A stretch of DNA of 39,712 bases from Novacetimonas hansenii JCM 7643 (GTDB lineage: Bacteria; Pseudomonadota; Alphaproteobacteria; Acetobacterales; Acetobacteraceae). Below are positions 1 through 39,712 of the stretch, piece after piece. The stretch lies in the NCBI RefSeq assembly GCF_000964405.1, contig NZ_BANE01000171.1, positions 1-39,712 of the forward strand, read 5' to 3'. Position 1 is the stretch's first letter, and each line of letters starts with the position of its first letter. The notes beneath the pieces are model-generated. The model did no database searches. It worked only from the letters and a program-made list of their open reading frames with translations, and had not been told where the DNA came from. The position numbers were made by a program, and so were the translations under genes.

Positions 1-185
1 GCGTAAAATACGCGTCATGGGCATTACAGAAAAACACCAGAAGACAGAAGATGCGGCTTCGACCAAAGCCTTCCTTATGAGTCTCCCTTTTGCGCCAGCC
101 GCGAGGCTGTGACTGAACGATCGTGCTGTCGATCATCAGATACGCGATGTAATCATCCCCATGATTGGTAGGGACCGACTTTTAC
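1..185 (-). pseudogene. IS5-family transposase fragment
   Basis: Reading the minus strand from about 185 down to 1 gives an uninterrupted stretch containing AYLMIDSTIV and, further on, EGFGRSRI. These resemble the first catalytic Asp block (IDSTIV) and the following GRSRGG block of IS5-family DDE transposases. The usual GGLTTKIH continuation is replaced by unrelated sequence, and no N-terminal part precedes it, so this is an internal scrap. It abuts a relaxase remnant, which suggests that an IS insertion and later deletion broke the relaxase locus. Confidence 0.6.
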
Positions 186-225
186 ACATTACGCGGCCAT
201 GAGAATTTGGTCCATAGCAGCGTAA

Positions 226-816
226 ACATGTTGTTCGGCCCCGGCTGTGGAACTGCGCCGGTTCAATAAGGCTGGGAGCCGTAGCCGCGTCGCACTGGAT
301 GTGCAGTCCGATCTGTCGATCGGGGAGCAGGTGACGGTAAGGGCGACGACCTGGCTGGATCGCCAGCTTATTGCCCGCGATCCGGTCGCGCTCGACGATG
401 CCGGTTTCGGCGCCGAGGTCAGGGATGCGCTGGTCCGTTGCCAGGCGCATCTTATCGAGCAGGGCATTGCCCGGCAGAACGGGAAGAGGACGTATTATCC
501 ACGCGGCATGCTGACCACGTTGCCGCGCCGGGAACGGGATGATCTGGTCCGCAAACTGGAACGCGAGACGGAGATGGCCCACAGCCCTGCTGTTGCGGGA
601 GAGTATGTTACCAGAACCTATCGTCGGCGCTTTGCTCTGGCGGCTGCACCCATGGCCATGATTGATGACAGGCTTCAGTCTCAGTTCGTGCGCTGGCCCC
701 CGTCGCGGGAAAAGCAGCGGGGCCGGCACGTCTCGGGTGTCGAGTGCGACATGTGGGGGACGGAATGTAGGAGGAAGGGGAGATTACCTCATGCTGGCAA
801 AGTGGCCGTGTTTTGA
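226..816 (+). pseudogene. C-terminal fragment of a conjugative relaxase (DUF3363-type)
   Basis: The reading frame is open from a stop at 223. The first possible start is a GTG at 247, but the fragment clearly begins inside a protein. Recognisable blocks are LDVQSDLSIGEQV, RATTWLDRQL, GFGAEVRDAL and AGEYVTRTYRRRFALA. They match my memory of the C-terminal DUF3363 region of relaxase/mobilisation nucleases of alphaproteobacterial conjugative elements. After about residue 130 the similarity decays (a block ending RHVSGV is still visible) and the tail is degenerate. The N-terminal nuclease domain is absent and no mobilisation neighbours remain, so it should be inactive. It indicates past residence of a plasmid or integrative conjugative element. 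Confidence 0.7.
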
Positions 817-836
817 CTATCTATGACAGAAGCATG

Positions 837-871
837 AGGTCAGGCGTCCTTTGACATAGACGCCCTGACCT
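837..871. repeat. 12-bp inverted repeat with one bulge
   Basis: Arms AGGTCAGG+CGTC (837-848) and GACG+C+CCTGACCT (859-871) pair over 12 bp with one unpaired C and a 10-nt loop. It lies just past the relaxase fragment and downstream of the minus-strand operon ending at 964. Neither side carries a T run, so it is not a textbook intrinsic terminator. It may still stabilise or end the minus-strand mRNA, or be an old element end. Confidence 0.4.
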
Positions 872-963
872 GAAGTAAAAGTAAATCCTTCAGGTTTTTT
901 CAGGAAGAATGCGACGGTGCTATTGGCAACGTCCGCTTTCTTCTCAAGAATGGTCCGGTAGCG

Positions 964-1419
964 TTATGCCGGTTTCGGACGGCTTTTACGACGCCATTGA
1001 GTCAGTTTCAGGCCATCACGGAAATTCAGACCAAGCAGCGTGATATTCGTCGCACCTGCAAGAAGTTCCAGAGCCTGCACACCATAGAATGATGCATCAA
1101 ACAAACCCGATCGAGCTCTCGCGGCGAGGAACAGGGCCGACGGAATAAGGATCAGGATACCGTTCGCGGCAATGAAGGGCATGCGCCTGAGTTTTTTACC
1201 CACCAGCCCGGTGCGCTGCCCCTGTGACAGAAAGACGCCCGAACCTCCTGTTGCAGCGAGTGCCGGGACAAGCAGAAGAAATCCCCATGGGATCGTCGTC
1301 TTGACGGCGATCACAACATCCCGGGTCAGAAAAAGCTCGGAGATGACCGTAGAAAGCCAGAAGGTTGCGATGGTCAGAAGCGCCACCACTCCGGCAAGGG
1401 GATGAATCAGTCTCGGCAT
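964..1419 (-). CDS. conserved four-helix membrane protein, unknown function
   Basis: A 151-residue protein with about four hydrophobic segments (roughly residues 7-27, 41-62, 80-100 and 112-132) and a basic C-terminus (QWRRKSRPKPA). I recognise the type only as a conserved hypothetical inner-membrane protein; no catalytic motif is visible. It is the last gene of a minus-strand run: the DUF1772 gene ends 11 nt upstream of its start, so the two are almost certainly co-transcribed and perhaps translationally coupled. Its place behind a small-molecule monooxygenase-like gene and a DUF1772 gene suggests a role in response to a membrane-active or quinone-like compound, but that is inference. Confidence 0.75.
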   Translation of the reverse strand: MPRLIHPLAGVVALLTIATFWLSTVISELFLTRDVVIAVKTTIPWGFLLLVPALAATGGSGVFLSQGQRTGLVGKKLRRMPFIAANGILILIPSALFLAARARSGLFDASFYGVQALELLAGATNITLLGLNFRDGLKLTQWRRKSRPKPA

Positions 1420-1430
1420 GATGAGAGGCT

Positions 1431-1877
1431 CTACCGGTTACACGCCCACACGCCGAGCGCCGATGCAGCAACGGCCAGTGCGATGCGGATATTGTGAAGA
1501 CGAAGCCAGGTATCGAGTTTTCCTGATACCTGATCCAGAGGGAGGCTCCTGGAGGAGAAACCCGTATTGGCAGGCACGAACCAGCCGATTGTCAGGAAGA
1601 TAACAGCGGCGATGCAGATGGCGGTACCTGTCCAGAGAAGCCGGTTGACGGGATCGGCGCGGTCAATCCAGATCATGCTCACCAGCCCGATAAGAGCTGG
1701 AAGGACGACAGGCGGAATGGCTTTCTGAATGTATCCCCCATTGTGAGCAAACCATGCCAGGAATTGCTCGGGAGGGAGGCTTTTCCAGTAATTTCCGAAA
1801 ATGACCCCGATCGCAAGCATGACGCCTGCAAACATGGCGGGGCCGATAATGGCCAGCATGCGGCATAAAAGACTCAT
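1431..1877 (-). CDS. DUF1772 (anthrone-oxygenase-like) membrane protein
   Basis: 148 residues with four predicted membrane helices (about 7-28, 55-72, 80-100 and 128-146). The layout matches the DUF1772 family: an N-terminal helix, a hydrophilic WxxHN-type stretch (FAHNGGYIQ), and a late W...LHNIRIALA block. Some fungal relatives are called anthrone oxygenases; bacterial members mostly lack known roles. The ATG at 1877 has GGAAG about 6 nt upstream. It lies 39 nt after the monooxygenase-like gene and 11 nt before the next membrane protein, giving a compact three-gene operon. The family call is fairly sure, the activity unknown. Confidence 0.7.
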   Translation of the reverse strand: MSLLCRMLAIIGPAMFAGVMLAIGVIFGNYWKSLPPEQFLAWFAHNGGYIQKAIPPVVLPALIGLVSMIWIDRADPVNRLLWTGTAICIAAVIFLTIGWFVPANTGFSSRSLPLDQVSGKLDTWLRLHNIRIALAVAASALGVWACNR

Positions 1878-1916
1878 GACACGCTTCCCTGCATCAGATT
1901 GCCACGGACCAGAGGC

Positions 1917-2285
1917 TCAGGCTGTGCAGATACCTGCGACGCCCACCTTCTGGAACAGATGCGGTCTTGCAATGGCCGATGACGGATAGGCCTTCAGCTT
2001 CGAGCGGAACTCAGGATGCGTGAAGGCAGCGCGAAATGCCTCATTTGATTCCCAGACGGCATAGTTCAGGTATGTCGGGCTATCACCCAGGGCACGGTGC
2101 AACTGGGTCGAAATAAATCCGGGCTGGCGTTTCATGAAACCGGCATCGTCTTTCCAGACTTCAAGAAACCGCTCTTCATCCGCCGCATCAAGGGTGAACA
2201 GATTGATCAGGACAACCGGAGCCGCCTCGATCTCAAGCTGGCGCTCAATCGGGAAATTATCGTCCAGCGGCTTTAGATGAGACAT
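1917..2285 (-). CDS. antibiotic biosynthesis monooxygenase (ABM)-like protein
   Basis: About 122 residues from the ATG at 2285; in-frame ATGs at 2297 and 2312 are alternatives, and none has a strong ribosome site. The core reads VVLINLFTLDAADEERFLEVW, then FMKRQPGFISTQLHRA and YLNYAVWESNEAFRAAF. This is the dimeric ferredoxin-like ABM fold: beta strand, helix, QPGF turn, then the W-E-S/N-AF block. Members are cofactor-free monooxygenases, haem degraders or stress proteins, so the substrate is open. It is the first gene of the minus-strand operon and diverges from a MarR regulator across about 100 bp containing a perfect palindrome, the usual arrangement of a MarR-repressed, aromatic-responsive operon. 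Confidence 0.8.
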   Translation of the reverse strand: MSHLKPLDDNFPIERQLEIEAAPVVLINLFTLDAADEERFLEVWKDDAGFMKRQPGFISTQLHRALGDSPTYLNYAVWESNEAFRAAFTHPEFRSKLKAYPSSAIARPHLFQKVGVAGICTA

Positions 2286-2340
2286 TTTGGACACCATCCA
2301 TGTTGATTGCATAGCGACAGTTCGCTACGTCTAAAATTAT

Positions 2341-2365
2341 ATGTCTATATGACATCATGATGTCA
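2341..2365. promoter_or_regulatory. candidate MarR operator (palindromes in divergent promoter)
   Basis: Between the divergent ABM and MarR genes lies a perfect 16-bp palindrome, TGACATCATGATGTCA (2350-2365). Overlapping it is a second inverted repeat ATGTC-N5-GACAT (2341-2355). The shared half-site is GACAT/ATGTC. Position and symmetry fit an autoregulating MarR dimer controlling both directions. Binding is inferred. Confidence 0.6.
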
Positions 2366-2385
2366 ATAAAAATGGATGATGACAA

Positions 2386-2859
2386 ATGCCGGAAGTTCCC
2401 GCTGATCCGAAAGGTCAGGCTTTGACGGATCTGATTCTGACGGTTTTCAGGACGAATAACCTGCTTCTGCTCTGGGGAGACCGTCTGGTTTCCTCTTTCG
2501 GTCTGACCAGCGCCCGATGGCAGATTCTGGGGGCTATCGTCCATGCAGAGCGGCCCCAGCCGGTCGCATGGCTTGCGCGCGATCTCGGAGCCAATCGCCA
2601 GAACGTGCAAAGGATTGTTAATGATCTGCATCATGAAGGGTTGGTTGTTTTTGCTCCCAATCCTCACCACAGACGGGCACATCTTGTCGTTCTTACGGAA
2701 AAGGGACGTGAGATTTATGACGCCGTAATCGAGGTGTACACACCACGTGTAAATGCCTTAGCGGAAGAAATGAATATTGATGATATTCAGGTGGCGTGTA
2801 ATTTAATGAAGATATTAAAGTTTCATATCGAACGTGATTTAGATATTATTAAATTATAA
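2386..2859 (+). CDS. MarR-family transcriptional regulator
   Basis: 157 residues. Helices around 10-45 are followed by a winged helix: SARWQILGAIVHAERPQPVAWLAR, the recognition region NRQNVQRIVNDLHHEGLV, and the wing NPHHRRAHLVVLTEKGREIYD, all typical of MarR dimers. The C-terminal helices form the dimerisation arm. It is divergent from the ABM/DUF1772/membrane-protein operon and overlooks the GACAT palindromes, so it is probably a local ligand-relieved repressor. The 3' end becomes very AT-rich (ending NLMKILKFHIERDLDIIKL), unlike the 5' half, which may mark a recombination edge. The ligand cannot be told from sequence. Confidence 0.88.
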   Translation: MPEVPADPKGQALTDLILTVFRTNNLLLLWGDRLVSSFGLTSARWQILGAIVHAERPQPVAWLARDLGANRQNVQRIVNDLHHEGLVVFAPNPHHRRAHLVVLTEKGREIYDAVIEVYTPRVNALAEEMNIDDIQVACNLMKILKFHIERDLDIIKL

Positions 2860-3179
2860 ACAATTTATTTGTAAATATTAATATTTTTATTGAAAATAAA
2901 AAACAAGAATTAATGAAGATGTCGCGTTCATTGTGTCCTGCACATAGTTCCATGCTGTAGCAGTCGGAGTCAGAGGGCTGCGCGGATTTTCGTGACGGGT
3001 TGAAAGGGCAGGAGAGAGTCTCCTGTCCGTCTGTCATGGAGTTTTTCTCCATGGCAACCGCTATTCCCAAGATCAGCCTGAGTTCTTCGCGCGACATTGA
3101 ACGTCGCCGCTTGCTGCGACGTCTGGCGTGATGTTGCCGACACGCCGTAACGATACGGTCGTTGTTGAAGCAGTCTATC
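2860..3179. other. intergenic stretch, AT-rich then IS3-derived debris
   Basis: The first 60 bases are strongly AT-rich. The rest has short frames in several registers with no recognisable domain. The part nearest 3180 may be the decayed continuation of the IS3 OrfB trace described next. I see no RNA gene or confident regulatory site. Confidence 0.4.
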
Positions 3180-3459
3180 CCTTGGAGAGTGGCCACTCAT
3201 GCTGATGACCATGGATGAAGGCGAACCTTATGACTTTTGGGTAGCTTTTTTAATGATTTCCCTCTCCTTCAGAAAAATCGGGTTCTCCAGACGAAGACGT
3301 TCAGTCTCGTGGGCCAGGTTTTCCTGAGGCTCGGATATTGGCCCGATCGGACGGTAATCCACTATCTATCCCAAGGTCGGCCGCAATGCGCATGCGCGAC
3401 AGTCCGCTGTTTAATGCAATTTTCACAGCCTCGCGTTTGAGATCTTCCGTATGCTTCAT
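3180..3459 (-). pseudogene. IS3-family transposase OrfA/OrfB remnant
   Basis: From the ATG at 3459 the minus strand reads MKHTEDLKREAVKIAL, then SGLSRMRIAADLGI, the OrfA HTH start of an IS3-type element. A frameshift follows. The next frame gives ENLAHETERLRLENPIFLKE and EIIKKATQK, the OrfA leucine-zipper end. A third frame continues with RFAFIHGHQHEWPL, like the beginning of OrfB, then hits a stop. Three frames and stops show a dead copy. Most of OrfB is missing. Confidence 0.72.
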
Positions 3460-3516
3460 GGTTTTGTCGGTCTCCTGATACGAGCTTAAAACGCGCAGAT
3501 GACCGGTACAAAACCA

Positions 3517-3891
3517 TTATTCTTGACAGATTTGCATTGCGATAGAATCAAGTATGCGATCATATGATCTACGTTCCGCTTGACTCAGATGCCGCGTTTT
3601 GTGCGTATGCTCATTCATGTCAGTGCGAACTTGCTCAACGTTTTTCCATAACTGGTTTGCAGTATCTTGGGTAATGCGTCGTGCTTTGCGCACATTCCCG
3701 ATATCAGCTTCCAAAATGTTGGCGCGCATTGAAATATGAGCTTGGGCTGGGTCTTTGATTGATCCTCCCATTTCACCGGTTAGTGACCGCTGTTGTGCAA
3801 GGTTGCAACTTGGATAAGCATTGAACAATGTCTCTGCGTGGGCATATGCCAGTGTCAGCGGCAAGCAGGCTACGAATATAAGGAATTTCAT
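3517..3891 (-). CDS. small secreted protein, unknown function
   Basis: 124 residues. Residues 1-19 form a Sec signal peptide (MKFLIFVACLPLTLAYAHA, cleavage probably after AHA). The mature part has two cysteines (in YPSCNLAQQ and near the end, MQICQE) that could form a disulphide. It is mostly helical and charged, including KARRITQDTANQLWKNVEQVR and HLSQAERRSYDRILD. I do not recognise the family. It lies 77 nt downstream of a frameshifted ORF and beyond the HTH gene on the same strand, so it may belong to that transcript. A periplasmic role linked to a former mobile element is possible but unproven. Confidence 0.6.
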   Translation of the reverse strand: MKFLIFVACLPLTLAYAHAETLFNAYPSCNLAQQRSLTGEMGGSIKDPAQAHISMRANILEADIGNVRKARRITQDTANQLWKNVEQVRTDMNEHTHKTRHLSQAERRSYDRILDSIAMQICQE

Positions 3892-3968
3892 CAGTTAATC
3901 TTCTTTCTTATGGAACAGTAAGCCCGCCCGACAGCTTGCATCGTGTCAAGGCAACCAGCAGTAATAAT

Positions 3969-4272
3969 TCATATATCAACAGGTGCCCCCTTGGCCTGCG
4001 CTTGGGCAATCAGAAAACGGTCAAACTGCTCTTTATGAGCAATGTTCATCTCGCCTGCCATGCGGGCATGAGTAATGCTGACTGGCAGTTTAACGACGTC
4101 CTGCCCAGCAATAATAGTCTCAAAATCCTGTGCCAGCAGGGCTGCCGCAGCAGCTCAGCGATGCGGAACTTGGCTTCATGGTCGAAGCTGCGCTTAGGGC
4201 CATGATGTTGACGTCATCCGTCATCGTAGCCTTGTAATTGGCCAGGCTTGCTACTTGGAAGAAATCGTCCAT
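3969..4272 (-). pseudogene. frameshifted ORF following the HTH regulator
   Basis: The ATG at 4272 follows the TGA of the HTH gene directly (TGAATG). The start frame reads MDDFFQVASLANYKATM, TDDVNIMALSA and ends early. A second frame continues FDHEAKFRIAEL, and a third LAQDFETIIAGQDVVKLPVS then MAGEMNIAHKEQFDRFLIAQA, to a TGA at 3969. The three pieces join into a plausible roughly 100-residue soluble protein, so the gene appears to carry two frameshifts. They could be true decay or sequencing error. I do not recognise the family. Its tight link suggests an accessory of the regulator/recombinase module. Confidence 0.6.
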
Positions 4273-4908
4273 TCAGGTCCCGGCTTTGCGGCAATATCTC
4301 CCTTTTCTGCGTGAGCCGACATATTCTACGAGTTGAGCTTGCTGAAGACCTCCAATGTCCCTGCGGGCGGTCTTCAGGCTTACATTCCATACAGATACAA
4401 TGTCTGTAGCTCTACATCTGCTTCCTTGCTCGAGTCTTAGCAGGAACCACCGTTGCCGTTCATTAAGTTCCCAATGATCAGGGACATTTACAGGGTCGTG
4501 TTCAAGGACATGTTCAGGGTCATTTCCTCTTACAGGCACTGCCTGTCTGCCACTTGCCACCACTCCAAGCCGATAAGCTTCTCTGGCTGCAGCAAGTGAA
4601 GAACACTCTGCCGAGTATGTCGAGAGATCAGCATTGCGTCCTGCGACCAGCCCAGAAACAAATGCCCGGATAACCGGCGACGAAACAACAAGACGCAAGA
4701 AATATATCGTATCTGGGCCATGCTGCGCTGAAAGCCAGTGTTTTACACTTTTCTCACTTGCGCCTGTCTGTCGCATAAGCCTCTTGATTATACCGTGGCT
4801 GTCTTCATGCTCTTTGCGTAACAGTTCGGCAACCGTCTTGGCATAGTTTTCACGATGCCCAAGAATACCCTTCCAAAGAGGTAGTTTCCTGCCCTTTTTC
4901 GGCAACAT
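4273..4908 (-). CDS. HTH DNA-binding protein divergent from the serine recombinase
   Basis: 211 residues, with AAGGAT upstream of the ATG. An N-terminal helical region (about 20-65: KTVAELLRKEHEDSHGIIKR, then TGASEKSVKHWLSAQHGP) looks like an HTH. The C-terminal third (about 148-205: NERQRWFLLRLEQG, ATDIVSVWNVSLKTARRDIG, LVEYVGSRRKGRY) looks like a DeoR-type winged helix. The middle is low in motifs. It diverges from the recombinase-ParB-RepB genes with about 150 bp between the likely starts, so it is a candidate repressor of the module. It could instead be an element-specific recombination directionality or replication factor; no catalytic motif is present. Confidence 0.65.
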   Translation of the reverse strand: MLPKKGRKLPLWKGILGHRENYAKTVAELLRKEHEDSHGIIKRLMRQTGASEKSVKHWLSAQHGPDTIYFLRLVVSSPVIRAFVSGLVAGRNADLSTYSAECSSLAAAREAYRLGVVASGRQAVPVRGNDPEHVLEHDPVNVPDHWELNERQRWFLLRLEQGSRCRATDIVSVWNVSLKTARRDIGGLQQAQLVEYVGSRRKGRYCRKAGT

Positions 4909-5064
4909 CTTCCGATCCTTCCGACGCTAAAATAATACTGCTTCAGAATGACGGAACGGACTCATTCTCACTGCGAGGGAAGATGTCCAGACCTTCATTA
5001 TTGGCCTCGGAAAAAGCAAAACGTGACGAGCTGGAGATTCTACGATGATGATCAGACAGGGCCG

Positions 5065-6594
5065 ATGGAACGCTTTGTTCGAGCTGCCGAATACGTCCGG
5101 ATGTCAACGGATCTTCAGAAATATTCGACCGAAAATCAGTCGGAAGCAATCAGGCAGTATGCCAAGGCACGCGGGATTAAGATCGTCCGCACGTATGCCG
5201 ATGCCGGGAAGAGTGGTCTCAAAATTGAGGGGCGCAATGCACTCAGACAACTTATTGAAGACGTTCAGGCAGGAAACACTGATTTCACATTAGTTCTTGT
5301 TTACGATGTCAGCCGTTGGGGCCGGTTTCAGGACGCGGATGAAAGTGCTTACTACGAATATATCTGTCGTCGTGCGGGTATTGCAATCGAGTATTGCGCC
5401 GAACAGTTCGAGAATGATGGGAGTCCGATCTCAACCATCGTCAAGGGCGTTAAGCGTGCCATGGCTGGTGAATATAGCCGTGAACTTTTTACCAAAGTAT
5501 TTGCAGGTCAGGGAAGGTTGATCGAGAAGGGGTATCGTCAGGGTGGGCCTGCTGGGTTTGGCTTGCGTCGAACCCTTATTGATGAGAACGGCACCATCAA
5601 GGGCATTCTTGGGCAGGGCGAACATAAGAGTATCCAGACTGACCGCGTTATCCTGACGCCCGGTCCGATCGAGGAAATCAATCTGGTCCGCACCATCTAT
5701 CAGTCTTTCGTTTATCAGAAACGTAGCGAGAGCGAGATCGCCGACGACCTCAATAGACGTGGCATTTTGACAGATCGTGGACGTCTCTGGACCAGAGGAA
5801 CAGTACATCAATTACTGATCAATGAGAAATATATCGGCGACAACGTATGGAATCGCCGCTCCTTCAAGCTAAAGAAGAAACGAGTTCGAAATGAACCGGA
5901 GATGTGGATCAAAGCGGAAAATGCATTCGAAGCCATCGTCGAGCGTGAGTTATTTGAATCTGCAAGAAACATCATCAATACGCGCTCTTTCCGTCTGACT
6001 GATGAAGAGATGCTGCATTCCTTGAAGGAACTCTATCACCAGAAAGGCCTATTATCGGGTATAATCATTGACGAATGTGATGACTTGCCTTCCAGCGGCG
6101 CCTATAGCGCCCGTTTTGGCAGCTTGCTCCGTGCCTATCATCTTGTCGGGTTCAAGCCGGATCGTGACTATCGCTATATCGCGATAAACCGTGAACTACG
6201 CAGACTGTATCCAAAAATCATTCGACAGATAATCACTGAATTGCGGATCAAAGGAAGTGATGTATGGCAGACTCCGGAGAATGATCGCATCGTCGTCAAT
6301 GACGAATTCAGTCTTTCCGTGACAATAGCGCGCTGTATAGAAACATCCACCGGACTGCTGCGCTGGAAAATGCATTTCGATAGCTCACTCATACCCGACA
6401 TTACGATCGTCGTGCGTATGGACAGCGCCAATCGTAAACCTCTGGACTATTATTTATTTCCACGCATCGACATATTTTCCGGAAAGCTCCACCTATCGGA
6501 AGAAAACAGTCTTGCTCTTGATGCCTATCGTTTCGACAATCTTGAACTCCTATATGATATCGCCACTCCTATTTCCATTGTGGAGGTCGCCTGA
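5065..6594 (+). CDS. large serine recombinase
   Basis: 509 residues from the ATG at 5065. An upstream ATG at 4948 would add 39 residues unlike any recombinase, so I prefer 5065, where the conserved AAEYVRMSTDLQKYS block follows at once. Ser14 of YVRMSTD is the expected nucleophile. GKSGL and VYDVSRWGR supply the other resolvase-domain signatures. The recombinase domain follows (EINLVRTIYQSFV, ESEIADDLNRRGILTDRGR, LLINEKYIGDNVWNRRS). The last ~170 residues lack the usual zinc ribbon but contain SSGAYSARFGSLLRAYHLVG, resembling a homing-endonuclease-associated DNA-binding repeat. The TGA overlaps the next start (TGATG). It probably integrates or excises its host element; the attachment site is unknown. 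Confidence 0.85.
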   Translation: MERFVRAAEYVRMSTDLQKYSTENQSEAIRQYAKARGIKIVRTYADAGKSGLKIEGRNALRQLIEDVQAGNTDFTLVLVYDVSRWGRFQDADESAYYEYICRRAGIAIEYCAEQFENDGSPISTIVKGVKRAMAGEYSRELFTKVFAGQGRLIEKGYRQGGPAGFGLRRTLIDENGTIKGILGQGEHKSIQTDRVILTPGPIEEINLVRTIYQSFVYQKRSESEIADDLNRRGILTDRGRLWTRGTVHQLLINEKYIGDNVWNRRSFKLKKKRVRNEPEMWIKAENAFEAIVERELFESARNIINTRSFRLTDEEMLHSLKELYHQKGLLSGIIIDECDDLPSSGAYSARFGSLLRAYHLVGFKPDRDYRYIAINRELRRLYPKIIRQIITELRIKGSDVWQTPENDRIVVNDEFSLSVTIARCIETSTGLLRWKMHFDSSLIPDITIVVRMDSANRKPLDYYLFPRIDIFSGKLHLSEENSLALDAYRFDNLELLYDIATPISIVEVA

Positions 6595-7493
6595 TGTCTG
6601 TCATTCGTCCAAGCAGGATTGAAATGATCCCCATTAGCCAGATTACAGTCGTAAATCCACGCGCCCGCAACAAACGCCAGCATCGGGAAATTGTTAACAA
6701 TATCGAAGCTATCGGTTTGAAACGGCCCATCACCGTAAGTCGCCGAGAGACCGCCAATGGTCCAAGATATGACCTCGTTTGCGGCGAAGGTCGGTTGGAA
6801 GCCTTTCAGATGCTCGGCCAGCCAGATATCCCAGCAGTTGTCATCAAGGCGAGCGAGAGCGAGTGTCTCGTCATGAGCTTGATTGAAAATATCGCCCGAC
6901 GTACACCGCGCCCCATTGATCTCATGCGCGAGGTCGGCGCATTACGATCACGCGGTTATAGTGATACGGCAATCGGTAAAAAAATCGGTGCCGGTGCCTC
7001 CTGGGTTAATATGGCTGCTTCTCTCCTTGAACGTGGTGAGGAACGGCTTCTGACCGCAGTCGAAACCGGTCTTATTCCGATTACTCTGGCAATGGAGATT
7101 TCCCGGGCTGAAACAGAAGAAGCCCAGAACCTACTTCTTGATGCCTATGAAACGGGTAAGCTGAGGGGCAAGAAGCTGGCAGCAGTTCGGCGAATGCTCG
7201 AGATGCGCTTGCAAAGCCAACGTAAAGGTCTGCCAACAGGGCAGTTAGGACGTAAAACGAGCAGTCGTAGAATGACAGCCGCTGATCTAATGCAGGTCTA
7301 TCAACGGGAGGCCGAAAAGCAGCGTCTGTTGGTCAAGAAGTCGGATTTTACTCAGACACGACTTTTGTTCATTGTTGAAGCCTTGAAGGATCTTCTGGCA
7401 AATGATGGCTTTATTAACCTGCTCAGAGCCGAGGGACTGGCGATCATGCCTCGTGGCCTAACGGTTAGAATATCGGGAAACGAGCATGACTGA
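6594..7493 (+). CDS. ParB/RepB-like partition protein (first of pair)
   Basis: 299 residues, starting in the recombinase stop (TGATG). The N-terminal ParB domain shows ISQITVVNPRARNK, AIGLKRPITV, the CGEGRLEAFQMLG block equivalent to ParB GERRxxA, and SLIENIARRTPRPID. A central HTH follows (YSDTAIGKKIGAGASWVNMA). Then comes a helical RepB-like region and a basic linker (RKTSSRRMTA). The ParB nucleotide-binding signature is degenerate (GEGR for GERR). There is no ParA ATPase nearby, so classical segregation is doubtful. The overlap with the recombinase suggests joint action on the same DNA site, for example in synapsis, target choice or regulation. Confidence 0.82.
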   Translation: MSVIRPSRIEMIPISQITVVNPRARNKRQHREIVNNIEAIGLKRPITVSRRETANGPRYDLVCGEGRLEAFQMLGQPDIPAVVIKASESECLVMSLIENIARRTPRPIDLMREVGALRSRGYSDTAIGKKIGAGASWVNMAASLLERGEERLLTAVETGLIPITLAMEISRAETEEAQNLLLDAYETGKLRGKKLAAVRRMLEMRLQSQRKGLPTGQLGRKTSSRRMTAADLMQVYQREAEKQRLLVKKSDFTQTRLLFIVEALKDLLANDGFINLLRAEGLAIMPRGLTVRISGNEHD

Positions 7494-8424
7494 TGAAGTG
7501 ACCACTCCAGGGCATAGCCGTATTCATATGGCTTTCGGCATGGATTTCCTCACGATTCCTGTTGCCTCAATCATTCCACTCAAGACATTGCCGCCTGATA
7601 TTAGATTGAGCCGCACATATTCACAGATCTTGAACTCCATAAAAGCGATCGGACACCCGATAGAATCCCCGGCGGTTACGCCAGATACAACGAATGCTGA
7701 ACGATGGTTCCTACTCGACGGTCATTTAAGAATTGAAGCCATGAAAGAACTCGGCTTCACAGAAGTCGAATGTCTTCTGGCTCCTGATGATGATACCTAT
7801 ACCTACAATAAACGGGTCAATCGTATACCACCGATCCAGGAACATCGGATGATCGCACGCGCCATGGAGCGCGGAGTATCATCGTCTGATATCGCTACCG
7901 CACTCAATGTTCAGGTAGAAGCGGTATTGAGGCGTTTCCGGCTACTGGACGGTATCAGTCCCGAAGCCGCGGAAATGCTGAAAGATACCCCCTGCTCAAT
8001 GAAAGTATTCGATATTTTACGCCAGATGACGGCTGTACGACAGATCGAATCCGCTGATCTCATGATTGGCCAGAACAACTTCACAGTCATGTTCGCCAGA
8101 GCTTTACGGGCCGCGACGTCAGAAAATCAGCTAGTACCGAACAAAAGAGGAAAAAAAGAGGGTAGAGCGACACCATCAGGACAGCAGATTGCTCGTATGG
8201 AACGAGAACTCGCGGCACTTCAGACACAAGTAAAATCTGTCGAGGAAACCTACGGCATTGATAATCTGCATTTGACCGTGGCACGTGGCTATATCACCAA
8301 ACTCCTTGCAAACAATAGGATAGTACGTTGGATGGAAACCCATCAACAGGATTACCTTTGTGAATTTCAGAAGATCGCTGAAACCGACCCGCTTGGTTCG
8401 ATTGCTAAAGAAACGAACACCTGA
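7486..8424 (+). CDS. ParB-N / RepB-C plasmid partition protein (second of pair)
   Basis: 312 residues, overlapping the previous gene by 8 nt. The ParB-like N-domain includes FLLDGHLRIEAMKELGF (the GxxR-A block). It is followed by RIPPIQEHRMIARAMERGVS, an HTH (SSDIATALNVQVEAVLRRF), and LMIGQNNFTVMFARALRAAT. The last block is characteristic of the RepB partition C-domain. The C-terminal region is coiled-coil-like (RMERELAALQTQVKSVEETY). It differs from the first protein beyond the shared fold, so the two may form a heteromer rather than be a recent duplication. It is the last gene of the three-gene overlap; the next 180 bp hold no gene. Confidence 0.82.
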   Translation: MTDEVTTPGHSRIHMAFGMDFLTIPVASIIPLKTLPPDIRLSRTYSQILNSIKAIGHPIESPAVTPDTTNAERWFLLDGHLRIEAMKELGFTEVECLLAPDDDTYTYNKRVNRIPPIQEHRMIARAMERGVSSSDIATALNVQVEAVLRRFRLLDGISPEAAEMLKDTPCSMKVFDILRQMTAVRQIESADLMIGQNNFTVMFARALRAATSENQLVPNKRGKKEGRATPSGQQIARMERELAALQTQVKSVEETYGIDNLHLTVARGYITKLLANNRIVRWMETHQQDYLCEFQKIAETDPLGSIAKETNT

Positions 8425-8608
8425 ATTAGAAAATGGGGCCCCTGACCCGATAAGCGCGGAGATCATGGGAAAATCTACACTGTGGGATGGATCAAGCATG
8501 GAGGGGGAAAGGCGGCGAACCTGCGTGATGCCTACTAGGCGCTGGCTGCATTCATGGATTCTCTTTGATTTGCAATTCTGCTTCAAGGCTGTTGATGGAG
8601 GGTAAGCC

Positions 8609-9273
8609 TTGAGCATACGGACATTGACAGATAAGTAATGGAGCCGGATTGAAGGCCATATTGTGGACGGTCGGCAATACAGTGCGCTGGTGGGCTGCCG
8701 GATGTATTTGGAAAATGGATTGCAGCCCGCGTCCGTTTTCAATGTTGGTGACATTCCGGGGGCTGGTAAAGGCTTTTCCATACTTTAGCTGATACCACGG
8801 ACTTCGAACACACCCTGATCGACAGTAATATTTTGAAAGTTTATGCTGGTGCGACTGGTGCGACTGGTGCGACTGGTGCGACTGGTGCGCTGAATCTACC
8901 ACTATCGACCGTTCATGTGGCAGGCTCACGATCCGAGCTGCACGCCTGTCGTCGATGCGATTTGCCCTAGGTCGAGGCTCTTCTGTCCGGTTTACAGGGC
9001 GTCGGCCATGTCATCGCCAATACCGCTTACGATGCAGATCCTCTACGTGCCTTCATAGCTGATGATCTCGGGGCAACCGCATAGATCAAAGCCAATCCCA
9101 GCGCCACGACCATGTCCCCAATGAGTTGAAACCTCTATAAGAAGCGCCATCAGGTCGAATATTTCTTAAATAAAATCAAATGCTTCCGAAGAATCTCCCT
9201 GCGATGCAAGAAAGCTGTCCCTGCATTTATGAGGATCGTTCACCTCGCATGCGCGATGATCTGGCGATGCTGA
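8609..9273 (+). pseudogene. degenerate IS5-family transposase
   Basis: The first part reads SIRTLTDK-stop-WSRIEGHIVDGRQ, like the N-terminus of IS5-type transposases, in one frame. From 8791 a second frame holds all three DDE landmarks: FEHTLIDSN (D), GHVIANTAYDAD (D) and RHQVEYFLNKIK (E), ending VHLACAMIW. In-frame stops at 8968, 9082 and 9127, plus the frameshift, make it inactive. A 9-bp tandem repeat has expanded inside it just after the first catalytic Asp. Confidence 0.8.
8846..8890 (+). repeat. 9-bp tandem repeat, five units
   Basis: CTGGTGCGA is repeated four times exactly from 8846 to 8881, and a fifth copy differs in its last base (8882-8890). In the dead transposase frame it encodes a Gly-Ala-Thr repeat. 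Because the period is a multiple of three, changes in copy number would not shift the frame. Confidence 0.92.
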
Positions 9274-9302
9274 ATGCAGGCAACACTAGGGATTTATGCA
9301 AT

Positions 9303-9899
9303 TCATTTTGGGCTAGCTTCCAGAGGCTCAGGAGCATCCATTAATCGTAAGGAGGCGTTTGAACCATGCAGCAGGAGCGGCAATATTCGTCTGAGTTGCT
9401 GCATTTGTTCATGGGTAATATCACGAAAAATTGTGTCATTGACTGGCACTTGGATTTCAGTCAATTTTTTGAGACTGATACGGCCTTTGGCTGTAGTGTG
9501 AAGCAGAATGCGCCGACGATCATGTGGGTTGACTTCTTTTTTTACCAGTCCGGCCTCAACCAGCTTATTGACTTCGATCGTGACAAATGCGCCGCTGAGA
9601 TGAATATGCTCAGCAATCTGTATGATACCGACTTCTTCGTTTTCCATATGTGCAATAGAAATCAGAATAGTATATTGCGTTCCGCTCAAACCAATATACC
9701 GCCCGAGGCGACTGCGATTTTCCTGAATCCTGGCTGAAAATGCCAGAATATTGTGCAGCATTTCACGGAAAATACGATCCGACCCGTTAACCAGAAGCTC
9801 AGGCCGCGATACTGTCAGGGGGTGGGCCTCATCAAGAGGAGCCGTCAGGAGCGGGGAGTGGTTACGTATTCGGGAGCCGGAGAGTTTTTTCGCTTTCAT
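9303..9899 (-). CDS. MarR-family transcriptional regulator
   Basis: 198 residues. The first ~40 (basic, no motif) may not all be translated; an inner ATG near residue 47 is an alternative start. The core is a MarR winged helix: LGRYIGLSGTQYTILISIAH, then VGIIQIAEHIHLSGAFVTIE, NKLVEAGLVKKEVNPHDRRR and wing ILLHTTAKGRISL, with C-terminal dimerisation helices. Both sides are IS remnants (IS5 and IS481), so its original target genes have probably been lost and it is an orphan regulator. The RILLHTTAKG wing and DRRR turn make the family secure; the ligand is unknown. Confidence 0.85.
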   Translation of the reverse strand: MKAKKLSGSRIRNHSPLLTAPLDEAHPLTVSRPELLVNGSDRIFREMLHNILAFSARIQENRSRLGRYIGLSGTQYTILISIAHMENEEVGIIQIAEHIHLSGAFVTIEVNKLVEAGLVKKEVNPHDRRRILLHTTAKGRISLKKLTEIQVPVNDTIFRDITHEQMQQLRRILPLLLHGSNASLRLMDAPEPLEASPK

Positions 9900-10093
9900 T
9901 CTGACTTGATAGCATGCCGTATCCCTCTGTCGATCAAAAAAGCAGGGCCAGACCCATTTTCCGAACGTGGAAAATGAAAGGGGCGCAATATCTGGATCGG
10001 GTATTTATGGCATGTTAATGCATTATCCCAATCAAGGTGTTTGGTCCCGGGCTTTGATGGTGCATTATTTTCACGCGAATGGAAGGAAGCACT

Positions 10094-10369
10094 ATGGACC
10101 AGGTTCACCACGTGAGCGCCATAACGACAGCGGTGGTCCGTCGAGCGATGTAGCATAGTCAAGAGAACCTGAAAGTTCTGGCGAAACGCTACGGGATTAA
10201 CCCGAAGACGGTCGCGAAATGGAAAAAACGATCAGATATGCTGGATCGTTCCACCGGTCTCCGCACTCCCGCATCAAGCGTTCTGTCGATTGAAGAAGAA
10301 GCCGTAATCGTGATATTTTGCCGTCATATGTTACTGCCGCTGGACTTGTGTGATGCAAGATGTTTTTGA
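10094..10369 (+). pseudogene. IS481-family transposase N-terminal fragment
   Basis: From the ATG at 10094 the frame reads MDQVHHVSAITTAVVRRAM, then an in-frame TAG near 10151. It continues ENLKVLAKRYGINPKTVAKW, with LSIEEEAVIVIFCRHMLLPLD before a TGA at 10367. This is the HTH region of IS481-type transposases. The catalytic rve domain is missing, so the element is truncated as well as interrupted. Confidence 0.78.
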
Positions 10370-10704
10370 CGCTATGAATATATAAAGCATATTATTCAAT
10401 ATTTTTGGTACAGTAAATTATGCATTATGATGACAAGGGCAGGTTTGCTGATATCAGACAGGATGTCCATATAACGATATTTCACTATCTATAATAGTTA
10501 TCTGAAAAGTCGGCACCAGCAACTCACTAAAAGTATAAATATTTTTTCAAATGCCTTTGAAAGAAATTACATTTTCAAAAATCATGGTCAATTCTGAAAT
10601 TTTACTTTCCTATCAATTGGTTATCTTAAAACGGCCTGTAAGCAGCCAGATATGATATTAATACGCGGAGTGCATCTCCTTCAGCTAACTCGACCGACAT
10701 ACGC
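10370..10704. other. AT-rich intergenic region, no gene seen
   Basis: About 335 bp between the IS481 fragment and the 3' end of the helicase gene. It is far more AT-rich than its surroundings and holds no credible ORF, RNA gene or terminator. It may be a junction between separately acquired segments. Confidence 0.5.
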
Positions 10705-13700
10705 TCATGATACGGCTTCTAATGGATTATGCCCCATCCATTCCTCCGGAGAGATATCGGGGAATGAGTCGGCGGCATGCGCGAAAACTCCTGCGCCTCG
10801 CCATTCTTCATGATTTCCGACGATATAGAGTACACGCTTTGCCCTTGTCGCGGCGACATTGAGCAAATTGGGCGTTCCACCGGCCCATGTCCGCGATCCT
10901 GGCCGTGCGCCGCGTCCAGCCCCCAGCATGAGGATAACAGCCTCAGCTTCTTTACCCTGGAAGGTATGGACAGTGCCGACATGACGGTCAATCCAGTCCT
11001 CCCGATCAGTTGGATTCATTCCGGGGAGGATGGCTGGTGTCCGCACCAGCAATTGACGTAGACGCGTTGCTGGCACACGGAAGGGGGAAATGACATACAG
11101 GTCCGGTCCCTTGGGCTGCATCCGGCAGAGTTCGGCAATCGCAGTGGTAATAAGTTGCCCTTCTGCCTCGACCCACTTGCCACTGGAAGGTGCATCCACA
11201 TCGATCCATGCACTTGGGCCAAGTTTCTCGCGGATGGCGGATTGGCCTGCGCCTGTGGCATGGACCATACGTTCAGCATATGCAATCCGGTTGGCAAGGT
11301 CGAACATCGGTTTTTCACAGCGCCGATGTACAAGCAGGGGCATGCCAGTATCCCGGCTGGTTGGGCCTCCCGGCACCGGGTTCTCGACCGGAAAACGCCC
11401 CTGGATAATGCTTGCACGATCAGCCAGAACCTGTGCCGAGACCGCAGGTGCCGCCCAGGGAGTGGGGAGCAGGCCATTGCCTTGAAAGATCAGGGCGGTT
11501 GTATGCTGCGGTGTGGTGACTACTGGTTCGATTTGCAGTGGATCGCCAATCACGACGGCCCGACGGGCGCGCCAGAGGGCACCGACCGCCTGCTGTGGAG
11601 CGGCCTGGCCTGCTTCGTCAATCAGCAACCATCCAATTGATGCTTCTCGGAAGGTCTGGAACATCCGGCCGATCGATGCAAAGGTCGATGATACGACAGG
11701 CACCAGCAGGAAAAAGTATCCCCAGTCCTGAGGGCTCGCATTTGCCGCGCCATTGACAACCGCGTTCAGTGCGCGCTTGAGGGGTTGGGCGCCAGCGGCC
11801 ACAAAGGCATGATGCAGGCGAACCGCTGCGATAAACAGTTCGTCGCGTGCATGGCGAAATTGCCCGCCATTCCATGGGCTGCTTTTTTGGAACAGATCGT
11901 CTGGCTGCGACCAGAACCCAGGACCGGGGAAACAGTTTCCAAGCTCCTGTTGGCCTTTTTCCAGTTGTTGTCCAAGCCGCGCAACTTTGGCCTGCAATGT
12001 TTCCAGGCGCGCTTTCGCGTCCGCATATTGTTCAGAAAACCGCGTCTCTTCGGCTGTTGCGATGTCAAGGCGCGCCCTGGCATCATGGGTTATCCGCTGC
12101 GCTTCTTCAAGTCGTACAACCTGTTCGCGGATTCCGCTTTCATGCGTCTTCCACGCCTGAGTGCGCAACATTTTTGAGAAAAAGGAGGGTTGAACGGAAG
12201 TCAGGGCGGTGAGTTTGCCAGCTTCAAGCCCTTCAATGCGTTCGGCTTCATCCACCTGACCTTTGGCCACCATTGCTGCGTGCGATGCAGCCTCATGATC
12301 CAGCCGGAACTGTTCTTGCCTCTCGTCAGCCTGTGGGAGTTCCGTTTCCGTCTTACGCAGGGCCTCTCCCGCCTGGGACAGTGCAACCAGTTCGTTCCTC
12401 AGCCTTCGGCTATGGTCAAGGGCCTGCCGGAATGCGTCCCTGGCTTCCCGCCACTGTGCCATGGCCTGCGGATTTCTTGGCGGCGGCTCAACTTCCGCCA
12501 ATTTGCCTGGCCGACGTTCCTTAAGATGTTGCGCATTCGGCCATGCTGCGCGATTCAACCAGTCGTTCAGGCCCCATTCCTCGTTCCACCAGACACGGTC
12601 GAAGAATTGCTGCCGGTTTTTTGCCCGACCCAAGCGGGCTGCAATCAGGCCCCAGGCCCGCTTTTCAGGTTCGGCGTCTTGCTTCAACCCGAGCAGATGG
12701 GTCGCAGTCCGCCCAAAATGATCGAGGCCTTCATCCCGCCAGACAGATTTGTCGAGTGCTTTCTCGCGAACGGGGAGTTCAAGGCTGATATTTTCGACCG
12801 CGGCATTGTTACTGCTGGCGACCACGATGGCAAAATCCATCAGGTCGAGATCCCCGACACCATCAGCCGGATTTTCAATATCGGCCAGTTTTTCTGCGCG
12901 TGTAATCATCACCTGTGCAACCAGGTCGCGCAGCAGGGTTGTTTTTCCCGTGCCGGGAGGGCCGTTGATGGCGGCAAGACCTTCCGTCGCCAGATCACGG
13001 GTGATGACGTTGACCGCTGCCTGTTGCAGAAGGGTCAATGGATGGAGCCCGGGGCCGGGCCAGCGGCCAAGGGGAAAAAGTTCTGGCGACAGGAGGGCAG
13101 CCAGTTGCGTGCGATCGGTCAGCGCGTCCCAAGGGGCGACAGGCGGGTTCAGGCCAAGATAGGCGGCGAGGGCGGCTGGAAGAGTATCCGCATCACGCAG
13201 GGCGCGACCAAGGTCGGGAAGGTAGAAGCTTGAGAGCAAGTCACCATTCGGAGCGTTGACTTTCTCGCTCTCGATCACGCATGGCACAGGGATCCAGAGA
13301 TCGTTTGGCACAGATAACGCCCCGGCGAGTTCATCAGCAACGCCATGCAGGTCCGTCCATGTCAGGGAGCGCGGTTTGCCTTCACTGCCGCATGGGGTGA
13401 GAAGGTCGGCAAAACGCGATTGCAGGGCTTCTGATTGACCGTCCCATTCTGCCAGGCCGGCAGGGCTGCCACCATCAAGAATATGTCCAACACCCCAGGC
13501 AAAACTGGCAATGGCCAGTGTATCTGGCACCATGATCCCCCATTCGTCGAGTACAACGCTGGCGGCGATCACGTTGCCTTTTTTGGTGGATCGATCAGTT
13601 TTGTCGTCTTCATCGGGGTCGTTTTCGCCAAGGGCGGAATTCAGGCGTTCGAATGATGCGCGGGTCGGCATAGCGCCGAGAATGACATTATACCAACGTC

Positions 13701-14004
13701 GCTTAACACGCGGTTTTTTGGCAGTTTGCGACTCTGTGGTCTTCTTCCGATCACTCTCAACAGACGCGACCGGAGGCTCCGGGGAGGGATCTGGCAGGAC
13801 AGGCCATGGTGTGGAATCGTCCGGCTGTGGTGGATGCCACAGGTCCGGGCCGTCTGCTGCCTCGGTTCTCCGGTTTTTGATGCGGCCTTCGCGATCCACG
13901 GCTATGTCGTTCCAGCCCGCCTCCCGCGTGGCTTGCGGGGTCAGGACTTCCAGCGCAATCCAGGAGCGCAGGACACGGCGGGCTGTATCTGGTGTGACGG
14001 TCAT
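10705..14004 (-). CDS. UPF1/DNA2-like superfamily 1 helicase
   Basis: 1099 residues from the ATG at 14004; an in-frame TTG at 14031 would add nine, and the numbers below count from that TTG. Motif I is GPPGTGKTT (357-365), motif II LLIDEAGQA (802-810), motif III GDPLQIEP (829-836), motif V HTFQGKEAE (1022-1030) and motif VI NVAATRAKR (1058-1066). All are intact, so the ATPase should be active. About 430 residues separate motifs I and II, including a charged, coiled-coil-rich stretch at 520-700. The N-terminal 330 residues have no domain I recognise, and no nuclease motif is visible. The gene stands alone between an IS fragment and a sugar island. Helicases of this class (COG1112-like) occur in antiphage systems such as Mokosh, so defence is possible but unproven. 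Confidence 0.85.
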   Translation of the reverse strand: MTVTPDTARRVLRSWIALEVLTPQATREAGWNDIAVDREGRIKNRRTEAADGPDLWHPPQPDDSTPWPVLPDPSPEPPVASVESDRKKTTESQTAKKPRVKRRWYNVILGAMPTRASFERLNSALGENDPDEDDKTDRSTKKGNVIAASVVLDEWGIMVPDTLAIASFAWGVGHILDGGSPAGLAEWDGQSEALQSRFADLLTPCGSEGKPRSLTWTDLHGVADELAGALSVPNDLWIPVPCVIESEKVNAPNGDLLSSFYLPDLGRALRDADTLPAALAAYLGLNPPVAPWDALTDRTQLAALLSPELFPLGRWPGPGLHPLTLLQQAAVNVITRDLATEGLAAINGPPGTGKTTLLRDLVAQVMITRAEKLADIENPADGVGDLDLMDFAIVVASSNNAAVENISLELPVREKALDKSVWRDEGLDHFGRTATHLLGLKQDAEPEKRAWGLIAARLGRAKNRQQFFDRVWWNEEWGLNDWLNRAAWPNAQHLKERRPGKLAEVEPPPRNPQAMAQWREARDAFRQALDHSRRLRNELVALSQAGEALRKTETELPQADERQEQFRLDHEAASHAAMVAKGQVDEAERIEGLEAGKLTALTSVQPSFFSKMLRTQAWKTHESGIREQVVRLEEAQRITHDARARLDIATAEETRFSEQYADAKARLETLQAKVARLGQQLEKGQQELGNCFPGPGFWSQPDDLFQKSSPWNGGQFRHARDELFIAAVRLHHAFVAAGAQPLKRALNAVVNGAANASPQDWGYFFLLVPVVSSTFASIGRMFQTFREASIGWLLIDEAGQAAPQQAVGALWRARRAVVIGDPLQIEPVVTTPQHTTALIFQGNGLLPTPWAAPAVSAQVLADRASIIQGRFPVENPVPGGPTSRDTGMPLLVHRRCEKPMFDLANRIAYAERMVHATGAGQSAIREKLGPSAWIDVDAPSSGKWVEAEGQLITTAIAELCRMQPKGPDLYVISPFRVPATRLRQLLVRTPAILPGMNPTDREDWIDRHVGTVHTFQGKEAEAVILMLGAGRGARPGSRTWAGGTPNLLNVAATRAKRVLYIVGNHEEWRGAGVFAHAADSFPDISPEEWMGHNPLEAVS

Positions 14005-14031
14005 AGCTGCATCTTTGCCCTCGTAACGCAA

Positions 14032-14522
14032 TGAAACAAGTCACAAATCGCTGTCATAGGTTATCTGATCGACAGCTTTGGGCATATTTTATACTGTTCT
14101 GGGTACAAATGAGGCAGGGGCGTTGCTATTTCTGATATTCCCAGCCGGGAAATGTGGTGACTGGGTGGGGGGATTGAAGGATGAGGGGAAATGTTCAAGT
14201 TCGCCTGCTTATGGAATTTTTACCTCCCAATCGATGTACGGGTTTCTGAAAACTCGATAGAGATCGTTGCTCCTGACAGCGTGTGCTGAGACCTGTCGGA
14301 TGCGGGAAACCCTCTTGATTAGTCAGATTTTTTTGAGGATGTTTCTGTTACTTTAAGAAAATTTCCCGATATATATGTATGTTTTTACATGTTTATGTAT
14401 AATGTTTTTTTTTGAAAAGAGAATAAGTGTATAAATTTTAAATATTGTAATATCAATGATGATAGGTATATTTGCGATATCATCAAAAAATAATTAATTG
14501 CGCAAAATATTTTATTGGAATT
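14032..14522. other. intergenic region between helicase and LacI genes
   Basis: About 490 bp, with the distal 200 very AT-rich. It should contain the helicase promoter (minus strand, near 14032-14100) and the 3' end of the LacI transcript. The one clear structure is an inverted repeat TGATGATA/TATCATCA (14457-14464 and 14478-14485, 13-nt loop) followed on the plus strand by six A. It is in the wrong orientation for a normal LacI-side terminator. No gene is supported. Confidence 0.45.
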
Positions 14523-15542
14523 TTATGCGGATGACCGCATTATTATCGTTCCCTTTAGTGGTGTTTTAAGGGGAATATGCGTTTTTTTTCCTGAAATTGC
14601 CAGCATGAGGATATCAAATGTTCGATTTACCAATCCTTCATAGTCCTGGGCAATTGTTGTAAGGTCCGGGCTGGTAAAGCGGCTTAATGGATGATCGTCA
14701 TGTCCTGCTACTTTTAATTGACAGGAAGGGCGAATGCCAACCGATATGTTATATTTATAAGCTGCGGAAAGCACCCCAAAGGCAATGCGATCATTGGCGC
14801 ATAATAAAGTATTGGCGGGAAAACCATTATTTTCAAATGCCATGCAAGCGATTTCAAACCCGATTTGTTCGAAATCCCACGAAATCTTTTCTATGCTAAC
14901 AATCATGGGGGGCACACCAGCTTTGTGTGCTGCCACCCGATAGGCAGCAAGGCGTTCTGTTGCATTCTGGTTTATCTTGGGCATATCAATATAGCATGGT
15001 GGTTCACCTGTTCTTATTAAATAGTCGTATAAAAGACCTATGCTCTGAAAATTATCATTTCCAACAAATGGTATATCAGTCCCAATATGGCTATCCATAA
15101 ATACGAGGGATGTCTTCTCTTTAAGTGCCGTGAAAAGAGACGTATTTTTTTTGCTTCCCAAAGGGGCCACGATCGCGCCAGCCAAAGGCAGTGAACGAAG
15201 TGTTTCGATCGCTTTGCGTTCGGTATCTTCGTTTCCGTAAGAGCAAAGGATAATTGACCAGTATCCCTCTGCCGCGCATCGTTTTTCAATTTTCGATACA
15301 ATCTGGGCATAGAATGGATCGGTAATAGTCGGTACCAGAATTCCAATATTTTTGGGTAATTTTCGGTTTAGATTGGTGGCAAACAGATTGGGCCTATAAT
15401 CATGTTCATGTAAGGCATTTTCAATTTTTTTTCGTGTCGTGATCTTAACACTGTCTGGATCGTTAAAATACTTTGATAATGTTGGGCGAGAAATGCCTAT
15501 TACTTCAGATAACTCATCCATGGTGCGGATATTTTTTGCCAC
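14523..15542 (-). CDS. LacI-family transcriptional regulator of the polyol/tagatose island
   Basis: 339 residues. The N-terminal HTH and hinge are typical of LacI: TMDELSEVIGISRPTLSKYF, then TTRKKIENALHEHDYRPNLFA. The periplasmic-binding-like sensor domain follows (KNIGILVPTITDPFYAQIV, GAIVAPLGSKKN, TLLCANDRIAFGVLSAAYKY, LKVAGHDDHPLSR, LTTIAQDYEGL). It diverges from the sugar-kinase gene over a 255-bp region, so it most likely represses the kinase-GatZ-SDR-porter-sld genes until a polyol or keto-sugar binds. The exact ligand and operator are not evident. It is AT-richer than the enzymes beside it. Confidence 0.87.
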   Translation of the reverse strand: MAKNIRTMDELSEVIGISRPTLSKYFNDPDSVKITTRKKIENALHEHDYRPNLFATNLNRKLPKNIGILVPTITDPFYAQIVSKIEKRCAAEGYWSIILCSYGNEDTERKAIETLRSLPLAGAIVAPLGSKKNTSLFTALKEKTSLVFMDSHIGTDIPFVGNDNFQSIGLLYDYLIRTGEPPCYIDMPKINQNATERLAAYRVAAHKAGVPPMIVSIEKISWDFEQIGFEIACMAFENNGFPANTLLCANDRIAFGVLSAAYKYNISVGIRPSCQLKVAGHDDHPLSRFTSPDLTTIAQDYEGLVNRTFDILMLAISGKKTHIPLKTPLKGTIIMRSSA

Positions 15543-15797
15543 TTCGACCCCAGGTTAAACTTCATAGAGCTATTTTCCTATTTTGCCTATCGGGAACATA
15601 TTTGCAATCCGATAAACCGTATTTTTTCGCGCGTAAATTTTTATGTTGATGCGCGGTGTAATATCGTTAAAGAATGCGGTATCGGATTTCTTGATTCCGG
15701 TTGGGGCAACGCTGCGGAGACAGCGAGAGGAGATAAACGTGAAACAACCATGTCGATCCACGCAGACGCATGATGGCTTTCCCATCGGGAAAGCAGC
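15543..15797. promoter_or_regulatory. divergent LacI/kinase promoter region
   Basis: Both the LacI gene and the sugar operon must be read from this 255-bp gap. The only symmetric element I find is TATCGG (15588-15593) facing CCGATA (15609-15614) across 15 bp. A further TATCGG occurs at about 15680. These are weak operator candidates; no strong 14-16 bp LacI palindrome is present. Confidence 0.35.
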
Positions 15798-16754
15798 ATG
15801 ACAAAGCGAGTGCTTGCCATTGGCGAGGTGATTGTCGAAATCATGGCGACGAGTTTAGGCAGGGGATTTAGCGAACCAATTGCATTGGTTGGTCCTTTCC
15901 CGTCGGGCGCGCCAACCATCTTCATCGATCAGGTTGCCCGGCTGGGAGTGCCTGCATCAATGGTTGGTGCTGTTGGTAATGATGATTTTGGCCTTTTGCT
16001 GCGTGAACGTCTTGCGTGTGATGGGGTTGATATCGTCGGCCTTCGATCAATTCAGCACGCAGCTACCGGCAGTGCGTTTGTGCGGTATCGCCCTGATGGA
16101 GATCGGGATTTTGTATTCAATATCCATGATAGCGCTGCTGCGCGCGTCGTGCTGGATGAAAAAACACGCTCAGTAATCGCGCAGTGTCACCATGTGCATA
16201 TCATGGGCTCATCGTTGTTTTCTCCTCAGATGGTGTCCGTTATCCAGGCTGCGGTTGATGACGTGAAAAAACGCGGAGGCAGTGTCTCCTTTGACCCCAA
16301 TGGTCGTAAGGAAATGCTTGATAAGCCCGGAATGCGTGATGCCTTGATGGGATTCCTTGCCCAGACTGACCTGTTTTTACCCAGTGGTGAAGAACTGACC
16401 GCATTGACACAGGCTCAGGATGAAGCGGGCGCTTTGGCTGAACTGCTGGATCTTGGCATTTCGGCAGTCGTCATCAAACGTGGCGGAGCGGGGGCGAGCT
16501 ATTGCGATCGGCAGACAAGAATTGATGTGCCGGGATTGAAGGTAAACGAAATTGACCCGACGGGGGCAGGGGACTGTTTTGGGGCGACGTTCGTTGCCTG
16601 CTGGTTGACTGGCAGGATACCCGAAGAGTGTCTGCGTCTGGCAAATGCGAGTGGTGCCATGGCGGTTACCCGGCGCGGCCCAATGGAAGGGACCGCCAGC
16701 ATGGTGGAACTGGAGGCCTTTCTCGCTACTCGCATGATAGAAATGAATACATGA
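15798..16754 (+). CDS. PfkB-family sugar kinase, probable D-tagatose kinase
   Basis: 318 residues with the complete ribokinase-like fold. The start region is VLAIGEVIVEIMA, followed by the substrate-side GGxxxN-like segment (FPSGAPTIFIDQVARLG), the lid region, and the C-terminal signature DPTGAGDCFGATF (253-265), in which Asp259 should be the catalytic base. KDG kinases look similar, but the next gene (PF08013) points to tagatose. In Agrobacterium a PF00294 kinase makes tagatose 6-phosphate for a PF08013 epimerase. The stop overlaps the next ATG (ATGA), a translationally coupled pair. Substrate assignment is by context. Confidence 0.8.
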   Translation: MTKRVLAIGEVIVEIMATSLGRGFSEPIALVGPFPSGAPTIFIDQVARLGVPASMVGAVGNDDFGLLLRERLACDGVDIVGLRSIQHAATGSAFVRYRPDGDRDFVFNIHDSAAARVVLDEKTRSVIAQCHHVHIMGSSLFSPQMVSVIQAAVDDVKKRGGSVSFDPNGRKEMLDKPGMRDALMGFLAQTDLFLPSGEELTALTQAQDEAGALAELLDLGISAVVIKRGGAGASYCDRQTRIDVPGLKVNEIDPTGAGDCFGATFVACWLTGRIPEECLRLANASGAMAVTRRGPMEGTASMVELEAFLATRMIEMNT

Positions 16755-18031
16755 GTTCAGAAATGTTAATGAAACTGGTCCAAGATCGGCGTGCAGGAAA
16801 GTGCTCCGGGATTGTGTCTGTATGTTCGGCACATCCTTTGGTGATCGAAGCGGCTTTCCGTCAAGGATTGATGGAAAACACGGCTGTGCTGATCGAGGCG
16901 ACCTGCAATCAGGTTAATCATCGTGGCGGTTATACCGGCATGACACCTGAAAAATTCCGTATTTTTGTAGAGAAAATCGCCCGGCAAGTCAGTTTTCCGG
17001 TGGAACGGATCATAATGGGGGGAGATCACCTGGGTCCTAATCCTTGGAAGAACTTGTCAGCAGATGCGGCAATGACCGAAGCACGGGCCATGGTTGAGGC
17101 GTATGCTAAAGCTGGATTTACCAAACTCCATCTCGATACAAGTATGGGGTGCAGCGGCGAACCGATTGCCCTTTCAGATTCATTGACAGCATCCCGAGCT
17201 GCAACGCTGGCAAAAGTTGCGGAAGATGCCGTTCGTGAAAGGGGTACGGAAGCACCAGTATATGTGATAGGGACCGAAGTACCGATTCCGGGTGGCGCTC
17301 TTGAAGCAATTGACAGTCTGGAAGTCACCAAGCCAAACGCGGCAATAGCAACGCTTGATATACATCGTAGGGCCTTTGAGGCGGCCGGTCTATCAGATGC
17401 CTTTATTCGTGTTATCGCTGCTGTTGTGCAGCCTGGCGTCGAATTCGGCAATGAGAACGTCATTGTATATGATCGTGAAAAAGCACAGGCACTGAGTGCA
17501 AGTCTTGATAGCATGCCGATCCCGATTCTATTTGAGGCACATTCAACCGACTATCAGCCGGAAAAAGCCTTGGCGGCATTGGTGCAGGATGGATTTGCCA
17601 TCCTGAAAGTCGGACCTGGTTTGACGTTTGCCCTGCGTGAAGCCCTGTATGGATTGGATCATATTGCCATAGAATTGCAGTTGGAGACTGATAGTACCGG
17701 TCTGCGCATGTGTATGGAAAAACTGATGCTGCGTGAGCCGGAATACTGGCAACGTTACTATCATGGATCGGATCAGGCACTTCGTATCCAAAGGCATTTC
17801 AGTTATAGTGACCGTATCCGTTATTATTGGACTCACCCTGACGCTATGGCTGCTGTTTCTCGGCTTTTCGCTGTGCTGGAAGATGTCGCGATCCCGGAGA
17901 CGTTGATCAGTCAATATCTCGCACGTGTATATCCCCAAGTTATGAGTGGTCAGTTGGTCCCTGCGCCCCGGGAACTTGTTATTGCGTCAGTCCAGCAGGT
18001 ATTGGCGGAATATGCAGTTGCGGTGGGATAG
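16751..18031 (+). CDS. GatZ/KbaZ-family protein, probable tagatose-6-phosphate 4-epimerase
   Basis: 426 residues from the ATG at 16751 inside the kinase stop (ATGA). Typical GatZ/KbaZ length and blocks: CSAHPLVIEAAFRQG, LIEATCNQVNHRGGYTGM, IIMGGDHLGPNPW, FTKLHLDTSMGCSGE, VIGTEVPIPGGA, FEAHSTDYQ and FAILKVGPGLTFALREALY. In enteric bacteria GatZ supports the GatY tagatose-bisphosphate aldolase. Here no GatY and no second kinase are present. Published Agrobacterium work assigned a PF08013 member as D-tagatose 6-phosphate 4-epimerase yielding fructose 6-phosphate, which fits this operon better. The family is certain; the epimerase role is inference from gene content. Confidence 0.85.
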   Translation: MSSEMLMKLVQDRRAGKCSGIVSVCSAHPLVIEAAFRQGLMENTAVLIEATCNQVNHRGGYTGMTPEKFRIFVEKIARQVSFPVERIIMGGDHLGPNPWKNLSADAAMTEARAMVEAYAKAGFTKLHLDTSMGCSGEPIALSDSLTASRAATLAKVAEDAVRERGTEAPVYVIGTEVPIPGGALEAIDSLEVTKPNAAIATLDIHRRAFEAAGLSDAFIRVIAAVVQPGVEFGNENVIVYDREKAQALSASLDSMPIPILFEAHSTDYQPEKALAALVQDGFAILKVGPGLTFALREALYGLDHIAIELQLETDSTGLRMCMEKLMLREPEYWQRYYHGSDQALRIQRHFSYSDRIRYYWTHPDAMAAVSRLFAVLEDVAIPETLISQYLARVYPQVMSGQLVPAPRELVIASVQQVLAEYAVAVG

Positions 18032-18078
18032 GCCAGATTACCATCGTAATTCATTGTCTGAGCAGATAATGGAAACTG

Positions 18079-18145
18079 CCTGAATGCATAGAATGCATGC
18101 ATGATTTCCTAGAGAGCTATGCTTTTGTATGGAAATGCATTCAGG
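18079..18145. repeat. 11-bp inverted repeat with 45-bp spacer
   Basis: CCTGAATGCAT (18079-18089) and ATGCATTCAGG (18135-18145) are perfect inverted copies in the gap between the GatZ and SDR genes. ATGCAT recurs within the spacer. There is no T run, so it may be an mRNA-processing or operator element, or a relic of an inserted sequence. Confidence 0.6.
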
Positions 18146-18216
18146 TTTCACTGAATTGGGATCAGGAAAAATAGATATCCAGTTCAGAATAATAAATATG
18201 CAACACGGATAAAAAA

Positions 18217-18987
18217 ATGAAACTAAAATCAAAAGTTGCGATTGTTACTGGTGGGGCACAAGGGATTGGTGCCGCTATGGTGCGTGCCCTTGCGAGTGAG
18301 GGCGCGCGGGTCATGATTGCGGATCTTGCGCTGGAAAAAGCCAATGCCCTCGCCAGTGAACTTGGCGATGCCGCGCACGCAGTGAAGGTCAATGTCAGCG
18401 ATAAAGCCTCTGTGGAGGCGATGGTGGCAGAGACCATCCGGGTTTTCGGCCGTGTGGATATCCTGATTAATAACGCCGCTGTCTTTGAACTTTTACCGAT
18501 CCTTGAGATTACGGAACAAAGTTTCGATAAGCAGTTCAACGTAAATGTCAAAGGTACGCTTTTCTCAATCCAGGCTGTTGCGGCACAGATGATTGTACAG
18601 GGCCAGGGAGGAAAAATCATCAATATGGCATCGCAGGCAGGGCGTCGGGGGGAACCGCTGGTTGGAACATATTGTGCCAGCAAAGCAGCCGTTATCAGCT
18701 TGACCCAGTCTGCCGGTCTGGCCCTGATCAGCCATGGCATCAACGTTAATGGTATTGCACCAGGGGTGGTCGATACGCCCATGTGGGACGAGGTCGATGC
18801 CGGATTTGCAAAATATGAAAACCTGCCATTGGGTGAAAAGAAGCGTCAGGTAGGTCTGGCCGTGCCGGCGGGACGAATGGGACGCCCAGATGATTTTCGC
18901 GGCGTTGCGGTTTTTCTTGCCTCATCAGATTCTGATTACATCGTTGCCCAAACATTTAACGTAGATGGTGGCAACTGGATGAGCTGA
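18217..18987 (+). CDS. short-chain polyol (sorbitol/galactitol) dehydrogenase
   Basis: 256 residues, the length of Rhodobacter sorbitol dehydrogenase SmoS. The Rossmann motif TGGAQGIG (11-18), NNAA (85-88) and the catalytic Ser139-Tyr152-Lys156 set (MASQ ... TYCASK) are intact. GIAPGVVDTPMWDEVD and the C-terminal VDGGNWMS fit the sorbitol/galactitol 2-dehydrogenase subgroup. Asp36 after the second beta strand (MIADLA) favours NAD over NADP. Expected chemistry is a hexitol to a 2-ketose in the cytoplasm, feeding the kinase. Whether the product is tagatose or fructose cannot be read from sequence. The start ATG at 18217 has only a weak upstream AT-rich ribosome site. Confidence 0.84.
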   Translation: MKLKSKVAIVTGGAQGIGAAMVRALASEGARVMIADLALEKANALASELGDAAHAVKVNVSDKASVEAMVAETIRVFGRVDILINNAAVFELLPILEITEQSFDKQFNVNVKGTLFSIQAVAAQMIVQGQGGKIINMASQAGRRGEPLVGTYCASKAAVISLTQSAGLALISHGINVNGIAPGVVDTPMWDEVDAGFAKYENLPLGEKKRQVGLAVPAGRMGRPDDFRGVAVFLASSDSDYIVAQTFNVDGGNWMS

Positions 18988-19049
18988 CTGACTGCATCGT
19001 AATCCGTCGCCGTGAAGATAACCAAGAAATAAAAATCACGGCACGATCT

Positions 19050-19064
19050 GGAGGTTTTAACGTG
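19050..19064 (+). promoter_or_regulatory. ribosome binding site fixing a GTG start
   Basis: GGAGG at 19050-19054 lies 7 nt before the GTG at 19062, the only strong Shine-Dalgarno in the polyol operon. It decides the sugar-porter start. Confidence 0.75.
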
Positions 19065-20510
19065 CAGGATACTTGTCCAAATGACCGTAATGCACGCATT
19101 GATCTGGCTGTAAAGGCAACACAACCAAGCCCGAATGCCGGTATCGTTCTGGCCGCTGCATCCATTGCAGCGGCCATCTGTGGTGGCCTTTATGGTTATG
19201 ATACTGGGATTATTTCCGGTGCGCTTTTATCGATGACATCGGAATTCCATCTTGATCATCAGATGCAGGAGATCGTGGCTGCCGCCATTTTGGCTGGTGC
19301 TGTCATCGGTGCCTTACTGTCAAGCTGGTCATCCGAACGGTTTGGCAGAAAACATACGATTCTTGCTGTCGCCGCCCTCTTTGCGGTGGGGGCTGTGGCT
19401 TGTGGTCTTGCCCCGACGGTTGATGTGCTGATTATCACACGGATCGTATTGGGCATGGCGGTCGGAGCATCGACGCAGGTCGTGCCTATGTATATTTCCG
19501 AGTTGGCCCCACATGACCGGCGGGGCACACTTGTTACCGTCTTCAATGTTGCGATTGGTGCCGGGATCGTTTTCGCGAATATTATCGGTTTTGGGCTGCA
19601 TGAAGTGTGGACATGGCGCAGCATGGTTATGGTTGCCGCCATTCCGGCCGGGATTGTTTTCACGGTTATGTTGTTCATGCCTTACAGTCCGCGCTGGATT
19701 GCCGAAAAACAAGGTTTATTCGAAGCGGCCCAGACATTGCAGAAAGTCCGGTCCAGTCATGGTGAGATTCGTCATGAACTGACCCAGATTGATGATATCG
19801 AACGCACGGTAAAATCTGACGCCATGGGGTGGCGTGGCATTACCCAGCCATGGGTACGGCCTGCTCTTGTTGCTGCATTGGGTGTGGCATTTTTTACCCA
19901 GTGTGGCGGCCTGGAAATGATGATCTACTACTCCCCGACGTTTCTGCTGAATGCGGGATTTGGCCGGAATGCCGCTCTTCTCTCCAGTGTGGGCGTGGCG
20001 CTTGTATATGCGCTGGTGACATTGGCGGGGTGTCTGCTGATTGACCGGATCGGGCGGCGACGACTGATGCTTGTCATGATTCCTGGCTCAGTCCTGAGTT
20101 TGATTGGGTTGGGTATCATGTTTGCGTTGGATACGCATGGGGGGCTGGGTGGGATTATGACAATCCTATGCCTGCTTCTTTTCATGATGTTTAATTCAGG
20201 GGGGATCCAGATTTGTGGCTGGCTTCTGGGGGCAGAGCTGTTTCCTCTTGAAATGCGAGGGCCAGCAACAGCACTTCATGCGGCGACATTGTGGGGCAGT
20301 AATCTGGTCGTAACTGGGACTGCTCTTTCCGTGGTAAATGCGGTTGGTCTCGGCGTAACGATGTGGATCTACGCCAGTATCAATTTGCTGTCTTTTATAT
20401 TCGTTTTCTTTTTTGTTCCTGAAACCGCCGGGGCATCACTTGAAGATATCGAAAATGCTCTCAGGAATAAAAAATTCTCAAAAGAATTCAATATAAAACA
20501 AATTACATAG
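19062..20510 (+). CDS. sugar-porter MFS transporter (polyol/hexose:H+ symporter)
   Basis: 482 residues starting at GTG, with 12 predicted helices and both termini inside. Sugar-porter landmarks: GGLYGYDTGIISGALL in helix 1, SERFGRKHTILAV after helix 2, RIVLGMAVGASTQVVPMYISELAPHDRRGTL around helices 4-5, SPRWIAEKQ after helix 6, LIDRIGRRRLML after helix 8, and the end motif VPETAGASLEDIE. It lies 74 nt after the SDR and just upstream of sldB. It is the likely importer of the polyol, or of the keto-sugar released by SldBA, for the cytoplasmic kinase route. Specificity within the family is not readable. Confidence 0.87.
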   Translation: MQDTCPNDRNARIDLAVKATQPSPNAGIVLAAASIAAAICGGLYGYDTGIISGALLSMTSEFHLDHQMQEIVAAAILAGAVIGALLSSWSSERFGRKHTILAVAALFAVGAVACGLAPTVDVLIITRIVLGMAVGASTQVVPMYISELAPHDRRGTLVTVFNVAIGAGIVFANIIGFGLHEVWTWRSMVMVAAIPAGIVFTVMLFMPYSPRWIAEKQGLFEAAQTLQKVRSSHGEIRHELTQIDDIERTVKSDAMGWRGITQPWVRPALVAALGVAFFTQCGGLEMMIYYSPTFLLNAGFGRNAALLSSVGVALVYALVTLAGCLLIDRIGRRRLMLVMIPGSVLSLIGLGIMFALDTHGGLGGIMTILCLLLFMMFNSGGIQICGWLLGAELFPLEMRGPATALHAATLWGSNLVVTGTALSVVNAVGLGVTMWIYASINLLSFIFVFFFVPETAGASLEDIENALRNKKFSKEFNIKQIT

Positions 20511-20566
20511 GAGTTCATATGTATAATTAATAATTAAATAAAATAATTATTGAAGAGGGGAGAGTC

Positions 20567-20947
20567 GTGAAAATAAATAAGCCAAAAACATATACGGATT
20601 GGGCAGTCTGTGCTTTAGCCATTTTATTGGTTTTGCTGGGGTTGCCTTTGTTTATCATGGGGGTTCAGCTTCTCGTATTGGGAGGGTCAGCTTACTATGC
20701 CCTTGCGGGGGCTGCCATTATCGTAAGTGGTGGGCTCATGCTGGCAGGATCTGTTAAGGGGGGCTGGCTATATCTGATGGCCGTAGCGTTGACGTGGCCT
20801 TGGGCATTCTGGGAAGTGGGTACTGATGTCTGGGCGTTATTGCCCCGTGTATTTGGTCCCTCACTGCTTGCAATTGCAGTCGCTTTGACCATCCCGGTTT
20901 TCCATCGACGTGATGGAGAAAAAACAGTCGTAACAAGGAAAGTCTGA
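20567..20947 (+). CDS. sldB: SldB, membrane subunit of PQQ polyol dehydrogenase
   Basis: 126 residues, GTG start with GAGGGGAGAG directly upstream. Four hydrophobic helices (about 10-32, 39-59, 63-82 and 93-110) with WPWAFWEVGTDVWAL between the third and fourth match the membrane anchor of glucose/polyol/quinate PQQ dehydrogenases. It is the same length as Gluconobacter SldB. In those enzymes the anchor is either fused to the catalytic domain (mGDH) or separate, as here. Its TGA overlaps the sldA ATG (TGATG), so translation is coupled. It would tie the periplasmic subunit to the membrane and to ubiquinone. Confidence 0.88.
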   Translation: MKINKPKTYTDWAVCALAILLVLLGLPLFIMGVQLLVLGGSAYYALAGAAIIVSGGLMLAGSVKGGWLYLMAVALTWPWAFWEVGTDVWALLPRVFGPSLLAIAVALTIPVFHRRDGEKTVVTRKV

Positions 20948-23148
20948 TGAAGGTGCATCCTTATTTTCTATCTGGTACGTTCCTTGTTGGATTTTGTACA
21001 ATTTATTCACTAGCTGGTGTAGGAGAAATACAGGCACAGGAAGCGACGAATGTTGTTCCGCCTGAACCGGGTAATGCGATTTCCAATTCCCCAGGCCAGA
21101 CATCCGATAGCCGTTTTCAGTCCCCGTCACCAGATACGCCGCAGCCTCCTGGCATTAATGCGGCCAATATTCCGGATGGCCCTCCTGCCGCACCGTCCGA
21201 ACCTACACCGGCAGTGTCACAGGCTGTCGATCATGTTGAACAGGGTGACTGGGTAGCATATGGTCATGACGCGACCGGACAGAAATACTCTCCACTAAAA
21301 CAGATCACGACTGAAAACGTCACCAGACTCCAGAAGGCATTTGTCTATCATACCGGCAGTCTTCCTCGTCCTGGACAGCAGAATAAATGGGCGGCGGAGA
21401 CAACGCCCATCAAGGTGGGGGATGGTTTGTACATGTGTTCGGCCATGAACGACATGATGAAACTGGACCCTGCGACGGGTAAGGAACTGTGGCGTTATCA
21501 GGCGGGTGTGAAATACGAGAGTATTCCTTATACTGCAGCATGCAAGGGGGTGGTGTACTATACATCATCCACAATCCCGCAGGGCCAACCGTGCCATAAC
21601 CGTATCCTTGAGGGTACGTTGGATATGAGGTTGATTGAAGTCGATGCGGATAGCGGCAAGCTGTGTGATGGATTTGGATATCACGGGCAGGTTAATCTGA
21701 TGAAGGGTATGGGGTATTCCGTGCCTGGATATGTGTCGGTCACATCTCCACCTCCCATTGTGAACGGAGCCATTATTGCCAATCACGAAGTTCTCGATGG
21801 TCAGCGTCGCTGGGCGCCGTCGGGTGTCATTAGGGGATATGATGCGGAAACAGGTCGGTTCCTATGGGCATGGGACGTCAAAAAACCAAATAATCATGGC
21901 GAACCTTTAGAAGGTCAGTATTATAGTCGTGGAACTCCGAATTCATGGTCTATCATGACGGGTGACAATGAACTGGGGCAGGTCTATATTCCGATGGGCA
22001 GTGCTGCTGCTGATTATTACAGTGCCATGCGTTCCCCTGAAGAAAATGCAGTTTCCACGTCGATTGTAGCTTTGGATGTGAAAACAGGCACGCCACGCTG
22101 GGTATTCCAGACAGTTCATAAGGATGTGTGGGATTATGATATTGGTTCCCAACCAATTATGATTGACCTGCCACAAGGTGATCATACGGTTCCTGCCATC
22201 TTTATTCCGGGCAAGCGTGGCCAGAATTTCATTGTTGACCGACGTACAGGTAAGCCTCTTTCACGAGTTGTGGAACGTCCTGTACCGACCGATACGGATG
22301 TACCGGGGGACGAGCGTTCCCCAACCCAACCTTATTCGCCCGATGTCCCTGCGTTTGAAGTAACACGTGATCTTAAAGAAACTGACATGTGGGGCATGTC
22401 ACCGATCGACCAGCTTTACTGTCGCCTTAAATTTCGGCAGGCGCATTATGAAGGTGAATTTACACCGCCACAAATTCATAAGCCGTATATAGAATATCCT
22501 GGTTATGATGGCGGCAGTGACTGGGGGAGTATCGCCTATGACTCGACAACAGGCATTCTGGTCGGGAATTGGAATAATACTCCCATGTATGATCAGGTTA
22601 TTACACGTAAGAAAGCCAATGAGCTGGGCTTGATGGCAGTTGATAATCCAAATTACCGACCTGATCCATCTGCGTCGGAAGGGAACGGACCACAGGCAGA
22701 TACACCCGTTGGCATCTCGGTTTCACCATTTTTGAATAAATATACCGGGATGATGTGCAATGCCCCACCGTATGGCATGTTGACTGCCGTGGATATGCAT
22801 AGCCGTAAGGTATTGTGGCAGGTACCTTTTGGTTCAGCCCGTGCAAATGGTCCATGGGGATTGGCAACGCATTTACCGCTTACGATTGGTGTCCCCCTAA
22901 ATGGTGGACCGATCATTACAGCGGGGGGGCTTATCTTTGTGGCTTCGACAACAGATAACCTGATCCATGCTTATAATCTGAAAACCGGGAAAGAGATATG
23001 GAATGATGTACTGCCTGGCGGTGGACAAGCAACGCCTATGACGTATGAATATAATGGCAATCAGTATGTCGCCATCATGGCGGGAGGACATCATTTCATG
23101 CAGACACCAGTAAGTGATGATCTGGTTGTTTATGCACTGCCTCACTGA
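20947..23148 (+). CDS. sldA: SldA, periplasmic PQQ-dependent polyol dehydrogenase
   Basis: 733 residues. A signal peptide (residues 1-31, ending EIQAQ) is followed by a proline-rich linker to about residue 95. Then comes the eight-bladed quinoprotein propeller: GDWVAYGHDATGQKYSPLKQ, TGKELWRYQAG, PPIVNGAIIANHEV, STSIVALDVKTGTPRWVFQT, HKDVWDYDIGSQP, and near the end AYNLKTGKEIWNDVLPGGGQ and MAGGHHFMQTPVSDDLVVYA. It pairs with SldB and would oxidise polyols (sorbitol, glycerol, arabitol, mannitol-like substrates with cis secondary hydroxyls) to ketoses, passing electrons to ubiquinone. The long proline-rich linker is unusual. Placement beside a tagatose pathway suggests a hexitol substrate. Confidence 0.9.
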   Translation: MKVHPYFLSGTFLVGFCTIYSLAGVGEIQAQEATNVVPPEPGNAISNSPGQTSDSRFQSPSPDTPQPPGINAANIPDGPPAAPSEPTPAVSQAVDHVEQGDWVAYGHDATGQKYSPLKQITTENVTRLQKAFVYHTGSLPRPGQQNKWAAETTPIKVGDGLYMCSAMNDMMKLDPATGKELWRYQAGVKYESIPYTAACKGVVYYTSSTIPQGQPCHNRILEGTLDMRLIEVDADSGKLCDGFGYHGQVNLMKGMGYSVPGYVSVTSPPPIVNGAIIANHEVLDGQRRWAPSGVIRGYDAETGRFLWAWDVKKPNNHGEPLEGQYYSRGTPNSWSIMTGDNELGQVYIPMGSAAADYYSAMRSPEENAVSTSIVALDVKTGTPRWVFQTVHKDVWDYDIGSQPIMIDLPQGDHTVPAIFIPGKRGQNFIVDRRTGKPLSRVVERPVPTDTDVPGDERSPTQPYSPDVPAFEVTRDLKETDMWGMSPIDQLYCRLKFRQAHYEGEFTPPQIHKPYIEYPGYDGGSDWGSIAYDSTTGILVGNWNNTPMYDQVITRKKANELGLMAVDNPNYRPDPSASEGNGPQADTPVGISVSPFLNKYTGMMCNAPPYGMLTAVDMHSRKVLWQVPFGSARANGPWGLATHLPLTIGVPLNGGPIITAGGLIFVASTTDNLIHAYNLKTGKEIWNDVLPGGGQATPMTYEYNGNQYVAIMAGGHHFMQTPVSDDLVVYALPH

Positions 23149-23160
23149 ATACTGTCGTCG

Positions 23161-23199
23161 TATATCTGATTGTGCAATAAATCAGATTTTTCAGATATA
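23161..23199 (+). terminator. terminator after sldA with two competing hairpins
   Basis: ATCTGATT (23164-23171) pairs with AATCAGAT (23180-23187) and is followed by TTTTT (23187-23191), an intrinsic-terminator layout just past the sldA stop. A second, mutually exclusive pairing, TATATCTGA (23161-23169) with TCAGATATA (23191-23199), encloses it. The stems are AT-rich, so strength is uncertain. Confidence 0.6.
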
Positions 23200-23230
23200 A
23201 GTATTGAAGAACCATCAGTTGATGTCTTTG

Positions 23231-23485
23231 TCATCGAATGTGCGGTGCAAGGAATAATGATTGATGGTTCTGTTCAATGCTATCTGTCAGAAGTGGCACC
23301 TGCTTTTTGTCGCCGGGGAACAGGCGCATTCGCGTGGGTTTGGCGAAGATGCCCATCAACATGCCGTCAAACCCCAGGAACTTTATATCGTTCCGTTTTT
23401 CGAAAGCGCCTTGGGTAGCATAGAGATTGCTTGTGATTGCAGATGTCGGGCGCGCGGCTTCACGTCGTGACCTGAGGAACGTCAT
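23231..23485 (-). pseudogene. unrecognised 84-codon ORF, possibly a gene fragment
   Basis: Between the sldA terminator and the efflux operon, the minus strand reads through MTFLRSRREAARPTSAITSN, then KFLGFDGMLMGIFAKPTRMR and LFPGDKKQVPLLTDS. Residue composition is protein-like, but I recognise no family. It lacks a clear ribosome site and promoter and stands alone. It could be the tail of a lost gene. The rest of the 23200-23640 gap holds nothing I can name. Confidence 0.25.
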
Positions 23486-23641
23486 GGACAGTGCGATATT
23501 GGTGCTGCGGTGCAGGTCGCGGCATCTGATCGTGACAATCAGGGCGGGCTATCCCCGAACCGGCTATCGGCTTCAATCATATATGTCCTGCATATAGCTG
23601 CGTGCCATAGTTCTGGGGGGGATGAGGGAGGAGGTACATAT

Positions 23642-25114
23642 TCAAAGGATATGCTCAGCAAGAGGAGCCTTGCGGGCCGCAATTTCCTTACCCCAGCCAC
23701 CGCCAAGCGCCTTGTAGAGGGTTACACTGTTCGATAGTGCCTGAAGCTGCGTTGTAATGGCTGCGAGTTCGGCAGTATACCACGCCCTTTGGGCGACAAG
23801 TGTCGCAAGATAGGGGTCATAGCCAGCCCGGAATCTCTGCAGGGCGAGGGTATATTGTCGTTGGGTGGCAGAAACTGACGCCTGTTGGGCCGTCATCTGT
23901 CCGACATAGGTTTCCCGCCCGACCAGTGCATCGGCGACTTCCCGGAATGCGGCCTGGATCGTCCGTTCATAGCGCGCCATCTCTTCTCGTTTACGCGCAT
24001 GCGCCTGCTTGAGCTGGGCTGTCAGCCGACCCGCGTCAAAGAGGGGCAGGGTGATCTGTGGGGCGACGTTCCAGGCTCCCATGCCGCTTTGAAAGAGGCG
24101 GGTAATATTGTTGCTTGCCGTTCCATTGGCGGCCGTGATCTGGATTTTTGGGAAAAATTCGGCCCGGGCTGCACCGATATCGTCATTGGCGGCCCGTAAC
24201 TCGCCTTCTGACGCCGCGATATCCGGGCGTCGGGCAATCATATCGGACGGCAGGCCAGCCGGGATATTTGGGAATGCCGTGACGCGATCAAGTGATGTTT
24301 TGGCGTTCATTGACTGGATGGTGGCGTCGGACAGGGGGGTACCCACCAGCAGCGTCAACTGATCGAGGGTTTCCGCACGTTGGCGTGTATAGATCTGTAG
24401 ATCTGTTTCAGCATCATGCAGGGCGGCTTCGGCTTCAGCTACGTCAAGTTGCGTGCCGGTGCCGACAGTGGCCGTCTGTTTGACAAGGTCATAGGTATGG
24501 CGCCTGTTTTCCAGCACATTCTGTGTGACCGTAACTGCCTGATTATTGGCAATCCAGTTCAGCATGGCCGTCGCCACACTGGAAATAATGCTCAGGCGCA
24601 TGGCCTGCTGAGTAAGTGCGCTGGCCATATAGCGGTCGAATGCTGCACGGGATGCGCTGCGGATACGTCCCCATAAATCGACCTCATAAGCGGAAACGCC
24701 AAAACCAACTGCATATTGCCGCATATAAATAGGTTCATTCGTGCGGGAAAGGCTCCAGATATGAGAATTCATTTTCTGGATATTGGCGCCTGCCGTGCCG
24801 TTCAGGGTCGGGAAGAGGGCGGCATTTTCGATGTCGAATTGTGAACTGGCGGCCCGTGTCTGCTGTTGGGCAATATGTAGGTCCCTGTTATTTTGCAGGG
24901 CCGTGGCGATCAGGTTCTGCATGACCGGGTCACGGTAAAACTCCCGCCAGTCCTGCATAAGCGCCGTATCATTCTTGAGTGGCGGAGTGCTTTTGCCGTC
25001 AGATGGCCAGGTTGTCGAAACCGGTGCGGCCGGTCTGTGATAATGTGGGATCATGGTGCAGCCGCCGAGCATAGCTGACAGCGCAATCCCGTGAAGAAAG
25101 AGCGAGGACCGCAC
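23642..25114 (-). CDS. outer-membrane efflux lipoprotein (NodT/OprM type)
   Basis: 490 residues, GTG start 2 nt after the adaptor stop. The lipobox is LGGC (about 16-19), so it should be a lipid-anchored outer-membrane channel. It has two repeated outer-membrane-factor units with long helices (NNRDLHIAQQQTRAASSQFD, GVSAYEVDLWGRIRSASRAA, TQLDVAEAEAALHDAETDLQ, AGLPSDMIARRPDIAASEGE, ITLPLFDAGRLTAQLKQAHA). The LPSDMIARRPDI block is diagnostic of the NodT family. It completes a tripartite RND pump with the two genes upstream. It is the last gene of the operon. Confidence 0.9.
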   Translation of the reverse strand: MRSSLFLHGIALSAMLGGCTMIPHYHRPAAPVSTTWPSDGKSTPPLKNDTALMQDWREFYRDPVMQNLIATALQNNRDLHIAQQQTRAASSQFDIENAALFPTLNGTAGANIQKMNSHIWSLSRTNEPIYMRQYAVGFGVSAYEVDLWGRIRSASRAAFDRYMASALTQQAMRLSIISSVATAMLNWIANNQAVTVTQNVLENRRHTYDLVKQTATVGTGTQLDVAEAEAALHDAETDLQIYTRQRAETLDQLTLLVGTPLSDATIQSMNAKTSLDRVTAFPNIPAGLPSDMIARRPDIAASEGELRAANDDIGAARAEFFPKIQITAANGTASNNITRLFQSGMGAWNVAPQITLPLFDAGRLTAQLKQAHARKREEMARYERTIQAAFREVADALVGRETYVGQMTAQQASVSATQRQYTLALQRFRAGYDPYLATLVAQRAWYTAELAAITTQLQALSNSVTLYKALGGGWGKEIAARKAPLAEHIL

Positions 25115-25116
25115 GA

Positions 25117-26292
25117 TCAGATCACCTTCAGGTTTTTGTCAAGTTGTGGTGCAACAGTGCTGCCGTCATGCAGGGCGGAAGGAGGATGGACCACAAGCTG
25201 GCTTCCCTCGGGAAGGCCGTCGAGGATTTCCAGCCTGTCACCGAAATCCCGCCCGACCTTGACCTTGTGGATCGTCACCTTGTTATCAGTGCCGACCGTT
25301 TCGACCGAAAGCCCGTCAGCCTCATAGTTCAGGGCTTCTGAAGGAATCATGATAACGGGCGTTGCGCGCGGGAAATCAAAATGGATTGTTGCGTAAAGCC
25401 CTGCTGTCAGGCGACCATCGTGATTGTCGATCTCGATCTCCACAGGCAGCATCCGGCTGCCCTGTTCCAGGGCATGACCCGTGCGCGTCACTGTTCCACG
25501 GAAGGTCTGTCCCGGCCGTTCCGGTACCACGATGGAGGCTGGTTCGCCTACCTTGAGCGTCAGGGCGGCATCTTGGGGCACATGGACACGTACGCGAAGA
25601 CGGTCGGTGCGTGTCACCACAAAGAGTGGTCGCACCTGCGTAGCGTCGGCGCTGACCAGGTCGCCCGCTTCGATATTCCTGATGGTGACAACCCCGTCAT
25701 AAGGGGCTCTTACTGTCGTGTAGGACTGGCGTTGTGCCGTTTCGGCAAGAACGGCATTGGCCGCTGCCTGTTCGGCCTGGCGTGCCCGTTGGGTCAGGCG
25801 GTCCACATCGAAATTCTGTTTGCTGACCGCCCCGCCGCCGACCAACCCGCCTGAGCGCCGCGCCGTAACGCCCGCCAGGTCCAGATTGGCGCGTGCCTGT
25901 GCCAACGTGGCCTGTGCCTGTTCGACGCGATGGTCAAGTTCGGGGGCACGAATGATCGCGAGAACCTGTCCGGTATGCACCGGCGTACCGATATCCACCA
26001 ATCGTGTTTCGATATAGCCTGACGCGCGGGCGTTGATCGCCGAGGTTTCTAGGCCCACCGTTTCCCCTGGCAGATCGAGTGGCACGGCGCTGGTCGATAC
26101 ACGTGCGATCATGGTCCGGACATCAGGGATCTGCTGGCTGCGTTCGGCGGCAATGCTGCGTGCTATGGCCGCGCGTTCGACATGCAGGTAGACCCCGTAT
26201 CCGATCGCGACGATAATCCCCGTCCCGGCGAGGAGGCTGGCGGACAGCGGCCTGCGCTTACGACTGGCGCGTGGGGGAACGGGGTCAGACAT
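25117..26292 (-). CDS. RND efflux periplasmic adaptor (membrane fusion protein)
   Basis: 391 residues from the ATG at 26292, chosen because GAGGA lies 8 nt upstream; an ATG at 26298 and a TTG at 26307 are possible. One N-terminal helix (about 20-37) anchors it. Then come the biotinyl-lipoyl half-motif (INARASGYIETRLVDIGTPV), a hairpin (HRVEQAQATLAQARANLD to RARQAEQAAANAVLAE), the second lipoyl half (YTTVRAPYDGVVTIRNIEAGD), beta barrel and membrane-proximal domain. It overlaps the pump stop by 8 nt and is followed 2 nt later by the channel gene. It links the inner and outer parts of the pump. Substrate unknown. Confidence 0.9.
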   Translation of the reverse strand: MSDPVPPRASRKRRPLSASLLAGTGIIVAIGYGVYLHVERAAIARSIAAERSQQIPDVRTMIARVSTSAVPLDLPGETVGLETSAINARASGYIETRLVDIGTPVHTGQVLAIIRAPELDHRVEQAQATLAQARANLDLAGVTARRSGGLVGGGAVSKQNFDVDRLTQRARQAEQAAANAVLAETAQRQSYTTVRAPYDGVVTIRNIEAGDLVSADATQVRPLFVVTRTDRLRVRVHVPQDAALTLKVGEPASIVVPERPGQTFRGTVTRTGHALEQGSRMLPVEIEIDNHDGRLTAGLYATIHFDFPRATPVIMIPSEALNYEADGLSVETVGTDNKVTIHKVKVGRDFGDRLEILDGLPEGSQLVVHPPSALHDGSTVAPQLDKNLKVI

Positions 26293-29200
26293 TCTCATAT
26301 TCCTCAAGTATGCGGGTCTCGTTCCGGCGCAGGCGGCTGTAGAGCCAGGGGACGATAAAGAGGGTCGTGCAGGTTCCGATCATCAGCCCACCGATCACGG
26401 CACGACCCAGCGGTGCGTTCTGTTCGCCGCCGTCCCCAAGTCCGAGCGACATCGGCAACATTCCGATTACCATCGCCAGGGACGTCATCAGGATTGGCCG
26501 CAGACGTTCCCGACCGGCCTCCATTGCGGCTTGCATGGCATTCAGTCCGTGCGCGCGGCGCTCCTTTGCAAAGGTGACGAGAAGGATGGAGTTCGCGCTC
26601 GCGACACCAACGCTCATGATCGCGCCCATAAGGGAGGGGACAGAGAAAGTGGTTCCTGTCACGAAAAGCATGAGTACGATGCCGCACATGGCTCCCGGCA
26701 GGCCGAGTATGACCACCAGCGGGTCCATAAAGGACTGGAAATTGACGACCATGAGCAGGTAGACCGCGATGGCCGCCACCAGCAGGCCGATTTCGAGACG
26801 CGTGAACGACGTGTTCATGCTGTCGATCTGTCCTGCAATCTCAATATTATTACCAGGCTTCAGCTCAGATCTATGCCGCATTACAATCCGACCGATATCG
26901 TGTGCAATGCTCCCGAGGTCACGATTTTCGGCGCTGGCATCAATGTCCAGAACGGGTTGGATGTTGCTGTGTGAAATTACGTCAGGGGCCACCGTGCGTT
27001 CAATGGTGGCGACATTCCTTAACAGGGTGGGGACAGACGTGGCCTGGGATGCGTTTCCGGCCACGACCAGCTTGCCCAGGTCATCAACGGTATTGACCTG
27101 ATATTGCGGTGTCTGCACAGCGACCGGATACAGTGTTCCCATCTGCGGGTCAGGCCAGAAGTTCGGTGTGACGGTATTGGAAGAAGCCTGTAAGACCATC
27201 ACGCTACGTGCGACATCGTTCAGTACCAGATTGAGGTCCTGCGCGCGTTCACGGTCGATCGATACATTCAGGGCCGGCGCTGCGAGTTGCTGGTGCAGAT
27301 GTACATCCACCAGACCACGCACATGACGCATCTCCGCCATGATTTTGTCCATGACAACACGGTTATTCGCCTGATCATATCCCGTAATCCGGACGTCAAT
27401 CTGGGAAGTCAGGCCGAAATTGAGGATCTGTGTCACCATGTCGGCGGGTTGGAAGTAAAACACGACATCAGGGAACCGCTTGGCCAGCACAGTGCGCAGG
27501 CGGCTGATATATTGCGCGGTGGGGTGATGGTTTTCCGTTAATGCCACCATAATCTGTCCGTCATTCGGGCCAATTGTGGAGCCATCGTCAAATGGCATGG
27601 AATAGCGAAAGGGAATGCCAATATCATCAAGCACCAGTTCGCGTTCATTTGTGGGAACGATTTCCCGGATTGTATCTTCGACCTGATCGAAAATTCGTTC
27701 TGTCGTTTCGATCCGGGTCCCGGCAGGTGCGCGGACATGAAGCTTGAATTCGCCTGCATCTATACTCGGAAAGAAGTCCTGCCCAACCTGTGCTGCAAGC
27801 AGCACGGCCCCCAAGATGAAGATCCCCCCCAGCGCCGGGGCTTTCCATGTGCTTTGCAGAAGGGCGGAGAGCGCATTTTCATAACGCGTGCGAAGACGTT
27901 CGAACCGGGCATCGAATTTCGCACCGAAACGTTCGAACACCGTAGGTGGCTTGCCTGTTTCCTTGCGGCGTTTTCTGGCCTGTTCTTCGGAGCGCAGGAG
28001 AAGGGCTGCAAAAATCGGCACAAGTGTCCGGCTGATGGCGTAGGAGGCCAGCATGGCATACACTACGGCCAGTGCCATGGGTGTAAACAGGAACCTTGAT
28101 GGTCCTGTCAGGAACTCGACGGACACAAATACGCATGAAATTGCCAGCGTTGACACAAGAGTTGGCAGTGCAATACCCGCGGCACCATCCAGTACGGCCC
28201 TGCGCAGTTCGGCGCCATCATGATGCAGGCGATGGATGTTCTCGATCGTGACCGTTGCGTCATCAACAAGGATACCCACAGCCAGTGCCAGACCGCCCAG
28301 CGTCATCAGATTCAGGGTTTCACCGGTTGCAGACAGGATGGCAATCGAAGAAAGAATGGCAAGCGGAATAGACACGGCGACGATCAATGTCGAACGCCAG
28401 CTCGACAGGAACGCAAGGATCATGGCAGCAGTCAGCAGCCCGGCGATGATGGCTTCTGACGCAACCCCCTTGATCGCTGCCTTGACGAACAGGGATTGGT
28501 CAAACAGTTCGTCAATCTTCATGCCAGGCGGTGCGGCAGCCCGGGAAATCGGCAGCACGGTGTTACGCATGGCGTTGACGACGGCAAGTGTGGAGGCATT
28601 CCCGGCCTTCATGATTCGTAACAGGACAGAACGCTGACCTTCACGGCGGACAATGTTGTGCTGTACTTCCCAGCCATCACGAACCTGTGCAACATCGCGG
28701 ATACGGATGATGGCGCCTGTCACGGGATCTTTGCGCAGGGGAATATTATTCAACTGTGCAGAAAAATAGGGGATGCCGTTCATCTGGATGTTATATTGCG
28801 ATGGCCCGAATTTTACCGTTCCACCGGGCAGCGTCAGGTTCTGGGCATTGATGGCGTTGGACACATCCAGTGGACTGATCTTTAGGGCCTGCAGCTTGGT
28901 CGGGTCGATATCGACCATGATCTGGCGGATCTTGCCGCCGTGTGGGGGAGGCAACAGCGTGCCTGGAACCGGGGCCATCTGCTGGCGCAGGCGATACACG
29001 CCATAGTCGTAAAGTTCACTTTCGCTGAGTTTGTCGGAAGACAGGGAAAGCTGAAGGACCGCAACACTTGATGCGCTGTACTGCATGATAATCGGGGGTT
29101 GCACACCGGGGGGAAGCTGGGCGCGGATCGACTGTGTCGCGGCCACTGTCTGGCCGAGTGCCACGCCAATATCCACGCCAGGTTGGAAATACAGCTTTTG

Positions 29201-29473
29201 AAGTACCAGGCCTGGTGTTGTCTGGCTTTCGATTGTCCGTAGGTTATTGACAAAAAAGCTATGGGAAAATTCCGTATAGGTACTGATGCGCTTTTCGGTT
29301 TCTGGTGCTGACAGGCCGTCATAATACCAGACGACAGTAACGACCGGGATGTCGATATTCGGGAAAATATCGGTTGGTGTCCTGAAGATGGCCGAAATGC
29401 CAAGCAGAAGGATCAGCACTCCCCCAACGATAAAAGTATATGGCTTTCGGAGCGCAAGACCAACAATGCCCAT
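26285..29473 (-). CDS. RND efflux pump inner-membrane permease
   Basis: 1062 residues, 12 helices and two large periplasmic loops. Helix 4 carries the proton-relay pair in AVGILVDDATVTIENIHR. The first half starts IVGLALRKPYTFIVGGVLIL and FPNIDIPVVTVVWYYDGLSA. The second half contains VGQDFFPSIDAGEFKLHVRAP and ends GRAVIGGLMIGTCTTLFIVP. The non-acidic VVWYYDGLSAPETEKR loop and a central linker rich in charge (SEEQARKRRKETGKPP) place it nearer the multidrug/organic-solvent pumps often annotated as AcrB/CzcA-like in acetic acid bacteria; it is not a classic metal pump. It is first in the operon and divergent from an exported methyltransferase gene. Confidence 0.9.
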   Translation of the reverse strand: MGIVGLALRKPYTFIVGGVLILLLGISAIFRTPTDIFPNIDIPVVTVVWYYDGLSAPETEKRISTYTEFSHSFFVNNLRTIESQTTPGLVLQKLYFQPGVDIGVALGQTVAATQSIRAQLPPGVQPPIIMQYSASSVAVLQLSLSSDKLSESELYDYGVYRLRQQMAPVPGTLLPPPHGGKIRQIMVDIDPTKLQALKISPLDVSNAINAQNLTLPGGTVKFGPSQYNIQMNGIPYFSAQLNNIPLRKDPVTGAIIRIRDVAQVRDGWEVQHNIVRREGQRSVLLRIMKAGNASTLAVVNAMRNTVLPISRAAAPPGMKIDELFDQSLFVKAAIKGVASEAIIAGLLTAAMILAFLSSWRSTLIVAVSIPLAILSSIAILSATGETLNLMTLGGLALAVGILVDDATVTIENIHRLHHDGAELRRAVLDGAAGIALPTLVSTLAISCVFVSVEFLTGPSRFLFTPMALAVVYAMLASYAISRTLVPIFAALLLRSEEQARKRRKETGKPPTVFERFGAKFDARFERLRTRYENALSALLQSTWKAPALGGIFILGAVLLAAQVGQDFFPSIDAGEFKLHVRAPAGTRIETTERIFDQVEDTIREIVPTNERELVLDDIGIPFRYSMPFDDGSTIGPNDGQIMVALTENHHPTAQYISRLRTVLAKRFPDVVFYFQPADMVTQILNFGLTSQIDVRITGYDQANNRVVMDKIMAEMRHVRGLVDVHLHQQLAAPALNVSIDRERAQDLNLVLNDVARSVMVLQASSNTVTPNFWPDPQMGTLYPVAVQTPQYQVNTVDDLGKLVVAGNASQATSVPTLLRNVATIERTVAPDVISHSNIQPVLDIDASAENRDLGSIAHDIGRIVMRHRSELKPGNNIEIAGQIDSMNTSFTRLEIGLLVAAIAVYLLMVVNFQSFMDPLVVILGLPGAMCGIVLMLFVTGTTFSVPSLMGAIMSVGVASANSILLVTFAKERRAHGLNAMQAAMEAGRERLRPILMTSLAMVIGMLPMSLGLGDGGEQNAPLGRAVIGGLMIGTCTTLFIVPWLYSRLRRNETRILEEYENV

Positions 29474-29883
29474 GAATTGGCAATTTCCTCTTTTCGCATC
29501 TGGTGGGGGATAACTGTGGAAAATTGATTGCCATGTTGCGCGATGTCAGATGGCATCGGTATTGATGCATGAATGGTCATAGTAATTTATCCCATCTTCT
29601 TGCGACTAGCCGCTATATTTTGAATATGATTATGAATTTCATTCATTAATCATCCACAGGATATGGAGCCTTGAAAATTCTGTCTGGATAAAATGAAGTA
29701 TTGCGTCATTGATGCGCCTCTCTGATATTTGTCGAGGGAATGCATCATGAGACGGCCTGACTGTCGCATTCATGAGCACAATCGAAGGGCGTATGCGTCT
29801 ACAGGGGGCTAATCGCGCTTGTGATGAAACCCTATATAGGGAAATATCAGGGATTCTGGCATAGGAACGGATATAGAAAAATC
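29474..29883. promoter_or_regulatory. divergent RND/methyltransferase promoter region
   Basis: A 410-bp gap holds no credible gene. It contains the palindrome ATGAAT-TTC-ATTCAT at 29632-29646, roughly midway. The identical half-sites and spacing recur at 31592-31606 upstream of the MFS exporter, so this is a good candidate operator for a shared regulator not encoded here. Confidence 0.5.
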
Positions 29884-30666
29884 ATGAAAGCAGTTTATCC
29901 TCTCGTATGCGCGGTTGCCATGACCATGACTGGGCAGGCATTGGCGGCGCCGACGCTGGAACAGGCTGTTCATTCTTCCACCCGGGATGCCAAGTTTATC
30001 GCGCGCGATCCAATCCGGCATCCTGTGGAGGAATTGCATTTTTTTGGTCTGCGCCCTGATGCCCGCGTTGTGGAAATTTGGCCGGGAGGAGGATACTGGA
30101 CGCAGATCCTTGGCCCCTATTTGCACGATCGGGGGAGCTATACTCTGGCGTTTGGTCCCGAAGATGGGGCCGGTTCAGCCTTCAGCAAGATGCTGGCCGC
30201 ACATCCGCAACTTGCGCAGACGTTCAGGACCACACGGTTTGATGGCGAACATCCTGATTTCGCCTTGCCTGACAGTGCTGATCTTGTTTTGACATTCCGT
30301 AACCTTCATAACTGGATGGAAGCCGGGAACGCGCCACAGATGCTCGCGGCAATCCACCGGGTCCTCAGGTCGGGGGGAATATTCGGCGTTGAAGACCATC
30401 GCGGCCATACGGATGCCGTGCAGGATCCGCATGCGGGTGATGGGTATGTGCGCCAGTCTTATGCGATCTCGTTGATTGAAAAAGCAGGGTTCAAGCTGGT
30501 TGGTACGTCGGAAATCAATGCCAATCCGCGTGATACGGCCAACTGGCCAAAAGGCGTGTGGACACTACCGCCGACCTTTGCCCTTGGGGACACGGATCGT
30601 GCCAAATATGCCGCGATCGGGGAGGGGGATAATTTCGTCCTCAAATTCCAGAAAATCGACCGTTAA
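29884..30666 (+). CDS. exported SAM-methyltransferase-like protein
   Basis: 260 residues from the ATG at 29884. The first 22 form a Sec signal peptide ([19 protein letters not shown]). The rest is a class I methyltransferase fold: [16 protein letters not shown] (SAM loop), [35 protein letters not shown] and [16 protein letters not shown]. This matches the predicted methyltransferases of the COG4798 kind, which often carry signal peptides. SAM is not known to be abundant in the periplasm, so either it is a binding relic or it acts before export. It is followed 17 nt later by an SDR, probably in one transcript. The fold is fairly sure, the function unknown. Confidence 0.75.
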
Positions 30667-30683
30667 AAATACGGAGAATGATC

Positions 30684-31430
30684 ATGAATAACAATGTTAC
30701 GGACAAGATCGTTGTCATTACGGGGGCAAGCAGCGGTCTGGGGGCGGAAGCCGCACGGCACCTGGCGGGGTTGGGGGGCACTGTTGTACTTGGTGCGCGG
30801 CGCGAAGACCGTATCAAAACACTTGCCGACAGTATCCTTGCCAAAGGTGGCAAGGCTCTGGCGATTGAAACGGACGTGACGGACCGTGCCTCGGTCCAGA
30901 AACTTGTTGATACGGCCGTCAAAACTTATGGCCGCATTGACGTGCTTCTGAATAATGCAGGGGTTATGCCTTTGTCGCCACTCGAAAAACTGCGCGTTGA
31001 TGAGTGGGACTTGATGATTGATGTCAATATCAAAGGCGTCCTGTATGGCATTGCGGCAGCTCTGCCCCATATGAAAGCACAGAAGAGCGGCCATATCATC
31101 AACGTATCGTCTGTCGCAGGCCATCGCGTTCTTGAAAACAGTGCTGTGTATTCGGCCACAAAATTTGCTGTCCGTGCTCTTTCGGAAGGGCTGCGGGGAG
31201 AAGTGAAGCCGTATAACATGCGCACGACGGTCATTTCACCGGGGGCGGTTCAGTCTGAACTGCTTAATGGCATCCATGATGAAGCAACTGCCGAACAGCT
31301 CCAGAAGTTTGTGCCGAATATTGCTATTGGTGCTGACTCGTTTGCAAGATGCGTGGCATTCGCCATCAATCAGCCGGAAGATGTCGATATCAACGAAATT
31401 CTTTTCCGCCCTACCAGGCAACAGATTTAA
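30684..31430 (+). CDS. SDR-family oxidoreductase
   Basis: 248 residues from the ATG at 30684, chosen over 30678 because GGAG is 7 nt upstream. TGASSGLG (13-20), NNAG (90-93), Ser142/143, Tyr156 and Lys160 (VYSATK) are intact. GARRED after the second strand suggests NADP preference. The subtype resembles YdfG-like serine/3-hydroxy acid or broad carbonyl reductases; the C-terminal RPTRQQ end is typical of that group. It directly follows the exported methyltransferase-like gene. A role in detoxifying reactive carbonyls alongside the efflux and aldehyde-oxidation genes is plausible, not shown. Confidence 0.83.
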
Positions 31431-31591
31431 GATGGGGCAGATTATATAAATTTATTGTGGATGCGCCGTATACTTGGACATTGCGGCCCATTTGCATGAG
31501 ACCATGAAGAAATTATCGGCAGCTTCTGCCTGAGTGCCGGCACATGTCCTGATATCTGTCGGCACAGCATAATACCAGCCCCAGAGCATTC

Positions 31592-31606
31592 ATGAATATA
31601 ATTCAT
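31592..31606. promoter_or_regulatory. palindrome ATGAAT-ATA-ATTCAT
   Basis: A 15-bp inverted repeat just upstream of the small ORF and MFS gene. It matches the half-sites and 3-bp spacing of 29632-29646. It is flanked by extra ATTCATGAAT symmetry (31588-31597). Confidence 0.5.
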
Positions 31607-31637
31607 GATAGTACTCGTTTTATTGGGGCTAGTCTAT

Positions 31638-31781
31638 ATGCCATTCATTCCTTATGTCTTCTATCACACCTCACCTGCCACAATGCATGAGATAGGCTGG
31701 CACATGGCAATAATGTGTCTGATGGCTGGTGCCTTGTTGATCTCTTGCATGATTATGAGGGAGGTCCATGGGTGTAAATGA
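31638..31781 (+). CDS. possible 47-residue membrane peptide
   Basis: An ATG at 31638 with GGGG a short way upstream opens a 47-codon frame: MPFIPYVFYHTSPATMHEIG, then a hydrophobic stretch WHMAIMCLMAGALLISCMIM and a polar end EVHGCK. One transmembrane helix is likely. It ends 18 nt before the MFS start and lies behind a palindrome, so it could be a co-expressed small membrane protein or a leader peptide. No family is recognised; the composition may be chance. Confidence 0.35.
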   Translation: MPFIPYVFYHTSPATMHEIGWHMAIMCLMAGALLISCMIMREVHGCK

Positions 31782-31799
31782 TCGTAATATTGAGGCAGA

Positions 31800-32999
31800 A
31801 TGGACACTATCTCTCAAACAGCTCCTGAAATGATCCAGAATGCCGATAGTCAGGCAGGGTCTTGGGGCGCCGTGCTTGCCATGTCTCTGGGGGCCTTTGC
31901 GCTCGTTGCATCCGAATTCATGCCAGTCAGCCTTCTGACCCCGATTGCAGCGGATCTTCATATCAGTGAAGGGCAGGCGGGACAGGCCATTTCGGTATCC
32001 GGCGCATTTGCGGTCCTGACAAGTCTGTGTATTGCATCGCTTGCCAAGGGTGTGAATCGCAAGACGCTGTTACTGGCCCTCATTGGTATGATGATTGTTT
32101 CCGGGACAGTTGTGTCCCTCGCACCGAACTATATCATCTTCATGTTCGGGCGGGCGATGATTGGTGTCGTGATCGGCGGTTTCTGGTCGATGTCGGCTGC
32201 TACGGCCATGCGCCTTGTCGAAGATCATCATGTGCCACGTGCGCTTGCGATCCTGAATGGTGGAAATGCCCTTGCGACGGTTATTGCGGCGCCCGCCGGA
32301 AGTTTTCTGGGTAGTCTTATTGGATGGCGCGGTGCATTTTTCTGTGTGGTGCCTGTGGCTGTCATTGTTTTCGCCTGGCAGGTTCTCAGCCTTCCGTCCA
32401 TGCCAAGTGAACGTCATCGACACTCTGCAAGCGTTTTTGCTCTGTTGACGCGACCGATCGTCAGAATGGGAATGGTCGCGGTCAGTCTCTTTTTCATGGG
32501 ACAGTTCACACTTTTTACATATGTCAGGCCATTTCTTGAAACAGTTGCCCATGTTGATGTGTCCACCCTGTCGCTGATCCTGCTGTTGATGGGGGTTTCC
32601 GGCTTTGTTGGTACTGTGCTGATCGGGGGGGCATTGAAAAAAAGTATCTATCCGGTTCTGATCGTCATTCCGCTCCTGATGGCCATCATGGCCGTCGGCC
32701 TCATTGTGCTGGGGAAATGGGTTGTCGTTTCTGCCATGATACTGACTGCATGGGGCCTGTTTGCGACATCAGCGCCTGTGGGATGGTGGACGTGGCTGGC
32801 CCGTACGCTTCCGCAGGATGCAGAAGCCGGAGGTGGGCTTATGGTTGCCGTCGTCCAGCTTGCCATCACGCTGGGGGCGACCTGTGGGGGCCTCCTCTTT
32901 GATGGGATCGGTTATCAGGCCACATTTGCCGCCAGTGCGCTTGTGCTTGTGATTGCGGCACTACTGGCGTTTGCAACGATGAAGACAGGGCATGCCTGA
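31800..32999 (+). CDS. NepI-like MFS exporter
   Basis: 399 residues, 12 helices, with GAGG about 6 nt upstream of the ATG. Long matches to the E. coli purine-ribonucleoside exporter NepI come from memory: VASEFMPVSLLTPIAADLHI, SEGQAGQAISVSGAFA, GGFWSMSAATAMRLV, AAPAGSFLGSLIGWR, GQFTLFTYVRPFLE and PVGWWTWLARTLP then GGLMVAVVQLAITLGA. Alignment runs end to end, so this belongs to the DHA1/NepI branch. It should export a nucleoside-like or other small solute by proton antiport. It may share the ATGAAT palindrome control with the RND/methyltransferase divergon. Confidence 0.85.
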   Translation: MDTISQTAPEMIQNADSQAGSWGAVLAMSLGAFALVASEFMPVSLLTPIAADLHISEGQAGQAISVSGAFAVLTSLCIASLAKGVNRKTLLLALIGMMIVSGTVVSLAPNYIIFMFGRAMIGVVIGGFWSMSAATAMRLVEDHHVPRALAILNGGNALATVIAAPAGSFLGSLIGWRGAFFCVVPVAVIVFAWQVLSLPSMPSERHRHSASVFALLTRPIVRMGMVAVSLFFMGQFTLFTYVRPFLETVAHVDVSTLSLILLLMGVSGFVGTVLIGGALKKSIYPVLIVIPLLMAIMAVGLIVLGKWVVVSAMILTAWGLFATSAPVGWWTWLARTLPQDAEAGGGLMVAVVQLAITLGATCGGLLFDGIGYQATFAASALVLVIAALLAFATMKTGHA

Positions 33000-33071
33000 C
33001 CATGACGATGTAAGGCGGATGCAGGCATATCTGCCACCGGGGCAGAAAAGGTTAGGTTTTTATAGGGAGTG

Positions 33072-33085
33072 CAGAAATATTTCTG
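33072..33085. promoter_or_regulatory. 14-bp palindrome before the aldehyde oxidoreductase operon
   Basis: CAGAAATATTTCTG is a perfect palindrome in the 197-bp gap upstream of the 2Fe-2S subunit. It could be an operator, or part of the promoter of this operon. Confidence 0.45.
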
Positions 33086-33196
33086 TATTGACTGGATATT
33101 TCCGATCAATGTCTCCCATCAGGATCGGGGCGTGTACTGGTCCCATTGGTCATGCAAACAGCAAGCTGGACATTCTTACTTGGCGACGGGGCGTTG

Positions 33197-33670
33197 ATGG
33201 AACTGACGATTAATGGTGCGCGGCACCACATTGATGTTGAGCCGGATACCCCTTTGTTGTGGGTGCTGCGTGATGACCTGCAGATGACGGGCACCAAATA
33301 CGGATGTGGCCTTGCGCAGTGTGGTGCCTGCACGGTGCTTGTCAATGGCAATGCAGTCCGATCCTGTGTCATGCCGGTCGGCGAAGTGGGGGCGGCAGAA
33401 ATTACAACCATCGAAGCAATCGAACAGGACAGGATCGGCAAACGGGTTGTTGCTGCATGGGTCAGGCATCAGGTACCGCAATGCGGCTATTGCCAGTCCG
33501 GGCAGGTGATGGCGGCGACATCGCTACTCATGCGGACTGCGCATCCCACGGATGAGGATATCAGGGCGGCGATGGTCAATCTCTGTCGTTGTGGTACCTA
33601 TAACGCCATCAAGGCGGCAATCCACGAACTGGCTGACACGACGGAAGGAAAGGGGCTGGACAGTGACTGA
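33197..33670 (+). CDS. 2Fe-2S subunit of a molybdopterin aldehyde oxidoreductase
   Basis: 157 residues from the ATG at 33197; an upstream start at 33146 would add residues foreign to the family. Cys37, 42, 45 and 57 (YGCGLAQCGAC ... C) bind the plant-ferredoxin cluster. Cys96, 99, 130 and 132 (QCGYCQSGQ ... NLCRCGTY) bind the second cluster. The fold is that of the IorA or membrane aldehyde dehydrogenase small subunit of acetic acid bacteria. There is no signal peptide, so export must be by piggyback on the Tat-targeted large subunit. It overlaps the next start by 8 nt. Confidence 0.9.
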   Translation: MELTINGARHHIDVEPDTPLLWVLRDDLQMTGTKYGCGLAQCGACTVLVNGNAVRSCVMPVGEVGAAEITTIEAIEQDRIGKRVVAAWVRHQVPQCGYCQSGQVMAATSLLMRTAHPTDEDIRAAMVNLCRCGTYNAIKAAIHELADTTEGKGLDSD

Positions 33671-35900
33671 TGCTCCGTTCGATGCGATGGGGATGGAGGA
33701 AATCCCGGTCAATCTCTCCCGGCGGGGCTTCATGCTCTCTTCGGCAGGTGTGGCGGCCGGAGCGTTCGTGCTGGGAATTGGCGTGCCTTTAGGGCGCGCC
33801 AGGGCAGAGGGGACGAAGCTGCGGGGTACGAATGTGCCGGCATTTCTGGAAATCCGCCCTGACAGTACGGTGCGGTTGCAGAGTCCCTTTGTCGAAGGCG
33901 GGCAGGGTACATTTACGGCAATGGCGCAGATCGTTGGCGAAGAACTTGATGCTGATCCCGCGACTTTCCTTGTCGAAAATGCACCGCCTGGTGATGAATA
34001 TGTGGTCATGGATAATGGCATGCGCATCACCGGCGGCAGCATGTCCATCCGCAATGGCTATTCCGCGATGCGCCGACTTGGGGCACTGGCGCGACAAATG
34101 CTGCTGCAGGCCGGTTCACGGCATCTTGGTGTACCGGTCAGGGAACTGACGACGCAGCCTGGTCAGGTGGTTCATGCGGCCTCGGGGCGTTTGATTGCCT
34201 ATGGTGAACTTGCCCACGAAGCGATGAATCTTCCTGTGCCGGCGCCAGAGAGTGTCACACTCAGAAAGTCAGGGCAGTTTCGCTGGATCGGTGCATCCGT
34301 ACCGCGTGTGGATGTTCATGACAAATCGACAGGTAAGGTTGTCTACACGATTGATGTCAGCGTGGAGGGAATGCTTCATGCCGCCGTGCAGCATGCGCCA
34401 CGCCTTGGCATGGATATTCAGTCCGTGCGTAATGAGGATCAGGTCCGGTTGATGAAAGGGGTGCATTCCACGCATCATCTTCCGGGCGCGTTCGCAGTTG
34501 TGGCCGAGCGTTGGTGGCATGCGAAGCGTGCTGCCGAAGCCGCCCAGATCGACTGGAAGGAAGCCGGAACGGATACGGGCATGCGTGTCATGCCTGCGGA
34601 TTTCTCGACGGAGGCCTTCAGGAAGGAACTGGCCGATATACGCGGGCCGGGTCAGGAGGCGGAAACAAGAGGTAATGTCAGGACGGCGCTGCAAAATGTG
34701 CATACGGTCGTGGAGGCGACATATTTCAGCCAGTATGTGAATCATGCACAGCTTGAACCGCCATCCGCGCTGGCCCGGTTCAATCCGGATGGCACACTGG
34801 ATATCTGGGTACCCAATCAGGCACCGGATATGTTCCGGGCCGACATGGCCAGACGCACGGGTCTGTCCGTGGAAAAAATTTCTGTTCACTCACAGATGCT
34901 TGGCGGATTTTTTGGGCGTCATTTTCTTTATGACACGGCAAGTCCCTATCCCCAGGCAATTATGCTTGCAAAGGCGACAGGTCGTCCCGTCAAATTGATC
35001 TGGAGCCGCGAGGAAGAATTCCTGCGCGATACGCTGCGACCGATGGCGGCTGTGCAGTTTCGGGGCGGACTGGATAAGAACGGCATTCCCGTGGTTCTCG
35101 AAGCCGTAAGCGTGACGGAAGGGCCCACCGAAGGCCTGAATAACAAGCGCGGTGACAAGCTGGACGAGAGTGCCCTCGAAGGATTGACCGGGAAAGCATA
35201 TGATATCCCGGACAGGCGTATTGCCCAGCATTATGTCAAAAGTCCCGTAATGCTTGGTTACTGGCGCTCTGTCGGGAATTCCATGAATGACTTTCTGTAT
35301 GAAACATTTCTGGATGAACTGGTCGATAGGGGAGGACAGGACCCTTATGGGCTGCGGCTGTATCTGCTGCGTGATAACAGGCGCCTGACCACCCTGCTCA
35401 AGGCAGTCGGGGAACTGTCCGGTGGGTGGAAGCGCGGCCCGTTCACGGCGGAGGATGGTTCGCGTCGTGCACGTGGTGTCGCCATGGCTTCACCGTTCGG
35501 ATCTCATGCAGCGGCGATTGCCGAAGTGTCGATCAAGAACGGTCGTGTTCGTGTACACGACGTCTGGGAAGCAATAGATCCCGGACAGGTTGTGAACCCC
35601 GCCATTGTCGAGGCACAGGTGAACGGGGCCGTGGCGCTTGGCCTGTCACAGGTTCTTCTGGAAGAGACGGTTTATGAAGATGGGGAGCCACGTGCGCGTA
35701 ATTATGACGGGTATCCGATCCTGACGCTGGATCACATGGCACGCGTGCATGTGAAAATTGTCGAGAGTGGGGAAACGATGGGTGGGGTGGGTGAACCCCC
35801 ATTGCCCGCCATTCCGCCTGCTGTTGCCAATGCGGTTTCGACCCTGACGGGGCGGCGTATCCGTAGCATGCCACTGTCACGCCATGATTTTTCAAGCTGA
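33663..35900 (+). CDS. molybdopterin subunit of a Tat-exported aldehyde oxidoreductase
   Basis: 745 residues from the GTG at 33663 (VTDAPFDAMG), which overlaps the small-subunit stop and sits behind GGAAAGGGG. A Tat signal follows: SRRGFMLSSAGVAAGAFVLG. Xanthine-oxidase-family blocks include QSPFVEGGQGTFTAMAQIVG, GGSMSIRNGYSAMRRLGALA, HAQLEPPSALARF, QMLGGFFGRHF, ARGVAMASPFGSHAAAIAEV and GGVGEPPLPAIPPAVANAV, whose Glu is the expected catalytic base. It resembles IorB and the large subunit of acetic acid bacterial membrane aldehyde dehydrogenase. It should oxidise an aldehyde or N-heterocycle in the periplasm, passing electrons via 2Fe-2S to the cytochrome encoded next. Confidence 0.9.
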   Translation: MTDAPFDAMGMEEIPVNLSRRGFMLSSAGVAAGAFVLGIGVPLGRARAEGTKLRGTNVPAFLEIRPDSTVRLQSPFVEGGQGTFTAMAQIVGEELDADPATFLVENAPPGDEYVVMDNGMRITGGSMSIRNGYSAMRRLGALARQMLLQAGSRHLGVPVRELTTQPGQVVHAASGRLIAYGELAHEAMNLPVPAPESVTLRKSGQFRWIGASVPRVDVHDKSTGKVVYTIDVSVEGMLHAAVQHAPRLGMDIQSVRNEDQVRLMKGVHSTHHLPGAFAVVAERWWHAKRAAEAAQIDWKEAGTDTGMRVMPADFSTEAFRKELADIRGPGQEAETRGNVRTALQNVHTVVEATYFSQYVNHAQLEPPSALARFNPDGTLDIWVPNQAPDMFRADMARRTGLSVEKISVHSQMLGGFFGRHFLYDTASPYPQAIMLAKATGRPVKLIWSREEEFLRDTLRPMAAVQFRGGLDKNGIPVVLEAVSVTEGPTEGLNNKRGDKLDESALEGLTGKAYDIPDRRIAQHYVKSPVMLGYWRSVGNSMNDFLYETFLDELVDRGGQDPYGLRLYLLRDNRRLTTLLKAVGELSGGWKRGPFTAEDGSRRARGVAMASPFGSHAAAIAEVSIKNGRVRVHDVWEAIDPGQVVNPAIVEAQVNGAVALGLSQVLLEETVYEDGEPRARNYDGYPILTLDHMARVHVKIVESGETMGGVGEPPLPAIPPAVANAVSTLTGRRIRSMPLSRHDFSS

Positions 35901-35922
35901 GAATTCGATTGCGGAATATAAA

Positions 35923-37284
35923 ATGAATAACCGCCTGAAGAAAATTTTCACAGTGGTGGTTCCTGTGTCAGCCGTTCTGGTTTCGGGAATGTCATGGTTC
36001 GTGACCCGGGTGCCAGCATCGCCTTTTGACCAGACCGACCCGCAGGAGGAACGCGCGACCGCACTTGTCGCACGCGGGGGCTATGTCGCGCGTCTGGCGG
36101 ATTGTGTGGCCTGCCATACTGCGCCGGGTGGGACGGCCTATGCTGGGGGGCTGAAGATGGTAACGCCGATGGGTGCGATCTTTGCCACGAACATCACGCC
36201 TGATCGTGACACGGGTATCGGCACCTATACGCTGGCGGATTTTGACAGGGCGCTTCGCTCTGGCGTGGCAAAAGACGGGCATCGCCTCTACCCGGCCATG
36301 CCATATCCGTCCTATGCCCGGATATCGGATGACGATGTCCGTGCGCTTTATGCCTATTTCATGCATGGTGTTCCGGTCGTTCATCAGGAAAACCGGAAAA
36401 GCACGATCCCCTGGCCGCTGAACATGCGGTGGCCTCTGGCATTATGGAATGTAACTTTTGCCCGGTTTGGTGTTTATCAGCCAGATGCCTCTAAGGACGT
36501 CCAGTGGAACCGGGGCGCCTATCTTGTCGAAGGGGCCGGGCATTGTGGGGCGTGTCATACGCCACGAGGGCTGGCGTTCAATGAGAAGGGGGCAGACAGT
36601 CACAGTCGGACGTTTGTGTCCGGCGCGTTGATTGACGGGTGGTTTGCACCCAGTCTGCGTAATGACCCCAATACGGGGTTGGGTCGGTGGAGTGAAGACG
36701 ATGTCTTTCATTTCCTGAAGACCGGTCGGAATACGCATGCCGTTGTTTTTGGCTCCATGACAGAGGTTTTTAATAATTCAACGCAGTTCTTCACGGATGA
36801 TGATCTGCGTGCTGTTGCACATTACCTCAAATCCCTGCCCACCGATGGACAGCGTGATACGTCCTCGTGGCATTATGAACCGACACAGACTGCCGCCCTG
36901 GAACCTGCAGGACAACAGCGGATACCGGGTGCGCAGATCTATATGGCGCAATGTCGTTTTTGCCATGGCGTGGATGGCCGCGGGCAGGGGCAGTGGATTC
37001 CACCGCTGGCCGGGGTTGCGTCGTCTCTGGCGTCTGATAGTTCTTCGGCCATCAACATCACGCTGAATGGTTCCGCCCGTATCGTGGCAAATGGTATACC
37101 AGATGCCTATCGGATGCCATCATATCGCGCGCAGCTTTCGGACAAAGACATTGCAGATGTGCTGACATTCATCCGTTCGTCATGGGGAAACCGGGGGGCT
37201 CGCGTCTTGGTAAGTGATATTCAAAAACTCAGGGACAAGACTGTCCCGGCCAGCAGCACTCCGGTTATTCTAAAAACACAGTAA
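35923..37284 (+). CDS. three-haem cytochrome c subunit
   Basis: 453 residues from the ATG at 35923; starting at 35884 would overlap the large subunit. One N-terminal helix (about 8-27) acts as signal or anchor. Three CxxCH motifs, CVACH (61), CGACH (208) and CRFCH (344), bind haem c. Associated Met-ligand regions follow the alcohol/gluconate/aldehyde dehydrogenase cytochrome pattern, as in GGLKMVTPMGAIFATNITPD and YPAMPYPSYARI. It lies 22 nt after the molybdopterin subunit, so it is the membrane electron-transfer subunit passing electrons to ubiquinone. This matches the three-subunit aldehyde dehydrogenase of acetic acid bacteria. Confidence 0.9.
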   Translation: MNNRLKKIFTVVVPVSAVLVSGMSWFVTRVPASPFDQTDPQEERATALVARGGYVARLADCVACHTAPGGTAYAGGLKMVTPMGAIFATNITPDRDTGIGTYTLADFDRALRSGVAKDGHRLYPAMPYPSYARISDDDVRALYAYFMHGVPVVHQENRKSTIPWPLNMRWPLALWNVTFARFGVYQPDASKDVQWNRGAYLVEGAGHCGACHTPRGLAFNEKGADSHSRTFVSGALIDGWFAPSLRNDPNTGLGRWSEDDVFHFLKTGRNTHAVVFGSMTEVFNNSTQFFTDDDLRAVAHYLKSLPTDGQRDTSSWHYEPTQTAALEPAGQQRIPGAQIYMAQCRFCHGVDGRGQGQWIPPLAGVASSLASDSSSAINITLNGSARIVANGIPDAYRMPSYRAQLSDKDIADVLTFIRSSWGNRGARVLVSDIQKLRDKTVPASSTPVILKTQ

Positions 37285-37656
37285 TATGTAATTCTGATAT
37301 CGCGTTAGTGGGAATAAAAATCTGGTCGATTGCGGTGGAAAGAGAATTTGTACATATTAAAAGTACTGACCTGTTAATATCATGAAAAATGTCAAATGTT
37401 CGTCTGTATTTCTTGGTGGACGCCACAGCGTATGATCCATTTTCAGGGAGGGGAATTTCCAGAATCATGTATTGTTCGTTTTGGGTTTTGAAAAATATTT
37501 CTGATATTTCTATTTTTAATAGTCTCTATGTTCGTCTGGTCCCCGCAATAAAAGAGACACGGCGCGCATGTACCAGAATTATGGTAAGACCATGCAGAAA
37601 ACAGGTAGATTTCGAAATGCAGGCATGTATTGACTGTGTTTGCAGCCTACGGCGTG
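37285..37656. other. intergenic region after the cytochrome gene
   Basis: About 370 bp, AT-rich at first. No ORF, RNA gene or convincing terminator is seen. It leads into an IS5 tail. Confidence 0.4.
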
Positions 37657-37862
37657 TTAGGGCTTGATCCATTCTGCTGCGGCAGCGATATGGATGACCG
37701 CGAGGAACGATGTTGCTGTTTTTCATATCTGGTTGCGACTGCACGCCATTTCTTGAGGCGAGCCCAGAGGTTCTCAACGAGATGCCGACACCGATAGGCC
37801 CATTTGGGGCGGGCGACCGGTGCATCACGTCGTTTCGCGGGAATGGCTGGTCAGGCTCCCAT
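37657..37862 (-). pseudogene. IS5/IS1031-like transposase C-terminal fragment
   Basis: On the minus strand, AIPAKRRDAPVARPKWAYRC, then RHLVENLWARLKKWRAVATR, continues after a frameshift as KTATSFLAVIHIAAAAEW before a TAA. The H-E-N-W-A-R-L-K pattern is the third DDE block and C-terminus of IS5-family transposases. The N-terminal two-thirds are missing. Confidence 0.75.
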
Positions 37863-38076
37863 GTCCCATGTCCCAGATCGTCCACGTCTCATCCGTAAAA
37901 GTGCCTGTTCTATCTCTTTTTTTCATCCCTAAAATATGGGAAGAATTTCAAGGTCTAACAGGTCGTAATATTGCGTATATCCAGCATATGCCAATATAGG
38001 CAACAGTCCTGAAGCAAATGCAACATGACTGACTTTTTATGTGATGATGGGTGTTGGCCGTTCCGGGGGATGGATG
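37863..38076. other. leader region of the FetAB-like operon
   Basis: It contains short CCCATGT repeats near 37858 and an imperfect palindrome around 37971-37998 (TATTGCGTATAT facing ATATGCCAATA). This is a possible regulator site; nothing else is evident. Confidence 0.35.
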
Positions 38077-38709
38077 ATGACGAATGGGGATACTGCCACA
38101 GGGATGGTATCGGCCTTGGCAGTTCTGGCATTACAGTCGGCTCATGGTGGTCCGTTCACGTTTGCGCTTGCTGCCGGTGAATGCATCACAATTACCGGGG
38201 AGTCAGGCAGTGGAAAAACGGTGATGCTGCGTATGATTGCCGACCTTGACCCGCATGAGGGGGACGCACAGGTTGATGGGAAGGCCTGCTCAGCCATGCC
38301 TGCGGACCGGTGGCGTCGTCTGGTGCAGTATGTTCCGGCGGAACCTGCATGGTGGTCGGATGTCGTGACGGACCATATGGCGGATACGGACGAAGTGCGC
38401 GATCTGGTCGTACGTCTTGGTCTTCGGACGGATTGTTTGCGCACGCCGCTCTCGCGCCTGTCAACGGGGGAACGTCAGCGGTTGGCGCTGATCAGGGCGA
38501 TACGGCTGAATCCCCGTGTCCTGCTGCTGGATGAACCCTGTTCGGCGTTGGATGGTGCAACGACGGACAAGGTGGAAACTGTCCTGCAGGCGTTACGGGC
38601 ACAAGGAGTGGCCATTATTCTTGTTTCCCACAATATGCGCCAGGCCGAGCGTATGGCTGACCGACAGTTTCAGATGAGGCATGGGCATCTGGAAGAGATA
38701 CTGGCATGA
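38077..38709 (+). CDS. fetA: FetA-like ABC transporter ATPase
   Basis: 210 residues from the ATG at 38077 (GGGGGA 6 nt upstream; ATG 38074 and GTG 38041 also possible). Walker A GESGSGKT (41-48), signature LSTGERQRLALIRAI, Walker B VLLLDEPCSALD and switch His in ILVSHNMRQAERM are all present. It is short, without a C-terminal domain. The next gene is a UPF0014/FetB permease overlapping by 4 nt, which defines the pair as FetAB (E. coli YbbL/YbbM), linked to iron export and oxidative stress tolerance. That substrate is by homology only. Confidence 0.84.
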   Translation: MTNGDTATGMVSALAVLALQSAHGGPFTFALAAGECITITGESGSGKTVMLRMIADLDPHEGDAQVDGKACSAMPADRWRRLVQYVPAEPAWWSDVVTDHMADTDEVRDLVVRLGLRTDCLRTPLSRLSTGERQRLALIRAIRLNPRVLLLDEPCSALDGATTDKVETVLQALRAQGVAIILVSHNMRQAERMADRQFQMRHGHLEEILA

Positions 38710-39509
38710 GCCCGATCGTACTGACGACAGCAGATCTTCTGGTTGCTGTTGCGCTTATTGTTACCGGTGCCGCCCTGTCATTTTTTCTGTCATTGGGGCT
38801 GCATAGACTGCTGCTGGTATCCGCCGTGCGTATGGCGGCACAGCTTGTCCTTGTTGGCAGCGTGCTGTTGTTTGTGTTTGGTCACGCCTCGGTGTGGCTG
38901 ACGGTCGGGTTGCTGACATGCATGTTCTGTGCTGCCACTTATGAGGCAGGGGCGCGTCAGCATGATCGGTTGGGTTCGGGCTGGCATTTCGGGATTGCCG
39001 GGGCAGCGACAGTGACAGGAACGCTCATTGTGGCGTTGATCGGGTTGAGGACAGCACTTCAGCCCCATCCATGGTATGTGGCGCGCACGGCAATTCCCCT
39101 GACGGGCCTGCTGCTGGGCAATGTCATGAATGCAACCAGCCTGTCGATGAACACGCTGCTGTCTGCCATTACACGTGAACGCCAGGCAATTGAGGCGCGG
39201 ATCATTCTCGGGGCGACCCGTGCACAGGCAATGAATGGACTTATTCGTCAGGCGGCCCGTACCGCCCTGCTTCCCACGCTAAACCAGATGGCCGCCGCCG
39301 GGATCATTACCATGCCCGGCATTATGACAGGACAGATACTGGCAGGCATGAATCCTCTGGATGCATCCAGATATCAGGTTCTGCTGATGTCGCTGATCGT
39401 CAGTGGCAACCTGATCGGCGCAACGGTCGCAGCATATCTTACGGTCTGGCGATTGACGGACAATCGGGGAAGACTGCGGCTGGAACGGCTACTGTCCCGA
39501 CCCGGTTGA
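38706..39509 (+). CDS. fetB: FetB-like (UPF0014) ABC permease
   Basis: 267 residues, about seven membrane helices. UPF0014 blocks: VSAVRMAAQLVLVGSVLLFV, TGLLLGNVMNATSLSMNTLL, and RQAIEARIILGATRAQAMN then NQMAAAGIITMPGIMTGQIL, the cytosolic coupling loop and the following helix. ATGA overlap with the ATPase indicates one operon and coupled translation. It should assemble as a dimer with two ATPase subunits. The likely role is iron or other metal export; FetB-like proteins are poorly characterised outside E. coli. Confidence 0.88.
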   Translation: MSPIVLTTADLLVAVALIVTGAALSFFLSLGLHRLLLVSAVRMAAQLVLVGSVLLFVFGHASVWLTVGLLTCMFCAATYEAGARQHDRLGSGWHFGIAGAATVTGTLIVALIGLRTALQPHPWYVARTAIPLTGLLLGNVMNATSLSMNTLLSAITRERQAIEARIILGATRAQAMNGLIRQAARTALLPTLNQMAAAGIITMPGIMTGQILAGMNPLDASRYQVLLMSLIVSGNLIGATVAAYLTVWRLTDNRGRLRLERLLSRPG

Positions 39510-39529
39510 TAAAAAAGTAGAGACCGGGT
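39500..39529 (+). repeat. hairpin spanning the fetB stop
   Basis: ACCCGGT (39500-39506) pairs with ACCGGGT (39523-39529) across the stop codon and an A-rich loop. No T tract follows, so a terminator role is weak. Confidence 0.4.
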
Positions 39530-39612
39530 TGCGTGCTCCAGGTCGCGATGCGGTCCTATCATTGATTGTGCAGGCTATCTTGGCATGATCGATCGTCCGG
39601 GCTTTGGTGGTA

Positions 39613-39712
39613 TCATGCAGGCACGAGTACCTCCTTGGCAGGCTGCATGATGGGCATAACTTGTTTATGCCCCTGATCGACATTTGCGATTTCACGATCG
39701 ATTTCTGCGATG
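39613..39712 (-). pseudogene. partial ORF running off the right edge
   Basis: The minus strand is open from the window edge to a TGA at 39613: IAEIDREIANVDQGHKQVM, then PAKEVLVPA. It could be the C-terminus of a gene lying beyond the window. Too little is visible to name it. Confidence 0.25.

Follow-up and report, generated by a model that had tools for sequence, protein, structure and literature searches.

A candidate ParB-assisted serine recombination cassette with an adjoining RNA-like element in mobile elements

What does a large serine recombinase do in one operon with two ParB-like genes and no ParA beside them? The question was raised by a cassette of about 4.3 kb in the window, by which we mean the whole stretch of 39,712 nucleotides that was analysed (Novacetimonas hansenii JCM 7643, contig NZ_BANE01000171.1). 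The cassette contains the genes for a large serine recombinase (4948..6594, + strand, 548 aa), ParB/RepB-family protein 1 (6594..7493, + strand, 299 aa) and ParB/RepB-family protein 2 (7486..8424, + strand, 312 aa) and, divergent from these, the gene for a helix-turn-helix (HTH) regulator (4273..4908, - strand, 211 aa). The first-pass annotation of this DNA had described overlaps of 1 nt (recombinase and first ParB gene) and 8 nt (the two ParB genes) as well as the divergent HTH gene, and the coordinates confirm all three; the reading frames of the protein genes are open. A fifth part, an RNA-like element directly after the last stop codon, had been overlooked. In the window it is represented by a decayed copy of a conserved structured element (8433..8540, + strand), of which the 3' terminal hairpin is gone. 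The function that we infer for the cassette, with a probability of roughly 45%, is that of a ParB-assisted serine recombination module of mobile elements, which in many relatives has its own RNA.

A scan of named genomes yielded at least 77 loci, a sample that is biased to relatives of the window's protein. Co-occurrence was counted over the 70 loci whose match to the first ParB covered 200 residues or more, using the loci with room as denominators. On this basis the recombinase was present in 68 of 68 loci, the second ParB in 67 of 67 and a homologue of the HTH gene in 64 of 67. A search with one plasmid ParA query (E 1e-6) identified ParA in none of the 77 loci. Joint occurrence is the rule and a ParA is no usual companion, which is the opposite of what the first-pass annotation had expected of plasmid debris. 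The recombinase and both ParB genes were present in identical order in all 23 loci compared, these having been picked by their ParB match. The overlap of recombinase and first ParB gene was 1 nt in 63 of the 65 measurable loci, that of the two ParB genes 8 nt in 49 of 68; since both overlaps recur in named relatives, they are not due to chance. The search of genomes for the three-gene order, proposed beforehand, thus showed the trio to be a conserved unit in several orders, with its order kept. These genes form a real arrangement and are not plasmid debris.

Record titles of the named loci include Gluconobacter, Acetobacter, Asaia, Novosphingobium and Sphingobium, and further Rhizobium, Phenylobacterium, Nitrospirillum, Pannonibacter and one Burkholderiales MAG. 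Within the order of the window's host the second ParB was matched in 30 of 299 genomes, of which G049, G102, G201 and G211 by short or remote matches only. Matches to this protein were also present in 113 plasmid records, on one unverified contig only of the phage collection, and at 5 loci on viral contigs. The full gene set was present at 3 of the viral loci; L153 was without a detected HTH gene and L154 showed the two ParB genes only. A search confined to the open-access literature, and thus without subscription papers and preprints, turned up no paper that was recognised as a description of these genes as a set.

The recombinase of the window matched the Resolvase (PF00239) and Recombinase (PF07508) domains, as did all 26 members of the family examined. 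Y49, R51, S53 and R123-W124-G125-R126 were invariant in the 26 aligned recombinases; Y-x-R-x-S is the catalytic serine motif of large serine recombinases. In well-studied large serine integrases a zinc ribbon binds att DNA. The earlier observation that the tail of the window enzyme lacks this domain held up, as the recombinase zinc ribbon was matched neither in this enzyme nor in any of the 26 members, one of which weakly matched another zinc finger, zf-Mss51. The C-terminal region is conserved within the family and gave weak matches to HTH_62 in 9 of 26 members and to HNH_repeat in 2 of 26. For the window enzyme only resolvase-type domains exceeded the Pfam cut-off, and no IS110-family transposase domain was found.

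The best sequence and fold matches were to large serine integrases. Solved structures matched included the integrases of SPbeta (SprA/YokA), Bxb1, PhiC31 and TP901-1, which have the catalytic resolvase domain, the invariant serine and the recombinase domain in common with the cassette enzyme. The model had a mean pLDDT of 70 and gave Foldseek query TM-scores of at most 0.37, and the fold matches presumably cover the catalytic and recombinase domains. In contrast to these integrases, the cassette enzyme has no zinc ribbon, has a different C-terminal region, and has two ParB-like genes, and often an RNA, as neighbours.

In ParB protein 1, Pfam matched both ParB_N and RepB, and in protein 2 RepB alone was above the cut-off, its N domain being ParB-like. 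At the position of the nucleotide box we read an intact CGEGR in protein 1 and a degenerate LDGHLR (box residues DGHLR) in protein 2. An intact GERR/GEGR nucleotide box is a feature of ParB CTPases. The motifs had initially been assigned to the two proteins in reverse and incompletely; the RepB domain is present in one of them as described, and the other carries it as well. The predicted fold of the second ParB was ParB/Noc/KorB-like, in line with its sequence matches, which are also ParB-like; its model had a pTM of 0.42 with Foldseek query TM-scores of about 0.3, and like that of the recombinase is only moderate.

ParB_N and/or RepB domains and a predicted ParB-like fold are shared with the ParB/Noc/KorB/RepB family, from which the cassette proteins differ by their tandem arrangement, by one degenerate nucleotide box, by the fact that no ParA was found, and by their operon with a recombinase. 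ParABS and repABC loci likewise have the ParB_N and RepB domains in common with the cassette, but the ParA-type ATPase was not found beside it in any of the 77 loci. The suggestion that the ParB pair serves the recombinase, not segregation, fits the strict co-occurrence and the absent zinc ribbon; the more specific roles proposed with it, in binding, synapsis or immunity, stay conjecture. A DeoR-like HTH lies near the C terminus of the divergently encoded regulator, under the Pfam cut-off. This protein gave one weak PADLOC match (E 0.0024), and no PADLOC model matched the recombinase or either ParB protein.

The RNA-like element is approximately 130 nt long and starts 0-10 positions past the last base of the stop codon of the second ParB gene. 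It was present in 44 and absent from 22 of the 66 named loci with room, and occurs in Acetobacteraceae, Sphingomonadales, Rhizobiales and Rhodobacterales and on viral contigs. An alignment of 30 sequences contained 33 pairs, with 97.7% of the cells paired, and 14 pairs had changed on both sides. This number was reached by none of 500 shuffles, and slid controls gave 0-4 such pairs. In a second set of 42 copies, obtained from a search of 43 other loci and aligned by fitting to the model (the core of 3 of the 42 being identical to a first-set member), 9 pairs had changed on both sides, again reached by 0 of 500 shuffles. The fold of a single copy was no more stable than shuffles (z -0.09), and the case for an RNA therefore rests on covariation.

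Conservation of the element can exceed that of the neighbouring protein: the copies of L044 and of the viral contig L151 have 90% identity over 113 nt, versus 49% for the second ParB proteins of these two loci. At an AT-rich viral locus (36.5% GC) a divergent copy has a GC content of 59%. Two regions, one of 6 kb with a full copy (E up to 1) and the window (gathering score), were searched against Rfam without a match, and the element has the look of an RNA family not yet described. A variable loop that would match a target was not identified in it, and distant elements share a highly conserved core. The last helix of the RNA resembles a terminator and varies in sequence. A protein-coding tail is an unlikely explanation of the element, given the single-base insertions and deletions between copies (read by eye). 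A substitute RNA was sought downstream of the cassettes that lack the element, where the only similarity was shared by close relatives.

Copies of the RNA also occur away from the genes. The RNA model was matched in 34 of the 299 genomes of the order. By hand comparison, in which relatedness was ignored, 20 of these 34 also had a second-ParB match, against about 3 expected by chance. The same hand comparison gave 14 RNA-positive genomes without a second-ParB match, and 10 of the 30 genomes with a second-ParB match were without an RNA match. No ParB match was present at 18 of 30 RNA loci examined. At 11 of these 18, spread over several genera, the RNA is convergent to the 3' end of a relative of the tail-spike-like gene of L044. 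One genome contained 8 RNA matches (7 by the model), one of them at its full cassette. A promoter-like TANNNT box was located within 18 nt upstream of 13 of the 19 RNA copies away from a ParB gene and of 0 of the 16 copies beside one; its frequency in shuffles was 9.6%. Our reading is that the RNA would be transcribed, in the cassette as a 3'-end product of the operon and elsewhere from a gene of its own. As another possible role, an integron-type repeated site with one copy per cassette was considered. However, 22 of the 24 genomes behind the named loci with both cassette and RNA had exactly one RNA match, so the RNA is not a repeated cassette site.

The cassette was found in prophage-like loci, on plasmids and in genomic islands, and some copies adjoin phage-tail-like genes. 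Its neighbours include restriction-modification, cysteine-desulfurase/DUF4007, helicase/PLD and toxin-antitoxin genes. On plasmids it lies in accessory regions; one such spot, on a Sphingobium plasmid, is occupied in other plasmids by arsenic-resistance or Na+/H+ antiporter genes. The cassette is also present in islands next to guaA (named from our reading of the sequence). The gene order in L164, L165, L168 and L171 is guaA, integrase, AlpA, HTH, recombinase, ParB, ParB, RNA region and large convergent genes. The integrase of these islands is a P4-type tyrosine integrase (Pfam on L165: Phage_integrase and AlpA), and the cargo of the L168 island includes helicase and PLD by Pfam. Because such islands have a tyrosine integrase of their own, the cassette is not always the (main) integrase.

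The edges of the cassette were examined by counting where homology ends in pairs of relatives, which are not independent of each other. For 265 pairs with the RNA, 197 right-hand ends were located at -20 to +120 bp around the RNA 3' end; another 20 were slightly inside it, and 48 were at more than 300 bp. For 32 pairs without the RNA, 20 right-hand ends fell between -20 and +60 bp relative to the stop codon of the second ParB gene. On the left-hand side the largest class (178 of 436 ends) was at 2200-2320 bp upstream of the first ParB gene, approximately at the stop of the HTH gene, and 170 of the 436 ends were inside the cassette. As homology often stops at the edges, the cassette often forms a unit whose neighbours vary on either side. 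Homologous recombination within a conserved module would also leave sharp edges.

Comparison of pSF1 and pSCLO_4, a plasmid pair of which one has the cassette, placed the left junction in an 8-bp sequence; the right side was blurred by backbone exchange. The same 8-bp sequence is present at the left edge in L054, in L146 with another neighbour and in L147 with the same neighbour. As a recombination trace it is suggestive only. The comparison with empty sites that had been proposed to find attachment sequences did not recover them: in the chromosomal searches, which covered the flanks of the window, of the prophage and of G241, both edges of one insertion were never obtained, and neither a recombination product nor a clean att pair was recovered. 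Insertion at tRNA 3' ends is typical of tyrosine integrases. Some loci adjoin tRNA 3'-end fragments (seen by eye). A tRNA as target was rejected, with complete tRNA genes at 1 of 25 and 3 of 60 loci; in L216 a complete tRNA-Ala lies about 200 bp after the second ParB gene, and the other complete tRNAs are farther off.

A ParB-assisted recombination module could work as follows. The HTH protein would repress the divergent operon. The two ParB-like proteins would label the site of recombination and keep the recombinase there, standing in for the zinc ribbon and probably acting jointly, perhaps with nucleotide. The recombinase would then exchange or join DNA beside the cassette, by which the carrier may integrate, resolve or swap cargo. 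The RNA, derived from the operon 3' end, may control recombination or belong to the complex. As the role of the cassette, integration is no better a fit than carrier resolution or a swap of cargo next to the RNA.

A rather unlikely alternative is a plain phage or island integration module, in which the recombinase alone integrates, the ParB proteins are recombination directionality factors or KorB-like regulators and the RNA is an ordinary 3' UTR or terminator. The retained catalytic and recombinase domains agree with this, as do the presence of the transcriptional repressor KorB among the ParB fold matches and the position of the RNA at the operon 3' end with its terminator-like, changing last helix. 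SprB is the directionality factor of SPbeta SprA, and the integrase-RDF structures 9dxd and 9dxf were among the fold matches of the recombinase. SprA with SprB is a serine integrase with an element-encoded partner, but the partner in the cassette would be two ParB proteins and not a small factor. The internal covarying helices and strong sequence conservation of the RNA exceed what a terminator needs, and RNA copies with promoter-like boxes exist. In addition, some carriers have a separate tyrosine integrase; that of the guaA islands makes the cassette unneeded for their integration, which argues against the trio as the simple integrase of its element.

Regulation or immunity between mobile elements, with a ParB pair that spreads and silences or excludes relatives, gene-less RNAs that regulate in trans and a minor part for the recombinase, we consider improbable. 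It would account for two ParB-like proteins without a ParA, for the gene-less RNA copies that adjoin tail-like genes in several of the family's genera, for the 8 matches in one genome, and for neighbours of the restriction-modification, cysteine-desulfurase/DUF4007, helicase/PLD and toxin-antitoxin types. A minor part is, however, difficult to reconcile with a recombinase that is present at every locus with room (68/68) and has invariant catalytic residues in 26 aligned members, and the lack of PADLOC matches for the recombinase and the ParB pair also speaks against this explanation.

A bolder version of the recombination module, which must be regarded as a long shot, is an RNA-dependent serine recombinase. 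Here a ribonucleoprotein of the recombinase without zinc ribbon, two ParB clamps and the RNA would license or target DNA exchange, and the extra, promoter-driven RNA copies of prophages would borrow or block the machine in trans. IS110/IS1111 elements with their bridge (seek) RNA have a recombinase gene and a structured RNA at the edge of the mobile unit in common with the cassette, but the IS110 enzyme belongs to another family. A prophage-linked RNA is also shared with extrachromosomal mycobacterial prophages, which are reported to have RNA-based origins, with RNA used for replication, in a paper that also contains the term ParB (PMC7157519); the cassette differs in being located in chromosomes and plasmids beside a recombinase.

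Plasmid partition debris, with ParB/RepB genes left over from a repABC-type segregation locus, agrees with the PF07506 (RepB) match of both ParB proteins, with the many plasmid-borne copies and with truncated copies on Sinorhizobium plasmids, but is largely refuted and hardly credible, being rejected on the strict co-occurrence and the failure to find ParA in 77 loci, to which are added a fixed order with the recombinase across orders, intact frames, invariant residues and the fact that these two proteins give the only two PF07506 matches in the window's assembly.

Serine integrases are widely used genome-engineering tools, in which the zinc ribbon finds the DNA. A widespread family without zinc ribbon that is always accompanied by two ParB proteins, and often by a covarying RNA, would show that serine recombination can be targeted and regulated differently, and would extend the tasks of ParB proteins beyond segregation. 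The RNA element is the most unusual part of the cassette and is directly testable on its own merits.

In the window copy the RNA is decayed. The model R1 matched at 8433-8551 with 59.5 bits, compared with 103-149 bits in 42 named copies, and the sequence is 74% identical to the L044 element over 109 columns. The RNA is truncated at about position 8538 by a decayed insertion-sequence-like remnant (8536..9282), which matches a repeat on G000 contig 375 of the same assembly. With this decayed and cut RNA the window copy may be partly inactive. The copies in L033 and L034 show 93% DNA identity to the window over 4.3 kb. At the other end of the cassette lies a decayed remnant (3988..4220, - strand) of a putative VapC-like gene, named from the sequence, which adjoins the HTH gene in the same two close relatives.

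Genomic islands adjoining guaA (L164, L165, L168 and L171; guaA read from sequence) carried a P4-type tyrosine integrase and AlpA, followed by the cassette of HTH regulator, serine recombinase and two ParB/RepB-family genes, and then by exchangeable cargo, for example helicase and PLD proteins. Near the cassette in the window, a 1108-aa protein with AAA_11/AAA_12 helicase matches is encoded on the reverse strand (10705-14031) and is possibly island cargo. Similar copies of a short stretch at window positions 2957-3098, with 69-89% identity, occurred at other places in this assembly and in congeneric genomes.

The Sphingobium plasmids (L143-L149 and L054) shared an accessory spot, bordered by an ArdC-like gene on one side and by a DUF2493 gene on the other, which held arsenic, antiporter or cassette cargo. 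On the Sphingobium plasmid pSF1, the cassette was flanked on either side by a 75-bp repeat. In the pSymA plasmids of Sinorhizobium meliloti (L056 and L057) the ParB pair was present as truncated copies.

Two viral contigs, L153 and L154, contained a recombinase-ParB-ParB set that is more remotely related (about 28-32% identity), of which only the ParB pair was seen in L154; after the set came an ORF, one stretch of which, by eye, resembled part of the recombinase C-terminal region. Another viral locus, L152, is AT-rich (36.5% GC) yet contained a divergent, GC-rich copy of the structured RNA-like element (5741-5897), whose terminal hairpin differs considerably in sequence.

Copies of this RNA element were also found apart from the cassette, convergent to tail-spike-like genes (L102-L105, L253-L255, L257, L261, L263, L265 and L270), several of them with promoter-like boxes. 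A single genome, G127, had 8 matches to the element, part of them partial.
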